Shown here piece after piece: positions 1 to 64,000 of a stretch of 64,000 nucleotides of DNA; position 1 is the first letter of the stretch, and the number at the start of each line of letters is the position of its first letter. Under the pieces are notes generated by a model. The model saw nothing but the letters and a program-made list of their open reading frames with translations, had not been told where the DNA came from and ran no database searches. The position numbers and the translations under genes were made by a program. The stretch is from positions 1,094,999 to 1,158,998 of the forward strand of contig NZ_KE150413.1 of the NCBI RefSeq assembly GCF_000411255.1, read 5' to 3'. This stretch comes from Paenibacillus sp. HGH0039. Its GTDB lineage: Bacteria > Bacillota > Bacilli > Paenibacillales > NBRC-103111.

Positions 1-33
1 GCTGGCTTCTTGTTTGCCGGGACAACCGGCGGA

Positions 34-1142
<1,109 letters not shown>

Positions 1143-1143
<1 letters not shown>

Positions 1144-2369
1144 TAGCGGACTCCCTCCTTCGCGGCGGCAGCCTCGCGGGCAGCCGCAATCAGTTCGTCG
1201 ATCGAACTTGCCTGACGGCCGCGCTTGATCAGGGTCGTGCCGATCGCAAGCGCAAGCCGCTGCGCCCGTTCGCGTGCCGCGGCGTCTTCGATTCCGTCAA
1301 TGTCCGCCACGTGCGAGAGGCCGTAGATCCGGCGGACCATTTTGCAGCCCGCGAATCCGATCGTCTCCTGAAGAACGCGGTTCATGTACCAGTCCTGATA
1401 GGCGGGCGTTTCGGACATCGGATCGACGGTTTCGTTGTCCCAAAGGGCGCGGAATTCACGCTCGAATACCGTCCACACTTCTTTCACGGTTTCCAGCAGG
1501 TACTCCCGGTAGTCCGTACGCTCGGCCTCGCCCGCGCTCCAGCCTTCCTGCCCTGCGTAATTCAGCAGCAGATTGGCCAGGACCGCACCGATGTCAAAGC
1601 CCATCGGCCCGTAGTAGGCGAATTCGGGGTCGATTACTTTCGTGGAATCTTCTTTGATGAAAATACTGCCCGTATGCAGATCGCCGTGAAGCAGAGCTTC
1701 GGCACGCGTCAGGAACGTATTGCGCAGAATGGCGACTTCCAGATGAAGTTCGCGGTCCTGCCAGATAGCATGAACGGCATCTTTCAAATGATCTTCGATG
1801 CTGTTATTTTCCGAATCGCGGTATGGATCGTCGAAAATAAGATCCTCCGTGATTTTGCACAATTCCGGATTAATGAACCGGCCGACACGCAGTTTCTTCT
1901 CCTGCTGATTCATTCCGAGATCCGACGAGAAAAACAGCGTGCGTGCCATAAACCGGCCGATATGTTTCGCGAAGAGCGGGTATTTGTTTTTCTCGATCAA
2001 GCCCTTGCGCATGATGACGTGGTCGCTCAAATCTTCCATAACCGTCAGCGCAAGTTCCTTCTCATACGCGAATACGTGAGGAACGAGGTCCGGGCACAGG
2101 GAACCTTGGAGCTGCAGGGCTTCGCTTTCGATCCGCGCGCGGTCCAGCGTAAGCGGCCACGATTCTCCTACGACTTTCGCGTAAGGCAGCGCCTGCTTCA
2201 GAATCAGGCTCCGTCCGGCCTTTTCATCCGAGATATGAAAAACAAGATTAAGATTGCCGTCCCCGATCTCACGGCTTGTCAGCACCGCGTCGGGCGCGAA
2301 AATGTTCGGCAGTCCTTTGGCATATGCAATCGCTTCCGCTTCCGTCAGCGCATGGTAAGTCGTAGTCAT
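1143..2369 (-). CDS. mtnK: S-methyl-5-thioribose kinase
   Basis: This 408-residue kinase phosphorylates 5-methylthioribose at the 1-position, the step before MtnA. It has the choline-kinase-like (APH) fold with [12 protein letters not shown] as catalytic loop and [17 protein letters not shown] as the metal-binding segment. An AGGAGG Shine-Dalgarno lies 8 bases before the ATG. The 200-base region upstream shows no SAM-I (S-box) riboswitch consensus, although B. subtilis mtnKA is known to be S-box regulated, so control here probably differs. Confidence 0.95.
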
Positions 2370-2570
2370 TTGGCGTTCCTCCTGAGAAAGAATTAATAAG
2401 TGGCGGCTTGTACCGGGTTGTCCGTTAATTCCGACTTAAATACTAGTATAAAGGAAAACACCCCTGCATGAAACACAATTTTTAGGGCTCCGGTCCCTGG
2501 ACACGGCTTACATAAAACGACTCCGTTCGGCCTACACTACCGGAAGATATCCCACATCAGGAGGTACGTC

Positions 2571-3020
2571 ATGTCGATTGCGATCCGTTCCGCCCACAAA
2601 GTATTGAACAAACAAGTAGCCAACTGGACCGTGCTTTACGTCAAGCTCCACAATTATCATTGGTATGTAAAAGGAGATCAATTCTTCACGCTGCACGTGA
2701 AGTTCGAGGAGCTGTACAACGAAGCGGCAGGCTATGTCGATGAACTGGCCGAACGTCTGCTTTCGATCGGAGGCAAACCCGTCGCCACGCTCAAAGAATG
2801 CCTGGAATTGTCCGATATCCGTGAAGCCGCGGGCGGAGAGAAGTCGGAGGCGATGGTCCGGACTCTTCTCGCCGATTTCGAAACGGTTATAAGCGAATGC
2901 AAAACAGGCATGAAAGAAGCCGAGGAAGCCGGAGACGAAGGAACCGCCGATATGCTGCTTGGCATTACGCAGTCCTTGGAGAAGCACAGCTGGATGCTCG
3001 GTTCTTTCCTGAACGGCTGA
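2571..3020 (+). CDS. dps: Dps/ferritin-like DNA-protection protein
   Basis: This 149-residue protein belongs to the Dps branch of the ferritin family, which forms dodecamers that oxidise and store iron and protect DNA from peroxide. The sequence shows the intersubunit ferroxidase residues in [26 protein letters not shown] (His and Asp/Glu positions) and the long helical pattern of the fold. An AGGAGG site precedes the ATG by 7 bases. It is monocistronic, divergent from mtnK and followed by a terminator. I could not identify a convincing PerR or sigma-B promoter. Confidence 0.9.
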
Positions 3021-3100
3021 CGGAAGCGGGCGGTGTTAACTTGCTGACCGCAGCCGCAGTCATATGCCTTGCGATCCGGGCAAAATACCGATTACGGATG

Positions 3101-3136
3101 CCGGCCGGCGGCCTCTAACGAGGCGCGCCGGTTTTT
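3101..3136 (+). terminator. Rho-independent terminator after dps
   Basis: A GC-rich inverted repeat (CCGGCG-GCCTC paired with GAGGC-GC-GCCGG around a TAAC loop) is followed by six T residues, about 80 bases after the dps stop. Confidence 0.8.
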
Positions 3137-3194
3137 TGCGGTTGCCTTTGCAAAAAATTTACCGTCGTTTTAACGAGATTTTTGCCGGACGGGT

Positions 3195-3224
3195 TTGGCT
3201 TTTTGGGAAAACGCCTACTATAAT
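3195..3224 (+). promoter_or_regulatory. Sigma-A-like promoter for the DUF1802 gene
   Basis: TTGGCT and a perfect TATAAT are separated by 18 bases, 43 bases before the GTG start at 3267. Confidence 0.65.
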
Positions 3225-3266
3225 AAGAGGGAGTGAGCCGAATAACGGGCAAGAGAGGTGTAAACG

Positions 3267-3860
3267 GTGACACATTCCCAAATGGCGTTGAAAGAATGGG
3301 CTTCGGCCGTACAGGCTTTGGAGCAGGGCGAGCAGATTCTCATCATGCGCAAAGGCGGCATTCGCGAAGAAACGCGGGATTTCCGCGTCGTTTCCGATGC
3401 TTTTTACCTGTATCCTACCTACGAGCACCAGAAGCCGCATCTCATCAAAGATTCCGCGCAGCCGAGACTTCAAGAAACGTTGGACGGCTGGAATCCGGAC
3501 GACAGGCAGGTGACGATTTCCTCCTGGGCCGAATTGGTCCGCGACATCGAAATAAGTGACGGGGAGACGCTGGAGAAGCTGCAGCCTTTTCATATCTGGA
3601 CCGAAACCTTTGCGGAGGAAAGATTGAAGTGGAAGCGCAAGCAGCCCCTTCATGTCATGCTGCTCCGTGTGTATAAGCTGGACAACCCGGTTACCCTGGC
3701 CGTCGATCCTTCCTATGAAGGCTGCAAGTCCTGGATCGAGCTTCACGGGGAGCTGGAGTCCGCCGGCAGAACGCCGGTGCTGAGCGACGAAGCGTTCCGG
3801 GCGGCGGTGGAGAGAGTGGAGAAAGCTCTGGCGGACGACGGGCCGGTCAACGGGGCTTAG
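3267..3860 (+). CDS. DUF1802 family protein
   Basis: This 197-residue cytosolic protein matches the DUF1802 family as I recognise it: an N-terminal ALKEWA segment, a KGGI-E motif, FYLYPT-EHQ, and a central WAE-V block followed by HIWT--F---RL-WK. The family has no established function. The start is a GTG preceded by AGAGGTG at a short spacing, and a good promoter sits just upstream. There are no membrane segments or signal peptide. It stands alone between dps and the suf operon. Confidence 0.75.
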   Translation: MTHSQMALKEWASAVQALEQGEQILIMRKGGIREETRDFRVVSDAFYLYPTYEHQKPHLIKDSAQPRLQETLDGWNPDDRQVTISSWAELVRDIEISDGETLEKLQPFHIWTETFAEERLKWKRKQPLHVMLLRVYKLDNPVTLAVDPSYEGCKSWIELHGELESAGRTPVLSDEAFRAAVERVEKALADDGPVNGA

Positions 3861-4141
3861 TCTTCATACAGCCGGCTGTGTCCATACCTTCCCATCGACT
3901 GCCGCAGCTTGAACAGGCTTCCCGCGGCCAGGACGGAGTAGGTTTAGCATGGAATGACCAGGAATGAACAGGAGTTGTTCAAACCGGATTCTTTTTGCGG
4001 CAAGCCGGTTATTCTGGAAGGAATTACATAGTTTTATTTGCCGCACAATGAAAAAGCTCATATGACGGCGATTAAAGACGATAGACCGGGGAAAATGCCC
4101 TTTCTTGATTTAAGCAGGCGGCATAGACTATGATGAAGCTA
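3861..4141. other. Intergenic region upstream of suf, no gene seen
   Basis: A 65-codon minus-strand frame here (3864-4061) has no ribosome binding site or recognisable motif and is not called. Apart from the suf promoter at its right end, nothing else is identifiable. Confidence 0.5.
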
Positions 4142-4177
4142 TTGAGAATCATTGATAATCATATTAGAATGATTATA
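4142..4177 (+). promoter_or_regulatory. suf promoter overlapped by Fur-box-like palindromes
   Basis: TTGAGA and TAGAAT are 17 bases apart and form a good sigma-A promoter 46 bases before sufC. The same bases hold a perfect inverted repeat, ATAATCAT-N6-ATGATTAT (4155-4176), and three overlapping stretches that each match about 10-11 of 14 positions of the TGATAAT-N-ATTATCA Fur-family box. This implies repression by a Fur-family metalloregulator, which is inferred and not shown. Confidence 0.6.
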
Positions 4178-4215
4178 AAGTGAAATTCATTGAAAAGTTG
4201 GAGGGTTAATTCACT

Positions 4216-5052
4216 ATGGCAAACGCACCCGTATTCACAATAGAGGGTCTTAAGGCGCAAATCGAAGGCAAAGAGATCCTGAAAGGCTTAAGCCTTGAAG
4301 TTAAAGGCGGAGAAATCCACGCCATCATGGGACCTAACGGTACCGGTAAAAGTACGCTGGCTTCCACGATCATGGGCCACCCTAAATATGAAGTGACCGA
4401 AGGCTCCATCAGCCTGGACGGCGAAGACGTGCTGGAAATGGCCGTCGACGAAAGAGCGCGCGCAGGCCTGTTCCTGGCTATGCAGTATCCGAGCGAAATC
4501 GCCGGCGTAACGAATGCCGACTTCCTCCGCAGCGCGATCAACGCGCGCCGTGAAGAAGGCAGCGAAATTTCCCTGATCAAATTTATCCGCCAGATGGAAA
4601 GCAAAATGAAAGAACTCGAAATGAATCCGGAGTTCATGCACCGTTACCTGAACGAAGGTTTCTCCGGCGGCGAGAAGAAGCGGAATGAAATTCTGCAAAT
4701 GCTGATGCTCGATCCGCGCATCGTTATTCTTGACGAGATCGATTCCGGTCTCGATATCGACGCCCTTCGCATCGTCGCTACAGGCGTTAACGCTATGCGC
4801 AGCGAAGACCGCGGCTTCCTGATCATTACCCACTACCAGCGTTTGCTGGATTATGTAACACCTGACTTCGTACACGTGATGATGCAGGGAAGAATCGTCA
4901 AATCCGGCGGTCCTGAGCTGGCGCAGCGTCTGGAGAAAGACGGCTATGACTGGATTAAAGAAGAGCTGGGCATCGTCGACGAAACAGTCGGCAATGACGA
5001 CGAGCAAGAATTCCAAGTTCCTATGAACACAACCGCACCGAAATATAACTAA
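4216..5052 (+). CDS. sufC: Fe-S cluster assembly ATPase SufC
   Basis: SufC is the ABC-type ATPase of the SufBCD scaffold, which builds Fe-S clusters in the cytosol. The sequence shows Walker [10 protein letters not shown] at residues 39-47, the [10 protein letters not shown] signature typical of SufC, Walker [13 protein letters not shown] and the ITHYQ switch histidine. At 278 residues it is slightly longer than usual because of an acidic C-terminal tail of about 20 residues. It is the first gene of sufCDSUB. The ribosome binding site is TTGGAGGG. Confidence 0.97.
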
Positions 5053-5084
5053 TGGCCTGGGCTATATATTAGGAGGAAATAGAT

Positions 5085-8018
<2,934 letters not shown>

Positions 8019-8045
8019 TTAGCAGAATTAAAGGAGGTTGGTACG

Positions 8046-9443
8046 ATGGCTAAGCAAATGCCAGAAATGGAAGAGTACAAATACGGCTTTCGGGACGAGC
8101 ACAAGTCTATTTTCCAATCGGGAAAAGGCCTGAACGCCGAAATCGTCACCGAAATTTCCAGAATGAAAGGCGAGCCCGAGTGGATGCTCGAGTTCCGTCT
8201 GAAATCGCTGGAACAGTTCTTCAGCATGCCGATGCCGCGTTGGGGCGGTAACCTGGATGATCTCGATTTCAATGACATCCAGTACTATGTCAAGCCGTCC
8301 GAGAAACAGGGCAAGACGTGGGAAGAGGTTCCGACCGAGATTAAGGAAACGTTCGACAAGCTCGGTATTCCGGAAGCGGAACAGAAGTTCCTTGCCGGCG
8401 TATCCGCTCAGTACGAGTCCGAAGTCGTTTACCACAGCATGCAGAAAGAACTTGAAGATCAAGGCGTGATCTTCATGGACACCGACAGCGCGCTGCGTGA
8501 ATACCCGGAATTGTTCCGTGAATATTTCGGAACCGTCATTCCTCCGACCGACAACAAGTTCGCCGCGCTGAACAGCGCCGTATGGTCCGGCGGCAGCTTC
8601 ATTTACGTACCGAAAGGCGTAAAATGCGAAGTTCCGCTTCAAGCGTATTTCCGTATCAACTCGGAAAATATGGGTCAGTTCGAGCGTACCCTGATCATCA
8701 CGGACGAAGACAGCTTCGTTCACTATGTAGAAGGTTGTACCGCTCCGGTATACAGCACGAACTCACTTCACAGCGCGGTCGTTGAAATCGTATGCCGCAA
8801 AAACTCCCGTGCCCGTTACACCACGATCCAGAACTGGGCGCCGAACATCTACAACCTCGTTACCAAGCGTGCCGTCGCTGAAGAAGGCGCGAACATGGAA
8901 TGGGTGGATGGTAACATCGGCTCCAAGCTGACGATGAAATACCCGGCTGTCGTGCTTAAAGGCCGCGGCGCCAAAGGCTCCGTTCTGTCCATTGCCGTTG
9001 CAGGCAAAGGCCAGCATCAGGATGCCGGTGCGAAAATGATCCACCTTGCTCCGGACACCACTTCGACGATCATTTCGAAGTCGATCTCCAAGCACGGCGG
9101 TAAAGTAACGTACCGTGGACTCGCTTCCTTCGGCCGTAATTCCGCAGGCGCGAAATCCAACATCAAGTGCGACACGCTGATTATGGATAAACAATCCACG
9201 TCCGACACGATTCCGTACAACGAAATCATGAACGACAACATCACGCTGGAGCACGAAGCGACTGTTTCGAAAGTATCCGAAGATCAGCTCTTCTACCTGA
9301 TGAGCCGCGGTCTGTCGGAAGGCGAAGCGACGCAAATGATCGTAATGGGCTTTATCGAGCCGTTCACGAAAGAACTTCCGATGGAGTATGCGGTTGAAAT
9401 GAACCGACTCATCAAGTTCGAGATGGAAGGTTCCATCGGTTAA
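8046..9443 (+). CDS. sufB: Fe-S cluster assembly scaffold SufB
   Basis: SufB is the core scaffold subunit on which the nascent cluster forms. The 465-residue sequence is highly typical, with GMPMPRWG near the N terminus, [29 protein letters not shown] with the SufB cysteine, and the terminal [26 protein letters not shown] precedes the ATG. It is the last gene of the operon, followed by a terminator. Confidence 0.97.
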
Positions 9444-9476
9444 TTTTGATTTTGGATGTTTCTATATTTATAACAA

Positions 9477-9537
9477 TAAAAGTGCCTATGATGACTTGTA
9501 CACGTCGTGTTCGAGTCTCAGGGGCACTTTTTTTATT
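9477..9537 (+). terminator. Terminator of the suf operon, left copy of a repeat
   Basis: AAAAGTGCC pairs with GGCACTTTTTTT around a long loop that contains a secondary pairing (GACTTG with CGAGTC). The part from 9490 resembles the terminator at 10993-11038, suggesting the two are copies of one element. Confidence 0.75.
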
Positions 9538-9610
9538 TTAAAAACAGGAAAATTCATTTACAAAAATGTATAAATATGGTTAAATTAAAAGGTGCATATT
9601 GAAAGATTGT

Positions 9611-9645
9611 TTGATGTTGTAATAGTTGGCCAACATTACAATCAA
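9611..9645 (+). promoter_or_regulatory. Long imperfect palindrome upstream of the secreted-protein gene
   Basis: The core TTGTAAT-A-GTTGG / CCAAC-ATTACAA is an inverted repeat with 12-base arms and a single bulged base, centred on TTGGCCAA, and the outer bases TTGA/TCAA extend it. It lies 32 bases before the start codon, downstream of a possible TTTACA-17-TTAAAT promoter. It could be an operator or a 5' UTR hairpin. Confidence 0.5.
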
Positions 9646-9676
9646 TAATTAATTAATAGAAAAGTAGGTGCATTCC

Positions 9677-10357
9677 ATGCAAAGTAAGAAAATACTACAT
9701 GTATTGGCTGTAGCATCTGTTTTAACATTGGCATCTTCATCAATACCGGCATATGCAACTGACGCTAACTCTCTTGATGAGCCTGTAAAATTTGAAAAGA
9801 CTATTGAAACGCCTGTTAATACAACTGCAAAATTAACTTTTATAGATCCATCGCTCAAGAACCAACACTCTACTAGAGGAGATGTTCATGAGGAGTATAA
9901 ATATTCTTATTATGTTGTTCAAAATTGGAGCATTGTTCAGTATGATGCAAAACCTGTTGATAATCAAAAACAATACTTAAGTATTGCAAAAGGTGGAGCA
10001 AAAACGACAACAGTTGAAAGGAGTAACTCTACAACTGTAAGTATTACAGGTGAAGCAGATTTTAATAAAATAAAAGTAATCAATTTAAGTATTACTGGAA
10101 ATTACACGGGCACCTGGTCTTATAAAGAGACTGTCACTGAGTCTTTTGCAGGTCCTGATCCGGGATATAATTCAAGAAATTACTATACTGGGACCGGATA
10201 TGACAAATCCGCATGGACGCTTAAAAAGTATGATGTTTACAATGTTTACAATGGAAACATAAATACAGGTACTCAGGAATATTATGTAGGGAACACCACA
10301 GTAAATTCCGTATACAAACCCAAAATTGTGTTGTACTCAAGAGATTCAAACTATTGA
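9677..10357 (+). CDS. Secreted protein of unknown function
   Basis: I do not recognise this family. The 226-residue product has a clear signal peptide (KK, hydrophobic LAVASVLTLASSS, then AYA before TDAN), predicting export. The mature part is rich in Thr, Ser, Asn, Tyr and alternating polar/hydrophobic residues (about residues 100-150), which suggests a beta-sheet protein; cysteines are absent. The ATG at 9677 is preferred over an upstream in-frame GTG at 9668 because AGGTG lies 6 bases before it. Base composition is much more AT-rich than in the neighbours, a sign of horizontal transfer. Confidence 0.75.
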   Translation: MQSKKILHVLAVASVLTLASSSIPAYATDANSLDEPVKFEKTIETPVNTTAKLTFIDPSLKNQHSTRGDVHEEYKYSYYVVQNWSIVQYDAKPVDNQKQYLSIAKGGAKTTTVERSNSTTVSITGEADFNKIKVINLSITGNYTGTWSYKETVTESFAGPDPGYNSRNYYTGTGYDKSAWTLKKYDVYNVYNGNINTGTQEYYVGNTTVNSVYKPKIVLYSRDSNY

Positions 10358-10382
10358 TATAACCTAAAGCATGAATAAAGAT

Positions 10383-10415
10383 AAATCAAAGTCGGCTTTT
10401 CGCCGACTTTGATTT
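10383..10415. terminator. Bidirectional terminator between the islet genes
   Basis: A perfect 14-base inverted repeat (AAATCAAAGTCGGC and its complement) surrounds a TTTTC loop and is followed by T-rich sequence. The palindrome would work in either direction. Confidence 0.8.
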
Positions 10416-10444
10416 GTTTTACAATAGCTATGGAGGTTAAACTT

Positions 10445-10921
10445 ATGAAACAATACTTCATGCTTCTCATTCTAGTTGTATTAGTTTTAACAGGTTGTAG
10501 TACAGACAAACAGACCTACAATCTTGAAAAAATTCAGCTAATCACCGAGGGAAGCCAAACAATTCAAGCAGATGGAAATAAACTAGTTATGTTAGAATAC
10601 CAGTTGACAATTAGCGGTCCCTCTCCGATAGACACTGAAAGTGCAGAAATTAGTTATGGATATTCGGCGCATTCAAAAGAGTTAGTCCCAATTAATAAAG
10701 GTACCCTTTCACTAAAATCTCTGTGTAGAAGATTTGCAGGCGGTGATGGTTGCAAGCAAGAGAACACCACATTGGCTGTAAGGTATCCCATAACCTTTAT
10801 TCCGGAATCTCCATACAAAGAAGATGATTTGGAGTACTTAAAACTACATTTGGATGAAATTAAATTTAAGCTAACGATAGGTGGAACCGAGTATGATTTA
10901 ACAGATAAGAAAGGGCAATAA
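10445..10921 (+). CDS. Small lipoprotein of unknown function
   Basis: This 158-residue protein starts with MKQYF, a hydrophobic stretch and the lipobox L-T-G-C at Cys18, so it should be lipid-anchored on the outer face of the membrane. The rest is hydrophilic, with two cysteines in a SLCRRFAGGDGCK segment that could form a disulfide. The family is not recognised. TGGAGG precedes the chosen ATG at 10445, and an upstream in-frame extension lacks a ribosome binding site and would bury the signal peptide. It is AT-rich like the preceding gene. Confidence 0.75.
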   Translation: MKQYFMLLILVVLVLTGCSTDKQTYNLEKIQLITEGSQTIQADGNKLVMLEYQLTISGPSPIDTESAEISYGYSAHSKELVPINKGTLSLKSLCRRFAGGDGCKQENTTLAVRYPITFIPESPYKEDDLEYLKLHLDEIKFKLTIGGTEYDLTDKKGQ

Positions 10922-11009
10922 CTAACAATTTAATAATAAGAGCTAGAGCGATTTCTAAGCGGTTGAAATGGGTGGTCTCATTACTTATCTGCGATGACTT
11001 CTACGCTTG

Positions 11010-11038
11010 CGTGTCCGAGTTACCGGACACGTTTTTTT
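11010..11038 (+). terminator. Terminator at the right edge of the AT-rich islet
   Basis: CGTGTCCG and CGGACACG pair around an AGTTAC loop and are followed by seven T residues. With its upstream bases (from 10993) it resembles the suf terminator region at 9490-9534. Confidence 0.85.
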
Positions 11039-11217
11039 CTGCAATTTATAGGAAAAGGCGCACTCTCCTCGGAATAGGATGACGTTGCAATCTTAAATCC
11101 ATCGGGGGGGTTCCCGACTCCAGAGGCTTATCCGTCAATTTTACTCCTGCGGATGACGCCACAGACTAGCCTGTCATTCCTCATTAAAAGGTCACGACAA
11201 AAAGCCCGGACCGCCGG

Positions 11218-11643
11218 TTAAGGCAGCCGCAGGCCGACTCTTATCGTGGGATCAACCGCAAGCGGGACCAGGGCGCTGGCAAGCCAAACCCCTGCGATCA
11301 GAAACGAGAAAAGGGAGAGGACAAGCCCTGCGGACCGCCGGTGAGAGCGTCTGGCGATAAGGCCCGAACCGAAGGCGGTAATCCCGAGGATAATGCCGAG
11401 GGGAAGCGTAACAACCAGCAGGTTAAAAAGGACTGCCAAAATGCCGCAGAGTACCGCCAGGACAGCCGAAGTCTTTCTCGGTTTTACGGGAGGCGGGGTG
11501 TAACCGGAAGAAAAAGCCGAGGGAAGCTCGGGTTCTCGCAAGGGTTCGCTCTCTTCCTTGTTTACGAACGTGCCTTCCTGTAGCGGATCAGGCTGGCGAT
11601 TTATCGTTACAAATGGCTGTTCTTTGTGTTTGTCGTCGGACAA
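11218..11643 (-). CDS. DUF4190-like small membrane protein
   Basis: This 141-residue protein has a hydrophilic, proline-rich N-terminal half and two long hydrophobic segments separated by a basic RRSHRRSAG turn, an arrangement I associate with DUF4190 membrane proteins. The chosen start is a TTG preceded by AAGGAGG at 10 bases. A longer frame extends to 11946 but overlaps the next gene region and has no ribosome binding site. Function is unknown. Confidence 0.6.
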   Translation of the reverse strand: MSDDKHKEQPFVTINRQPDPLQEGTFVNKEESEPLREPELPSAFSSGYTPPPVKPRKTSAVLAVLCGILAVLFNLLVVTLPLGIILGITAFGSGLIARRSHRRSAGLVLSLFSFLIAGVWLASALVPLAVDPTIRVGLRLP

Positions 11644-11778
11644 GATGCATGCGCCTCCTTGAGGAAGGGTTGGGTTGCCGGATTTACCACCGACGGATCT
11701 GGCATATCCGGTATAAGAGGATCGCCGAATCGGCGGATCGGTGGCCGTGTGTGTGGCGATAGGGTCATTGTAGCACAA

Positions 11779-11814
11779 AACAGCCGCACAATCCCAAAGG
11801 GAGCGGCGGCTGTT
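11779..11814 (-). terminator. Terminator after the HD-GYP gene
   Basis: AACAGCCGC pairs with GCGGCTGTT around an 18-base loop, with TTTTG following on the minus strand, 32 bases after the stop of the HD-GYP gene. Confidence 0.65.
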
Positions 11815-11845
11815 GCATTTTGCAGCATTAGAAATGAAGCGCTTA

Positions 11846-12907
11846 CTAGACCGTGATGAATTGAATCTCCAGATCGGTCCGCTGTGTAAGGTCGACGAAC
11901 GTATCTCCGGCATCGTCAATTTGAATAAGGGGGCGGAAATAATCATTGGGAAAAGTCATGACGATGGTGCCGGACTGACCGTTGGATAAGGTGGCTTTCT
12001 TACCGATAAAATTGGGGACCATGTTGGCGATAAAAACATGAACCGCTTGAGGATCAAGCTCACCGAAGCTCATTTTGTGAAGCTCCTTCAGGACGTAAAG
12101 CAGATCCCGCTTGGACTGGTACGAACGGTTATTGATCATGGCGCTGTATACGTCGGCTACGGCAACGATTTTGGCGGCTGGGTGAATCGCTTCGGAGGTT
12201 TTGCCCAGCGGATACCCGGAGCCGTTGAGCCGTTCGTGATGCTGCAAGGCGACGAGCGCCGCCAGTTCATCCGCAATTGAATTACGTATAATTTCGTAAC
12301 CGTAAACGGTATGCTTTCTCATCTCGGTATACTCTTCTTCCGTAAGCTTACCTGGTTTATGCAGCACGTCGAAGCTGATCCGGCATTTTCCGATATCGTG
12401 AAGATAGCCGGCTTTGCCGATTTCCTTGGCCTCCTCTTCGGATTTGCCCAGCCAGATCGAAATAAAGTAGGAGATGAGGCCGACCTGTACGCTGTGCTGG
12501 TATGTATAATCATCGCGGCTGTCCAGGCAGAGCAGCAGATTCACGACGTCTTTTTCTTCCCGCACACTAGAGATGAGGGGACCATAGTACTGCTCGACAA
12601 CCGGGTCGGAAAGCTTGCCTGTCCGTACCGCGCTTTCGAATAAGTCTTTGATGCCGCCGATAGCGGAGTGGAACGATTCCTCCTGCCGCAAAAGCTCCGA
12701 GGAAGCAGCAGCGGTTTGCGAATGAGCTTGGCTGCCGGGCAGAGGACGGTCTTCGATGTCCACATATTCAATCTGATGCTTGTTCAGTTTCAAAATATCG
12801 AACTCGTCCACTTTCGTATCGGCCGATAAAATGTTCAATCCGATAGAATTGAACGTATCGCGGGCTAGACGGTCACCCACCTGCAGATCTGTTATATGAA
12901 TTCTCAT
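11846..12907 (-). CDS. HD-GYP domain phosphodiesterase
   Basis: This protein of about 353 residues contains a C-terminal HD-GYP domain, which typically hydrolyses cyclic di-GMP. Visible motifs are YLHDIGKCRI, HTVYGYEII, LQHHERLNGSGYPLG and VADVYSAMI; the usual Asp in HHExxDG is Asn here, as in its paralogue at 18287. The N-terminal part is an uncharacterised region of about 100 residues. The second ATG (12907) is preferred because AAAGGTG is 10 bases before it and only 1 base before the first. Transcription is probably monocistronic. Confidence 0.85.
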   Translation of the reverse strand: MRIHITDLQVGDRLARDTFNSIGLNILSADTKVDEFDILKLNKHQIEYVDIEDRPLPGSQAHSQTAAASSELLRQEESFHSAIGGIKDLFESAVRTGKLSDPVVEQYYGPLISSVREEKDVVNLLLCLDSRDDYTYQHSVQVGLISYFISIWLGKSEEEAKEIGKAGYLHDIGKCRISFDVLHKPGKLTEEEYTEMRKHTVYGYEIIRNSIADELAALVALQHHERLNGSGYPLGKTSEAIHPAAKIVAVADVYSAMINNRSYQSKRDLLYVLKELHKMSFGELDPQAVHVFIANMVPNFIGKKATLSNGQSGTIVMTFPNDYFRPLIQIDDAGDTFVDLTQRTDLEIQFITV

Positions 12908-12954
12908 TGAATTCATTCACCTTTTCCTGTTCCCATTTTTTCTCAATCACTTTC

Positions 12955-12984
12955 ATATTAGCAGGAGGATAAACAGAGTTGCAA
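12955..12984 (-). promoter_or_regulatory. Sigma-A-like promoter for the HD-GYP gene
   Basis: Read on the minus strand, TTGCAA and TAATAT are 18 bases apart, about 50 bases before the start at 12907. Confidence 0.5.
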
Positions 12985-13214
12985 TGAAACATTTTCCATC
13001 TTTCGGAATTTAGGTGTCGGATTTGATCAATTATTTATAAAGAAAATGAAAGCCGTAACAAGCCACTAAAAGATGGGCAAAATAGGAAAATAAAGGGGAG
13101 GGATTTATATTGTAAACGGAAGGGAGGGGGGACATGTTTTGTAACGAATAGCGTGCGAGTACGAGTGCCGGGGTGTTTTTTCTTATGAAGTACGCCAGCA
13201 TGGACGGATCTTAT
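12985..13214. other. Intergenic region, nothing identified
   Basis: This stretch between the HD-GYP promoter and the moeB terminator is relatively AT-rich and purine-rich. No open frame with a ribosome binding site and no clear RNA structure was seen. Confidence 0.4.
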
Positions 13215-13246
13215 AAAAAACGGACCTTATCCGTAGATAAGGTCCG
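13215..13246 (-). terminator. Terminator of the moaDE-moeB unit
   Basis: A perfect 11-base stem (CGGACCTTATC and its complement) with a 4-base loop is followed by six T residues on the minus strand, 17 bases after the moeB stop. Confidence 0.9.
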
Positions 13247-13262
13247 AAGCGTGGCGCGCAGA

Positions 13263-14531
13263 TTACATGCCGATGTACCGGCTGTACAACGTTTTGGCGG
13301 CAGTGGGGTCGGTGACGCCTTGTATAAGCACGCGTCCGTCAGGAAACAGGACAAGCGTAATCTCATCCGAAGGACGGAAGCGAAGCAAAAATTTGTTGCG
13401 GCTTACGTGACCGAGCGGGGCGAGACGCTGTTCCCACTGCTCCAGAGAAAATTCCGCTGCTTGGACGGGATGAATTTGGACGGAATCTCTTCCGCACAGC
13501 GTCTGGATCGTTTCCCCTTCGATATCCGCGTTGAGATATTCGAATGTGTGACGGGCACAGGCGGGACAGTCCGCTTTGCGGGCTCCCGCAACATCCACGG
13601 AGGTGTAGTGGTTGTACCACAGATCCCACTGCTGCATGCGGCGGTTTAGATGCCGCATATCCCCGATCAGAATTTTCATCGCTTCGGTTGCCTGATAGGA
13701 AGCGACCATATGAATGATCGGACCGATGACGCCGGCGGTGTCGCATGTATCGGCGGTGCCGTGTGCCGGCGCGGAGCCGAACAGGCAGCGCAGACACGGC
13801 GTTTCGCCGGGCAGAATGGCAAGCGAGACGCCGCGCGAAGCGACGGCGCCGCCGTACAGCCACGGAATGCCGTGCTTGACGCTGACATCGTTGATCAGAA
13901 ACCGGACGGAAAAGTTATCCGTACCGTCCAGAATCAGATCCACGCCGGTCAGCAGCTCTTCGGCATTCAAGGGGTTCAAGTCGGCGACATGGGCTTCGAT
14001 GCCGACGAGGGAGTTCACCAGCCGCAGCTTCGCGGCGGCGGCTGATGCTTTGGGCTGCGCCTGGCGGGCGTCTTCTTCGTCATAGAGCATCTGCCTCTGC
14101 AGATTGCTCTCCTCGACGAAGTCGCGGTCGATCAGGCGCACGAAGCCGACACCGGCGCGAACCATGTGGTTCGCGAGGACGGTGCCGAGCGCGCCGAGGC
14201 CGACGATGGCGACCCGCGCGCGGCCGAGCGCCCGCTGGCCGTTCTCGCCGACGGGCTTGAAGAGCACGTGCCGGGAATAGCGGGCCGGCACTTCGGCTTC
14301 GCCGGCGGTTTGCGCCCCGGCGGCCACTCCGGTCCGCGCTGCTTGCACGGCGGCGGCCTGCGCGGCCGGCTCGCCGGAGGCTTGCGCCGCTCCGGCATGA
14401 AGCCCGCCGGCTTGCGCCGCTTTAAGCTGCGCCGCCGGCTGAGCGGCTGCATCCTCACCGGCTCGGGAGGACGGAGAGAAGGCCGCGGACGGCAAGTCGC
14501 CCGCTGGCTGATTGGGGTGGAGGCTGCTCAT
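13263..14531 (-). CDS. moeB: MoeB/ThiF-type adenylyltransferase with Ala-rich N-terminal extension
   Basis: This E1-like enzyme adenylates the C-terminal glycine of a ubiquitin-like sulfur carrier, most likely MoaD because moaDE is just upstream. From residue 84 it shows RYSRH, the nucleotide-binding GLGALG (111-116), DRDFVEESNLQRQ, DGTDNF and two CxxC zinc pairs (Cys246/249 and Cys322/325). A C-terminal segment of about 90 residues follows. The first 80 residues are a low-complexity Ala/Gln/Gly stretch; the start is supported by AAGGAGC 8 bases before the ATG. ThiF is the alternative identity. Confidence 0.85.
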   Translation of the reverse strand: MSSLHPNQPAGDLPSAAFSPSSRAGEDAAAQPAAQLKAAQAGGLHAGAAQASGEPAAQAAAVQAARTGVAAGAQTAGEAEVPARYSRHVLFKPVGENGQRALGRARVAIVGLGALGTVLANHMVRAGVGFVRLIDRDFVEESNLQRQMLYDEEDARQAQPKASAAAAKLRLVNSLVGIEAHVADLNPLNAEELLTGVDLILDGTDNFSVRFLINDVSVKHGIPWLYGGAVASRGVSLAILPGETPCLRCLFGSAPAHGTADTCDTAGVIGPIIHMVASYQATEAMKILIGDMRHLNRRMQQWDLWYNHYTSVDVAGARKADCPACARHTFEYLNADIEGETIQTLCGRDSVQIHPVQAAEFSLEQWEQRLAPLGHVSRNKFLLRFRPSDEITLVLFPDGRVLIQGVTDPTAAKTLYSRYIGM

Positions 14532-14753
14532 AGGTTTGCTCCTTCCGTGCTTGTTTTGTAGAGTAATCTGCTGGGCATTATGGTAATTAACCGTAACCTT
14601 AGGTTCATTGAAGAAGTTGCGCGCACGCCTTTATCCGATGTGCGAACGTGAACGTTAGATTCAGAAGGAATTAAATCGGTATAAGTCCGTTCAGGTCCGG
14701 TTCGTCCTTTTAGGCTTTTCAGTCTTTCCTTCCCCCGCTTCTGCAAGGAAAAT

Positions 14754-15542
14754 TTACTTTCCGGCTTTGCTGACGCTGCCGTTCCCGCCCTCCGGGAGAT
14801 CGAGCGGATTCCACTCGCGCCCGCCGGACGGGGATACGTAGCCTTTCCATTCGGCGCCGTCTTCGCCGATTTCTTTTTTCCAGATGGGCAGGATCTGCTT
14901 TACCCGCTCAATGGCGTAGCGGCTTGCCTCGTAACAGTCAGCCCGGTGCGGCGTGGAGACGGCGATGACAAGACTGCTTTCGCCGATTCCGACGGGACCC
15001 AGCCGGTGCGTCATCGCGCAGCGGCTTCCGGGCCAGCGGGCTTCCATCTCGGCGCCGATGGTTTCCATGACGGAGACGGCCATCGGCTCGTAGGCTTCAT
15101 ATTCGAGCAGGACGGTGCGCACTCCGTGAGTATGTTCGCGGGTTGTGCCGATAAACGCGAGTGTCGCTCCGCAGTCGGGATGGGTAACCTTATGTAGGAG
15201 CTCGGCGGGCTCAATGGGATCTCGCGTGAGTATGTAACGGGCGGCTACGGATGTTTCGTCTGCCGCTTGCGGCTCTTCGCCGCCTCCTCCCGACACGGGA
15301 GGAATGAGAGCCAGCTCGTCGGTCTCGGCTACAAGCTCATCCGGAGCCGCATAGGCGTGATTTTTGGCCAGGAAGCAGTGGGTAAGAAGAGAACGGGCAC
15401 CGGGAAATTGCCCGCCTATTTCGTCCAAGAGATCCTGAACGGTTACGGATTTTTCACCGGGGTCCCGGGTCAGTGTTATATCAATGGAAGGGCGGCCGAG
15501 CTCATCGGCCAAGCCCGCAAAAAGTCGGATATGAAACGTCAT
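14754..15542 (-). CDS. MoaD-MoaE fusion, molybdopterin synthase
   Basis: This 262-residue protein joins both subunits of molybdopterin synthase. Residues 1-88 are MoaD-like (FAGLADELG, AKNHAYA, DELALIPPVSGG) and residues about 100-250 are MoaE-like (GATLAFIGTTREHT, LEYEAYEPMA, HRLGPVGIGE, VKQILPIWKKE). The Gly-Gly that must carry the thiocarboxylate is internal, inside a GGGG run at 85-88. The start at 15542 is chosen because AGGAG lies 11 bases upstream; a longer frame has no site. It probably forms a unit with moeB, 222 bases downstream. Confidence 0.9.
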   Translation of the reverse strand: MTFHIRLFAGLADELGRPSIDITLTRDPGEKSVTVQDLLDEIGGQFPGARSLLTHCFLAKNHAYAAPDELVAETDELALIPPVSGGGGEEPQAADETSVAARYILTRDPIEPAELLHKVTHPDCGATLAFIGTTREHTHGVRTVLLEYEAYEPMAVSVMETIGAEMEARWPGSRCAMTHRLGPVGIGESSLVIAVSTPHRADCYEASRYAIERVKQILPIWKKEIGEDGAEWKGYVSPSGGREWNPLDLPEGGNGSVSKAGK

Positions 15543-15698
15543 GAGGGCTTCTCTCCTGAAAGTTGCGTTTTCAACTAGCATATCATATCCTAAAACGAAA
15601 ATGATATAATGAGGCTGTCCGGGCAACCGGGCTTCTTACATAATGAAGCAAAGTATGGCATACGTAATAGAGACAGGCTTTACAGCGGAGGTGAAATC

Positions 15699-17150
15699 AT
15701 GCCCGAAAAGCAGCAGAAGCATCAGACGTTAGTGATTCTTCATACGAATGACCTGCACAGTCATTTCGAACAAATGCCCAAAATTGCAACCTGCTTCAAA
15801 GAGCTTAGACGCCGCCATGAAGGGGATGAGATCCTGACGCTGGATATCGGCGATCATCTGGACCGGATGAGGCTCGAAACCGAAGGGACGGGCGGCGCCG
15901 CCAATATCGAAATCATGAATGCAACGGGATACGAGGCGATGGTCCCGGGCAATAACGAAGGATTGACATACGCTCCGGATGCGCTTCGGAGTCTTTTTGA
16001 AACGAAAGCGGAATTTCCCGTTATCGGAAGCAACATTCTTGATGCGGACACGGGGAAGGTTCCCGCCTGGATGGTTCCGTATCATATCGTGCGCAAAGGA
16101 GACATCACCGTAGGTTTAATCGGCCTGACGGCGGCTTTTACGGACTATTACGAGCTGCTGGGCTGGGATGTCCGGGAGCCTGTTAAGGCGGCTGCCTACT
16201 GGGTGGAGAAGCTGCGGCCGCAGGTCGACATTGTGATCGTCCTGTCCCACCTCGGACTCCGTTACGATGAACGGATGGCGGCGGAAGTCGAAGGCATCGA
16301 CGTCATCCTCGGCGCGCACACTCACCATCTGCTGGAAAAACCGCTGCACATCCGGGACACGCTGGTCTGCGCCGCAGGCAAATACGGGCAGTATGCGGGA
16401 GAGGTGGAGATCGCCTACAACGTGCGGGAGCGGCGCATCGAGCGGCTTGCGGGCCGCGTTCACGCCGTCTCCGGCTGGGAGGACGACGCGGAGATCGCGG
16501 AAATTCTCGCCCGCAATGCGGAGCTGGGCCGGCGCGCCCTCGATATTCCGGTAACGAATCTCGCGGAGCCGCTGGAGCTTGACTGGTACAGCGAGTCTCC
16601 GCTCGGCAACCTGCTCGCGTCGGGCCTGCGCCGCTGGATGAACGCGGAGATCGGGCTCGTCAACGCCGGTCAACTGCTGCGCGGGCTTGCGAGAGGGCCC
16701 GTCACGATCGGGCGCCTCTTGGCCATCTGTCCCGGCCCGATCAATCCCTGCCGGGTCAAGCTGACAGGCGGCCGTCTATTGCAGGCGCTGGAGGAATCAC
16801 TTCTGCCGGAATTTCAGAGCAAGCCGATCCGGGGCTTCGGCTTCCGCGGGGAAGTGCTCGGCATCCTGTGCCTGGACGGTTTGACCGTCCGTTACGATCC
16901 GGAAGGGAAGCCTTCGGACAAAATTCGCGGGGTGCTCGTCAACGGAGAGGCACTGGAGCAAGACCGGACGTATACGGTCGGTATGATCGACATGTTTACG
17001 TTCGGAGTGGGATACTTATCCTTGCGCGAAGCAACGGATGTGGAGTACCTGCTTCCCGAGCTGCTGAGGGATATTCTGGGCGAGGAGCTTCAGCATCCCG
17101 AGCGGTTTCAAGAGGCTTTCGAGTCACGCTGGCAGCCTGAAGGCATTTGA
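15699..17150 (+). CDS. UshA/YunD-type metallophosphoesterase, 5'-nucleotidase-like
   Basis: This 483-residue protein has an N-terminal calcineurin-like metallophosphatase domain (HTNDLHSH, DIGDHLDR, GNNEG, SHLG, GAHTHH) and a C-terminal 5'-nucleotidase domain. There is no signal peptide, so it should be cytosolic, like B. subtilis YunD. GGAGGTG precedes the ATG at 15699, which excludes a longer frame. A TATAAT lies upstream at 15605-15610 with a poor -35. The substrate is not known; nucleotide phosphates are likely. Confidence 0.85.
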   Translation: MPEKQQKHQTLVILHTNDLHSHFEQMPKIATCFKELRRRHEGDEILTLDIGDHLDRMRLETEGTGGAANIEIMNATGYEAMVPGNNEGLTYAPDALRSLFETKAEFPVIGSNILDADTGKVPAWMVPYHIVRKGDITVGLIGLTAAFTDYYELLGWDVREPVKAAAYWVEKLRPQVDIVIVLSHLGLRYDERMAAEVEGIDVILGAHTHHLLEKPLHIRDTLVCAAGKYGQYAGEVEIAYNVRERRIERLAGRVHAVSGWEDDAEIAEILARNAELGRRALDIPVTNLAEPLELDWYSESPLGNLLASGLRRWMNAEIGLVNAGQLLRGLARGPVTIGRLLAICPGPINPCRVKLTGGRLLQALEESLLPEFQSKPIRGFGFRGEVLGILCLDGLTVRYDPEGKPSDKIRGVLVNGEALEQDRTYTVGMIDMFTFGVGYLSLREATDVEYLLPELLRDILGEELQHPERFQEAFESRWQPEGI

Positions 17151-17174
17151 CCGATGCCGGGAGGTTAACTTGTC

Positions 17175-17205
17175 TTGACCCTTTGATCCGGGTAAAATGT
17201 ATAAT
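17175..17205 (+). promoter_or_regulatory. Sigma-A-like promoter for uppP
   Basis: TTGACC and a perfect TATAAT are 19 bases apart, 60 bases before the uppP start. Confidence 0.65.
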
Positions 17206-17264
17206 TGCGGGGATCTGTCCATGCCCGGCACAGGTCCCCAGCTGTTATTATTAGGAGAGAGACC

Positions 17265-18095
17265 ATGTACAGTTTGTGGATTGCCGTGATTATCGGGATT
17301 GTCGAAGGATTAACCGAGTTTCTGCCGGTTTCTTCAACCGGACACATGATTCTGACGCAGTCTCTGCTGGGAATCAGCGACGATGAACCGCTCATGAAGA
17401 CGTTCACGATCGTGATCCAGCTCGGCGCCATTCTTGCCGTCGTGATCGTGTATTGGAAACGGATCCTGCGTATTCTCGGAATCAACCGGGAGCCGGTAGC
17501 GGTTAAAGCAGGAGCATCCCGGTTAAATGTCCTTCACATTCTGCTGGGGATCGTCCCGGCGATGGGAATCGCTTTTCTGTTCGACGATTTGATTGAAACG
17601 TATTTGTTTTCCCCGAAAACCGTTGTCGTGTCCCTGATCCTGGGCGGTATTCTGATGATCATCGCCGAGAAGAAGATGGACCGGACAAGAGGACCGGTCG
17701 TTGAGGACATGGACGGTATTTCGTACCGTCAGGCGTTTACCATCGGCCTCTACCAGTGTCTATCCGTCCTGATTCCGGGATTTTCGCGCTCCGGTGCGAC
17801 GATGGCGGGCGGTATGCTCCACGGTGTAACCCGTAAAGCGGGTGCCGATTTTACGTTCATTATGGCGGTTCCGATCATGTTTGCCGCCAGCGGATATTCC
17901 CTGCTTAAAAGCTACAAAAGCTTCACGTCGGACGATATCCTGTTTTTCGCAGTGGGCTTTATCGTTTCCTTTATTGTCGCGCTGCTGGCCATTGTGACGT
18001 TTATCCGTTTCGTACAGCGCATGAAACTGACTTATTTCTCTTATTACCGCTTTGCACTGGCCGCTATTTTCATCGTTTATCTGTGGGTCGTTTAG
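17265..18095 (+). CDS. uppP: Undecaprenyl-diphosphatase UppP (BacA)
   Basis: This 276-residue integral membrane enzyme dephosphorylates undecaprenyl diphosphate to recycle the lipid carrier of cell-wall synthesis. The two catalytic signatures are visible: VEGLTEFLPVSSTGH near the N terminus and PGFSRSGATMAGG in the middle, with about eight hydrophobic segments. The start at 17265 follows AGGAGAG, and the length is typical. It is monocistronic with its own promoter and terminator. Confidence 0.97.
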   Translation: MYSLWIAVIIGIVEGLTEFLPVSSTGHMILTQSLLGISDDEPLMKTFTIVIQLGAILAVVIVYWKRILRILGINREPVAVKAGASRLNVLHILLGIVPAMGIAFLFDDLIETYLFSPKTVVVSLILGGILMIIAEKKMDRTRGPVVEDMDGISYRQAFTIGLYQCLSVLIPGFSRSGATMAGGMLHGVTRKAGADFTFIMAVPIMFAASGYSLLKSYKSFTSDDILFFAVGFIVSFIVALLAIVTFIRFVQRMKLTYFSYYRFALAAIFIVYLWVV

Positions 18096-18183
18096 GTTTT
18101 TCCGGGTTTTAGCCTATAAGTTTGGGATATCCGGAGAGATAGTTTTTACAAAAATGGATGGAACATGTAAAAAAACCTCCAAG

Positions 18184-18209
18184 AACCGCGTCGAAAAAAC
18201 GCGGTTTTT
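18184..18209 (+). terminator. Terminator after uppP
   Basis: AACCGCGT pairs with ACGCGGTT around an A-rich 7-base loop, followed by TTTG. Confidence 0.8.
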
Positions 18210-18286
18210 GTATTGCTCTTTCCAAAAATATCTTATACAGTAAGGGTATAAAGAGAGGAATACACAGATCGCGGGGTTTGGAGAAT

Positions 18287-19375
18287 ATGCGGCTTTTACC
18301 CATCAGCCATTGCCAACCGGGCATGAGACTGAGCAGACATATTTACAACGAGCAGGGAGCGGTACTGCTTGCGGAAAATGTCGAATTAACGCAATCGCTG
18401 CTGGAGCGGTTGAAAACACACGGAATCGATTATTTATATATCCAGGATGCGCTGACCGATGATATCGTTCCGGACGAACTGGTCTCGGAGGAGACCAAGC
18501 GCAGGCTTTTCACGGAAATCCGCTCCACCTTCCGTAAGCTGATGAACGAGCCGGGACGGAGAACACTGGCGAATTACCAGCATTTCGGCAAATCGTTCAG
18601 GCAGCAGATGGACCACGTGATCGATGATTTATCCCGTCATAAAGACGCCATGATTATGCTGGGCGATATACAGATTAAAGACCACTACTTATATCAGCAT
18701 TCGCTTAACGTCTGTTTATACACCACCATGCTCGGCATGAGCCATGGATACGAAAGGGATGAATTGATGACGCTGGGCCTCGGGGCTCTACTTCACGATA
18801 TCGGCAAAACGCAAATCGCGGAGGAGATCCTGTCGAAGCCCTCCAAGCTGTCCGAACCGGAATGGTCCGAGATGGAGAAGCATACGGTGTACGGGTTTCA
18901 AATGCTCAAGGATGAGGCGAACATCCCTCTGCTCTCCGCACACTGCGCGTTTCAGCATCATGAACGGATCAACGGCAGCGGATACCCGAGAGGCATTAAA
19001 GACGAAGAGATTCATCCCTATGCGAAATGGATCGCGATGGTGGACTCCTACGATGCGATGACGACACAGAGGGTCTACCGCAAGGCGATGCTTCCCCACG
19101 AGGCGCTGGAAGTCATTATGGGCGGAGCGGGCACCCTGTACGATACGGACATGCTGAACCTGTTCCGGGATAAAGTGGCCATTTACCCGCTCGGCGTCAC
19201 CGTTGCGCTCAATACCGGCGAAATCGCCGTCGTGGTCGACCTCAATGCTTCCGCTCCCCAGCGGCCCGTTGTCCGTGTGATCAAGAACGAAGCGCGTGAA
19301 ATGATCGCCTCCCCGTACGAGATCGATTTGTCCAAAAAATTGACGATCATGATTACGGAAGTTCATCCCCTGTAA
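18287..19375 (+). CDS. HD-GYP domain phosphodiesterase, paralogue of the 11846 gene
   Basis: This 362-residue protein has the same layout as the HD-GYP protein at 11846: an N-terminal segment with LLPISHCQPGMRLSRHIYN, then an HD-GYP domain with LLHDIGKTQI, HTVYGFQML, FQHHERINGSGYPRG and DSYDAMT. It probably hydrolyses cyclic di-GMP. The ATG at 18287 is preceded by TTTGGAG at close spacing; a longer frame from 18158 would run through the uppP terminator and is rejected. Regulation is unclear. Confidence 0.85.
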   Translation: MRLLPISHCQPGMRLSRHIYNEQGAVLLAENVELTQSLLERLKTHGIDYLYIQDALTDDIVPDELVSEETKRRLFTEIRSTFRKLMNEPGRRTLANYQHFGKSFRQQMDHVIDDLSRHKDAMIMLGDIQIKDHYLYQHSLNVCLYTTMLGMSHGYERDELMTLGLGALLHDIGKTQIAEEILSKPSKLSEPEWSEMEKHTVYGFQMLKDEANIPLLSAHCAFQHHERINGSGYPRGIKDEEIHPYAKWIAMVDSYDAMTTQRVYRKAMLPHEALEVIMGGAGTLYDTDMLNLFRDKVAIYPLGVTVALNTGEIAVVVDLNASAPQRPVVRVIKNEAREMIASPYEIDLSKKLTIMITEVHPL

Positions 19376-19432
19376 GTCGTGCCGTTAAGCGGTTCTATCC
19401 GGCCGTCCGGCTCTCAAAAGAATAGATACGTT

Positions 19433-19474
19433 AAAAGCCCGAGAGCTGACGGAAGGATCCGGTCGGCTTTTTTT
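19433..19474 (+). terminator. Terminator after the second HD-GYP gene
   Basis: AAAAGC-C-CGA pairs with TCGGCTTTT (one bulged C) and is followed by a T run. Confidence 0.65.
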
Positions 19475-19502
19475 GCTTTTCGTCCGCGAAGGCTGATATA
19501 AA
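19473..19502 (+). promoter_or_regulatory. Possible promoter for the MMPL gene
   Basis: TTGCTT and TATAAA are 18 bases apart, about 100 bases before the start at 19599. The -35 overlaps the T run of the preceding terminator. Confidence 0.45.
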
Positions 19503-19598
19503 ATGGAAATCCCGGAAGAATACTAAAAGAAGCGATTACGGAAATTCCGCTTATAGGGCAGAATTCCGGTTGCCGCAAGAGGTCCGGGAGGAATCGGA

Positions 19599-21845
19599 AT
19601 GAACGGGATGAAGCCAAGCGCGAAGTCGGAGCTATTCATGAAGTGGGGATACGCCATGTACCGGTACCGCAAGCGGGTGTTGACGGTCTGGATCGTATTC
19701 TTTGCCGGGGCCGCCATTTTGGCGGGTCAAGTACCGGGGCTTTTGAAAGACGACGGGTTTACGCCGAAAGGCAGCGAATCCGATAGGGGGTTTCACCTGC
19801 TGCAGGAGAAGCTGGGCGTTCCGCCTTCCTCGCTACAGCTCGTATATGACGGGGACGGCAAAGATTTGACGACGGAAAAAGCCAAAGCCTCCATTGCAAA
19901 ATCGCTGGAGCCTTTGAAGTCCTTGCCCTATGTAGGTACGTGGGCGTTTGTCGAAAGTCCGAGAAAAGAATCGGCCCGGGCCGCCGAGATCCAGGCGGTG
20001 AACGTAGCGCTCAAGCTGGAGGTGGAGAAAGTACTGGAGAAATACGGCGAGCTCCAGGCTTGTCTGACTCCGCCTCCGGGAATGAAAGTGTACACGGGCG
20101 GAGCGCCGGCTCTGCTGGCCGATATGCAGAAAGCGAGCAAGAACGATATCGCCAAAGCGGAAATGATCGGCCTGCCGATTGCGCTGATCGTGCTCCTGAT
20201 CATTTTCGGCACGTTAACGGCAGCCCTGCTGCCCCTTATCGTCGGTGTGGCCAGCTTGACTGCGGCACTGGGGATTACCTACTTTATTGCGCGGCAAGTC
20301 GCGCTGTCCAACTTCCTGCCGAACATGGTGACGATGCTCGGGCTCGCGGTTGGAATCGACTACGCGTTGTTTATGGTCAGCCGGTTCCGGGAAGAGCTGA
20401 GAGCAGGCAGGGAGATTCCGGATGCCGTTGCGGTGACCTGCAGGATGGCGGGACGGAGCATCTTCTTCTCCGGAATCGCCGTATTGATCGGGCTGTGCGG
20501 CATGCTGTTCGTGGATCTTTCGTTCTTCCGCTCCCTCTGTCTGGGAGGCATTCTCGTGGTGACGATCTCGGTTCTGGCTGCCAACACCCTTCTGCCGGCG
20601 CTGCTGGCTATGTTGGGCAGACACGTGAATTCCTTGCGGGTCCTGCCGAAGGCGTGGTCGGAGAGAGGGACGACACGGCGCTTCTGGGAGCGGACCGCCT
20701 ACTTCGTCATGCGCCATCCGGTCGTTCTGGCCCTCGTGCTGACGGCGGCGCTGACAGCCATGATGCTGCCCATACGCGGCATGCAGCTGAGCACCCCGAG
20801 CGGAGACGTCCTGCCGCCGCAGTATGGCGCACGGCAAGCCGGCGACCTGGCCGGGCAGGCATTCGACGAGCGGGAGTTGAACCCGCTGCAGGTACTTGCC
20901 ACGGCCCCGGGGGGCAGGTGGGATGCCGCATCCGTCGGCCGTCTGAGGGCCTACATCGCCTCGGTGAAGGCAACCGGGGGAGTGAAAGGCGTCCGCAGCG
21001 TGCTGGACGGCTTCCCGGGCCTCAGCGACGAGCAGACGGCTTCGGTGCTGAGCGAGCCTTCCCTGTCTTCTCCGGGTGCGGGGAAGACAGGGGCCGTCCG
21101 GGACAGCGTGCTGATCCGCGTCGTCCCGGAAAGCGACCCCGACGACCGGGCGACCGACGCACTGGTGCGGAGCCTCCGCGGGCTGGACCGGCAGCGGCTG
21201 GACGTCCATATGACGGGCGGTCCCGCGTACCGGCTGGATATGCTGGACCGGATTCAAGACAAGCTGCCGGTGGTAATTATGTTTGTCTTGGGAGTGACGT
21301 TTATCGTCCTCCTGCTGGCGTTCCGCTCTCTGTTTCTCCCGCTTAAAGCGGTCCTGATGAACGTATTAAGCCTAGGGGCGAGTATCGGAGCAGTGGTGCT
21401 CGTTTTTCAGCATGGTTTCCTGGCCGATCTGATGAGGGTAACCTCGACGGGTTACGTGAGCGCTACGGTGCCCATCGTTATTTTCTGCGTCGTCTTCGGC
21501 ATTTCGATGGACTATGAGGTGTTTCTCATTTCGCGGATAGCGGAAGAGTACGACCGGAGCGGGGACAACGAGCGCAGTACGGCCGAAGGGCTGATGAAAA
21601 CCGGCTCGCTTATCACGAGCGCTGCTTTCATTCTTATCGTCGTGGTCGGCACGTTTATTTTTACCGATATCGAGATTATGAAGGCGCTCGGCCTGGGCCT
21701 TGCGCTCGCTGTCCTCATTGATGCGACTGTCGTCCGCGTCCTGCTCGTTCCGGCCTTGATGAAGCTGTTCGGCAGGCTCAACTGGTGGGCCCCGGGCTGG
21801 CTGCGTCCCCACGGACCGCGGGAGGAAAGCGATCCGTTACTGTAA
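19599..21845 (+). CDS. MMPL/RND-family membrane transporter
   Basis: This 748-residue protein has the two-fold repeat of the MMPL family (YdfJ-like): one N-terminal membrane helix, a large extracytoplasmic loop, a block of about five helices beginning near residue 190, and then the same order again. The motifs GLAVGIDYALFMVSRFREE and VFGISMDYEVFLISRIAEEY are the paired proton-relay segments of the family. Substrates may be lipids or drugs but nothing local indicates which. GGGAGG lies 7 bases before the ATG. Confidence 0.9.
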   Translation: MNGMKPSAKSELFMKWGYAMYRYRKRVLTVWIVFFAGAAILAGQVPGLLKDDGFTPKGSESDRGFHLLQEKLGVPPSSLQLVYDGDGKDLTTEKAKASIAKSLEPLKSLPYVGTWAFVESPRKESARAAEIQAVNVALKLEVEKVLEKYGELQACLTPPPGMKVYTGGAPALLADMQKASKNDIAKAEMIGLPIALIVLLIIFGTLTAALLPLIVGVASLTAALGITYFIARQVALSNFLPNMVTMLGLAVGIDYALFMVSRFREELRAGREIPDAVAVTCRMAGRSIFFSGIAVLIGLCGMLFVDLSFFRSLCLGGILVVTISVLAANTLLPALLAMLGRHVNSLRVLPKAWSERGTTRRFWERTAYFVMRHPVVLALVLTAALTAMMLPIRGMQLSTPSGDVLPPQYGARQAGDLAGQAFDERELNPLQVLATAPGGRWDAASVGRLRAYIASVKATGGVKGVRSVLDGFPGLSDEQTASVLSEPSLSSPGAGKTGAVRDSVLIRVVPESDPDDRATDALVRSLRGLDRQRLDVHMTGGPAYRLDMLDRIQDKLPVVIMFVLGVTFIVLLLAFRSLFLPLKAVLMNVLSLGASIGAVVLVFQHGFLADLMRVTSTGYVSATVPIVIFCVVFGISMDYEVFLISRIAEEYDRSGDNERSTAEGLMKTGSLITSAAFILIVVVGTFIFTDIEIMKALGLGLALAVLIDATVVRVLLVPALMKLFGRLNWWAPGWLRPHGPREESDPLL

Positions 21846-21968
21846 CGGAGATTATTTCATTTTTCATTGGCATCGGGTACAATAGAGGGCATACGTTTGC
21901 GCAAGGCGGCGTATATTCCAGGGGGATCGGGAAATCACCCCAATTTAGGTACCGGATGTGAAGAAGAA

Positions 21969-23099
21969 ATGAATGAACGAACAGCTGTCCCGGCTTTAAT
22001 GAGACTTTCGCCCTCCTACGACCCGTGGGATCCGATACGTTCGCTCCAGCAGCACGGCCGTCACACGTTAACCAGTGTGGAATTCACGGTCTCGAATTTG
22101 TGCAACATGCGCTGCGAGCATTGTGCGGTCGGCGATACGCTTGTCATGAAAGAAGGGCCGAAGCTTGCCCTGGATCATGCGCTCCGCAGGCTGGAAGAAA
22201 TCCAGCACCTGGAAACGATCAGCATTACGGGCGGAGAGCCCATGTTCTCCGAGAAAACCGTAAAGGAATATATTGTCCCTCTGCTGCGGTACGCACGCGA
22301 GAGAGGAGTCCGTTCGCAAATCAACTCCAATCTCACTATGGAGCTGGAAAGGTACGAGTGGATTGCCCCATATCTGGACGTGATGCACATTTCCTTTAAC
22401 TACACGAGCGTGGAAGATTTTCACGAAGTAGGTTTTGTCCGTTCGGGACGGCCTGTCGGAATGCAAGCCGCTTCCAAAATGTACGACCGCATGCTGGATA
22501 ATTCCGTGGCACTCAGTAAGGGTGGGATGTTTATTTCGGCGGAATCCATGCTGAACACCCGAACGAGCGAAAAAATAGTTCCTATACATAAAATCATTGA
22601 AGAAATCGGATGCCAGAGGCATGAGGTTCATCCCATGTATCCGAGTTCTTTTGCATCCAACTTGCCGATCCTCACCCTGGATCAGCTGAGGGATACGATA
22701 CACCGCCTGCTCGACGGGCGCAATCCGGAGATGTGGATGCTGCTCGGAACACTTCCTTTCTACGCGTGCAACAGCGCGGAGGAAGACCGGAAGCTGCTGA
22801 GCAGGCTGCGCAGCGAACCGAACCTGACGGTCCGCAACGATCCGGACGGGCGCAACCGTCTCAACGTCAACATGTTTACAGGCGACGTTTACGTGACCGA
22901 TTTTGCCGACGTCCCGGCTTTGGGCAATCTGCACGAGGATAAGCTGGAGACCGTTTTTGATCGGTGGCTGAACCATCCGCTGAGCCGCACGGTCGATTGC
23001 CATTGTCCGGCCGTTTCCTGCTGCGGTCCCAACCTGCTGGTGGCGAATTCTTATTACTCCGGTGAGGATTTCACACGGCGTCAGGCCATTCTGACGTAA
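21969..23099 (+). CDS. yfkAB: Radical SAM / CxCxxxxC protein, YfkAB-like
   Basis: This 376-residue protein has the radical SAM cysteine motif CNMRCEHC (Cys45, Cys49, Cys52), the SITGGEP SAM-binding motif, and a C-terminal CHCPAVSCC matching the CxCxxxxC signature of the B. subtilis YfkAB family. The reaction is unknown. The start at 21969 is chosen because the upstream in-frame extension (from 21867) contains promoter-like sequence (TACAAT), although the ribosome binding site before 21969 is weak. Confidence 0.85.
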   Translation: MNERTAVPALMRLSPSYDPWDPIRSLQQHGRHTLTSVEFTVSNLCNMRCEHCAVGDTLVMKEGPKLALDHALRRLEEIQHLETISITGGEPMFSEKTVKEYIVPLLRYARERGVRSQINSNLTMELERYEWIAPYLDVMHISFNYTSVEDFHEVGFVRSGRPVGMQAASKMYDRMLDNSVALSKGGMFISAESMLNTRTSEKIVPIHKIIEEIGCQRHEVHPMYPSSFASNLPILTLDQLRDTIHRLLDGRNPEMWMLLGTLPFYACNSAEEDRKLLSRLRSEPNLTVRNDPDGRNRLNVNMFTGDVYVTDFADVPALGNLHEDKLETVFDRWLNHPLSRTVDCHCPAVSCCGPNLLVANSYYSGEDFTRRQAILT

Positions 23100-23126
23100 T
23101 TTAGCAGCAAAGGAGACTGAGAACCA

Positions 23127-24476
23127 TTGGGGAGTTTTGAATGGGATAAAATTTTTCTGAACATGGCACTGGTCTTATTACTGGTACTGCTCAACGGGTT
23201 CTTCGTCGCCGCCGAGTTCGCGCTCGTGAAAGTGCGTCAATCGAAACTGCAGCAGCTCGTGAATGAAGGGAACAAGAAAGCGAAATTCGCTTTTGCCGTC
23301 ACCAAGAAACTGGACGCTTACTTGTCCGCCACCCAGCTCGGGATTACGCTTGCGTCCCTCGGACTCGGCTGGGTCGGGGAAAGCGCGATTGCGGAACTCA
23401 TTATCGAACCGCTTTTCCATGCACTTAATTGGCATTCGACTTTCCTGTCGGGGACGATCTCGCTGGTTTTGTCTTTCTCAATTGTGACGTTTCTTCACAT
23501 CGTGCTGGGGGAACTTGCGCCCAAATCGCTGGCGATCCAGAAACCCGATGCGGTTTCTTTGTGGACTTCGGCCCCGCTGATGTATTTCTATAAAATTTTT
23601 CTTCCCGCTATCTGGGTTCTCAACGGAGCGGCACGGCTGCTTCTTAAAATGTTCGGCGTCCAGCCGGCCAATGAACACGATGCCGCGCATACAGAGGAAG
23701 AAATCCGCATATTGATGAATCAGAGCGCCAGAAGCGGACACATCGACCGCGACGAAATGCTTCTGTTCGATAATATTTTCGAATTCTCCGACCGTATTGC
23801 CCGCGAGGTGATGCTGCCCCGCACGGACATGGACTGTCTGTTCATCGACCAGCCTTACGACGAAATTTTGCAGCATATCTACGAGACGAAGCATACGCGC
23901 TACCCGGTGGCCTTGGGGGACAAGGACCAGATTATCGGCTTTGTCCACATTACCGATCTGCTGACCGCGGACGCAACGGTTCAGGTCGAGCTGCAGCAGT
24001 TCGTGCGGCCGATTCTCAGCGTACCGGAATCCATGGAGATCAGCCAGGTGCTCAAGCTTATGCAAAAAAAGCATTCCCAGCTCGCCATCGTAGTGGACGA
24101 GTACGGCGGAACGGCGGGGATGCTGGCGCTCGAAGACATCATGGAGGAAATCGTCGGCGAGCTTCATGACGAATTCGATGAGGATGAGAGACCGAGCATC
24201 GAAGTTAAAGGAAACATCACTTCCGTCGAAGGACGCACACTGATTGAAGATTTAAACGTGCTGCTTCATCTCGAAATTGAGGATGAGGAAGTCGACACGA
24301 TCGGCGGCTGGGTGTTCAAGACGCTTGAAGGCTCCCCGATCAAAGGGAAAAAAGTGGTCTTTGGCGGACACACGTTTGAAGTCGCCGAGGTGGACCGGCT
24401 TCGTATTACCCGTGTCAATATCACGAAGAACGAAAGCGAAACGCCCAAAGATCCTGCAGCCGGACTGGAGGAATAA
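23127..24476 (+). CDS. CNNM/CBS/CorC-domain membrane protein
   Basis: This 449-residue protein belongs to the hemolysin-C-like family (B. subtilis YhdP, YugS, YrkA), linked to magnesium transport or homeostasis. It has a DUF21/CNNM membrane domain with about four helices (1-200, with LGLGWVGE and HIVLGELAPKSLA), a CBS pair (about 215-335) and a CorC_HlyC domain at the end. The start is a TTG 9 bases after AAAGGAG. It lies 27 bases after yfkAB and 17 before the next gene, so the three probably form an operon. Confidence 0.9.
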   Translation: MGSFEWDKIFLNMALVLLLVLLNGFFVAAEFALVKVRQSKLQQLVNEGNKKAKFAFAVTKKLDAYLSATQLGITLASLGLGWVGESAIAELIIEPLFHALNWHSTFLSGTISLVLSFSIVTFLHIVLGELAPKSLAIQKPDAVSLWTSAPLMYFYKIFLPAIWVLNGAARLLLKMFGVQPANEHDAAHTEEEIRILMNQSARSGHIDRDEMLLFDNIFEFSDRIAREVMLPRTDMDCLFIDQPYDEILQHIYETKHTRYPVALGDKDQIIGFVHITDLLTADATVQVELQQFVRPILSVPESMEISQVLKLMQKKHSQLAIVVDEYGGTAGMLALEDIMEEIVGELHDEFDEDERPSIEVKGNITSVEGRTLIEDLNVLLHLEIEDEEVDTIGGWVFKTLEGSPIKGKKVVFGGHTFEVAEVDRLRITRVNITKNESETPKDPAAGLEE

Positions 24477-24493
24477 AGGGGGAATTCTTTCAC

Positions 24494-25540
24494 GTGTCGT
24501 GGAAAACCCTGCTTATACTGGCTTTCGGGCTTCTGCTGCTGTACGGTCTCTTCACAGTGGGAATGCCGTTCCTGCTGGCGATCGTGACCGCGATGCTGCT
24601 GGAGCCCGTGGTGACAGTGGGAATGCGGCTGCTTAAACTGCGCAGGTTTGCAGCCGTTTCTCTTGTCAGCACACTGTTTACGCTTCTTACCCTGGGCCTT
24701 TTCTCCATGATCGGCGTCAAAGTCGTAACAGAATTTATGAACTTCTGGGGCAAAATCCCCGTTTATCTGGAGGAAACCGGCATTTATGTGGAGGATGCGG
24801 CCGCAAGGGCGAGAATGATGTACGAGTCCCTTTTCCCGGGCGATAACTCCCAAATGCAAGTCTGGCTGCAAAACGGACTGGCTTCCGCCGCCCAAGCACT
24901 GGAGCGTTTTATCCTGCTTTTGTCCGACTCGTTTCTGGGAGCGGCCGCGGCCATCCCGAATCTTCTTATTTTGTTCATCGTCTACTTGTTCTCCCTCTAT
25001 CTCTTCTCCTACTCGCTGCCCGTATTGAAGCAATCCTTCCTGAATATGTTCGATGACCGTTCCCGTGAAAAAGTCGAAAAACTGATCCTTTCCCTCCGTC
25101 AGGCATTGTTTGGATTTATGTATGCCCAAGTCATGATGTCGATGCTCACTTATGTGCTTACCTTGATCGGCCTTTTGTTTATCCGGACGGACTATCCGCT
25201 TGCGATTGCCCTGCTTGTCATGTTCATGGAATTCGTGCCGGTGATCGGAACGGGACTCGTTTTTCTGCCGTGGGCGATTTACAGGCTGTTGCTTGGCGAT
25301 CCGGGCATGGGTATGCAGATCATGCTGCTGTTTATCGTCATCACGCTGGCCCGCCGCGTTATCGAGCCCAAAATTTTAAGCAACTCGGTCGGAATTAGCG
25401 CGCTTGCGGCCATGGTTTCCTTATACATCGGGTTCGAGCTGATGGGTGTGGCCGGCATGTTCCTGGGCCCGCTGATTGTCATTCTCTTTCAAACGATGCG
25501 GCAGGTCGGACTGCTGCAATTCAAGATTAACCTGGATTAG
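24494..25540 (+). CDS. AI-2E/YtvI-family membrane protein
   Basis: This 348-residue protein has the PerM/AI-2E transporter family pattern: paired N-terminal helices, a cytosolic helical region, then a C-terminal membrane block with EFVPVIGTGLVFLPWA and RRVIEPKILSNSVGISAL. Within that family it most resembles the sporulation protein YtvI, but I cannot exclude another branch. The start is a GTG about 10 bases after GGGGGAA. It is the last gene before a strong terminator. Confidence 0.75.
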   Translation: MSWKTLLILAFGLLLLYGLFTVGMPFLLAIVTAMLLEPVVTVGMRLLKLRRFAAVSLVSTLFTLLTLGLFSMIGVKVVTEFMNFWGKIPVYLEETGIYVEDAAARARMMYESLFPGDNSQMQVWLQNGLASAAQALERFILLLSDSFLGAAAAIPNLLILFIVYLFSLYLFSYSLPVLKQSFLNMFDDRSREKVEKLILSLRQALFGFMYAQVMMSMLTYVLTLIGLLFIRTDYPLAIALLVMFMEFVPVIGTGLVFLPWAIYRLLLGDPGMGMQIMLLFIVITLARRVIEPKILSNSVGISALAAMVSLYIGFELMGVAGMFLGPLIVILFQTMRQVGLLQFKINLD

Positions 25541-25560
25541 AAGGTCTGTTTGGTGTACAA

Positions 25561-25604
25561 AAGCCTATCGTCCCGAGCTTGCGCTCCGGACGATAGGCTT
25601 TTTT
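25561..25604. terminator. Strong terminator after the YtvI-like gene
   Basis: AAGCCTATCGTCC pairs with its complement (with an inner GAGC/GCTC extension) and is followed by six T residues. On the minus strand it is followed by TTTT, so it may also stop transcription of the GH84 gene. Confidence 0.9.
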
Positions 25605-25711
25605 GGATGACTGCCCGTAGAGATCAAGCAGCCGTCAAATAAAAATGTACACTACGAACCATCCGAAGTATCCTTGGCGAAGCTTTGACGAAGTACGGAT
25701 TCCGCCCTCGT

Positions 25712-28297
25712 TCAGTTCGCCGCCTGATCGCGGTCCGCCGTGACGTCGAACTCACGGATCATGACCCACTCCGTCTGGGACGCGTTGCTTTTCAGCCGGA
25801 CAAAGTGAGCGCGGAAGGGCGCGGCGGGAGTAAAATCAATTTCCCGCTGCTCCGTAAATTCCGCCAGCTTCGTCCAGCTGAGGCCGTTCAGCGAAGCTTC
25901 CAGAGAAGCGCTGAGGATGAGGTCGCCAGCCTGCGGAGCTGCCGGATCGGGATGGCCCAGGCTGATGCGGACCCGGCGTACCTGTGCCGGCTGCCCCAGG
26001 TTTACGCCCACGTAATCTCCGGATTGCGGGGCTCTGCCGCTCCAGAAATACGTATCCGCCCGGCCGTCGGTCATGTTTGCGAGCACGTTGCTTTCCCAGG
26101 CGGGAAGTGTGCTGATCGGGTCGGTGAACCCGCGGTTCTCACGCCACCTGACATACATCTCGTAGGCTGACGAGACCCGCTGCAGGAACGGCTCCATAAC
26201 TCCGTCGGCCGAAACCTTTTTGTTGGGGACCGGGTAGATTCCCTTTTCGACTGAAATGGTTACGCTCCCGTCACGGATATCCACTTTAGCGCCTACTATC
26301 GTCATGCTTTTCAACCATTCTCTGTCTTGGCCCGAGTGAAGGCTGAGTACGTAGCCGTCGGGGGGAATGACCGAGTTGTTGCCGCCTTCCCGGATGATGC
26401 GCCCGTTCACGACCGTCACCTCGTAGCCCCACTCGTTCGTCCCGGTCCTTGCCCCATATACCGATGTATACCGGATAAGCTCGGATTCACCCCGCTCACG
26501 ATTTTCGCCGTCGATACGGCGCGAGCCTGTTCTCGGTTCCGTTACCTCGATGTCGACGGTATCCTGCGTGAGAACGGCGGCGTAGGCGGAGTACCGGGCA
26601 TCGGCCTCTTCACCGCTGCCCAGCATCATCGCCAGAAGCAGGGAAACGGCGGATTCACCGGCTTTTCCGTAAAAGTCGATTTTTTTCAGCCAGTCCGCCG
26701 TTTCCCTTACGAAATCGGGATTGTGCATTTGAGCCAATCGTAAGGCTGCCCTGCGCATAGAGCCGAAGTAGGCGATCAAACGAGCGGCGGCTTTCTCCGG
26801 TGCGCCCTTCTCGAAATCTTCCCAGAAAGCCGCAAGAAGAGCTGTGAGCTTTGGAGATTCACCGCCGTGGACGGCGGAGGATAAATGATTTTCCGCCAAA
26901 ATCCGCAGTTCCTTATACAGCGGCCCTCCGAATTCCTTCAGAGATCTTTCCCAGGATTCCCAGAGTTTATAGGCACCGGGCTTCCAGGCATACTCGGCTG
27001 AAGTGAACAAAGCAAGCAAAGAGGCCTGCAAATGCTCCATCGGATTGGACAAATAGCCGAATTGGCCGTGCTTGTGCAGCTCGGCGTCTCTGCCCTCCAA
27101 GGGCCCGAGAAACAGCTTCTCCCGCACATAATCCGTCACCGGGTAGTTATCCCACAAGAGCATATCGTGATTGAACACCTTGTGAATCCGCTCGGCTTCC
27201 CCGGAAGTGATAACCGCCGGAGCGATGCCGATCCCCGTCCAGCAGACGAGGATGCCCGGATCTACCAATTCGGCAAAGCGTTTCCGGTAAGGGCTGGAGC
27301 CGTCCTGATAATATTCGGTCGGCGCCGTAATGAGCCTGGAGGCGCCGGGATGCGCTTGCACGAACTCGCGGTTGAACCGGTTCAGCAGATAAGCCTGCGC
27401 AGCCGCAGCGGGGCTCTCGTCCCCGCCGAACTTCTGTACATCGTCCGCACAGTTGGGATTCTGGAAAATATCATCCATAAGCAGAGAGAAATGGCGGACT
27501 CCGAGCGTCCACATCTGGCTCGCTTTGGCAGCCAGCTTCTGAAATTCCTCGTTCGACGAGAAACAGATATCGAGCCCGGGCGAGAGCGCGTAAACGAAGC
27601 GGACACCGGCTTTTTCGGCCGCATCCACATACCTGCGGATATGACGGAGCTCTTCCTCCGGGTACGGCTCCCGCCAGCGTCCGCGCAGGTACGGATCATC
27701 TTTCGGAGCGTATAGGTACGTGTTCATTTTATGATCGCCGAGGAAAGCAATCAGATTGACCCGGTCGTCCGGAGACCACGGACCGCCGTAGAACCCTTCC
27801 ACAACGCCCCTTACGGGGAACGCGGGGAAGTCCCGGATCGTGATAGCCGGCACAGCGGCCATCATCGGGCCTTTGCGGATGAGCTGCTTAAGCGTGCGGA
27901 CCGCATAAAGGGTGCCGGTATGATCCGCGCCTGCCAGCACGATCATGCTGCCGCCGCGTTTGCTACGCCGCGCCGCAAGGGTGTAGCCCTCTTCGGGAAT
28001 TCCGAGGGAGTCGCCGCTGCGCCGGCTCCGGAATTCCCGCTGTACGGCGGGATCGGCCGGCAGCTTGCCGATATAGACGGCCAGAGGCATTTTGGCGGCG
28101 GAATGCCAGTCCTTGCACGGAACGACGCGCTTGACGCCGGACCCGATAAGCAGACTCCGCAGCTCCAGCAGAGCTTCGGGGGACGTATCCGCGCCTGCCA
28201 GGATTCCGGCGGTTGCATACAAAGGGACGGTGTACCCGCTGTATTCCACCTGCTGCGGGGGCGGGGTCAGAAGGGGAGCTTTCAGATGATGTGTCAT
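25712..28297 (-). CDS. GH84 beta-N-acetylglucosaminidase with C-terminal discoidin-like domain
   Basis: This 861-residue glycoside hydrolase should release terminal N-acetylglucosamine. Residues 1-150 form the hexosaminidase N-terminal domain. The GH84 barrel follows, with RGVVEGFYGGPW (163-174) and the catalytic Asp pair Asp275-Asp276 in LLMDDIF. The last 140 residues (TDGRADTYFWSG, LGQPAQVRRVRI, REFDVTAD) look like an F5/8-type carbohydrate-binding domain. No signal peptide is visible, so a cytosolic or spore/mother-cell role is possible. AAAGGAG lies 9 bases before the ATG. Confidence 0.9.
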   Translation of the reverse strand: MTHHLKAPLLTPPPQQVEYSGYTVPLYATAGILAGADTSPEALLELRSLLIGSGVKRVVPCKDWHSAAKMPLAVYIGKLPADPAVQREFRSRRSGDSLGIPEEGYTLAARRSKRGGSMIVLAGADHTGTLYAVRTLKQLIRKGPMMAAVPAITIRDFPAFPVRGVVEGFYGGPWSPDDRVNLIAFLGDHKMNTYLYAPKDDPYLRGRWREPYPEEELRHIRRYVDAAEKAGVRFVYALSPGLDICFSSNEEFQKLAAKASQMWTLGVRHFSLLMDDIFQNPNCADDVQKFGGDESPAAAAQAYLLNRFNREFVQAHPGASRLITAPTEYYQDGSSPYRKRFAELVDPGILVCWTGIGIAPAVITSGEAERIHKVFNHDMLLWDNYPVTDYVREKLFLGPLEGRDAELHKHGQFGYLSNPMEHLQASLLALFTSAEYAWKPGAYKLWESWERSLKEFGGPLYKELRILAENHLSSAVHGGESPKLTALLAAFWEDFEKGAPEKAAARLIAYFGSMRRAALRLAQMHNPDFVRETADWLKKIDFYGKAGESAVSLLLAMMLGSGEEADARYSAYAAVLTQDTVDIEVTEPRTGSRRIDGENRERGESELIRYTSVYGARTGTNEWGYEVTVVNGRIIREGGNNSVIPPDGYVLSLHSGQDREWLKSMTIVGAKVDIRDGSVTISVEKGIYPVPNKKVSADGVMEPFLQRVSSAYEMYVRWRENRGFTDPISTLPAWESNVLANMTDGRADTYFWSGRAPQSGDYVGVNLGQPAQVRRVRISLGHPDPAAPQAGDLILSASLEASLNGLSWTKLAEFTEQREIDFTPAAPFRAHFVRLKSNASQTEWVMIREFDVTADRDQAAN

Positions 28298-28417
28298 GCC
28301 ATCTCACTCCTTTTTTTAAAGGGGAAAAGGCTTCCCCGGATCGTCTCTCTTTCTATCATAGGATATTCATAGAGACGGTAGAGATGACAATCTTGCGGAT
28401 TATTCCGCTTTTATTTC

Positions 28418-28468
28418 GTAAATCTGGGCGGATGCCCATACCATCCCTGGGCGGATGCCATATGGTAT
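28418..28468 (+). promoter_or_regulatory. Putative cotJ promoter region with direct and inverted repeats
   Basis: The 13-base sequence CTGGGCGGATGCC occurs at 28424 and 28447, and ATACCAT/ATGGTAT form an inverted pair. CATACCAT (28437-28444) is one base from the sigma-E -10 consensus CATACAAT, with GTAAATC as a possible -35. B. subtilis cotJ is known to be sigma-E dependent; the assignment here is tentative. Confidence 0.4.
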
Positions 28469-28508
28469 TGCAGAGCCACACCATTACCGGTTACAAGGAG
28501 GAAGCGCA

Positions 28509-28712
28509 TTGTATCCTGAAGTCCGCATGTATCATCCTTTCGTGGGGCCGTTCGACCCCTGCCCGCCGAAGCTCGTCAAAACGTATGTAACTCCGCCGAA
28601 CCTGTTCATCAAGTTCCAGCCCATGTGCCTGCCGCAGTTTAGCCCTTACGAGGCTTTGAGGCTCGGTACCCTTTGGCCGGAGCTGTACAGCAGCTACGAA
28701 CCCAAGTGCTAA
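28509..28712 (+). CDS. cotJA: Spore coat protein CotJA
   Basis: This 67-residue protein has the CotJA pattern: HPFVGPFDPCPPK, then TPPNLFIKFQP, and the ending SPYEALRLGTLWPELYSSYEPK. CotJA is needed for assembly of CotJC into the spore coat. The TTG at 28509 is chosen because AAGGAGG lies 6 bases before it; the first in-frame ATG is 8 codons later and lacks a site. It is the first gene of cotJABC. Confidence 0.9.
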   Translation: MYPEVRMYHPFVGPFDPCPPKLVKTYVTPPNLFIKFQPMCLPQFSPYEALRLGTLWPELYSSYEPKC

Positions 28713-28750
28713 CCCGGTCCGAAAGCGAAAGAGAGGGGAACGACAACCGT

Positions 28751-29017
28751 ATGCACAAACAACTGGATGAAAATTATTACCGGCTTTTGCACGACCTGCA
28801 AGCGGCCGATTTCGTACTGGTCGAACTGACCTTGTATCTGGACACCCATCCCGAAGATGGCAACGCTCTGCAGCAGTTCAACGAATTTTCCCAAAAACGG
28901 AAGCAAATCGCGCTGGAATATGAGTGTTTGTACGGACCGCTTCTGCAGTACGGGCAAAATGCGCTGCCGCAGCAGACTTGGGAGTGGGCTGAAGCTCCCT
29001 GGCCTTGGCAGGTATGA
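28751..29017 (+). CDS. cotJB: Spore coat protein CotJB
   Basis: This 88-residue protein matches CotJB: an N-terminal YYRLLHDLQAADFVLVELTLYLDTHP segment, NEFSQKRK, and the tryptophan-rich ending TWEWAEAPWPWQV. It sits between cotJA and cotJC, as in Bacillus. The ATG at 28751 follows a GAGGGGA at a rather long spacing; a longer frame from 28673 overlaps cotJA and is less likely. Confidence 0.9.
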   Translation: MHKQLDENYYRLLHDLQAADFVLVELTLYLDTHPEDGNALQQFNEFSQKRKQIALEYECLYGPLLQYGQNALPQQTWEWAEAPWPWQV

Positions 29018-29094
29018 CATGTGTAGAGGAAACTGTATGAACGGCCTGGACGGAAGAACAAGCACGGTTGTGCTTAAGGAGACGGGGGATTCCG

Positions 29095-29664
29095 ATGTGG
29101 ATTTACGAGAAGAAATTGCAGTATCCGGTTCGTGTAAGCAAATGCGATCCGCACATGGCCAAACTTCTGATCGAGCAGTACGGGGGTGCGGACGGGGAAC
29201 TTGCTGCCGCGCTTCGTTACTTGAACCAGCGTTACACCATTCCGGACAAAGTAATCGGGGTACTGAATGATATCGGGACAGAAGAATTCGCTCACCTAGA
29301 GATGATTGCCACGATGATCTACAAGCTTACGAAAGACGCCACTCCCGACCAGCTAAAAGCCGCGGGCCTGGGCGAATATTACGTCAACCACGATTCGGCT
29401 TTGTATTACCAAAATGCGGCCGGCACACCGTGGACGGCAGCCTACATTCAAGCCAAGGGCGATCCCATCGCCGACCTTTACGAAGATATCGCGGCGGAAG
29501 AAAAGGCGCGTGCTACCTATCAGTGGCTCATTGATCTGACGGACGACGTCGATCTCCAGGATGGGCTGAAATTCCTGCGTGAACGTGAGATCATCCATTC
29601 GATGCGTTTCCGCGAAGCGGTAGAAATTCTTAAAGACGAAAGGGCGGCCCAGAAAATTTTCTAG
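29095..29664 (+). CDS. cotJC: Spore coat protein CotJC, Mn-catalase-like
   Basis: This 189-residue protein belongs to the manganese catalase family used in the spore coat. The start MWIYEKKLQYPV is typical, and metal-ligand candidates are in GTEEFAHLEMI and AAEEKARATYQWL plus the final EREIIHSMRF helix. The ATG at 29095 is the conserved start; the frame extends 9 codons upstream without support. A terminator follows directly. Confidence 0.93.
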   Translation: MWIYEKKLQYPVRVSKCDPHMAKLLIEQYGGADGELAAALRYLNQRYTIPDKVIGVLNDIGTEEFAHLEMIATMIYKLTKDATPDQLKAAGLGEYYVNHDSALYYQNAAGTPWTAAYIQAKGDPIADLYEDIAAEEKARATYQWLIDLTDDVDLQDGLKFLREREIIHSMRFREAVEILKDERAAQKIF

Positions 29665-29674
29665 CGGCCTGGAC

Positions 29675-29701
29675 AAAAAGACGGGGAAACCCGTCTTTTT
29701 T
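29675..29701 (+). terminator. Terminator of cotJABC
   Basis: AAAAAGACGGG pairs with CCCGTCTTTTT around a GAAA tetraloop, followed by T residues. Confidence 0.92.
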
Positions 29702-29878
29702 CGGCAATTTTTAAGATAACCGAGCCGACGACTTCAATAGATATGGAAAAATTGAATAAGATTACTAATTTTTCCGGAACGTTTCCCCTTCTGAAGGTGT
29801 CTTACTTATATAAAGGTTACAAGTAAACAGTCCGTTTAAATGGCGTAGGTCTTATAGGAGCGGTGTTAGGAGCTGGAC
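29702..29878. other. AT-rich intergenic region, no gene called
   Basis: There is TATATAAA-like sequence near 29815 but no convincing -35 spacing, and no frame with a ribosome binding site until the short one at 29879. Confidence 0.4.
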
Positions 29879-29962
29879 ATGGGCAAAAATGATGTCGTAT
29901 TTACGAAAAATCTTAAAAAGTTCGTCAGCTTTCCGCTAAAAAATACCACATTTTACCTATAA
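29879..29962 (+). CDS. Possible 27-residue basic peptide
   Basis: A short frame beginning MGKNDVVFTKNLKKF and ending in TFYL is preceded by TAGGAGC at 6 bases. It has several lysines and hydrophobic residues. Nothing else supports it; it could be a leader peptide for the next gene or chance. Confidence 0.25.
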   Translation: MGKNDVVFTKNLKKFVSFPLKNTTFYL

Positions 29963-30038
29963 GTATGATAAAATGGAATAAGTTAGCAAGAAATTAAGAG
30001 CGAAACCTATATTTTGGAATAAGGAGGAGGCTGCTATT

Positions 30039-30260
30039 ATGGGGATCACATTAAGTCTGCTGATCGGTATGTTAGTTCTTTTAGCGGCATCATTAGGTCT
30101 GCGCAAACCGAAGGAATTCGACCGGTCCGATAACGTGCCGTTTCGTCCTTTCGATGATATTTACGAGGGGAAGAAGCGGCCGACTGTAGAATCGGTACAA
30201 AGCCAGGCAGCCGTGAAAATAGAAGAAAAGCCGAGAGAAAGGAAACGAATCGCCAAATAA
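30039..30260 (+). CDS. Small single-pass membrane protein
   Basis: This 73-residue protein has one N-terminal hydrophobic helix (about residues 3-21) followed by a charged tail rich in Lys, Arg and Glu. TAAGGAGGAGG precedes the ATG at good spacing, so the gene is probably real. I do not recognise the family. It lies upstream of the first c-di-AMP riboswitch but is not obviously part of that unit. Confidence 0.65.
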   Translation: MGITLSLLIGMLVLLAASLGLRKPKEFDRSDNVPFRPFDDIYEGKKRPTVESVQSQAAVKIEEKPRERKRIAK

Positions 30261-30535
30261 AGGTTTCCTCCTATGGGATGAATTTCCTGGATATATGGTG
30301 AAGAAACAATGCCTTTTATGAGAAACACATGAGAATTACATAAGCGGAATGTGAGAATGGCGTTAATTTTCTCTCTCGCGTTTTTCCGGCCGAAAGGGCG
30401 GGGAAGCATCAAATAGGCTTGATGGAACAGCTTTTTACAGCAGCTTCAGCGGTGGATTAAAAAAATGAAAAGGTTGTTTTCTGCCAATTTGTGTGTGTTT
30501 GTTTCTAAAGATGTATGTGATAGCTTGTGTAGAGA
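30261..30535. other. Intergenic region upstream of riboswitch 1
   Basis: No gene is seen. The promoter for the riboswitch transcript should lie here, but I could not identify -35 and -10 boxes with confidence. Confidence 0.4.
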
Positions 30536-30697
30536 GCCGAAACTTCTTCCGTTTCCCGGATTTTCCAGGAGAGGAGGAGGTGCGGGGGATGATTTATTTC
30601 GGAACCGTGTGTATGACTGCGGCGTCCGATAGGGGTGAATCGCTGGCAGCAGCGTGGGCGACTTCTCAGTCCGAACCCGACAACTAACCTCGTAGGC
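30536..30697 (+). promoter_or_regulatory. Cyclic di-AMP riboswitch (ydaO/yuaA type), copy 1
   Basis: The conserved blocks of the ydaO motif appear in order: GCGGGGGA (near 30583), AGGGGTGAATCGCTG (near 30632), then CCGAACCCGACAACTAACC and CGTAGGC up to 30697. A 5' GCC at 30536 can pair with the closing GGC. This class is known to bind c-di-AMP and shut off cell-wall hydrolase and ion-transport genes. The next gene, 27 bases on, is a 3D-domain wall protein, a classic target. With so little space, control may act on translation. Confidence 0.85.
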
Positions 30698-30724
30698 AAT
30701 ACCGAGAAGGAGCGTACATCAACT

Positions 30725-31690
30725 ATGGCTTTAAAGCATCATTGGAAAAAAACATGCGCTACTCTGCTGCTGGGTGCAGTGGTGGCGGCATCTTCCGCAT
30801 TCCAGTCGCAGGCGGCTGAAACGGAAACGGCTAAAAACGACGGCCTGTTGTATTGGAAACTGGCTAAATCTTATCAGGAGATTGCAGCCGGTATGACCGA
30901 TACCGTAGGACAAGCAGCCGATTCGGAGCTTACCCAATCTTTGGTGACACCGGAAAATCAAACCCTGGTGCTATCCGAGCCAAATTCCATGTGGAACTTC
31001 GCTTCCCAAATGAATATGGACGTTCTTGACCTCTTATCGTTAAATCCCGATGCGGATCCGCTTAGCCTGCCGGCAGGCAGCGAGCTGAAAATTGTGGGGG
31101 AAGCGGCCCTTGAGCAGCTTAAAGCTTTAAAAGCGACGGTAAAAGTCCCGGTCCAGGCACCGGCCAAAGTTCAGCTTGCATCGGCCTCGCCAAGTCAGAC
31201 GGACTCCATAAAACCTTCGGAGGCTCTTCAAAAGAGCGGCAAACCGCAGGCTCCCGAACCGAAGAAAACCGCGGAGAAGAAGGCCGTTAAGAAACCGGCT
31301 GCCCAAGCGGCATCGGCTTCCGCAAAATCTGGCCAGACGCTGACAACCGCGGCGGGCAAACAGATTCAATACAAAAAAGTGCTGAATATCAAGGCATCGG
31401 CCTATTCCGCTGACCCGAGCGAGAACGGCGGATATGCCGGCATCGACTACTACGGCAACAAACTGACCGTCGGCACGATCGCGGTCGATCCGAAAGTAAT
31501 TCCGCTCGGCTCCACCGTATATGTAACGGGTTATGCTTTCCCGGGCCTTCCGGCCAAGGGAATGATCGCCAAAGCGACGGACATCGGCGGCGCGATCAAA
31601 GGCAACCGGATCGATATTTTCGTTCCGGGCTCCAAAGATAAAGTAAACAACTTTGGCTATCAAAGCGTGAAAGTATACATTCTTAAATAA
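30725..31690 (+). CDS. Secreted 3D-domain cell-wall protein
   Basis: This 321-residue protein has a signal peptide (KHHWKK then a hydrophobic stretch to QSQAA), a LysM-like segment (about 75-135, NFASQMNMDVLDLLSLNP), a Lys/Pro/Ala-rich linker, and a C-terminal 3D domain (about 225-321). That domain shows TVGTIAVDPKVIPLG and ATDIGGAIKGNRIDIF with the three conserved aspartates of the double-psi barrel. It probably cleaves peptidoglycan as a lytic transglycosylase-like enzyme. The ATG at 30725 is chosen because the upstream frame runs through the riboswitch. Confidence 0.88.
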   Translation: MALKHHWKKTCATLLLGAVVAASSAFQSQAAETETAKNDGLLYWKLAKSYQEIAAGMTDTVGQAADSELTQSLVTPENQTLVLSEPNSMWNFASQMNMDVLDLLSLNPDADPLSLPAGSELKIVGEAALEQLKALKATVKVPVQAPAKVQLASASPSQTDSIKPSEALQKSGKPQAPEPKKTAEKKAVKKPAAQAASASAKSGQTLTTAAGKQIQYKKVLNIKASAYSADPSENGGYAGIDYYGNKLTVGTIAVDPKVIPLGSTVYVTGYAFPGLPAKGMIAKATDIGGAIKGNRIDIFVPGSKDKVNNFGYQSVKVYILK

Positions 31691-31709
31691 CCATTAGCCG
31701 GAAAGAAGG

Positions 31710-31735
31710 CGGGAGCGGATGCTCCCGTCTTTTGT
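31710..31735. terminator. Shared terminator between convergent genes
   Basis: GGCGGGAGC and GCTCCCGTC pair around GGAT, with TTTT after it on the plus strand and a T-rich stretch on the minus strand. Confidence 0.7.
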
Positions 31736-31738
31736 GCG

Positions 31739-32791
31739 TTACAAATCCTTGGAAATTCCCAGTAGTTCCGGAATCGTGACCAGCTTGTATCCGCTCGATT
31801 TCAAGGAACGGATCAGATCGGGAAGGGCCGTGACCGTACCGCTGAGATCATGCTTGTCGTTTCCTCCCGCGCTGTGCTGCAGAATGACTGAACCGGCCCG
31901 GGCGTTGTCCACAATATTGTGGTATACCTGCTTGCCGGACAGTCCTTTCCAGTCGAGGGAATCCACGTCCCAGTTCACGGCCAGCAGGTGATGATCGGAC
32001 ATCCAGCGCACCTGCTCTTCATTGATGGCTCCGTAAGGAGGACGAACCAGTCTGGGCGTATAACCGGTCAACGGTTTGATGACCTCTTGCGTACGCATAA
32101 TTTGCGAAGAAAATTCCGAGGCGGTCAGTTTGGGCATAAAAGGATGGCTGTACGAGTGGTTGCCCACGACATGACCCTCCCGTACCATCCGGCGGATGAT
32201 CTCGGGATGTGTCTGAGCGCGGCTTCCGATCACGAAAAAGGTCGCTTTCACCTGATGCTTTTTCAGAATATCGAGCACTTGCGGGGTATATTTGAGATCG
32301 GGCCCGTCATCAAACGTGAGCGCGATTTTCTTTCCTTGGGAGGTTCCTCTCATCCGGAAAACCGCCGGGTATTTGTGATGAATCTCGGCTAGGCTCAGCT
32401 TCCGCTGCTCCGTTTTCTGAAGGGCATTCGCTTCCTGATGATGCTTCTGAACGGGAACGTCTTTCTTTTTCGGCTCCGGTTTGGGAGCAGATGCGTTTTT
32501 AAGTTTTTTTAGGGGCACGGGAGGCGCAGGAGCCGGAGCTGCCGGAGCTGCCGGTGATACAGAAGGAGCGGCAGCGGTTTTTTCCTTGATCGCCGGAATT
32601 TTCGCAGGCTGGAATTTGGCTGGACCGGATACGGATGACGGACCTGGATCTTCGCTTAGAGTGTGCGGGATAAAACGGTTTTCGTCCAGCCGGGAAGAGG
32701 CCGAGCCCTCGCCGGGCAGCTTTGCCGGAGAGCATGCGGAGACGAAGGCCAGCAAAATGGCGGATGAGACAGCCAGGGCTGCACGTTTCAT
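31739..32791 (-). CDS. Polysaccharide deacetylase lipoprotein
   Basis: This 350-residue protein starts with a lipoprotein signal ending in V-S-A-C (Cys20). A Pro/Ala/Lys-rich linker of about 120 residues follows, then a NodB-type deacetylase domain with TFDDGPD, the metal-binding HSYSH, RPPYG and ILQHSAGG. It probably deacetylates GlcNAc or MurNAc in peptidoglycan on the cell surface. The ATG at 32791 follows GAGGAGGG; the longer frame to 33010 has no site and would destroy the signal. It lies between two riboswitch-controlled wall genes. Confidence 0.9.
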   Translation of the reverse strand: MKRAALAVSSAILLAFVSACSPAKLPGEGSASSRLDENRFIPHTLSEDPGPSSVSGPAKFQPAKIPAIKEKTAAAPSVSPAAPAAPAPAPPVPLKKLKNASAPKPEPKKKDVPVQKHHQEANALQKTEQRKLSLAEIHHKYPAVFRMRGTSQGKKIALTFDDGPDLKYTPQVLDILKKHQVKATFFVIGSRAQTHPEIIRRMVREGHVVGNHSYSHPFMPKLTASEFSSQIMRTQEVIKPLTGYTPRLVRPPYGAINEEQVRWMSDHHLLAVNWDVDSLDWKGLSGKQVYHNIVDNARAGSVILQHSAGGNDKHDLSGTVTALPDLIRSLKSSGYKLVTIPELLGISKDL

Positions 32792-32946
32792 GGGGAACCC
32801 TCCTCTAATGGCGTTTTCACTAGTTTTGTTTAGAGGGAGGAATTTTATCCGGGATTTGTTACAAAATAGACACAACAAAAAGGGTTGTCCGATTATGTAA
32901 ATTATGTTAACCTTTTTAGGAGTGTCTTTGACACAATTTATACAAA

Positions 32947-33061
32947 GCCGAATCCGGTGAATCAAAAGCACCTGTACGGGGGACTTATTTCTGGGGTGAA
33001 TGCCTGTCATTCTGCAAGCTAGGGAACCTCTTTCCCGAACCCGTCAACTAACCTCGGAGGC
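32947..33061 (+). promoter_or_regulatory. Cyclic di-AMP riboswitch (ydaO/yuaA type), copy 2
   Basis: The order matches copy 1: 5' GCCGAATCCGG, then ACGGGGGAC (near 32983), TGGGGTGAATGCC (near 32992), AGGGAACCTCTTTCC, and CCGAACCCGTCAACTAACC with CGGAGGC closing at 33061. The next gene is an NlpC/P60 hydrolase whose AAGGAGG lies 3 bases after the element, so ligand binding could directly mask ribosome access. Confidence 0.9.
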
Positions 33062-33080
33062 CCAAGGAGGAAAAATCGTT

Positions 33081-33935
33081 TTGAAGATTTGGGTACAAAG
33101 CGTTGTAGTTTCATGCGCCGTACTGACGGCCGGTCTATTCGCGGCTTCGGATGCTCATGCCAATGCCGCTCGTTCCGCTAAAGTGCAGGTCAACGACCAA
33201 CTGGTGAATACCGAAGGTACCGCACCTTTTATCGATTCCAGCAATAACCTGATGATTCCGCTTCGTCCTGTTGCAGAGAAATTGGGAACTCAAATTGGAT
33301 GGGAACGTGCAGGAGCTCAAATGAGTATCTCGGTGACCGGGAATGGCCACAAGATTACGTTTACTACGGGGGAGAATCAGGCTCTCGTGGACGGCAAGAA
33401 GATCGACTTGCCAAGCAAAGCGCAGTTTTTGAACAATACGGTCTATGTTCCGATGAGATTTCTGGCGGATTCACTGTCTATCCGTGTACAATGGGATAAT
33501 GTGAATACGATTGCAATTTTCGATGCCGATGGTCAGTACCATTCCCCGGCTTGGTATGCAACCGTGCCTCAGAAGTCGCAGCAGGAAAATACGATTGTAG
33601 CAACAGCCAACAAATATAAAGGCGTTCGTTACGTGTATGGCGGTTCTTCGCCATCTGGATTTGACTGCTCCGGGTTTGTGCAATATGTGTACGATAAGAA
33701 CGGGGTAGACCTGCCTAGATCTTCTGCAAGTATGTATGCCAGCGCAGGGGTTAAAGTATCCAACCCGCAGCCGGGCGATCTTGTATTCTTCGCAAGCAAT
33801 TCCAAAATGCAGCATGTGGGTATTTACGTAGGGGCTGACAAATTCATTTCCGCGACAGATGATGGAGTGAAAGTGGACAGCTTGGGCAGCGCTTACTGGG
33901 GCTCTCGTTATGTTGGAGCCAAACGCGTCATGTAA
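33081..33935 (+). CDS. Secreted NlpC/P60 endopeptidase with stalk domain
   Basis: This 284-residue protein has a signal peptide (cleavage near AHA-NA), a copper-amine-oxidase-N-like stalk domain (about 35-148, with IPLRPVAEKLG and VYVPMRFLADSL) and a C-terminal NlpC/P60 domain. The catalytic Cys196 is in GFDCSGFVQYVY and His245 in MQHVGIYVG. It should cut peptide stems of peptidoglycan. The start is a TTG 10 bases after AAGGAGG, directly downstream of riboswitch 2. Confidence 0.93.
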   Translation: MKIWVQSVVVSCAVLTAGLFAASDAHANAARSAKVQVNDQLVNTEGTAPFIDSSNNLMIPLRPVAEKLGTQIGWERAGAQMSISVTGNGHKITFTTGENQALVDGKKIDLPSKAQFLNNTVYVPMRFLADSLSIRVQWDNVNTIAIFDADGQYHSPAWYATVPQKSQQENTIVATANKYKGVRYVYGGSSPSGFDCSGFVQYVYDKNGVDLPRSSASMYASAGVKVSNPQPGDLVFFASNSKMQHVGIYVGADKFISATDDGVKVDSLGSAYWGSRYVGAKRVM

Positions 33936-33957
33936 TCATACAAATTGTAATTTTTAT

Positions 33958-33987
33958 GCCGTCCGGGTGCCACCGGGCGGTTTTTTA
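33958..33987 (+). terminator. Terminator after the NlpC/P60 gene
   Basis: CCGTCCGG pairs with CCGGGCGG (one G-U) and is followed by six T residues. Confidence 0.85.
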
Positions 33988-34066
33988 TTTTATTTGTAAG
34001 CACTAGCCAAGCGTCGTTCCTTTCTACTGCCGGATTCATAGAGTGGTAGAGAAAGGAGGGATTAAG

Positions 34067-34468
34067 ATGAACCAAACGATTTTCGGTAGTTTGGCGGCTT
34101 TCGGCGCCTCACTCGTTACGTATGCGTTCGGTGGATGGTCTGAATTGTTGGGTTTCTTCCTCGTGGCTATCGCAATCGACTATGTAACCGGTGTTGCGGC
34201 CTCTCTGAAAGAAAAGTCCGGGTTGAACAGCAATATCGGCTTCTGGGGTCTCGCCAAGAAAGGGCTTATGCTGCTCATCATTTTGTTGGGTCACCGGATG
34301 GACATGCTCATTGGCAGCAGCGTCGTGATGGATGCCGCTATTTATTTCTATCTGGTCAATGAGTTAATTTCCATTACGGAAAATTATGGCCGACTCGGTC
34401 TTCCTCTTCCCGATAAATTCAAGGAAGTCATCGCCCAATTGAAAAATCCGAAGCAAGATAAGGATTAA
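34067..34468 (+). CDS. Holin of the TcdE/toxin-secretion type
   Basis: This 133-residue protein has three or four hydrophobic segments and the pattern of the phage-holin/toxin-secretion family: IDYVTGVAASLKEKSGLNSNIGFWGLAKKGLMLLIILLGHRMD and NELISITENYGRLGLPLPDKFK. No phage genes surround it, so it may be a host gene that exports or activates a wall hydrolase. AAGGAGG lies before the ATG at 34067. The upstream NlpC/P60 gene is separated by a terminator, so the two are transcribed separately. Confidence 0.85.
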   Translation: MNQTIFGSLAAFGASLVTYAFGGWSELLGFFLVAIAIDYVTGVAASLKEKSGLNSNIGFWGLAKKGLMLLIILLGHRMDMLIGSSVVMDAAIYFYLVNELISITENYGRLGLPLPDKFKEVIAQLKNPKQDKD

Positions 34469-34545
34469 TACCCGCTCCAAGTTGCTGTGAAACTCTTCCA
34501 TTAGAAAAAGTTTCCGTTTTTTATTAAATGAATGATCGGACAAGG

Positions 34546-34570
34546 CTCTCGCTCAGGCGGGAGTTTTTTT
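34546..34570 (+). terminator. Terminator after the holin gene
   Basis: CTCTCGC pairs with GCGGGAG (one G-U) around TCAG and is followed by seven T residues. Confidence 0.85.
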
Positions 34571-34669
34571 ATGACTTGGTCCTAATTCCTATTGTATGCG
34601 TTTATGAAGAAAGAAGGGTAACAAATTGATGACAAAATGAAATAATTGTAATTTAAACGAAATATATAG
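34571..34669. other. Intergenic region, nothing identified
   Basis: This AT-rich stretch precedes the pirin promoter. No frame or structure is evident. Confidence 0.4.
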
Positions 34670-34702
34670 TTACTTGAAATAAGTAAGTTTAAGGAGTATG
34701 AT
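34670..34702 (+). promoter_or_regulatory. Promoter and overlapping palindrome of the pirin gene
   Basis: TTGAAA (34674-34679) and TATGAT (34697-34702) are 17 bases apart. A perfect palindrome, TTACTT-GAAAT-AAGTAA (34670-34686), covers the -35 box, so a repressor of the MarR or HxlR type is a plausible reader. No such regulator is encoded next to it. Confidence 0.6.
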
Positions 34703-34842
34703 AGAGGAAGAATAGATTAAAAAATAGAATCAGGACTCTAACGCAATCGTACTTCGCAATCAATCATCCTAAGAGGGATATCCCGATGGCTCGTAAATCC
34801 ATAAACGGCTGGACAAGCTTATATTGAAAGGTGTGAATGACA

Positions 34843-35544
34843 ATGATAAAGATCTATCCCGCTTCATCCCGGTATTCCACGGATCACGGCTGGCTGGTCA
34901 GCCATTTCAGCTTTTCGTTCGCGGATTACTACGATCCGGACAATACCCGTTTCGGTCCCATGAGAGTGTTGAATGACGACACGGTGCAGGGCGGACGGGG
35001 ATTCGGGGCCCATCCCCACCGTGAGATGGAAATCGTGACCATCGTTCTGGAAGGGCAGCTTCAGCACGAAGACAGCTCCGGCCACCGGGCGGTCACAACC
35101 TATGGAGGCGTTCAGCGGATGACCGCGGGTACCGGCATTATTCATTCGGAAATGAATCCGGGACAAGACGACGTTACGCTTTTGCAGATGTGGTTCGATC
35201 CGGAAGAGCGCGGTCTCGAACCTTCCTATGAAACGACCGAGTTCAAGGTTGAAGCGCTGAAGAACAACTTGCTGCCGGTGGTGTCCAAACCAAAGGCCGG
35301 TCCCGGGGTCGCCGGCATCCATCAGGATATGAGCATTTACTTATCCGAATTGGACGGAGGTAAATCAGTTACGTTCGAACAGCCGGAAGGCAGAAGGGTT
35401 TTCTTCATGGTCCTGGACGGTGAGGCCGCGCTTAACAATGGGACGATTTTGGGTAAAAGAGATTCAGCACGGATCACGGAAACTCCGTCGCTCACGATCG
35501 GCAGCGCGGCAGGCGCACGTTTTATGCTGATTGATCTGCCTTGA
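34843..35544 (+). CDS. Pirin family protein (YhhW-like)
   Basis: This 233-residue bicupin has the pirin metal-site motifs: HPHREMEIVTIVLEG, then GGVQRMTAGTGIIHSE with the second His/Glu set. Bacterial members of this type oxidise quercetin or act in stress responses. The second ATG (34843) is preferred because AAAGGTG is 9 bases before it. The 141-base leader starts at a promoter overlapped by a palindrome. Confidence 0.88.
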   Translation: MIKIYPASSRYSTDHGWLVSHFSFSFADYYDPDNTRFGPMRVLNDDTVQGGRGFGAHPHREMEIVTIVLEGQLQHEDSSGHRAVTTYGGVQRMTAGTGIIHSEMNPGQDDVTLLQMWFDPEERGLEPSYETTEFKVEALKNNLLPVVSKPKAGPGVAGIHQDMSIYLSELDGGKSVTFEQPEGRRVFFMVLDGEAALNNGTILGKRDSARITETPSLTIGSAAGARFMLIDLP

Positions 35545-35569
35545 TACGCGTCAAAGAGGGGGAATACCT

Positions 35570-35899
35570 ATGAGTGAAGCTCACCGTTTGTATGTGAAGC
35601 ATGCAGTAGGCAGCCGGATGCTGCTGGACACGAAGGAAGTGGGCGGATTTCTGCACCTGTCCGAGGTTCCGGGAGGCTGGCGCTTTGAAATAAGCGGAGT
35701 CGATCTGGACGCGGCACGTGAAATCGCGGATTTCAAGGATGAGCTTAACCTCTTTTACCTGGAGGAAGGTGAAGAGGAAGAGCCCCAAAAGTGGTGGTAT
35801 TACGGCCATAAAACGCCGGAGATCGACTATGAGGCCAACGGCCGAGTCCTCCACATTACTGTGGATACGAGAAAGGCTTACAGCAACCGGCACGTCTGA
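35570..35899 (+). CDS. Conserved-looking small protein, function unknown
   Basis: This 109-residue protein is acidic in the middle (EEGEEEE) and has several aromatic residues (WWYYGHK). It has no signal peptide or membrane segment. GAGGGGG lies 6 bases before the ATG, and it follows the pirin gene by 25 bases, so the two are probably cotranscribed. I do not recognise the family. Confidence 0.6.
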   Translation: MSEAHRLYVKHAVGSRMLLDTKEVGGFLHLSEVPGGWRFEISGVDLDAAREIADFKDELNLFYLEEGEEEEPQKWWYYGHKTPEIDYEANGRVLHITVDTRKAYSNRHV

Positions 35900-35951
35900 G
35901 GACGTCCGGTTTTTTGTTGCGGATTTTTTAGGATTGGCAAAAGAAGGCCGA

Positions 35952-35980
35952 TTGCATTTTTGCTTTCCGGGACTTATAAT
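35952..35980 (+). promoter_or_regulatory. Sigma-A promoter of the WYL-like gene
   Basis: TTGCAT and a perfect TATAAT are 17 bases apart. A LexA-box-like palindrome begins two bases after the -10. Confidence 0.75.
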
Positions 35981-35981
35981 A

Positions 35982-35995
35982 AGAACAAACGTTCC
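35982..35995 (+). promoter_or_regulatory. LexA (SOS) box-like operator
   Basis: AGAACAAACGTTCC contains the perfect palindrome GAAC-N4-GTTC and matches 13 of 14 positions of the Bacillus SOS consensus CGAACRNRYGTTYC. It sits where transcription should start, a strong repression position. Confidence 0.5.
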
Positions 35996-36042
35996 TATTT
36001 TTGTTCGGAAAATGCGATAACTCAGAAGGAGGCTGGCCGTTT

Positions 36043-36309
36043 ATGTCAACGTTGGAGCGATACCTGGGAAGGAGAGTAGAGATTATCTATATCGACCGGA
36101 AAGGAGCGATCAGCCAACGCGACATTCGGCCGCTGGCCGTAACCGGGGACAAGGTTAAAGCTTATTGTTACGCGCAGCAGGCTCTCCGCTTTTTTCGCAG
36201 CGCCGATATTCTGGCTTGGGTTCCGCAGTCCGAGGAAGAAACTTCAAGCAGACCGGAATTTTATCCCCGTAGAAAAAAGACGCCGGGAAATCCTTTACTT
36301 TATGGTTGA
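36043..36309 (+). CDS. Small WYL-domain-like protein
   Basis: This 88-residue protein resembles a single WYL domain: RRVEIIYIDRKGAISQRDIRPLAVTGDKVKAYCYAQQALRFFRSADILAW. WYL domains usually sit behind a DNA-binding domain and sense ligands or nucleic acids; here no helix-turn-helix is attached. AAGGAGG lies before the ATG at 36043. The promoter carries a LexA-box-like site, suggesting DNA-damage control. The WYL call is by pattern and could be wrong. Confidence 0.6.
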   Translation: MSTLERYLGRRVEIIYIDRKGAISQRDIRPLAVTGDKVKAYCYAQQALRFFRSADILAWVPQSEEETSSRPEFYPRRKKTPGNPLLYG

Positions 36310-36334
36310 CATCGCCAAAGAGACGGTTTAACAT
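36306..36334 (+). promoter_or_regulatory. Sigma-A promoter of the sugar catabolic cluster
   Basis: A perfect TTGACA is followed 17 bases later by TAACAT, 86 bases before the isomerase start. Confidence 0.65.
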
Positions 36335-36341
36335 TTAAATC

Positions 36342-36367
36342 AAAGTGAACATGATTTCACTTTTTTC
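36342..36367 (+). promoter_or_regulatory. Palindrome with T run in the leader of the sugar cluster
   Basis: AAAGTGAA and TTCACTTT form an inverted repeat followed by six T residues, at about +1 to +25 of the promoter at 36306. It could be an operator, an attenuator, or a terminator of the preceding WYL-like gene. Confidence 0.5.
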
Positions 36368-36420
36368 TTTAATTAATTAGTTTTTCCGCTGGAATAATTA
36401 ATTCTCAGGAGGACTTACTC

Positions 36421-37239
36421 ATGAAAGTATCTGTAGGCGGATTTTCTTTTAACCAGGCTTTTCTGAACGGAACGATGGATGTATTCGGCTACCTGGAAAC
36501 GGTCCGGTACCGTTACGGGCTTGCCACCGTCGATTTATGGAACGGACAATTCGCGGACCGCTCCCATCCGCTGCTTAAGCTGCCGGACCGGGAGTATTTA
36601 AAGAAGATCCGCCAGGCGATGGACGAGAAAGAAATGACGCTCGTGAACATTGCCATTGACGGAGCTCATCTGTGGGACCCCGATGCGGACAAAAGGGAAG
36701 CGCTTCACAAAAATGCGCTGGAATACCTGGACGCCTCCATTTTACTGGGTGCGAAAACGGTCCGGATCGATACGGGCGGCCGCGGACAATCCGCCTTCTC
36801 CGAGGAAGAACTGGATTATGTGGCGGGACGCTACCGCGAATATTGTCAAATCGCGCAGGAGAACGGATTTACGATAGGTCCCGAGAATCATATGGGCCCG
36901 TCTCTCGTGCCGGGTGAAATGAAACGCCTTGCCGAAGCCGTGAATCATCCTTCTTACGGGTTTCTGCTTCATATGCACCGCTGGGATCAAGATCGGGAGC
37001 AGGGGGACGCTATCGTGGCCCCGTGGACCGTACACACGCATTTCGACCCTCAGACGGCCGAGGCGGACGATGCGGTTGAAACTATACGCATGCTGAAAAA
37101 GAACGGCTACGACGGTTACTGGGGCGTTGAGCATCATGCTCAGAAACAGCCTTATCTGGAAGTCGAATGGCTGCTGACCACGGTCAAGCATCTGCTGCTC
37201 ATGAGCGAAGACGGCAACAACGGGGAGGAACAGGCTTAA
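36421..37239 (+). CDS. Sugar phosphate isomerase/epimerase, xylose-isomerase-like TIM barrel
   Basis: This 272-residue protein has the AP-endonuclease-2/IolE-type TIM barrel pattern: VRIDTGGRG, GPENHMGPSLVPGEMKR, and WGVEHHAQKQPYLEVEW, giving Glu and His metal ligands. It probably isomerises or epimerises a sugar or keto-acid. An AGGAGG site precedes the ATG, and the next gene begins two bases after its stop, so it works together with the dehydrogenase. Confidence 0.85.
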   Translation: MKVSVGGFSFNQAFLNGTMDVFGYLETVRYRYGLATVDLWNGQFADRSHPLLKLPDREYLKKIRQAMDEKEMTLVNIAIDGAHLWDPDADKREALHKNALEYLDASILLGAKTVRIDTGGRGQSAFSEEELDYVAGRYREYCQIAQENGFTIGPENHMGPSLVPGEMKRLAEAVNHPSYGFLLHMHRWDQDREQGDAIVAPWTVHTHFDPQTAEADDAVETIRMLKKNGYDGYWGVEHHAQKQPYLEVEWLLTTVKHLLLMSEDGNNGEEQA

Positions 37240-37240
37240 C

Positions 37241-38347
37241 ATGAACCCAATTCGGATCGGCATCATCGGAGTCGGACAAATCGGCAAAATTCATCTCGAT
37301 CAATATAAATTGATTCCGGACGCGGAAATCGTGGCCGTCTGTGACGTGAACGAGGCGGAAGCGCGCCGTGTAGCGGACCTGTACGGAATTCCGGAAGTTT
37401 ACACGGACTATAACGAGCTGTTAAAGCGCGACGACCTGGATGCGGTGGATGTCTGCCTGCACAACAACTTCCACGCTCCTATTTCGATTGCCGCGATGAA
37501 GGCAGGCAAGCACGTGTACTGCGAGAAACCGATCGCGGGCACCTACGCGGACGGCAAAGCGATGGTAGACGCTTCCCGTGAATTCGGCAGGCTGCTGCAC
37601 GTCCAGCTCGGCACGCTCTACCGCAAGGAGACCAAAGCGGCGAAAGCGCTGATCGAAGGCGGGGAGCTGGGCCGTGTGTTCCACGCGCGCTCCACAGGCT
37701 ACCGCAGACGGAACCGCCCTTTTGTGGACGGCTACGGCACCCCGGCTTTTACGCGCAAGGAGACGGCTGCGGGCGGCGCGCTTTTCGATATGGGCGTCTA
37801 CCATATCTCGCAGATGCTGTATCTGCTCGATTTGCCTAAAGTCGAGCGGATCTCCGGGAAGCTCTACCAGGAGACGGACATGGACCCCGGTCGCCGGGAA
37901 TCCAGCGGTTTCGACGTGGAAGAGCTGGCGATCGGGCTGGTGCGCTTCGAGAACGGCATCACGATGGATATCATCGAATCATGGGCCGTTCATATGAATC
38001 CGTTCGAAGGAAGCTCCGTTCTTGGGTCCAAAGGCGGATTGCGCCTGCCGGTTAACGGGCCGGACGGCAACAAGCTGACGCATTACTCGACAAGATGCGA
38101 CATGGATATGGACACGACGATCGATCTGGACGCGGCCGATTTGCGCTGGCACCGCCTGCGCGCCGACGAAGAAGCCTACGACTCTTCCCAGCATCACTGG
38201 ATCGCAGCTCTTCAGGGGAGAGTGAAGCTTCTGCCGACGGCGGAGATCGCTTTGCAGACCATGCTGATCAGCGAAGGCATGTACCTCTCCGACGCCCAAG
38301 GCCGCGAGGTTTCCGCGGAGGAAGTGGAGAACGGGCTTAAAGCTTAA
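37241..38347 (+). CDS. Gfo/Idh/MocA family oxidoreductase
   Basis: This 368-residue NAD(P)-dependent dehydrogenase has the N-terminal Rossmann fold (IGIIGVGQIGKIH), the EKPI motif (YCEKPIAGT), and the GGALFDMGVYHISQ motif with the conserved Asp and His. Relatives oxidise sugars or cyclitols. It is coupled to the isomerase gene upstream. The specific substrate cannot be read from the sequence. Confidence 0.9.
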   Translation: MNPIRIGIIGVGQIGKIHLDQYKLIPDAEIVAVCDVNEAEARRVADLYGIPEVYTDYNELLKRDDLDAVDVCLHNNFHAPISIAAMKAGKHVYCEKPIAGTYADGKAMVDASREFGRLLHVQLGTLYRKETKAAKALIEGGELGRVFHARSTGYRRRNRPFVDGYGTPAFTRKETAAGGALFDMGVYHISQMLYLLDLPKVERISGKLYQETDMDPGRRESSGFDVEELAIGLVRFENGITMDIIESWAVHMNPFEGSSVLGSKGGLRLPVNGPDGNKLTHYSTRCDMDMDTTIDLDAADLRWHRLRADEEAYDSSQHHWIAALQGRVKLLPTAEIALQTMLISEGMYLSDAQGREVSAEEVENGLKA

Positions 38348-38471
38348 GCGGAGCGCCGGTCAACCCGGATAGCAGCTCTTCCGGCTGAGCATACAAAGCA
38401 GCGCGGCAGCGGGAAACCCGGCGGATGCCGCTATCCCGTACAGCCTAAGCCGAAGCAGGGAGGCGCGGTAT

Positions 38472-38512
38472 ACGGCGGCAGAAAAGGAACCGCGTTTCCT
38501 GCCTGCCGCCGT
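38472..38512 (+). other. Strong intergenic RNA hairpin
   Basis: ACGGCGGCAG pairs with CTGCCGCCGT and an inner AGGAA/TTCCT pair extends the stem. There is no T run, so it may be an RNA-stability or processing element between the dehydrogenase and the MFS gene. Confidence 0.5.
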
Positions 38513-38576
38513 TCCTTCCGCTTGGCGGAAGCATACCTGTTTACCTGCAACCGAATCGCAAAGGAGTTTGCTCATC

Positions 38577-39785
38577 ATGACAACCGGAGCCGCCGAACGG
38601 CGCTCATTTACGATGTTTAAGCTGTATATTCTTTTTTTGTACGGCGCTTTTTCGCTTCTGTTCACCTATGTGCCGCTTCTGTTTCTGGAACACGGCTTGA
38701 CCCGGTTTCAGATCGGCATGCTGATGGCGGGGGGCCCTTTCGTCTCCATTCTGGCCAACCCGTTCTGGGGCTATTGGAGCGACCGGATGCAAAATGTGCG
38801 GCGTACGCTCATTATTTTGGTCATTTGCAACCTCATCGTGGTTCAACCTGTTTTTCACCTGCATTCGTTCTCCTGGCTTTACCTGGTCCTGCTTCTGTAC
38901 TTTTTCTTTCAAAGCCCGACCTTTTCCCAGAGCAATAGTCTCATTCTAAGCACAATTGAAAATACTCCTTACAAGTTCGGCACGTTCCGCCTCTGGGGCT
39001 CGCTCGGCTGGGCCATTGCCGCCGTTGCGGCGGGACCCGTGCTGACTGCGGTTGGCATAGAACAGCTTTGGTGGCTGTACAGCGGTATTCTGATGATCTC
39101 GCTTTTGTTCGTTTTCAGCATTCCTCAACCGAAACCCGCCGCTGCGGGCGATGCGCTGCCGGGAGGGGGATTCAAGCAGCTTCTGGGCAACCGTCCGTTT
39201 GTGATGCTGCTTTTGCTGGGAGTTCTGATTTCGGTCCCGAATTCCATTAATTCGACCTTCGTGTCCATCTACCTGACGGATATGGGCGGGTCGGCGACCT
39301 GGATCGGCTGGGCCGCTTTTCTTTCTTCCGTTTTCGAGGCGCCGGTATTTCTCCTGCTGGACCGTTATTTGAAACGGGACTCCAGAACGATGTTTGTTTG
39401 CCTCGCCTTGGTCAGTCTTCTTTTCAGTATCCGCTGGCTGCTCATGATGCTGGTGGACAGCCCCATGCAGCTGATTTTTATTCAGCTTTTGCACTGCATT
39501 ACGTATGGAGGCTACTATTATATCGGAACGAACCTGACAGGTCATTTGATTCCGGCCCGAATGCGGGCGTCCGGCCAAGCGGCGTTTGCGCTTACCTGGG
39601 GCGGAGTGTCCGGAATTTTCGCGGGATTCGCGGGAGGCTGGATGTACGATACGCTCGGAGCCGGTAAAATGTACGGTATCGGAGCGGGGGTATCCTTGAT
39701 CGGAATGATCGGGTTTCTGCTGATCTGGCGCGGAATGCGGCAGTCGTCGGCCGATCGGGGAACGGATGCGGCCGCAGGCGTTTGA
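38577..39785 (+). CDS. MFS transporter (MFS_1-like, sugar-transporter type)
   Basis: This 402-residue protein has twelve hydrophobic segments and the MFS features FQIGMLMAGGPFVSILANPFWGYWSDRMQNVRR after helix 2 and FGTFRLWGSLGWAI, seen in the LacY/HcaT-like group. The ATG at 38577 is preferred to a TTG three codons earlier because of the AAAGGAG spacing. It probably imports the substrate of the isomerase/dehydrogenase pair upstream. Confidence 0.85.
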   Translation: MTTGAAERRSFTMFKLYILFLYGAFSLLFTYVPLLFLEHGLTRFQIGMLMAGGPFVSILANPFWGYWSDRMQNVRRTLIILVICNLIVVQPVFHLHSFSWLYLVLLLYFFFQSPTFSQSNSLILSTIENTPYKFGTFRLWGSLGWAIAAVAAGPVLTAVGIEQLWWLYSGILMISLLFVFSIPQPKPAAAGDALPGGGFKQLLGNRPFVMLLLLGVLISVPNSINSTFVSIYLTDMGGSATWIGWAAFLSSVFEAPVFLLLDRYLKRDSRTMFVCLALVSLLFSIRWLLMMLVDSPMQLIFIQLLHCITYGGYYYIGTNLTGHLIPARMRASGQAAFALTWGGVSGIFAGFAGGWMYDTLGAGKMYGIGAGVSLIGMIGFLLIWRGMRQSSADRGTDAAAGV

Positions 39786-39828
39786 CAGATCCGGAAGCAT
39801 TTTGACAGGAGTGGGCCTGACCGGCATT

Positions 39829-39841
39829 GTTTACGATAAAC
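39829..39841 (+). promoter_or_regulatory. Small palindrome upstream of the ROK gene
   Basis: GTTTA-CGA-TAAAC is a perfect inverted repeat 84 bases before the ROK regulator start. It may be an operator for autoregulation; its short arms make chance possible. Confidence 0.3.
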
Positions 39842-39925
39842 GGCAGGGTTCCGGAATTGCGGGAAATCGGATGCCCGTGGCACAATGATAGTGGATGAAA
39901 TAAGGCTTGCAGGGAGTAGAGGATT

Positions 39926-41062
39926 ATGAATCAGATTGGAAATCAACAAATGTTGCGGGAGATCAACAAGTCTCTGCTGCTGAATAATATTTATGAGCAG
40001 GGTCCGATTTCGAGAGTGGATTTGGCCCGGAAAACAAGACTAAGCCCGACGACGGTTTCCGTCCTGATGGAAGAAGCGATCCGCGAAGGACTGGTGCGCG
40101 AAACAGGCACGGCCGGCTCGGGTGTCGGCAGGCGCATGACGCTTCTCGACATCAACGCGGCCGGCGGCTGCGTGCTTGGCGTAGACCTGTCCAACGCCCC
40201 GGCCCGCTGCGTTCTGCTGGACCTGCGGGGCAATTTGCTCGCCTCGCAGCCTCTGCAGCCGGCGCAGCCTCTCTTTGGGCCGGAAGCGATGTGCAGCGAG
40301 CTTCCCCAGCTCATCCGCGCCTTTCTGGAGGAGCAGGAGACGCCGCTTGCCACCATCCGGTGGATGGGCGTGTCGATTCCGGGGCGGATTGACGAGAAGC
40401 GCGAGAACGTCGTAAATTCGACCGTACTGGGCCTGGAGAACTTCCCGCTGAGAACGAAGCTTTACGAGGAGTTCAACATTCCGATGCATCTGGTGAACGA
40501 TCTGGATGCCGCGGGTTTCGCCGAACGTTTTAACGGAACGGCCAAAGGTCTCCAGACGATCGTCTACATCCTCATCGACTATGGAATCGGCGCGGGTCTT
40601 GTGCTGAACAACCAAATCTACCGCGGCCGCCATGATCGTGCGGGACGTATCCGCGAGTTCAGCCGGTTCAGCACGGCGAATCTGTCCAAGCGTCTGCTGG
40701 AGACGTACCCGGACACCTTCGGCGATGTGAGAGACGAAGAGCCGCTCGTCGTCCGCCGTTTCGTGGACTTGGGCATGCAGGGAGCGGAGCCCTTCGCGGG
40801 AGAGCTGGAGGAGATCATCGAGACGATCGCCTCCTACTGCGGGCACGTCTTGCAGCTGCTCAGCCCCGAGCAGCTCATTCTGGGCGGCTGGATAGGCGAG
40901 AGCGAGCCGTTCTTCAAGCGGCTTGCGGAGCGTATCCAAAGCCGCGAGCAGGCGATCGTGCCGACGCCTGTCCACTCGCCCCGGTGGAAGGAGTACGGCG
41001 CCTCCATCGGCGCCGCTACGATCGGCCTCCACCGGATGTTCAAGTCGCGGACCATGAGCTGA
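39926..41062 (+). CDS. ROK family transcriptional regulator
   Basis: This 378-residue protein has an N-terminal winged helix-turn-helix (residues about 10-60, GPISRVDLARKTRLSPTTVSVLMEEAIREGLV) and a C-terminal ROK sugar-kinase-like domain (LGVDLS, VNDLDAAGFAERF, DYGIGAGLVLN, GRHDRAGRIREF). It lacks the usual ROK zinc motif CxCGxxGC, seen in NagC and Mlc, so the sensor domain is atypical. It probably controls the adjacent sugar genes. Confidence 0.85.
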   Translation: MNQIGNQQMLREINKSLLLNNIYEQGPISRVDLARKTRLSPTTVSVLMEEAIREGLVRETGTAGSGVGRRMTLLDINAAGGCVLGVDLSNAPARCVLLDLRGNLLASQPLQPAQPLFGPEAMCSELPQLIRAFLEEQETPLATIRWMGVSIPGRIDEKRENVVNSTVLGLENFPLRTKLYEEFNIPMHLVNDLDAAGFAERFNGTAKGLQTIVYILIDYGIGAGLVLNNQIYRGRHDRAGRIREFSRFSTANLSKRLLETYPDTFGDVRDEEPLVVRRFVDLGMQGAEPFAGELEEIIETIASYCGHVLQLLSPEQLILGGWIGESEPFFKRLAERIQSREQAIVPTPVHSPRWKEYGASIGAATIGLHRMFKSRTMS

Positions 41063-41073
41063 CGGCAAAGACC

Positions 41074-41125
41074 GCAAAAAAACCTCGTGCAGAATGAACG
41101 TAACATTCTGCGCGAGGTTTTTTGC
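41074..41125. terminator. Shared strong terminator between ROK and nagA
   Basis: GCAAAAAAACCTCG and GCAGAATG pair with their complements across a 7-base loop, with T runs on both strands. Confidence 0.93.
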
Positions 41126-41142
41126 GCTTATGGACGGAAGGC

Positions 41143-42339
41143 TTAAGCTTCCGTCACGAGGGAAAGTTCGCGTCCGAGCACCCAGGCGCGTTCGAGATCC
41201 AGCGACGGGCTGACGAGCAGGAAGTCCGCTTGTTTGCCGCGTGCGATGGAGCCCATGCGGTCCGCTACGCCCATCTGGCGGGCAGGGTTGCCGCTGGCGT
41301 ATTCGCTGGCCTGCTGCACGCTGACGCCGATTTTGTTGACCATGAATTTGAAGGCGTCGATCATGGTCAGCGTGCTTCCGGCCAGGCTTCCGCCTTCTTT
41401 CAGGCGGCAGATGCCGTCCTTCATGATCACGTCGAGTCCGCCCAGCTTGTAATCGCCGTCTTCCAGGCCGGCCGCGGAAATCGCATCGGTGATCATGATG
41501 AGGTTATGCTGCTTCTTCGTCTGCGTCAGCAGCTGGACGCCGGCCGGATGCACATGCACGCCGTCGGCGATAATTTCCGCATGAATCCGCGGATCGGTCA
41601 GCACGGCGCCCGCCGTGCCGGGATTCCGGTGGTGCAGGGGAGTCATGGCGTTGAACGTATGAACGGCATGGCTCAAGCCGTGTTCAACCGCGCGTTCGAT
41701 CGTCTCGTAGTCGGCATCCGTATGGCCTGCGGCCGCAACGATTCCGTGATCGCTGAGCCACTGGATGACGTCCATGGCTCCTTCCCGTTCGGGCGCGAGC
41801 GTCATCATTTTGACCAGGCCGGGGAAGCGGGCATGCCAATCTTCAAGCCACTCGGATGTCGGCAGGGAGATGAATTCCGGGTTCTGGGCGCCGCTCCATT
41901 TCGGAGAAATGAACGGGCCTTCCAGATGTACCCCGATCAACTGGGCATACGGCATTCCGCCGCGGATATAAGCGTCTGTGGCGGTAATAACCGCATCCAG
42001 CGCTTCGCGGGAGGCCGTGACGGATGTGGCGAGCATCGCTGTCGTGCCTTTGGTGCTGTGGAAACGGGTGATCGTTTCCAGGGACTCGGCGGAAGCGTCC
42101 ATGAAGTCGGCTCCGAAGCCGCCGTGAACATGCACGTCGATAAAGCCCGGCAGCAGCCAGCTTCCTTGCGCGTCTACGGCGCCCGTTAAATCAAGCTCCG
42201 CAAGTTCATGCGCCTTGTAGATGCGTTCGATGCGGCCGTCTACGGCGAGCAGCGCGCCGTTGTCGACGACTGTATTTTCCGTCACGATCCGGGCGTTAAC
42301 GATTAATATGCGCTCCTGCGCGGAAGTGGACCGGCTCAT
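41143..42339 (-). CDS. nagA: N-acetylglucosamine-6-phosphate deacetylase
   Basis: This 398-residue enzyme deacetylates GlcNAc-6-phosphate to glucosamine-6-phosphate. Motifs include HVHGGFGADFMD, HLEGPF, AAGHTDADYE, HTFNAMTPLHHRNPG and ITDAISAAG with the catalytic Asp. The ATG at 42339 overlaps the nagB stop by ATGA, which supports it over a longer frame. It is the last gene of murR-like/nagB/nagA and supplies substrate to NagB. Confidence 0.95.
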   Translation of the reverse strand: MSRSTSAQERILIVNARIVTENTVVDNGALLAVDGRIERIYKAHELAELDLTGAVDAQGSWLLPGFIDVHVHGGFGADFMDASAESLETITRFHSTKGTTAMLATSVTASREALDAVITATDAYIRGGMPYAQLIGVHLEGPFISPKWSGAQNPEFISLPTSEWLEDWHARFPGLVKMMTLAPEREGAMDVIQWLSDHGIVAAAGHTDADYETIERAVEHGLSHAVHTFNAMTPLHHRNPGTAGAVLTDPRIHAEIIADGVHVHPAGVQLLTQTKKQHNLIMITDAISAAGLEDGDYKLGGLDVIMKDGICRLKEGGSLAGSTLTMIDAFKFMVNKIGVSVQQASEYASGNPARQMGVADRMGSIARGKQADFLLVSPSLDLERAWVLGRELSLVTEA

Positions 42340-43064
42340 ACAAAATTCCTCCCTGCTTCGGAATCGAGCAGAACGATCAGATGCGGGTGTGTCTGCAGCA
42401 GGCTTGCCGGACACTGGGTCGTAATCGGGCCGGTCAGGGCACGGTGTACGATATCCGCTTTGTCGGCGCCGCGGACAACGAGAAGAATCGTTCTGGCTTT
42501 AAGAATCGTTCCTACCCCCATCGTGAGAGCGTGCGTCGGAACGTCATTAATGGAAGGGAAGAAGCGTGCGTTGGCTTCGCGTGTTTTGTGATCGAGTTCG
42601 ACCAGGTGAGTGCCGCCATGAAGCTCGTCCGCCGGCTCATTGAAGCCGATGTGGCCGTTGTGGCCGAGACCGAGAATCTGCAGGTCCACTTGTTTGATCT
42701 CGTCCAGTTCGCCATTATAACGCGCGCATTCTTCCTGAAGGTCGGAGGCGTTGCCGTTCGGAATGCGGGTGCGCTCCGGCTGCACATCGATATGGCGGAA
42801 CAAATGCTCGTTCATGTACGTACGGTAGCTTTCGGCATGACCGTCGGGAAGTCCCACATACTCGTCCAGATTGTACGTGCGTACGTTTTTAAAGCTCACG
42901 CGTCCCTTGTTGTAAGCTTTTACGATTTCTTCGTAAATGCCGATCGGCGTGCTTCCCGTAGCGAGACCGAGAACCGCATCGGGCTTCGTCTGGACAAGAG
43001 CGGTAATAATCCCCGCGCCCGCCTCGTTTAATTCCTGCTGATTTTCAAACTTGTGAATAATCAT
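42336..43064 (-). CDS. nagB: Glucosamine-6-phosphate deaminase
   Basis: This 242-residue enzyme converts glucosamine-6-phosphate to fructose-6-phosphate and ammonia. It shows LGLATGSTPIGIYE, TYNLDEYVGL with the catalytic Asp, and GLGHNGHIGFNEP with the catalytic His. Length equals that of the short Bacillus NagB. A GGGAG site overlaps the end of the regulator gene upstream. Confidence 0.96.
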   Translation of the reverse strand: MIIHKFENQQELNEAGAGIITALVQTKPDAVLGLATGSTPIGIYEEIVKAYNKGRVSFKNVRTYNLDEYVGLPDGHAESYRTYMNEHLFRHIDVQPERTRIPNGNASDLQEECARYNGELDEIKQVDLQILGLGHNGHIGFNEPADELHGGTHLVELDHKTREANARFFPSINDVPTHALTMGVGTILKARTILLVVRGADKADIVHRALTGPITTQCPASLLQTHPHLIVLLDSEAGRNFV

Positions 43065-43067
43065 GGT

Positions 43068-43937
43068 TTACTCTCTCCCTTTGCTTCGGTATTTGCGGAC
43101 CATGTGGTAGGTCCGTTCCAAACGGGTGACATGTTCGTCGAACCGGTCGCTGACCAGGCTCGTAAACAAAATGTCTATCACATGAAGCTGTGCGATCCGG
43201 GACGCCATATCTCCGCGGCGCATGCCTTCCTCCAGCGTAGAGGCGAACAGCTTGATGTCCGAAAGATCCGCCAGGGGATTGGAGCCGTATTTGGTCAGGC
43301 TGATCGTCGTGGCCCCCCGCTCTTTGGCGCAAAGCAGCGCCTGAATCGTTTCAGGCGTATCGCCGGAGTAGGAAACCGCGAAGGCGACGTCACCCGGCTG
43401 CAGGTTGGAAGCGGACGTGATCTGCATGTGAGGATCCGACCATGCGGTCGCGTACCTCCCGATCCGCACCAGCTTCTGGTGGAAGTCGAGCGCTACGACG
43501 CCCGAAGTGGCGACGCCGTAAAGATCGATCTGCCTCGCGCTCTGAAGCGCGTCGACCGCCGACTGGACCTGCTTCAGATCCAGAAGACGGGTCGTATCCG
43601 CAATAGAGCGCATATGGTTAGCTTCCATAGCCGACACGATTTTCTCCAGCGGATTCCCGGCGACGATATCTTGGTAAGACTGGCCGGCAGGCTGAGTGGC
43701 GAGCTCCGCGCCGAGCTGGAACTTGAAATCGGTGTATCCCTGGAAATGAAACGTCTTGCAAAAGCGGGAAATCGTAGCGGGACTCGTCTTCGACTGTTCC
43801 GCCAATTCCGTTATTCCCATGCGCACCACTTGACTGGAATGCTCGAGAATATAAATGGCGAGAACCTGTTCTTGGCGGTTCAGCCCGTGCTTCCGTTCTT
43901 CAATGGCCCGAAGAATGCTGGACATAGGATTCCGCAC
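43068..43937 (-). CDS. MurR/RpiR family transcriptional regulator
   Basis: This 289-residue protein has an N-terminal RpiR-type helix-turn-helix (about 20-75, VVRMGITELAEQSKTSPATISRFCKTFHFQGYTDFKFQLG) and a C-terminal SIS sugar-phosphate-binding domain (about 120-250, ATSGVVALDF, AVSYSGDTPET). It is first in the nag operon and likely senses an amino-sugar phosphate and controls nagBA. Confidence 0.92.
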   Translation of the reverse strand: MRNPMSSILRAIEERKHGLNRQEQVLAIYILEHSSQVVRMGITELAEQSKTSPATISRFCKTFHFQGYTDFKFQLGAELATQPAGQSYQDIVAGNPLEKIVSAMEANHMRSIADTTRLLDLKQVQSAVDALQSARQIDLYGVATSGVVALDFHQKLVRIGRYATAWSDPHMQITSASNLQPGDVAFAVSYSGDTPETIQALLCAKERGATTISLTKYGSNPLADLSDIKLFASTLEEGMRRGDMASRIAQLHVIDILFTSLVSDRFDEHVTRLERTYHMVRKYRSKGRE

Positions 43938-43957
43938 CTTTTTTGAAAAAAATTTTA

Positions 43958-44025
43958 GTGAAATCGTAGTTTATTAAGAAAAACATTTTCACATTCATTC
44001 TAAAATATTTTACCCTTAACATCAA
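43958..44025 (-). promoter_or_regulatory. nag operon promoter with GTGAAA half-sites
   Basis: On the minus strand, TTGATG (44020-44025) and TAGAAT (43997-44002) are 17 bases apart. Inverted half-sites GTGAAAAT (43985-43992) and ATTTCAC (43958-43964) lie downstream of the -10, a possible regulator binding region. Confidence 0.55.
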
Positions 44026-44080
44026 TAGGAAGTCCTAGTGAAAAGCGGACGAACACCGGAAAAATTTTCCGCGGACCAAG

Positions 44081-44109
44081 TTGACAAGCCCGGCACGGTT
44101 TGCCATTCT
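44081..44109 (+). promoter_or_regulatory. Possible promoter of the HAD gene
   Basis: A perfect TTGACA is followed by a weak CATTCT 17 bases later, 33 bases before the HAD start. Confidence 0.4.
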
Positions 44110-44142
44110 TAAAAGAAAACCTTTAGGATGTGGAGTCCAGCT

Positions 44143-44823
44143 ATGAATCAGTCCCCTACACCGCAAGCGATGCTTTTTGATTTGGATGGAACGCTCTTCA
44201 AAACGGAAACACTTCTTCTGCCGGCTTATCATGCGGCTTTCGACGCGCTTCGCCGCGAAGGAGTTTATGAAGGGCCGACGCCGTCTGACGAACGTATTCT
44301 CGGCGGGCTCGGCATGCTTCTCGAAGAAATCTGGGAGCGGGTTCTGCCCGATGTCCCGGCCGCGGTCCGCAGCCGCGCGGACGAGCTCCTGCTCGCCGAA
44401 CAGATGGACCGGCTGCTCCAGGGAGAAGGTACGCTCTACGATGGCGTCGAGGAAACGCTGCAGGCGCTTCATGCCCGCGGGATCCGGCTTTTCGTCGCGA
44501 GCAACGGTCTGGAGGATTATGTCCGGGAAGTGATCCGGATGAAGGGGCTGGCGCCTCTATTTACGGGGTTGTACAGTGCGGGCGAATACGCAACGAAGTC
44601 CAAAGTGGATCTTGTCAAATTGCTCCTGGAGCAGCACGGCTTACAAAGCGCCTGGATGGTAGGGGACCGCTCTTCCGATGTGGAAGCGGGTCACCGCAAC
44701 GGGCTTAAGGTGATCGGTTGCGATTATGCGGGTTTCCGTACCGAGCATGAGCTCGACGAAGCCGATGTCCGGATTACGGCATTTCCGGAGCTGCTCGGCC
44801 TTCTTCCCCGAGAGGAAAACTGA
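44143..44823 (+). CDS. HAD family phosphatase
   Basis: This 226-residue protein is a haloacid dehalogenase-like hydrolase with motif I LFDLDGTLF (nucleophile and acid Asp), motif II FVASNG, a conserved Lys in YATKSKVDL, and the motif IV aspartates in MVGDRSSDVEAG. A helical cap is inserted after motif I, as in the phosphoglycolate phosphatase/PgmB group. The ATG at 44143 is chosen because TGGAG lies 7 bases before it; one in-frame ATG is 5 codons upstream. The substrate is unknown. Confidence 0.88.
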   Translation: MNQSPTPQAMLFDLDGTLFKTETLLLPAYHAAFDALRREGVYEGPTPSDERILGGLGMLLEEIWERVLPDVPAAVRSRADELLLAEQMDRLLQGEGTLYDGVEETLQALHARGIRLFVASNGLEDYVREVIRMKGLAPLFTGLYSAGEYATKSKVDLVKLLLEQHGLQSAWMVGDRSSDVEAGHRNGLKVIGCDYAGFRTEHELDEADVRITAFPELLGLLPREEN

Positions 44824-44857
44824 TCAGACAAGCCGTCTTTAAACAACTGAATAAAGA

Positions 44858-44899
44858 AAATCCTCGGCGGGACAAGTTTGTCCACTGCCGGGGATTTTT
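44858..44899 (+). terminator. Terminator after the HAD gene
   Basis: AAATCC-CGGC pairs with GCCG-GGATTT around a loop with an inner GGACAA/TTGTCC pairing, followed by five T residues. Confidence 0.85.
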
Positions 44900-45143
44900 G
44901 TTTCTAGGCAGAAGTTATTCGGTATATATAGGGTAGGCCATCACGCGTTTCCCTATTTATTTTTTACGTAAAATTGACCGGACGCAGCATGGCCGTTGAC
45001 GTTTCTCGGGTATGCTGGTACGACAGGAAGAGCGGCTGCTTGAACGGAATTTCTTATCAATCCTTAAGAAATGAAACCTTTTTAATCCGGCCTGCGTTAA
45101 AGGGACAGGAAGAATACGGTAAAGCTGGAGGAGGAAGAAGAGC
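44900..45143. other. Intergenic region upstream of the first GT39 gene
   Basis: Two TTGAC sequences occur (near 44977 and 44997) but no good -10 box lies at the right distance. No gene is evident. Confidence 0.4.
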
Positions 45144-46409
45144 GTGGGTGCATCCCGGTTATGGAAAAAAATGCTGATTGTGTTCGTTCTGGCTTTTGCG
45201 CTCGGCCTGAGGCTATTCTACGTACTGGGAGAACAATACGAGCCTGTGGAATACGATCAAAAGAACTATACGACGATGGCGGTACAAATGCTTGAAAAAG
45301 GGATTTACGGCTACAACGAGGCCAAATCCAACACGTTAGTGACTCCCGGCTTTCCCGTATTTCTGGCGGCGATTCTGGCCGTATTCGGATACACGGATAT
45401 AGAACGCACGTTTATGGTGGTACGGGTTTTACAGGTTTTTATCTCGCTCGGGGCCATCTGGTATATCTACAAGATCGGGCTGAGGCTTTTCAACCGGACG
45501 ACCGGCCTGATTGCGGCGTTTTTCGCTTCCGTATACGGAACCTTCATTGTCGTGAATTCGTTGATCCTGACGGAGGTCATATTCCTGACGTCGTTTATGG
45601 CGCTCATTTATTATCAGATCAAAATCGTACAGGAAAACCGTACCAGGGATCATCTCCTTGCCGGACTGCTCCTTGCCTTGGCCGTTCTGATCCGCCCGAA
45701 TACGCTGGTGGTGGCGCCGGTTCCTTATGTTTTCCTGTGGTTTCAGCACAAGAAGCCCTATTTTAAAGAAATCAGCTTCGGGGTCCTCGCTTTTGCGCTG
45801 GGGATGCTTCCTTGGTGGATACGCAATGCGATCACCTTTCACGAAATTATTTTCATTTCCAAAGGAGGAGCGGGAAATCCCCTGCTAGGCGGAACCGATC
45901 CTTATTACCGGGGAACGCTGGACTGGAGCAAAATCGACTTCAACAACCAACAGGGAGAGGCGATAAAACGCATCAAAGAAGGGCTGCAGACCGATCCGGC
46001 CCTCTGGATTCGCTGGTTTACGGTGGGCAAAATGAAAGAGATGTTTCTGAACAAGCTGTACATAGGAGATTACGGCTCCTCGGTGCCTGCCTGGTATGCG
46101 CCCTGGATTCCAAGGTTTCACAAGTTTCTGGTCTATGCGGGAATGGGAGGCTCCCTGATCGCCTTCTTTATCCATAAAAGCTACCGGTACCTGATCACCG
46201 TTTTTCTTATCCTGCTGGGGACGCAGCTTATGTTTATCCCGGAAGCGCGTTACACGATCGGCATGATGCCGTTTCTTATGCTGATTATTTCCGCGCTGCT
46301 GGTTCAGGCGGTTTCCTATGCGGTAGGGCTTGTCCGTGGCCGCAACAAGACGGGAGGCGGAGTCCGGAAGGATGTCCGTTCGGAAACGGACGGAAGTAAG
46401 GCTGTCTGA
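45144..46409 (+). CDS. GT39-family membrane glycosyltransferase
   Basis: This 421-residue protein has about ten hydrophobic helices and the pattern of the dolichyl-phosphate-mannose-type (GT39/ArnT-like) family: an acidic first loop, YEPVEYDQKNYTTMAVQMLEKG, with catalytic acidic residues, followed by TPGFPVFLAAIL. It should move a sugar from a polyprenyl phosphate donor onto a surface acceptor. The start is a GTG after GGAGGAGG. It has a homologue at 50484, and probably belongs with the glycosyltransferase genes there despite yuaFG in between. Confidence 0.85.
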   Translation: MGASRLWKKMLIVFVLAFALGLRLFYVLGEQYEPVEYDQKNYTTMAVQMLEKGIYGYNEAKSNTLVTPGFPVFLAAILAVFGYTDIERTFMVVRVLQVFISLGAIWYIYKIGLRLFNRTTGLIAAFFASVYGTFIVVNSLILTEVIFLTSFMALIYYQIKIVQENRTRDHLLAGLLLALAVLIRPNTLVVAPVPYVFLWFQHKKPYFKEISFGVLAFALGMLPWWIRNAITFHEIIFISKGGAGNPLLGGTDPYYRGTLDWSKIDFNNQQGEAIKRIKEGLQTDPALWIRWFTVGKMKEMFLNKLYIGDYGSSVPAWYAPWIPRFHKFLVYAGMGGSLIAFFIHKSYRYLITVFLILLGTQLMFIPEARYTIGMMPFLMLIISALLVQAVSYAVGLVRGRNKTGGGVRKDVRSETDGSKAV

Positions 46410-46502
46410 GGCGGTGTTGCTGTCAAGCGAAAAGCCAGGCGGCGAACTGCGGAGGATCATGCCGGGATTACGGTTCGTATCTTCTGCCGGAAAAAGAAAA
46501 TA

Positions 46503-46529
46503 AAAAAGCACTCGCATGGAGTGCTTTTT
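46503..46529. terminator. Shared terminator between GT39 and the flotillin gene
   Basis: AAAAAGCACTC and GAGTGCTTTTT are a perfect inverted repeat with a short loop, working in both directions. Confidence 0.92.
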
Positions 46530-46592
46530 CATTACCTTGGGAGGGTGGAAGTTCTCCGCCCTCCATGTTGATTGATTCCGGCCGGGGGACGA

Positions 46593-48155
46593 TCAGGCCT
46601 CGTCCGGTTCGTCTTCCTTGGCGGCGGCGATGGCCCCGGCTGCGGATGCGGGTTCCAGCTCCGCGGTCAGGGGCGCGGGCTTCGCTGCCGGCTTGGCGCT
46701 CCTCGACGTCAGCCCTTTGATAAGCCCCTCGACGTCGATTCCGGAGACGTTCTTGAGCATCTCGGGCGCGGTAGCCATCAGCGAGGTGACGTAGTTGCTG
46801 ATGCGCGCGGCCCCTTCGCCGTGGCCCGTATCGACAACGGTCAGCTTGTCGATGCCTTTGATCGGTTCGGCGACCTTGCCGGCCAGCTCCGGAAGCATTT
46901 TGACGATGATGTCCAGCACGGCCGCTTCGCCGAACTTCTCGAACGCCTCGGCGAGCCGCTGCTTCGCTTCGGCCTCGGCCAGACCGCGCAGCCGGATGAC
47001 GTCGGCTTCGGCCGTACCGCGGGCCCGCTCGGCATCGGCAAGGGCCAGACCGTCAAGCCGCTTCTGCTCGGCCATCGCTTTGGCCTCCGCTTCGATGCGG
47101 AACTGGAGCGCTTCCGCTTCGAGCATTTTGCGCGACTTCTCGGCTTCGGCGGCCTGCACGACCGAATACCGGTCCGCGTCGGCTTTCTTCTTCACCTCGG
47201 CGTCGTACTGCTTCTCGCGGCGCAAAATCTCTTTGGTTTCGAGGTCGATTTCGCGCTCTTTCCGCACGAGTTCCACGCGCATCTGCTCCTCGACTACGCT
47301 TTGCTTGGAGCGCGCTTCCTGGATGTGGTAAGCCTGATCGGCTTCGGCCTTGGCCATATCCTGGTCTTTCTTGAAGGCCGCGACCTTCAGTTCCTTCTCC
47401 TTGCTGGCCTCGGCGATGTTCGTATCCCGCAGAAGCTCGGCTTTCTGCCCTTCTTCCTCGGCTTTCGCCTTCTGGATACGGGCGTCCCGCACGGCTTCCG
47501 CTTCGGCGATATCCGCATCGCGCTTTACGGCCGCGATTCTCGGTTTCCCGAGGGCATCGAGGTAGCCGTGCTTGTCGCGGACGTCTTTGATCGTGAAGGA
47601 GACGATCTGCAGGCCCATTTTTTTGAGGTCCCGCGCCGCAACGCCCTGAACTTCCTGGGCAAACCGGTCCCGGTTGCGGTATACTTCCTCGACCGTCATG
47701 GAGCCGAGGATAGCCCGTAGGTGGCCTTCGAGGACCTCCTGGGCTTCGCTTTTCAGCGCTTCGGTCGGTTTGCCGAGAAACTGCTCGGCCGCGGTCGCCA
47801 CATCTTCGACGGAACCGCCGATTTTAATGATGGCGACGGCGTCTGTCATAACCGGCACTCCCTGCTCGGTGTACACTTCCGGCGTCATAACGTCCAGCTT
47901 GTGGGAGAGCAGGGAAAGGAACTGGGACTGCTGGAAGATCGGCAGAATAAACGCCCCGCCGCCGCGCACGATTTTCATTTTGCGGCCGGAATCGTCGATG
48001 CTGACATTTTTGCTCCCGAGAAAAGAGCCTGTGACGATCATCGCCTCATCGGGACTGACCGTTTTGTAGCGGGCCCAGAAGGCAATACCGAGAATGAGAA
48101 TGACGCCGACTACGATACCGGGGATGAGCAGTACATCTGTGTTCAACATGGGCAA
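46593..48155 (-). CDS. floT: Flotillin (FloT/YuaG)
   Basis: This 520-residue protein organises functional membrane microdomains. It begins with one hydrophobic anchor (residues 8-28), then an SPFH domain (about 30-250). A long Glu/Ala/Lys-rich coiled coil follows (about 200-430, with AEAEAVRDARIQKAKAEEEGQKAELLRDTNIAEA) before the flotillin C-terminal region. It is the second gene after yuaF, matching the B. subtilis yuaFG order. Confidence 0.95.
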   Translation of the reverse strand: MPMLNTDVLLIPGIVVGVILILGIAFWARYKTVSPDEAMIVTGSFLGSKNVSIDDSGRKMKIVRGGGAFILPIFQQSQFLSLLSHKLDVMTPEVYTEQGVPVMTDAVAIIKIGGSVEDVATAAEQFLGKPTEALKSEAQEVLEGHLRAILGSMTVEEVYRNRDRFAQEVQGVAARDLKKMGLQIVSFTIKDVRDKHGYLDALGKPRIAAVKRDADIAEAEAVRDARIQKAKAEEEGQKAELLRDTNIAEASKEKELKVAAFKKDQDMAKAEADQAYHIQEARSKQSVVEEQMRVELVRKEREIDLETKEILRREKQYDAEVKKKADADRYSVVQAAEAEKSRKMLEAEALQFRIEAEAKAMAEQKRLDGLALADAERARGTAEADVIRLRGLAEAEAKQRLAEAFEKFGEAAVLDIIVKMLPELAGKVAEPIKGIDKLTVVDTGHGEGAARISNYVTSLMATAPEMLKNVSGIDVEGLIKGLTSRSAKPAAKPAPLTAELEPASAAGAIAAAKEDEPDEA

Positions 48156-48170
48156 AACTCCTTTGCTTGG

Positions 48171-48707
48171 TTAGTTAAGAGGATCGGAATCCAGCGGGGA
48201 GACGAGCAGCACGCTGTTCTTAACCTCCACGACGACCACACGGAGGTGGCCCGGGATACTCCGTCCGTCAAAGCTTTCCGCGATCTGATTGGTCACTCCG
48301 CCGCCGGTCCGCACCATGACCTCACCGTAGCCCGAGGCGGGCACGGGCACGGTGACTTCACCGATTTTGCCGACCAGCTCCTGCAGCGAGAAGGCGACCG
48401 AATTTTCGCTGTTTTCCATCGGTTTGACGTAGACGAGGTACACGAGGACGGATAAAACGGCGGCTATCAGCAGAGAAAGCCCTCCGCTCTGCCAGGAAGT
48501 GAGTTCCGTGTACCTGGAGAGCAGAATGCCGGCCCCTCCGAAGGTTGTAATTCCCCCGACGAGAACCGCCGGCTGCAGGAATGGCAGGTGGTGTCCGGAG
48601 GCGGAGTCGAGCATACCCGAGAGATGGCCGAGAACTTCGCCGAAAATGAGGGTAGCCAAGGCAAAAAGAATGCCGGCTATAAAAAGGCCCCAATACCAGG
48701 ATTCCAT
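48171..48707 (-). CDS. yuaF: NfeD-like membrane protein (YuaF)
   Basis: This 178-residue protein has membrane helices near residues 5-27 and 45-95 and a C-terminal OB-fold-like NfeD domain (LVGKIGEVTVPVPASGYGEVMV, SIPGHLRVVVVEVKNSVLLVSPL). NfeD proteins pair with flotillins. It is the first gene of the yuaFG operon, with GGGAGGG before the ATG. A sigma-W-like promoter lies upstream. Confidence 0.9.
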   Translation of the reverse strand: MESWYWGLFIAGILFALATLIFGEVLGHLSGMLDSASGHHLPFLQPAVLVGGITTFGGAGILLSRYTELTSWQSGGLSLLIAAVLSVLVYLVYVKPMENSENSVAFSLQELVGKIGEVTVPVPASGYGEVMVRTGGGVTNQIAESFDGRSIPGHLRVVVVEVKNSVLLVSPLDSDPLN

Positions 48708-48751
48708 GTCGTCCCTCCCTTATCAAATACTGGATATTGGTTATGGGATTC

Positions 48752-48779
48752 TATACGGGCAAGGCGGAGAAGGGTTTCG
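48752..48779 (-). promoter_or_regulatory. Sigma-W-type ECF promoter of yuaFG
   Basis: On the minus strand, CGAAAC and CGTATA are separated by 16 bases, which is the sigma-W layout (TGAAAC-N16-CGTA). It is 45 bases before yuaF, and B. subtilis yuaFG is known to be sigma-W dependent. Confidence 0.75.
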
Positions 48780-48976
48780 GTCCGGAATTAACGGGGTTAA
48801 TGATTCAGGTGTTGTCCTTTCCAGCAGGAGGGATATCCTTTATACTGAATAGAGCTGATTTTGAACAGAATGATCGGGATGTTAAACCGTAGAGATTTCA
48901 ATTTAACCGACTGCATAAAATAAATGAACAGCTGGACAAGGTGATTGAAAAGCAATGAAGGAGGAAGCAAGAGGTT

Positions 48977-49672
48977 ATGTCCAGACAAAGTGATGTACTC
49001 ATTATTATTCCGGCCTATAATGAAGAAGACGCCATCGAACAGACCGTCGATCATTTGCGGAAACACGTTGAGTACGATTATCTGATCGTGGATGACGGCT
49101 CCAAAGACCGCACGGCGGCGATTATCCGGGAGCGGGGTTACAACGGTGTGCGTCTGCCCGTCAATCTCGGCATCGGCGGAGCCATGCAGACCGGGTACCG
49201 CTATGCCGCGAGACACGGCTATAAATATGCGATCCAGCTTGATGCGGACGGGCAGCACGACGCCCGGGACATAGACAAGCTGGTGCGGGAGATCCGCGAG
49301 TCCGGCGCCGATATGGTGATCGGTTCCCGTTTTGTCGAGAAGAGTTCTTACAAAAGCAGCCTGCCCAGACGGATCGGCATCTACTATTTCTACATGTTGA
49401 TCCGCATTCTTACAGGGAACCGGATCTTCGACCCGACGTCGGGATACCGGATCGTCAACAGCAAGATCATTGGGGAATTCGCCACTTATTATCCGGTTGA
49501 TTATCCGGAAGTGGAAATTCTCGTCTCCATGGCCCGCAGCAAATACCGGATCAAAGAGATCAGCGTGGAAATGAAAAAACGGCAGGGCGGCGTCTCGTCC
49601 ATTAATCCGATCCGTTCCGTGTATTACATGCTGAAGGTGACCATGTTTTCGATCATCCGGAGAAGCTTCTAG
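48977..49672 (+). CDS. GT2 glycosyltransferase, polyprenyl-phosphate sugar synthase type
   Basis: This 231-residue protein has the DPM1-like GT2 pattern: VLIIIPAYNEEDAIEQTV, DDGSKDRT, LGIGGAMQTGYRYA, QLDADGQHD with the DXD motif, and VIGSRFV. It should load a sugar onto polyprenyl phosphate on the cytosolic face, giving the donor used by the GT39-like enzymes nearby. There are no obvious membrane helices. The next gene starts 15 bases later. Confidence 0.9.
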   Translation: MSRQSDVLIIIPAYNEEDAIEQTVDHLRKHVEYDYLIVDDGSKDRTAAIIRERGYNGVRLPVNLGIGGAMQTGYRYAARHGYKYAIQLDADGQHDARDIDKLVREIRESGADMVIGSRFVEKSSYKSSLPRRIGIYYFYMLIRILTGNRIFDPTSGYRIVNSKIIGEFATYYPVDYPEVEILVSMARSKYRIKEISVEMKKRQGGVSSINPIRSVYYMLKVTMFSIIRRSF

Positions 49673-49686
49673 GGAGGGCAATCATT

Positions 49687-50076
49687 TTGATTCAGGTTAT
49701 TACGATCGGAGTTACGGTCATTTTCTTGTTTCAGATTCTTTACTACACCAGCAAGCATAAATTAAGAGACCGCCATGCGTTCACCTGGATTATGATCGCC
49801 CTGGCGGGACTTGTCACGGGCATTTGTATCCCGCTGCTCAACCGTTTCGCTCTCTGGATCGGCGTGTCGTACATGCCGTCGCTGATCTTCCTGATCGTGA
49901 TCGTGGTCACCCTGAGCCTGCTCGTCCATCAGACGATCCTGCTGTCCAAGCAGCAGGAGCAGATCAAGACGCTCGCTCAAGAGCACGCGTACCTGGAGAA
50001 CGAAGTGATGCTGCTTAAGGAACAAAGCCGAAACCAAGATAGTTACACAGGAGCGGGGAGACGGGAAGCGCCATGA
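49687..50076 (+). CDS. DUF2304 family membrane protein
   Basis: This 129-residue protein has three hydrophobic helices (about 2-20, 35-55, 60-82) and a C-terminal coiled coil with many Gln, Glu and Lys (KQQEQIKTLAQEHAYLENEV). DUF2304 proteins commonly accompany GT2 enzymes of the polyprenyl-phosphate type and may assist flipping or membrane attachment. The start is a TTG after GGGAGGG. Its end overlaps the next gene by ATGA. Confidence 0.8.
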   Translation: MIQVITIGVTVIFLFQILYYTSKHKLRDRHAFTWIMIALAGLVTGICIPLLNRFALWIGVSYMPSLIFLIVIVVTLSLLVHQTILLSKQQEQIKTLAQEHAYLENEVMLLKEQSRNQDSYTGAGRREAP

Positions 50077-50444
50077 ATCCGTTACATATCGGACTGATTT
50101 TACTGAATACGCTTATGCTGGTAAGCGGTCAATTTTTGTGGAAATTCGGGCTTTCGCGCAAAGCGGACTCTTTCGAAAGCCTGCAAAGCATCATTCATCT
50201 TATGTTTTCCCCGTTTATTCTGGGGGGACTTTTCATTTACGGGCTTGCAACGGTTTTATGGCTGTTTATCCTGAATAAAGTAGACATCAGCATCGCCTAC
50301 CCGATGCAGAGCATCGCTTATCTGATTACTGTCATCGGTGCGTATTATATTTTCAACGAACAAATGTCGGTACTTAAAATCGCCGGTTGCGTAGTGATCC
50401 TGATCGGCGTGGGAATGATCGGTTTATCGGCGCGTTATTCGTAA
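50073..50444 (+). CDS. SMR/EamA-like small membrane protein
   Basis: This 123-residue protein has four hydrophobic helices and the pattern of EmrE/ArnE-type proteins (SGQFLWKFGLSRK, ISIAYPMQSIAYLITVIGAYYIFNEQMSVLKIAGCVVILIGVGMIG). In ArnE/F-like roles such proteins flip undecaprenyl-phosphate sugars across the membrane, which fits a cluster with GT2 and GT39 enzymes. The flippase role is inferred from context. Confidence 0.8.
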   Translation: MNPLHIGLILLNTLMLVSGQFLWKFGLSRKADSFESLQSIIHLMFSPFILGGLFIYGLATVLWLFILNKVDISIAYPMQSIAYLITVIGAYYIFNEQMSVLKIAGCVVILIGVGMIGLSARYS

Positions 50445-50483
50445 CGCGCTTTTGATTTTTTTACGGAAAGCGGGGAATGCATC

Positions 50484-51743
50484 ATGCCGCATAGGCTTCG
50501 ATCTATACCGGTCCGGGGCTGGCTCTGGATTGTCGTGCTGCTCACGACACTGCTGAAGCTGGCGGTGGTGTTTACATACGGTTCCTCCTACAACTTGGGA
50601 TCGGACGACCAATCTTATCTGGAAACCGCGCGAATCTGGCTGGAAAAAGGAATGTTTACCTACAATGACCCGTCGAAGCCGACGGTGTTTATTACGCCCG
50701 CTCTTCCGGCTTTTATCGCCCTGTTTATGAGCGGACTCGGAACGGGGTACGTGCTGGAGCAGACGATCCGGGTCGTTCAGGTCGTCATGGTTTCTTTCTC
50801 GATGATTCTTTTGTTCAAAATCGGAATCCGGCTGTTTAACGAGAGAACCGCGCTTATCGCCGTCGTTTTGACGGCCGTTTATCCGCCGATGTGGAACATT
50901 TCGTTTTATATTTTGACGGAAGCCTTGTTTGTGCTCGCTCTGATGCTTCTGGTGCATGGCGCGTTGAAAGCGATGGACAAGCCGACCGCGGGAAATGCCG
51001 TCTGGTTCGGGCTGGTATGGGCGTTTGCCGTTTACGTAAGGCCGACGATCGCGCTTTGGCCGGGTTTTTTTCTGCTGCTGCTCATTTACTGGCGGACGAT
51101 CCCGTGGAAAAAACTGGCGGCTTGCCTGGCGGTCTCCGCTCTGGTATTTGTCCTCTGCCTCATGCCGTGGTGGGTCCGCAACTACGAAGTGTCCGGAGGG
51201 CAGTTTATTCCGCTGACGAAATCCAGCGGCAATCCGCTGCTCCTCGGCACGTTTCCTTACGGGCCTCCGCCTGTAGCCGAACAGCGGACGTGGCACGCAT
51301 CAAGCGATCTGTGGGTCAATGACGCGTTCGACACGCAGTGGGCCAAGGAGCGGATTCGGACGGGCTTTGCGGAGCAGCCGCTGTACTACCTCCAGTGGTA
51401 TACGATCGGGAAGTTTGCGACCTTCTGGGGGGACGTGTATTATTGGAACGCTGTAAATTGGGTTAGTCTCATTCTGCCCGTAGGGATTCACTATACGATC
51501 CTAGGGTTCGGCATCCGGGGGATCTGGCTGGCTAGAGAGAAGCGGCTGGCTTACCTCCTGACCGTGCTGTTCGCCTACATGTCTCTGCTTCATATGATTT
51601 ATTTGGCGCATTCGCGGTATTCGGCTCCGCTGATGCCGTTTATGGCTCTTTTTGCCGGCTATGCGATTCTCCAGGCGTGGGAAGGCAGAGGAAGAACAGG
51701 CGCGGCAGTCGGCCGCAAACATCAAAAACCATCCCTTCCGTAA
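50484..51743 (+). CDS. GT39-family membrane glycosyltransferase, second copy
   Basis: This 419-residue protein is homologous to the one at 45144, with matching segments SDDQSYLETARIWLEKGMFTYND, TPALPAFIALF, IRLFNERTALIA, MPWWVRNYEV and SGNPLLLGTFPYG. It has about ten helices. It is the probable final enzyme of the GT2-DUF2304-SMR-like operon, moving the sugar to an external acceptor. Its stop codon lies within the loop of the downstream terminator. Confidence 0.87.
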   Translation: MPHRLRSIPVRGWLWIVVLLTTLLKLAVVFTYGSSYNLGSDDQSYLETARIWLEKGMFTYNDPSKPTVFITPALPAFIALFMSGLGTGYVLEQTIRVVQVVMVSFSMILLFKIGIRLFNERTALIAVVLTAVYPPMWNISFYILTEALFVLALMLLVHGALKAMDKPTAGNAVWFGLVWAFAVYVRPTIALWPGFFLLLLIYWRTIPWKKLAACLAVSALVFVLCLMPWWVRNYEVSGGQFIPLTKSSGNPLLLGTFPYGPPPVAEQRTWHASSDLWVNDAFDTQWAKERIRTGFAEQPLYYLQWYTIGKFATFWGDVYYWNAVNWVSLILPVGIHYTILGFGIRGIWLAREKRLAYLLTVLFAYMSLLHMIYLAHSRYSAPLMPFMALFAGYAILQAWEGRGRTGAAVGRKHQKPSLP

Positions 51744-51761
51744 AGTGAGGGATGGTTTTTT
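51724..51761. terminator. Bidirectional terminator overlapping the GT39 stop
   Basis: AAAAACCATCCCT and AGGGATGGTTTTT form a perfect stem with an 11-base loop and T runs on both strands. The left arm is the 3' coding end of the GT39 gene. Confidence 0.93.
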
Positions 51762-51768
51762 TGTGGGT

Positions 51769-52896
51769 TCATTTGGTCTTGTTTTTGTTTGCCAGATGCA
51801 CGCTGTACCCGATAATGCGCGACAGCGATTTTTTGCGGATGTGGGGTTCGTCGAATTTCATCGGTTTGGAATTGGCTTCGAAAAACCAGATGCGTCCGTC
51901 GAGATCGACGCCCAGATCCATCGACATCTCTCCGAGCTTCTGCTTGGAGGTCTGTTCTACGCTGCTTGCCATAAGCAGTGCGGTGCTGCGCGTCCGCTGG
52001 AGAATCCGTTTGGCCTTGAGCGGCCCGAATGATTTCTCCAGCAGCCGTTCCGGATCGTCGATGGAGCCTCCCCGAGGCACATGTGTCGTAATGCTCTGCC
52101 TGCCGGCGACTCTGGCTCCGATTCCGGTTACGCTCCACGTGCCTTTCGACGTTTTCTGAAGAAGCGCTCGCAGATCGAAAGGACGTTTGTTAAAGCTTGA
52201 AAGGCGGATTCCCTGCTGAATGATGTAGCTTTCGTCCTTTTTGATCTCGGCAATCCGGTTCCAGACATCGGATAAGTTCGTGAATAACTCGTAATGCGAA
52301 TTCACAGTTTCCTGCATGGTCAGCTTGTAAGTCTGCGCTCCGCTTTTCTTCGTGATCCGTTCCAGGCGCATGATCCCCTTGCCGGCTTTCCCTTCAACCG
52401 GTTTGAGGTAGATGAAAGGGAACCGTTTGAGCATCGACTCCAGAACGGCCTGGCTGCTCAACTGCTTCGTAACCGGCACGTATTTGCGGATTTCGGGAGA
52501 CTGATCGAGCCATTCGAAGAGCGTCCATTTGTCGAAAAAGAACGGATTGAACAAGTGAACCTGCTTGCTGCGGATGCAGGCCTGGATCGTCCGCTGAACG
52601 TCACTCTGAATTTCGAGCCGGCGTGTCGGGATCCGGTTGTAAATGACGTCGGGAAGAGGCATCAGCTGTTTGTTCCATTTTTTCGCGGTCAACTGATAGC
52701 AGTAGGCCTGAACATGCTTGCCGCTCAATTTCAGATCGGATGTAGTGACTACATAAACGAGAGCACCCTGTTCGTAGCCGGCTTTAATCAAATCAATGAA
52801 ATTTTCACGATTTCCCGAGAATCGGCGTTTTGGATCGGGTGTTGTTAAAATTCCGATGCACAGAGGCTGCTGCTTTTTATGGGCGCTTACGTCCAC
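51769..52896 (-). CDS. YheC-like ATP-grasp spore coat-associated protein
   Basis: This 375-residue protein belongs to the YheC/YheD family. It starts with CIGILTTPDP, then VIYNRIPTRR, FFDKWTLFEWL, an ATP-grasp core with FIYLKPVEGKAGKGIMRLER, TTHVPRGGSIDD and the metal-binding MDLGVDLDGRIWFFEANSKPMKF. It lacks the N-terminal extension of its longer neighbours. The start is a GTG sharing one base with the previous stop (TAGTG), preceded by GAGGAGG. It is the last gene of a four-gene operon. Confidence 0.88.
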   Translation of the reverse strand: MDVSAHKKQQPLCIGILTTPDPKRRFSGNRENFIDLIKAGYEQGALVYVVTTSDLKLSGKHVQAYCYQLTAKKWNKQLMPLPDVIYNRIPTRRLEIQSDVQRTIQACIRSKQVHLFNPFFFDKWTLFEWLDQSPEIRKYVPVTKQLSSQAVLESMLKRFPFIYLKPVEGKAGKGIMRLERITKKSGAQTYKLTMQETVNSHYELFTNLSDVWNRIAEIKKDESYIIQQGIRLSSFNKRPFDLRALLQKTSKGTWSVTGIGARVAGRQSITTHVPRGGSIDDPERLLEKSFGPLKAKRILQRTRSTALLMASSVEQTSKQKLGEMSMDLGVDLDGRIWFFEANSKPMKFDEPHIRKKSLSRIIGYSVHLANKNKTK

Positions 52897-54263
52897 TAAC
52901 CATCCCTCCTCGCACGAAAGCGGCTTAAATAGACGCAGTGCTCATAGATATAGTTAAGGGAAGCTTTATCCTGGGCTTTCAACCCCGGGTGTTTGAAGAT
53001 GGAACGTCCCGGCTTCGCATTGGCTTCGAACATCCACGTGTTTTCGTTCTGGTCGATGCCGAGGTCGAATCCGAGCTCGCCCAGACGGTGATTGTAATTT
53101 TTTTCGATCGCTTCCGCAAGCTCGATAGACGTCTCTTTCATCCGGGACAAAACAGCATCGCTTCTGCTGCCGTACACCTGTTTCAGCGCCTGCTCCGCCG
53201 TCATCAGCTGGCCGCCGTTGCGCAGGTGGGTCGTGACGCTTCCTTTGCCGGCTTTTTTAGCGCCGATGGCGGCGACGACCCACTGATTGCTTCCGTTCTT
53301 GGTCAGATGGAAGCGGAAATCAATGGGGCAGCCGTCGATCTCGATCAGCCGGATTCCCTGCTGGGTCACATAGCTGGTCAGCTTTCCGCGATTGATGCCG
53401 AGCATTTTGACGAGCCCTTCGAATTTGTTGAAGCGCAGCAGTACATTTTTGCCGTTGCGGCGGTAGCGTACGAAATATCCGCGGTCCGTCGAATACGTAA
53501 TGCGGTAAATGCCGATGCCGAGGCTTCCGGCCGTTGGCTTCAGATAGATAAATTTGTGGCGGGTGAGAAGGTCCTTCAACTGATCCGCCGAAGGATCCAG
53601 GACCGATTCCGGCACGTATTTGAAGGCCGGATCGTTTTCAAGAAGCCGGTACACATCCCACTTATCGAAGAAAGCCCAGTTGAATAAAGGGATATTCCGT
53701 TTGACGAAGCGCTGCTTGAAGTCCTCCATGGAGAGCAATTTCTCCGCTTTGCGGCTGGGAAGACGGTTGTAAACCACATCCGGAAGAGGAACGGTTTTAC
53801 GGACCCAGCCTCCCTGCGGTTGAAGCATATAGCCGTTTACAGTGCCCTGCTGCCAGTTGACATCCTTAGGCGAAAAGGCGATGTGGAACGATTTGCGTTC
53901 CCCCGGCTGCATCAGCGAGCGGATAAACGGAGTTCTCGTTCCGAAAGGACCGGACGTGGTGCTGGCCACATTCGTCAGAATTCCGATTACGGGACCGAGC
54001 CGGATATCTTTGCCGCTTCCGCTCACTGCCAGGCACGGACCGATCCGCGGAAGTTTCACGGAAGTAATGACGGACTGGGGCAGATAGAGGTGGAGTCCGC
54101 TTTTTTTGATATACCGGGCCGGGAGTGTAATGGATTTGGAGCCGACCTGGAGCTGCAGCGTCTTGCTTTTTGACAAGTGCAGCGCCTTGGCCAGTTCACC
54201 GGATACCAAAATACTTTTTTCCTGTTTGGAATTTACGTGAACCGTGCACGTCGTCAAACTCAT
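52896..54263 (-). CDS. YheD-like ATP-grasp spore coat-associated protein
   Basis: This 455-residue protein has an N-terminal beta-rich region of about 90 residues, then the shared family core: VIGILTN, VVYNRLPSRKAE, FFDKWDVYRLLE, FIYLKPTAGSLGIGIYRI, TTHLRNGGQLM and LGFDLGIDQNENTWMFEANAKPGRS. AGGAGGG precedes the ATG, which is 4 bases after the stop of the gene before it. In Bacillus YheC and YheD associate with the spore; the ATP-grasp fold suggests a ligase reaction on a coat or cortex component. Confidence 0.88.
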   Translation of the reverse strand: MSLTTCTVHVNSKQEKSILVSGELAKALHLSKSKTLQLQVGSKSITLPARYIKKSGLHLYLPQSVITSVKLPRIGPCLAVSGSGKDIRLGPVIGILTNVASTTSGPFGTRTPFIRSLMQPGERKSFHIAFSPKDVNWQQGTVNGYMLQPQGGWVRKTVPLPDVVYNRLPSRKAEKLLSMEDFKQRFVKRNIPLFNWAFFDKWDVYRLLENDPAFKYVPESVLDPSADQLKDLLTRHKFIYLKPTAGSLGIGIYRITYSTDRGYFVRYRRNGKNVLLRFNKFEGLVKMLGINRGKLTSYVTQQGIRLIEIDGCPIDFRFHLTKNGSNQWVVAAIGAKKAGKGSVTTHLRNGGQLMTAEQALKQVYGSRSDAVLSRMKETSIELAEAIEKNYNHRLGELGFDLGIDQNENTWMFEANAKPGRSIFKHPGLKAQDKASLNYIYEHCVYLSRFRARRDG

Positions 54264-54267
54264 TGGG

Positions 54268-55413
54268 TTACCCTCCTAAACTTGTTGCCCCTGCCGGTTC
54301 CCGCTGCGTTCTCAGCAAATAGGCGGCGTACCGGACCGGATTAGAGGCGGCTGAGCGGGCGGTTATCCCGCCGTCAATGCTCTGGAAGGCTGCTCTGCCG
54401 GGCTTGGAATTAACCTCCAGAATGTGGATGCGTCCATCCCGGCAAACGCCGAAATCGATGCCCAGCTCGGCCAGACGCCCATGCGACGATTCCAGAATAA
54501 GCGCAATTCGATGGGATAAAACGGACAGTGTCTTCATTAGCCTGCCGGACGCCCCGCCGGGAAATTGTTCCCTCAGAAAAGCTTCGGCCTCGCAGGCGGT
54601 GCCACCGCCGTGGAGATTGGACGTCACGCTCCCCGGACCGCCCGAGCGCACAACCATCCCGGTCAACTTCCAAAGGCCGTGTTCGTCTTTTTGCATAAGA
54701 GAACGGATATCGTAAGCCGTACCGTCCGGTGTAGTCAGCGGCAGGTACTGCTGGAGCAAATAGCGGCGTTTGCCTATGAAACCGCGGACCCAGCGCCGCA
54801 TCTCCAGCGCCGTTCCGAAATCCCGCTGCACCGGACGGTTTGCCCGGTCGCGGCCGCGTACGCTCCAGGAAAAGTCCGGGCCGGGACTGCGGTAAACGTG
54901 CAGGGCGCCTTTGCCGTGCATGCCTGCTTCGGGCTTCAGAAAAGCGGCCCCGTGCAGTTCAAGCCACGGTTCAAGCTGGTGCGGCGAAGTCAGACGCCGG
55001 GTAAGCGGCAAATGCGGGGCGAGAGCCGGGTCGGCCGCCAGCAGGCGCTGGACGTCCCATTTGCCCCGGAGGCCTCCGCCCAGAAACCGGATCCCGGGCA
55101 GCTGGTGAAGCCGGTTCAGCTGCCGGCGGTAAAGCCGCTGTTCTGCGTAATTGGAGCAAAAGCAGCGGTCATAAAGGACGGCGGGAAGAGGGAAGGTGCC
55201 TTCTCTCCAGGCGGAATCCGAGGGACTGTACAGGAAGCCGTCCACCGTCTCGTACTCGAAAGAGATTCCGTCCGGGCTGAACACGATGACCTCGATTCCT
55301 TCGGCCGCCCCGTTCTGGCCCAGCTTCCGGAAAAAGGGTTCGGAATCTCCGGCGGGCGCCGCTTTACCCGGCGAGGCCAGAACGCCCAGACATCGATTCA
55401 CTGCATGATCCAC
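54268..55413 (-). CDS. YheC-like ATP-grasp protein, second copy
   Basis: This 381-residue protein is the shorter type, with LYDRCFCSNY, RGKWDVQRLLAADPA, FLKPEAGMHGKGALHVYRS, TSNLHGGGTACEAEA and LGIDFGVCRDGRIHILEVNSKPGRA. A GTG at 55413 is preferred because AAGGCGGTG lies immediately upstream; another GTG is 9 bases earlier. It is more GC-rich and diverged than the copy at 51769, arguing against a recent duplication. Confidence 0.82.
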   Translation of the reverse strand: MDHAVNRCLGVLASPGKAAPAGDSEPFFRKLGQNGAAEGIEVIVFSPDGISFEYETVDGFLYSPSDSAWREGTFPLPAVLYDRCFCSNYAEQRLYRRQLNRLHQLPGIRFLGGGLRGKWDVQRLLAADPALAPHLPLTRRLTSPHQLEPWLELHGAAFLKPEAGMHGKGALHVYRSPGPDFSWSVRGRDRANRPVQRDFGTALEMRRWVRGFIGKRRYLLQQYLPLTTPDGTAYDIRSLMQKDEHGLWKLTGMVVRSGGPGSVTSNLHGGGTACEAEAFLREQFPGGASGRLMKTLSVLSHRIALILESSHGRLAELGIDFGVCRDGRIHILEVNSKPGRAAFQSIDGGITARSAASNPVRYAAYLLRTQREPAGATSLGG

Positions 55414-55434
55414 ACAACCCACCGCCTTCTTGTT

Positions 55435-56820
55435 CTACATAAAGCCGGACAAATAAACGGCATAGTCAAGGAGACGCCGGACGGACGGCCGCACAAGCGG
55501 TTCCTCAGCCGCAGAGGGAAGGGAGAATTCCTCGCGGGAAGGCTTGGAGTTCACTTCCAGCAGTTTTACCTGCCCGGCCGCGTCCAGAGCCAGATCCACG
55601 CCGAGCTCCCCGAACGTTCCCTTCACGTTCCTGCTGATGGCCTGAGCGACTGTCAGCGCCGTACTTTTTAAAGTACGCTGAATGCTCCCTTTGCGTGAGG
55701 CCAAAGAAGTCCCGGCCAGCGCTTCCTGGACGGCCGTCATCGTTCCGCCTCTCGCGAGGTTGGATACGAAGTGCTGCTCCGCCGCGATCCGGGCTACGAT
55801 GGAGCTCAGAACCCATTCTCCTCCGCCGTCTCTCTGAACGAGGGCACGGAAATCGACGGGGCGGCCGCCGATCGTCAGCAGGTCCAGGCCTTCCTGGATC
55901 TGATAAGCCTGTGTCCGAATTTTTCCCGCCATATGGGAGTAAGCCTCGAAGAGATCGGGATAGGGAAGAACGACGGTCCCGCTGAGCGCGGAGAACCGGA
56001 CTTCACAGCTGCCGTCCTCCAAGACGTGCAGGCGGAAAATTCCTTTGCCGAGACTGCCGGAGGCCGGTTTTATAAATAAGGTCCGGTATCGGCCGGACAT
56101 GGCCTTCAGCATGTGATAGTTGGAGAACGGATGAGATTCCGGCAGGCAGTCCTGAAGAGCGGTCTCACTGCACAGGGCGGAGAATACGGCGTTCTTATCC
56201 AGGTATTTATCGTTGAAAATGTGCGTCTGGTGACGCAGTTGAACGGCTTTGAGGAAATGCTGGATTTCCGGTTTGTTTTCGTATTTGCGGGAAGTCAGCC
56301 GGTTGTAAATAACGTGCGGGACGGGAAAAATCCCTGTTCTCCATTCCTCGTCGTAATACAGTCCTCCCAGATCGGGAAAAGTGTGTATTTCTTCGGGAGA
56401 GAAAAAGAACAGGCTGACCCCGGCTTCCTCGCCTGCTTTGGTCAGCTCCCGGCAGAAGGTTGTCATGGAGCCGAACGGCATTTCCTGAGACGAATAGAGC
56501 CTGCTGAGCAGAACCCCGACGAGCGGACCCGCGTAAAGCGTGGCGGCGGAAGGCTGATAAACGAGCGAGAGCCTGCATCCGCCGCGAATGCCGAGCCGGC
56601 GCCCCAGCGCCGGATGAAGGCATAGCTCTTCGTCCGGACTCGCCCCCGGTTCCGCAGCCGTCCGGACCACCGCTTCGCAGGACGCGGAACCGAAGCGGAG
56701 CTTGACGGCGCTGTCCGGTGCCAATCGGTATGCCCGCATTATCCCCGCGCTCAGCAGAACGGTCCGTTCGTCTTCATAGAGAGCGGGATCGAGGCTGCGG
56801 ACATGGAAGATGCGGGTCAT
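55435..56820 (-). CDS. YheD-like ATP-grasp protein, first gene of the cluster
   Basis: This 461-residue protein is the longer type, with an N-terminal region of about 95 residues, VGVLLSRLYSSQEMPFG, VIYNRLTSRKYE, FIKPASGSLGKGIFRLHV, VSNLARGGTMTA and LGVDLALDAAGQVKLLEVNSKPSRE. AAGGAGC lies 7 bases before the ATG. The alternation long-short-long-short along the operon indicates two yheD-yheC units. Confidence 0.87.
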   Translation of the reverse strand: MTRIFHVRSLDPALYEDERTVLLSAGIMRAYRLAPDSAVKLRFGSASCEAVVRTAAEPGASPDEELCLHPALGRRLGIRGGCRLSLVYQPSAATLYAGPLVGVLLSRLYSSQEMPFGSMTTFCRELTKAGEEAGVSLFFFSPEEIHTFPDLGGLYYDEEWRTGIFPVPHVIYNRLTSRKYENKPEIQHFLKAVQLRHQTHIFNDKYLDKNAVFSALCSETALQDCLPESHPFSNYHMLKAMSGRYRTLFIKPASGSLGKGIFRLHVLEDGSCEVRFSALSGTVVLPYPDLFEAYSHMAGKIRTQAYQIQEGLDLLTIGGRPVDFRALVQRDGGGEWVLSSIVARIAAEQHFVSNLARGGTMTAVQEALAGTSLASRKGSIQRTLKSTALTVAQAISRNVKGTFGELGVDLALDAAGQVKLLEVNSKPSREEFSLPSAAEEPLVRPSVRRLLDYAVYLSGFM

Positions 56821-57012
56821 AGGAAAGCTCCTTCGCTTCGCGGTACCGGCGGTACCAGCGGCTGCAACTAAAGAATTACTTCATCATATGAGGACATATA
56901 TCCCTTGGTGCAAGGGCGAATGCGGGGTTTCGGCCTTACGTTCGGCATGACTTAGCGGCAGGGGTAAATCCGGCACAAGATGACAAATATGGACAAAGTG
57001 TTAACAAAAGGA
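56821..57012. other. Divergent intergenic region
   Basis: This region must hold the promoter of the YheD/YheC cluster. A CATATGAT (minus strand, near 56887) weakly resembles a sigma-E or sigma-K -10 box, but no reliable -35 was found. Confidence 0.35.
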
Positions 57013-57041
57013 TTGACGAGAGACTAAAGTCCTTGTAAGAT
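57013..57041 (+). promoter_or_regulatory. Sigma-A promoter of the sugar ABC/PTS operon
   Basis: TTGACG and TAAGAT are 17 bases apart. Transcription should start near 57048, giving a leader of about 235 bases before the first gene. Confidence 0.7.
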
Positions 57042-57088
57042 GTAAGTAATTTCAATATTATCTTCATCCCGACAACTGCATACCCAAA

Positions 57089-57122
57089 CTTTAACATGTT
57101 ACCGAAAGGGCATAAGTTAAAG
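57089..57122 (+). promoter_or_regulatory. RAT-like antiterminator hairpin
   Basis: CTTTAAC (57089-57095) and GTTAAAG (57116-57122) form a 7-base stem, with internal-loop bases ATGTTA and GCATAA and an upper CC-GAAA-GG hairpin. The sequence ATGTTACCG and GGGCATAAG resembles RNA targets of GlcT/LicT-type antiterminators. It shares GTTAAAG with the following terminator, so the two structures exclude each other. Confidence 0.7.
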
Positions 57123-57157
57123 AAGTGATTTTGCTTCTTTGACTATGCCCTTTTTTT
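57105..57157 (+). terminator. Leader terminator of the sugar ABC/PTS operon
   Basis: AAAGGGCATA and GTTAAAGAAG pair with CTTCTTTGAC and TATGCCCTTT (20 pairs, one bulged A, one G-U), followed by seven T residues. It lies inside the untranslated leader, 125 bases before the first gene, with no gene ahead of it. Confidence 0.93.
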
Positions 57158-57240
57158 GTTCTCTCGGGACCACTAAGGAGGTGAGGAACTCCCGGTAAGA
57201 AGGCGTTGGTTGACAAAGCATCAGGGGGACCGCTTCAGTT

Positions 57241-57254
57241 TGTAACCGATTACA
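57241..57254 (+). promoter_or_regulatory. cre site (CcpA-binding palindrome)
   Basis: TGTAACCGATTACA matches all defined positions of the cre consensus TGWAANCGNTNWCA and sits 28 bases before the first gene, in position for roadblock-type catabolite repression. A TTGACA at 57210 may mark a second promoter, but its -10 is poor. Confidence 0.8.
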
Positions 57255-57282
57255 AAAGAACCTTTAAGGAGTGTTTGTACAC

Positions 57283-58647
57283 ATGAAAAGAAACAAATGG
57301 CTCAACATGGGAATTTCTTTGATGATGGTATCCGCAATTGCGGCAGGGTGCAGCAAAACGAACACAACGACTACGCCGGCAGCTACTCCGGGAGCGTCCT
57401 CGAACGCGAATTCGGGAGAAGCGGGCGGCAAAAAACTGACCGGCGAGTTCGAGATCCAATATTTTGTCGGCGGATACGGAGATACCTGGTGGAAATCGGC
57501 GATCGACGAGTTCCAGAAAGCTAATCCCGATCTGAAAATCAAGCAGTCCGCCGGAGCCAAAATCAACGATCAGATGAAACCCCGCTGGATTCAAGGCAAT
57601 CCGCCGGATGTGGTTTATATCGATGGAGCGGGCGCCAACGCGAGAACCATGTTTCAGGATGGCCAGCTCATGGACATTACCGACTGGTTGAAAACCGCCA
57701 AGAACGCGGACGGCAAAAACATTATGGACCTGTTCATTACCAAGCCGGAAGAGTACGAAGCAGGCAAATACTACGATGTTCCGCTCGTTTTCGGATCGTG
57801 GGGAACGTTCTGGGATCGTGCCGAGTTCAAGAAAAACAACTGGGAAGAGCCGAAAGACTGGGAGAGCTTCCTTGCGGTAGGCGACAAAATCAAAGCTTCC
57901 GGCAAAATGAGCGTCTACATTCACACCGGCGTGTACCCGTACTACATTAACGGGGCGTTCCTGGATTCCGCAACCGTGGCGGCGAACAACTACGATACGT
58001 CCGTTATTAAAAAAATCAACAACATGGAAGAAGGCGTATTCAAAAGCGAACCGGTTATGAAAGCGCTTGACAAGATCATTCAAATGCGCGATAAGGGCTT
58101 CATCGACAAGGGTTCCGTCGCTTTGAACCACACGGACTCCCAGACGCAGTTCCTTCAGCACAAAGCGGCCTTTATTCCGAACGGCCTCTGGGTAGAGAAC
58201 GAAATGAAAAAAGACGTGCCGCAAGGCTTTGAATTCGGATTCATTCCGTCCATTGCCCAGGAAAAAGGCGGAAAAAGCGTAGCCATTCCGACTACGGCTA
58301 CAATGGGTATCGCAAAAAAAGCGAAAAATCCGGAAGCGGCAAAAGCGTTCATCCAGTTTATTTTTACGGAGAAGCAAGCGGGGAAATGGGCGGAAGCGAC
58401 AGGCGCTCTGCTTAACGTGAAAACGAATCTTGACAACACGTCCGCAAGCACCTTGGCAAAAACGGCCATCAAATCCTACAGCTCCCCGGATACGGTCGTA
58501 GCGCCGGAGCCGGTTATTCCGGAAGACCTCAAAAAAGTGCGTAACGATTCCACGCTGGCTCTGACTCAAGGCACAATCACCAAAGAAGAGTGGGCGAAAC
58601 GTATGGAAGACGAAGCAGCCAAGCAGCGCGCCAAATTGAAAAAATAA
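57283..58647 (+). CDS. Sugar ABC transporter substrate-binding lipoprotein
   Basis: This 454-residue protein has a lipoprotein signal with A-A-G-C and Cys23, an acid/Thr-rich linker, and the family 1 sugar-binding fold (FQKANPDLKIK, PPDVVYIDG, YDVPLVFGSWGTFWDRAEF, TTATMGIAKKAKNPEAAKAFIQFIF). It most resembles the NgcE group that binds GlcNAc or chitobiose, which fits the PTS gene in the same operon. The ATG at 57283 is 9 bases after AAGGAG. Confidence 0.9.
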   Translation: MKRNKWLNMGISLMMVSAIAAGCSKTNTTTTPAATPGASSNANSGEAGGKKLTGEFEIQYFVGGYGDTWWKSAIDEFQKANPDLKIKQSAGAKINDQMKPRWIQGNPPDVVYIDGAGANARTMFQDGQLMDITDWLKTAKNADGKNIMDLFITKPEEYEAGKYYDVPLVFGSWGTFWDRAEFKKNNWEEPKDWESFLAVGDKIKASGKMSVYIHTGVYPYYINGAFLDSATVAANNYDTSVIKKINNMEEGVFKSEPVMKALDKIIQMRDKGFIDKGSVALNHTDSQTQFLQHKAAFIPNGLWVENEMKKDVPQGFEFGFIPSIAQEKGGKSVAIPTTATMGIAKKAKNPEAAKAFIQFIFTEKQAGKWAEATGALLNVKTNLDNTSASTLAKTAIKSYSSPDTVVAPEPVIPEDLKKVRNDSTLALTQGTITKEEWAKRMEDEAAKQRAKLKK

Positions 58648-58666
58648 GCACCCATATCTCCGGAGT

Positions 58667-58698
58667 GATAATAAGGGAATGCGAATTCCCTTATTGTC
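58667..58698 (+). other. Intercistronic hairpin after the binding-protein gene
   Basis: GATAATAAGGGAAT pairs with ATTCCCTTATTGTC (14 pairs, one mismatch or wobble) around GCGA, without a T run. This is typical of RNA elements that stabilise the upstream binding-protein mRNA. Confidence 0.75.
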
Positions 58699-58724
58699 GT
58701 TCCCAGGAAAGCGGAGGTTCTCGC

Positions 58725-59678
58725 ATGAAAGGAACACCTGTGACTAATCCGGCTGGAGCCATCGTGGCGAAAAAGCCGAAGGGCGGACGCTCCAAGGTAA
58801 GACGCAATCTGTTTATTGCTTCTTTTATCCTTCCGACTCTGCTGCTCTATCTCGTATTCACCGTTTATCCGATGCTGAAAGGCATCTATCTCAGCTTGTT
58901 CGACTGGTCCGGCGGCTCCATGGATTACAATTTTATCGGGCTGGATAATTTTAAAGAAATGTTCAAGGACCCCATTATACCGAAGGCCCTGCTGAACGAT
59001 TATTTCCTGGTTGCGGGCAAAGTGATTGGCTTTATGGTGCTCGCCCTGTTTTTTGCAGTCTCGCTTACCCGTCTCAAAATCAAAGGCTCCGGGTTTTACC
59101 GGGCGATCTTCTTCCTTCCGAACGTAATCTCCGTCGTAGTCGTCGGCGTGCTGTGGCGTTATGTCTACAACCCGAACCTGGGCTTTCTGAACTCCCTGAT
59201 CGGTGCGGTTAAAGGCGAGCCGTTCGTGTTTCCTTGGCTGGGAGATGCGGCAACGGCGATGTGGTCTCTGCTTCCGCCTTCGATCTGGGCCGGCGTCGGC
59301 TTCTGTACCTTGCTCTTGATCGCGGGAATTTTGAGCATCCCGGACTCTCTGTACGAAGCCGCAGGACTTGACGGCGCCACCCAGTGGCAGCAGTTCTGGC
59401 ACATTACGCTTCCGCTGACGTGGGAACAGATTCAGACGTCCGTGATCTGGATCGTGATGACGACACTGAACGGCTCCTTTATCATTGTCTCGATTATGAC
59501 CGAGGGCGGGCCTGATAACGCGACCCAAGTACTGGGCTCCTACTTGTACCAGCAGGGCTTCAGGCAGTATCACCTGAGCTATGCGGCGGCTATCGGCGTA
59601 TTGACGCTCTTTGTTTCTCTGATCACGACGGTTGCCTTGCAGCGCATTATGAAAAGAGAACCGTTAGAAATTTCGTAG
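58725..59678 (+). CDS. Sugar ABC transporter permease (MalF-like)
   Basis: This 317-residue protein has six membrane helices and the ABC permease EAA loop in EAAGLDGATQWQQFWHITLPLTW. GGAGG lies 7 bases before the ATG at 58725. It pairs with the next permease. An ATPase gene is absent from the operon, so a shared MsmX-type ATPase is likely supplied from elsewhere. Confidence 0.92.
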   Translation: MKGTPVTNPAGAIVAKKPKGGRSKVRRNLFIASFILPTLLLYLVFTVYPMLKGIYLSLFDWSGGSMDYNFIGLDNFKEMFKDPIIPKALLNDYFLVAGKVIGFMVLALFFAVSLTRLKIKGSGFYRAIFFLPNVISVVVVGVLWRYVYNPNLGFLNSLIGAVKGEPFVFPWLGDAATAMWSLLPPSIWAGVGFCTLLLIAGILSIPDSLYEAAGLDGATQWQQFWHITLPLTWEQIQTSVIWIVMTTLNGSFIIVSIMTEGGPDNATQVLGSYLYQQGFRQYHLSYAAAIGVLTLFVSLITTVALQRIMKREPLEIS

Positions 59679-59691
59679 AGGGGTTATATGC

Positions 59692-60537
59692 ATGAGTGAT
59701 GGACTGAAAAACCCGTTCTGGCGCATAGTCGTCAACCTGCTTTTAATCGTGTGGGCGATCATGGTGCTTTACCCGCTCGTCTGGACCGTTCTCGGCTCCC
59801 TGAAAGATAACCAGCAGTTTTTCCAGGGAAAACCGTGGAATCTTCCCCAATTTCCGCTGTTGTTCTCCAACTTCAGTTACGTTTGGGATAAATACCAGTT
59901 CGGCGGCTATTTTATGAATTCGATCATCGTTACGGTAGTCAGTGTCCTGGCGGGTCTCGTGCTTTCGGCAATGACGGCGTATATTCTGGCCCGGTTTGCC
60001 TTCAAGGGAAGCGGCGTCCTTTATTACGTGTATATCGCTTCGATGATGATTCCCATGTTCCTCGGGATGATTCCCCTGTTCTTCCTGATGAGCGATATGG
60101 GATTGACCAATTCCCTTCTTGGGCTTATCATCGTATACACAGTTTCTACCATTCCGTTCAGTGTGTTCGTCCTGGTCGGATTCTTCAAAACACTGCCGTC
60201 CGAAATCGAGGAAGCGGCCATGATGGATGGCGCCTCTTACTACGGCATTTTCTTCCGCATTATGATGCCTCTCGCCAAACCGGGACTCATTTCCGTCAGC
60301 ATCATCAACGTGCTGAATACGTGGAATGAATACATTCTCGGCGTCGTACTTAATAGTGAGCCTTCCAAATACACTCTTCCTGTGGGCATTGCCGTTATGC
60401 AAGGGGAGATGCAGTACCGGACGGAATGGGGTCCGCTGTTTGCGGCGCTTCTCATTTCCATGGTGCCGGTCATGATTTTCTATCTCATTTTTCAGCGTCA
60501 AATTGCCAGCGGAATTACAGCGGGTGCGGTTAAATAA
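59692..60537 (+). CDS. Sugar ABC transporter permease (MalG-like)
   Basis: This 281-residue protein has six helices and the EAA loop EEAAMMDGASYYGIFFRIMMPLAKP. It starts 13 bases after the first permease, preceded by GAGGGG. With the lipoprotein and the first permease it completes the membrane part of a carbohydrate importer. Confidence 0.92.
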   Translation: MSDGLKNPFWRIVVNLLLIVWAIMVLYPLVWTVLGSLKDNQQFFQGKPWNLPQFPLLFSNFSYVWDKYQFGGYFMNSIIVTVVSVLAGLVLSAMTAYILARFAFKGSGVLYYVYIASMMIPMFLGMIPLFFLMSDMGLTNSLLGLIIVYTVSTIPFSVFVLVGFFKTLPSEIEEAAMMDGASYYGIFFRIMMPLAKPGLISVSIINVLNTWNEYILGVVLNSEPSKYTLPVGIAVMQGEMQYRTEWGPLFAALLISMVPVMIFYLIFQRQIASGITAGAVK

Positions 60538-60581
60538 CGGCCCGCCGCTTTTTTCCGCAAGATGAAAAAAGGTGAGCAAAC

Positions 60582-62015
60582 ATGCTGCATACGCTTCAAA
60601 AAATCGGCCGGTCTCTCATGATACCGATTGCCGTCCTGCCGGCCGCCGCAATTTTGCAGCGGCTCGGCGCTTTTACTTTCCAGGATCCGTTTCTGATCTT
60701 CATCTCGAAAATATTCAGCACAGGCGGCAATGCCATTGTGGATAACCTTCCTCTGCTGTTTGCGATCGGCATCGCAATCGGTATGACGTCCGGTCAAGGA
60801 GTGGCGGCGCTTGCGGCTACGGTAGGATACGTCGTGTTTGTGAGAGCGCTTGCGACTTTTGAAAGCGTACCCGTAGAGCAGACGACGCCCGGAGCCCATC
60901 TGGATATGGGTGTCCTCGGAGGGATGATGACGGGGCTTATCACCGTGATGCTGTTTAACCGGTTTCATAATATCAAGCTTCCGGATTACCTCATGTTTTT
61001 CGGGGGCCGGCGTTTTGTGCCCATCATTACCTCGCTCGTTATGGCGGGAATGGGGGGGATCATGGGCCTGATCTGGCCTCCTGTACAGGATGTGATCCGG
61101 GATGCGGGCCTCTGGATCGTAGATGCGGGGGGAATCGGCGTATTCATGTACGGCTTTCTGAATCGGCTTCTCCTGGTCACGGGTCTGCACCATATTCTGA
61201 ACAGTATCGTGTGGTTTCAGGTGGGCGAGTTCATGACAAATACCGGAACTTATGTTCATGGCGATATGACCCGCTACAACGCGGGCGATCCGAGCGCGGG
61301 CATGTTCATGAGCGGCTTTTTCCCGACGATGATATTCGGCTTGCCTGCGGCCGCTTTGGCGATGATCAAATGCGCGCTGCCGGAGAAGCGGAAGAAAGCG
61401 GCCGCTCTGCTTTACAGCGCCGCACTCACCTCGATGCTCACCGGGGTGACGGAACCGCTTGAATTTTCGTTTATGTTTGCGGCACCGCTGCTGTACGGAG
61501 TGCATGCGGTTCTGAACGGTCTTTCGATGCTGCTCATGCATCTGTTTAATATTAAGCTCGGTTTCAGTTTCTCGGGAGGATTTATCGATTTGTTGTTGAA
61601 TTGGAAATTAAAGGAATTTCCTTTTACGTTTCTGATCATAGGAGCTGTCTATTTTGTCGTCTACTACGGGTTGTTCCTGTTTCTGATTAAAGCCTTTAAA
61701 TTGAAAACCCCCGGCAGGGAAGAAGACTTTCCCGGTTTGACCGCGGCGATCGTATCTTCGGCCCCGCCCCCGGAGGAAGAACGGATTACGGCTATCGTGA
61801 ACAGCGTGGGCGGCATCGGCAATATCATCAAAGTGGACTCCTGCATAACCCGGCTGAGGCTGTGGCTTAAAGAGGCTGAAGAAGTGGAGGAAGAAAAACT
61901 GAAGGAACTGGGTGCATTCGGAATTATGAACATGGGAAAGGGACACGTGCACGTTATTTTCGGGACGGACTCGGAACTGATTAAGGAATCCATTGCCAAA
62001 CGTTTAGCTGCCTAG
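60582..62015 (+). CDS. PTS N-acetylglucosamine-type EIIBC
   Basis: This 477-residue protein imports and phosphorylates a sugar. Residues 1-380 are an EIIC domain of the glucose/GlcNAc superfamily (MIPIAVLPAAAILQRLG, GLHHILNSIVWFQ, TGVTEPLEF). Residues about 400-477 are EIIB with the phosphorylated Cys421 in VDSCITRLR. No EIIA is attached, so it must use another EIIA. GlcNAc is the likely substrate. It starts 44 bases after the permease gene, with AAAAGGTG before it. Confidence 0.9.
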   Translation: MLHTLQKIGRSLMIPIAVLPAAAILQRLGAFTFQDPFLIFISKIFSTGGNAIVDNLPLLFAIGIAIGMTSGQGVAALAATVGYVVFVRALATFESVPVEQTTPGAHLDMGVLGGMMTGLITVMLFNRFHNIKLPDYLMFFGGRRFVPIITSLVMAGMGGIMGLIWPPVQDVIRDAGLWIVDAGGIGVFMYGFLNRLLLVTGLHHILNSIVWFQVGEFMTNTGTYVHGDMTRYNAGDPSAGMFMSGFFPTMIFGLPAAALAMIKCALPEKRKKAAALLYSAALTSMLTGVTEPLEFSFMFAAPLLYGVHAVLNGLSMLLMHLFNIKLGFSFSGGFIDLLLNWKLKEFPFTFLIIGAVYFVVYYGLFLFLIKAFKLKTPGREEDFPGLTAAIVSSAPPPEEERITAIVNSVGGIGNIIKVDSCITRLRLWLKEAEEVEEEKLKELGAFGIMNMGKGHVHVIFGTDSELIKESIAKRLAA

Positions 62016-62031
62016 ATGGAGGAGAACCTTT

Positions 62032-62868
62032 ATGATTCAAAGAAAAATCATTCACGTGCTTTCCCATAATGTAGTCATGACGAAGCTTTCGACCGGCAAA
62101 AATTCAATTGCGTTCGGCAAAGGAATCGGATTCAAAAAAGAACCAGGCATGATTATACAGGACGCCGATATTTCGCAGGAATTTCTGCTGCACACTTCGG
62201 AAGTGCTGGAGCACTACGAGCACATTCTTCATGCCGTTGACGTCAAAATTATCGGGATTACGGAAGAAGTGATCGCATACGCGCAGGGGCATTTGGAAGG
62301 GGAATTTTCCGAAACGATCCACGCCGCGCTGGTCGATCACATCAACTTTGCCGTGGAACGCTGCAAGCGGGGGGTTCATATCCTTAATCCGTTCGCTTAC
62401 GAAATCAAGCACTTGTACGAGGAAGAGTACCGGATAGCCAGCAAGGCGATCGATTTTCTGAATCAGCATCTGGATGTGAGGCTGCCGGACGATGAAATCG
62501 CTTTTCTCGCGATGCATTTCCATACCGCCCGGACCAAGGTGGAAAAAGGAACGGCGCTTGCGGTGGTCAGACTGGTCGCCCAGGTAATCGAGAGAGCCAA
62601 GGAACTCGGTCTGGATTTTGACAATTCGTTCTCGACCGTCCGTTTTATTTCTCATTTAAAAGCGCTTATCGACCGGATCATGGAACAAAAAACGATACGG
62701 AATCCCCTGCTGGGTAAAATCTGCGAGGAATATCCCCTGGCGTTTCAAAAAGCGGTCCTTTTGGCGGAACTGCTCAAGGCGAATCTCCAAAAACCGATTC
62801 CGATGGATGAGATCGGCTTTCTGGCTCTTCACCTCGAACGGCAGATGCAGCGCTCCGGGATGGACTAA
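62032..62868 (+). CDS. PRD-containing transcription antiterminator (GlcT/LicT type)
   Basis: This 278-residue protein has an N-terminal RNA-binding CAT domain (residues 1-60, RKIIHVLSHNVV, GKNSIAFGKGIGFKK) and two PTS regulation domains (about 70-170 and 175-278), with conserved His-containing segments LVDHINFAVERC, LAMHFHTAR and LALHLERQ. It should bind the RAT-like hairpin in the operon leader and be controlled by phosphorylation from the EIIBC encoded 17 bases upstream. Confidence 0.93.
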   Translation: MIQRKIIHVLSHNVVMTKLSTGKNSIAFGKGIGFKKEPGMIIQDADISQEFLLHTSEVLEHYEHILHAVDVKIIGITEEVIAYAQGHLEGEFSETIHAALVDHINFAVERCKRGVHILNPFAYEIKHLYEEEYRIASKAIDFLNQHLDVRLPDDEIAFLAMHFHTARTKVEKGTALAVVRLVAQVIERAKELGLDFDNSFSTVRFISHLKALIDRIMEQKTIRNPLLGKICEEYPLAFQKAVLLAELLKANLQKPIPMDEIGFLALHLERQMQRSGMD

Positions 62869-62879
62869 ACCGCTTCTCT

Positions 62880-62943
62880 GCTGCCGTAGGGAAAGTGGCG
62901 GGCTCCGGTCGGAAGCGGCACCCCGCATTTTCTCGACGGCAGC
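62880..62943 (+). other. Large intergenic inverted repeat after the antiterminator gene
   Basis: GCTGCCGT pairs with ACGGCAGC, and inner bases extend it to an imperfect stem of about 20 pairs with an 18-base loop. No T run follows, so it is not a standard terminator. Confidence 0.55.
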
Positions 62944-62978
62944 AATCGTGATAAGATCGGAATGAGGAGGGATGAATC

Positions 62979-63974
62979 ATGACAGATTCCACATTCCGTG
63001 CCTTGCAGGTTGATAAGACCGGGCAGGGCGTTTCACTGGGTATACGCGAAATGACGGTGGAGGAGCTCCCTGAAGGCGAGCTGCTGGTGAAGGTTGCCTA
63101 CTCCGGCGTCAACTTCAAGGACGGTCTTGCCTCCACGCCGGAGAGCAAGACCGTCCGTTCTTATCCGATGGTGCTCGGCATCGACTTGTCCGGCACCGTC
63201 GTCTCATCGGCCGATCCGCGCTATAAGGAAGGGGACGAAATCCTCGTCACCGGCTACGCGCTCGGGACCGGGCATTTCGGCGGCTACAGCGAGCTGGCCC
63301 GGGTGCCGGCGGACTGGGCGGTGCCCGTACCGGTCGGCCTGACGCCGAAGGACGTCATGGCGCTCGGCACCGCGGGCTTCACGGCCGCTCTCTCCATCCA
63401 GCGGCTGGAAGACAACGGCCTGCGCCCGGGCCAGGGTCCCGTGCTTGTCACGGGAGCTACCGGCGGCGTGGGCAGCACCGCCGTCTCCATGCTGGCGGGT
63501 CTCGGCTACGAGGTAGCCGCCAGCACGGGCAAAAGCTCCGAGCACGCATACCTGCGCGGGCTCGGAGCAAGCGAGGTGCTGCCGCGCGAAGCGCTTGCGG
63601 CAGAAGACGGCAAGCCTCTCCGCCGCGAGCAGTGGAGCGCGGCGGTAGATCCTGTGGGCGGCGCGTCGCTTCCGTACGTGCTCGGCACGGTACGGTACGG
63701 CGGCTCCGTCGCCCTCAGCGGGCTCACCGGCGGCGGGGCGTTTCCCGCCACCGTGTACCCGTTCATCCTGCGCGGCGTGAACCTTCTGGGCATAGACTCC
63801 GTCTACTGCCCGGCCGATTTGCGCAGGAAGCTGTGGGAGCGGCTTGCCGGCGACCTCAAGCCGCGCAGCCTGGGGGACATGATCCAGCGGGAAATCACGC
63901 TGGAGGAAGTGCCTGCGGCGCTGCAGGACATCCTGGCGGGCCGCATGCGCGGACGCGTCGTGGTGCGCCTGTAG
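62979..63974 (+). CDS. YhdH/YhfP-family quinone oxidoreductase
   Basis: This 331-residue zinc-free alcohol dehydrogenase-like enzyme shows VAYSGVNFKDGLA, GIDLSGTV, ALGTAGFTAALSIQRL, the NADPH loop VTGATGGVGSTAVSMLA, and LGIDSVYCP. The pattern matches YhfP and acryloyl-CoA reductase AcuI. GAGGAGGG lies before the ATG. It has no obvious link to the sugar operon upstream, and the window ends 26 bases after its stop. Confidence 0.93.
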   Translation: MTDSTFRALQVDKTGQGVSLGIREMTVEELPEGELLVKVAYSGVNFKDGLASTPESKTVRSYPMVLGIDLSGTVVSSADPRYKEGDEILVTGYALGTGHFGGYSELARVPADWAVPVPVGLTPKDVMALGTAGFTAALSIQRLEDNGLRPGQGPVLVTGATGGVGSTAVSMLAGLGYEVAASTGKSSEHAYLRGLGASEVLPREALAAEDGKPLRREQWSAAVDPVGGASLPYVLGTVRYGGSVALSGLTGGGAFPATVYPFILRGVNLLGIDSVYCPADLRRKLWERLAGDLKPRSLGDMIQREITLEEVPAALQDILAGRMRGRVVVRL

Positions 63975-64000
63975 CGCACACGGGCCGATGCGGCGATGCT

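Follow-up and report, generated by a model that had tools for sequence, protein, structure and literature searches.

A conserved RAT–terminator leader ahead of ABC importer and PTS genes in Paenibacillus, with further copies before glycosidase and peptide-synthesis loci

The leader of a five-gene operon in Paenibacillus sp. HGH0039 contains a RAT hairpin that overlaps an intrinsic terminator, and it is highly probable, judging from its sequence, that the two constitute a BglG/SacY-type antitermination switch worked by the product of the operon's last gene (62032–62868). This set of five genes follows the same leader in 44 genomes, including that of the window (the whole 64,000-nucleotide stretch analysed here, the positions of which are used throughout), confirming the original prediction in its description of leader and operon. 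Overall, the system is a form of BglG/SacY antitermination whose set of targets is unusual. Its features, all on the plus strand, are as follows.

57013..57041, plus strand: sigma-A type promoter, TTGACG-17-TAAGAT (sequence; conserved upstream of homologous RATs)
57089..57122, plus strand: RAT (ribonucleic antiterminator) hairpin (fold, covariation, 89 homologous sites)
57105..57157, plus strand: intrinsic terminator with a T7 tail (fold; excludes the RAT)
57241..57254, plus strand: cre-like palindrome TGTAACCGATTACA, candidate CcpA site (consensus match)
57283..58647, plus strand: ABC importer solute-binding protein (SBP), NgcE-like, of the N-acetylglucosamine/diacetylchitobiose type (TIGR03851, 220 bits)
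58725..59678, plus strand: ABC permease 1 (PF00528)
59692..60537, plus strand: ABC permease 2 (PF00528)
60582..62015, plus strand: PTS EIICB, NagE-like (TIGR01998, 512 bits)
62032..62868, plus strand: BglG/SacY-family PRD antiterminator, CAT_RBD and two PRDs (Pfam)

The RAT (CTTTAAC-ATG-TTA-CC-GAAA-GG-G-CAT-AA-GTTAAAG) is built from a 7-bp lower stem, a 0/2 bulge, RUG paired with CAU, a UUA/G internal loop and a CC-GAAA-GG cap, that is, a hairpin with two asymmetric internal loops, overlapped by an intrinsic terminator. The terminator had been predicted with 20 pairs; its fold supports the terminator itself, with 22 pairs and one bulged base. The predicted overlap of the two elements also stands, and is larger than the GTTAAAG first proposed: the terminator 5′ arm contains the complete 3′ half of the RAT (AAAGGGCATAAGTTAAAG, 57105–57122), and the two hairpins are therefore mutually exclusive. 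In a transcript ending before the terminator's 3′ arm, the minimum free energy fold is the RAT (−9.9 kcal/mol), whereas in the full leader it is the terminator (−29.5 kcal/mol); folding of the growing transcript gives the RAT first and the terminator once the terminator's 3′ arm appears. Folding of 57048–57160, suggested as a check with the original prediction, gave z = −5.33, with folds as good in 0 of 200 shuffles. Two other, overlapping promoter candidates lie between 57001 and 57061, besides TTGACG-17-TAAGAT.

No curated Rfam family matches the leader at gathering score (an rli60 match is sub-threshold, at 29 of 60 bits). To our knowledge there is no Rfam family for RATs, so this is not a strict test. 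A first RAT search pattern, which had the wrong spacing, was discarded: it gave 7 matches in the window compared with 3.6 expected, none of them the site at 57089–57122. Elsewhere in the window, two c-di-AMP (ydaO/yuaA) riboswitches (30525–30713 and 32936–33076, 2.4 kb apart on the same strand) both exceed the Rfam gathering score.

Two covariance models were used to collect homologous leaders: R1, trained on ABC/PTS leaders only, and R2, whose training set also held some extra, non-transporter sites. R1 matched in 46 of 104 genomes of the window's family (E 0.01) and in 55 of 392 genomes of the order (E 0.001); R2 found 48 sites in 45 of the 104 family genomes (E 0.01) and another 41 in a second family, where 28 of 394 genomes had a site (E 0.003). 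This search of related genomes, also proposed at the outset, brings the total to 89 RAT leaders, spread over 73 of the 498 genomes from two Paenibacillus families, duplicate loci having been removed before counting. Left out are two weak R1 matches without a full RAT and absent from R2 (G063:C25, E 0.006; G075:C26:620642, E 0.008), and 13 antisense matches on the palindromic terminators of already counted sites. The predicted sigma-A promoter is borne out by the match at 57013–57041 and by these leaders: within about 90 bases upstream, 87 of the 89 show a promoter with 9 or more of 12 matches (19.7 in mononucleotide shuffles), and the best promoter starts with TTGAC in 83 (mean 1.1 in the shuffles). 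The window's own genome has a single site, both by pattern (3 mismatches) and by both models; a RAT regulon within that genome was thus rejected. RAT matches are absent from 14 of the 59 family genomes that have a close SBP relative. Several RAT genomes carry extra SBP paralogues away from any RAT match, and in genus g21 many genomes have SBP paralogues nearer to the window's (62–68%), again away from any RAT match.

The claimed hairpin is also upheld by covariation. In two alignments (A1, 34 of the 52 leaders then collected; A2, 30 chosen, more diverse leaders), RAT pairs are formed in 96.3% and 93.3% of cells, with changes on both sides in 22 and 23. The covariation scores (0.254 and 0.241) are above all 500 shuffles, which ignore relatedness, and far above slid controls (at most 0.063 for A1). 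The number of pairs with a change on both sides does not go beyond the shuffles (145 of 500 reach the observed value for A1, 62 of 500 for A2), and further pair types are within the shuffle range (117 of 500 and 22 of 500, respectively). The lower stem varies with compensation and the RUG-UUA-CC...GG-G-CAU core is nearly fixed, as expected for a protein-binding site. The terminator, scored in fixed columns, is lower (87.1% of cells, 0.139); by eye, its register moves between clades.

In 88 of the 89 leaders a terminator is built with the RAT's GGGCAT strand, a count that is partly built in, as the models include the terminator 3′ arm. This bears on the possibility that the leader is mainly an element of RNA processing or stability, with RNase III, for example, acting on the shared hairpin and antitermination playing a minor part. 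In the nagY leaders of Enterococcus faecalis, RNase III cuts a sequence common to both hairpins and cooperates with NagY, according to the available portion of PMC12502629. However, a T-tailed terminator kept in 88 of 89 leaders would be superfluous in a pure stability element, and we consider this explanation very unlikely.

The gene content claimed for the operon, an ABC importer plus PTS genes with a PRD antiterminator at 62032 as the last gene, is supported by profile matches. With a permease 1 start at 58725, a codon picked by eye in a frame open from 58590, the intergenic gaps range from 13 to 77 nt. No EIIA domain was found in the EIICB. The antiterminator consists of an N-terminal CAT RNA-binding domain (PF03123, E 1.5e-12) followed by two PRDs (PF00874 in two stretches, E 1.6e-44), and its H103, H162, H208 and H267, presumably the regulatory histidines, are invariant in all 13 aligned proteins. 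It is 99% identical in NZ_BBJT01000004.1, and the window genome is close to P. chitinolyticus. Its best NCBIfam match is GlcT (NF047357), at 232 bits against a cut-off of 320; we rejected its assignment as GlcT, as a true GlcT lies elsewhere in the genome (L002, 382 bits), to which it is 30% identical. Divergent from the operon, on the minus strand at 52896–56820, are three adjacent ORFs (455, 384 and 461 aa) with stretches in common by eye, which we take to encode ATP-grasp/YheC-type spore-coat proteins.

On the favoured reading, the switch would work as follows. Transcription would start at the 57013–57041 promoter. With no inducer, the PTS, probably via the EIICB at 60582, would phosphorylate the PRDs of the antiterminator and inactivate it; the terminator at 57105–57157 would then form and transcription would stop. 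On uptake of the EIICB substrate, most likely N-acetylglucosamine (GlcNAc), the antiterminator would be dephosphorylated and dimerise, and the dimer would clamp the RAT at 57089–57122 before the terminator 3′ arm emerges. Polymerase would then continue into the genes for the ABC importer, the EIICB and the antiterminator, and the sugar sensed by the PTS would thereby also turn on the ABC importer.

That the ABC genes are targets in their own right is suggested by the contexts of all 89 sites, 80 of which lie 72–415 nt upstream of a sense-strand transporter gene match. Of these, 44 (the window's included) precede the five-gene ABC–PTS–antiterminator order. A further 16, in eight genomes (P. soyae, P. 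paeoniae, P. pinisoli and five others), belong to a split arrangement of two units with one RAT each: [RAT]-EIICB-antiterminator, then [RAT-terminator]-SBP-permease-permease; in J5C2022 (G512) the two units are on different contigs. The remaining 20, in 20 genomes, precede SBP-permease-permease with no EIICB or antiterminator after it; at the five loci checked, the genes past the second permease are varied and unrelated. The separate RAT that the split genomes keep for each unit argues against control of the ABC genes being a by-product of operon fusion, and two RATs would hardly persist there if the ABC genes were mere passengers. The split and ABC-alone genomes thus support the original proposal that one PRD antiterminator/RAT switch covers both the ABC importer and the PTS genes.

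The ABC-alone genomes also bear on which protein reads the RAT. In 8 of the 20, the RAT–ABC unit is divergent from an antiterminator–EIICB operon, with an EIIA gene between, as seen by eye at the three divergent loci that were read and in L127; in two others such an operon lies upstream of the unit. At the three divergent loci, the operon carries a RAT of its own, capped by CUAG and not by CC/GG. No close antiterminator orthologue was found in the 12 ABC-alone genomes searched whole: ten have a 29–35% identical antiterminator, and two (G352 and G387) have a partial match only. Among the other eight, for which the neighbourhood was covered, five show a 28–32% identical neighbour. The protein that reads the ABC RAT may therefore differ between clades. 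In G352 and G387 the sole antiterminator match (G352:C1:62669-63181, L165; G387:C73:16049-16561, L164) covers residues 6–173, the RNA-binding domain and one PRD, and is possibly a one-PRD antiterminator.

Such distant relatives raise the possibility that the genome's true GlcT (L002), and not the 62032 protein, acts on the RAT and places the operon under glucose control. A second, 29–35% identical antiterminator is indeed common, with a full-length match in 13 of 19 genomes searched, and a protein of this kind lies near the RAT–ABC unit in 10 of the 20 ABC-alone genomes. Within the 104 genomes of the window's family, however, all 39 that encode a close orthologue of the 62032 protein have the RAT, compared with 6 of the 65 that lack such an orthologue (an association to which kinship contributes), and in 52 genomes, 44 with the five-gene order and 8 split, a 62032-type gene is part of a RAT-led unit. 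Control by GlcT is therefore very unlikely, and the operon's own antiterminator is the preferred reader. Two genomes (G084 and G064) carry second, orphan antiterminator copies (L091:10049-10858 and L095) that are 66–67% identical and without PTS neighbours; no RAT was found upstream of either. Upstream, both have the stretch CTTGGTCGAYTTTTGCGGG...CCCAACAATTGGGAGG, which includes a small inverted repeat.

The nine sites outside transporter operons comprise two before GH20 genes, one before a GH84 gene, four before non-ribosomal peptide synthetase (NRPS) loci (one a remnant) and two in tandem. The GH20 and GH84 targets are secreted enzymes of the beta-N-acetylhexosaminidase type. The tandem pair (L202 in G408, 3208–3380 of the reverse complement) consists of two near-identical RAT–terminator cassettes 90 nt apart, downstream of an antiterminator–EIICB pair and ahead of a methyl-accepting chemotaxis protein gene, itself followed by a ribose-type ABC operon. 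The surprising part is the NRPS loci. In P. lutrae N10 (G001) the RAT is followed by panD (aspartate decarboxylase, PF02261) and then NRPS genes, the scanned parts of which hold nine condensation-domain stretches. In P. paeoniae (G498) it precedes a 346-aa protein without a Pfam or NCBIfam match at the thresholds used, and then NRPS genes; in G086 it lies directly ahead of an NRPS gene with a methyltransferase domain; and in G268 it precedes a 147-aa NRPS fragment that is 51% identical over 109 aa to the start of the P. lutrae NRPS. Three of these sites are recovered by R1, trained without NRPS sites (per-genome E 3e-5, 1.6e-4 and 1e-8), and the fourth, on which R2 was not trained, by R2 (E 3.8e-4). 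All four NRPS genomes (L056 in P. paeoniae) and both GH20 genomes (G078 and G391) encode a close orthologue of the window's antiterminator; the GH84 genome (G359) has only a 32% identical antiterminator, and in G408, for which the neighbourhood was covered, a 30% identical one lies beside the tandem RATs. Two further details concern the clusters themselves: panD as the first gene before the P. lutrae NRPS genes (L133, 3026–3409 of the reverse complement) suggests a beta-alanine building block in the peptide, and in G268 (L138, 3123–5960) the leader is kept before a truncated NRPS gene followed by opposite-strand ORFs, a decayed cluster.

These solitary RATs before NRPS, glycosidase and chemotaxis-receptor genes could be chance matches or functionless decayed copies. 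Each extra leader was seen in one genome among those searched, one of the NRPS genes is a truncated remnant, and seven of the nine sites score below the majority of transporter sites (per-genome R2 E 1.3e-7, 9.9e-7, 3.5e-5, 3.8e-4, 5.3e-4 and 9.2e-4, with 1.3e-3 for the second tandem copy). The other two, by contrast, equal many transporter sites in strength (GH84, 6.0e-9; NRPS remnant, 3.8e-8). Moreover, all nine lie in sense upstream of a gene and have an overlapping terminator. A promoter with at least 9 of 12 matches stands upstream of seven, that is, of all but the GH20 site in L211 and the second copy of the L202 tandem, and a model trained without any of the nine recovered five of them. 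Four NRPS loci are also unlike what random matches would hit. An origin by chance or decay is thus unlikely. Because relatives carry the RAT before ABC-only operons, hexosaminidases and NRPS loci, it probably serves as a regulon signal that works in trans.

The extra sites also inform the identity of the sugar. The EIICB scores best with the NagE model TIGR01998 (512 bits, cut-off 553), and the NgcE model TIGR03851 is the best for the SBP (220 bits, cut-off 400), as it is in all four loci tested, each time below cut-off. The original description of the two uptake systems as unrelated was therefore rejected: both transporters bear a GlcNAc signature, albeit sub-cut-off, and RATs also precede GH20 and GH84 genes. 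Taken as a whole, that interpretation is partly supported. None of the SBP, EIICB and antiterminator reaches the cut-off of its best model, which leaves the sugar uncertain: the same switch could respond to glucose or another hexose, with the ABC importer carrying some other oligosaccharide. The best curated family of the antiterminator is GlcT, and the EIICB reaches 485 bits with the glucose model, also below cut-off. Set against this are the separate GlcT (382 bits, cut-off 320) and PtsG (782 bits, cut-off 592) in the same genome, the extra RATs ahead of N-acetylglucosaminidase genes and the preference of the SBP for the NgcE model; we regard another sugar as unlikely. GlcNAc or its oligomers are the likely inducer and substrate, the importer probably carries GlcNAc-containing oligosaccharides, and the leader system is most likely a GlcNAc/chito-oligosaccharide regulon analogous to that of NagY. 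The closest solved structure to the SBP by sequence, 9h0n, a galacto-/lacto-N-biose binder of B. infantis, is only a suggestive pointer to its substrate.

The cre-like palindrome begins 84 nt past the terminator, within the transcribed leader. TGTAACCGATTACA at 57241–57254 fits TGWAANCGNTNWCA, which we take as the cre consensus, in full on both strands, and accounts for two of the three consensus matches in the window (0.06 expected). The CcpA site of the original prediction is thus supported by a full match, and CcpA may act there as a roadblock to elongation. A cre-like match near the RAT occurs in 5 of the 89 leaders, all of the window's genus, and cre was accordingly rejected as a general feature of these leaders. 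Between terminator and cre, at 57175–57198, lies a near-perfect Shine-Dalgarno sequence, AAGGAGGTGA, with no proper gene downstream, just a five-codon frame (GTG-AGG-AAC-TCC-CGG-TAA). Both the Shine-Dalgarno sequence and the length of the frame are kept in the genus' five leaders (the window's and L012–L015), and the element could be a 5′ stabiliser or belong to a tiny leader ORF.

The known targets of SacY/SacT, LicT and GlcT are PTS permeases, glycosidases or levansucrase. Unlike the targets of these B. subtilis regulators, those of the Paenibacillus RAT also include an ABC importer, and the window protein is only 30% identical to its own genome's GlcT. The shared features are the CAT_RBD with two PRDs, the four conserved histidines and the competition of RAT and terminator (for SacY see also PMC9981650). 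The available portions of PMC9981650 and PMC12502629 describe an experimentally tested system, NagY (nagY-nagE and hylA leaders of E. faecalis), that is similar in several respects: a PRD antiterminator of a NagE-type PTS, a RAT overlapping a rho-independent terminator, and a RAT core with AUG...GGCAU (NagY sequence in PMC12502629). The NagY targets are nagE and a polysaccharide (glycosaminoglycan-degrading) lyase gene, the second acting on amino-sugar polymers, a further point in common. Unlike in the NagY system as described there, the Paenibacillus operon has three ABC importer genes at its start, its RAT is capped by CC-NNNN-GG and not by a CUAG stem, and sites also precede ABC operons without PTS genes, GH20/GH84 genes and NRPS loci. 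Effects of BglG-family proteins on ABC genes have precedents: seven ABC transporters are among the genes lowered in a nagY mutant, and E. coli BglG affects the ABC-transporter gene oppA (Harwani et al. 2012, as cited in PMC12502629). What is new is thus the extent of such control and its conserved terminator-coupled layout, and not the principle. As summarised in PMC12502629, most RAT-like motifs in the survey of Gordon et al. 2015 are without terminator overlap; unlike those motifs and BglG/oppA, the Paenibacillus RAT and terminator overlap, and the overlap is conserved. Among titles and abstract openings on antitermination with Paenibacillus, NRPS, GlcNAc or ABC operons, in a collection that mostly excludes subscription journals, none reports such a regulon.

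PRD antitermination is usually presented as private to PTS operons. The RNA cassette described here looks like a portable regulon element, standing before an ABC importer without PTS genes and, in four genomes, before NRPS loci, and the covariance models can be used to find further members. The chances are evenly balanced that a GlcNAc-sensing PRD antiterminator serves as an in-trans RNA master switch, with one portable RAT–terminator cassette, set before unrelated genes, tying the ABC importer, secreted N-acetylglucosaminidases and NRPS clusters to a PTS sensor. In Streptomyces, control of antibiotics by GlcNAc is exerted by DasR, a DNA-binding repressor; here, too, GlcNAc metabolism would be tied to secondary-metabolite genes, but the link, unlike that of DasR, would be RNA antitermination. 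If the proposal is true, the system would be an RNA counterpart of the DasR link from amino-sugar supply to antibiotic production, and GlcNAc would be the predicted trigger of Paenibacillus peptide-synthesis clusters.
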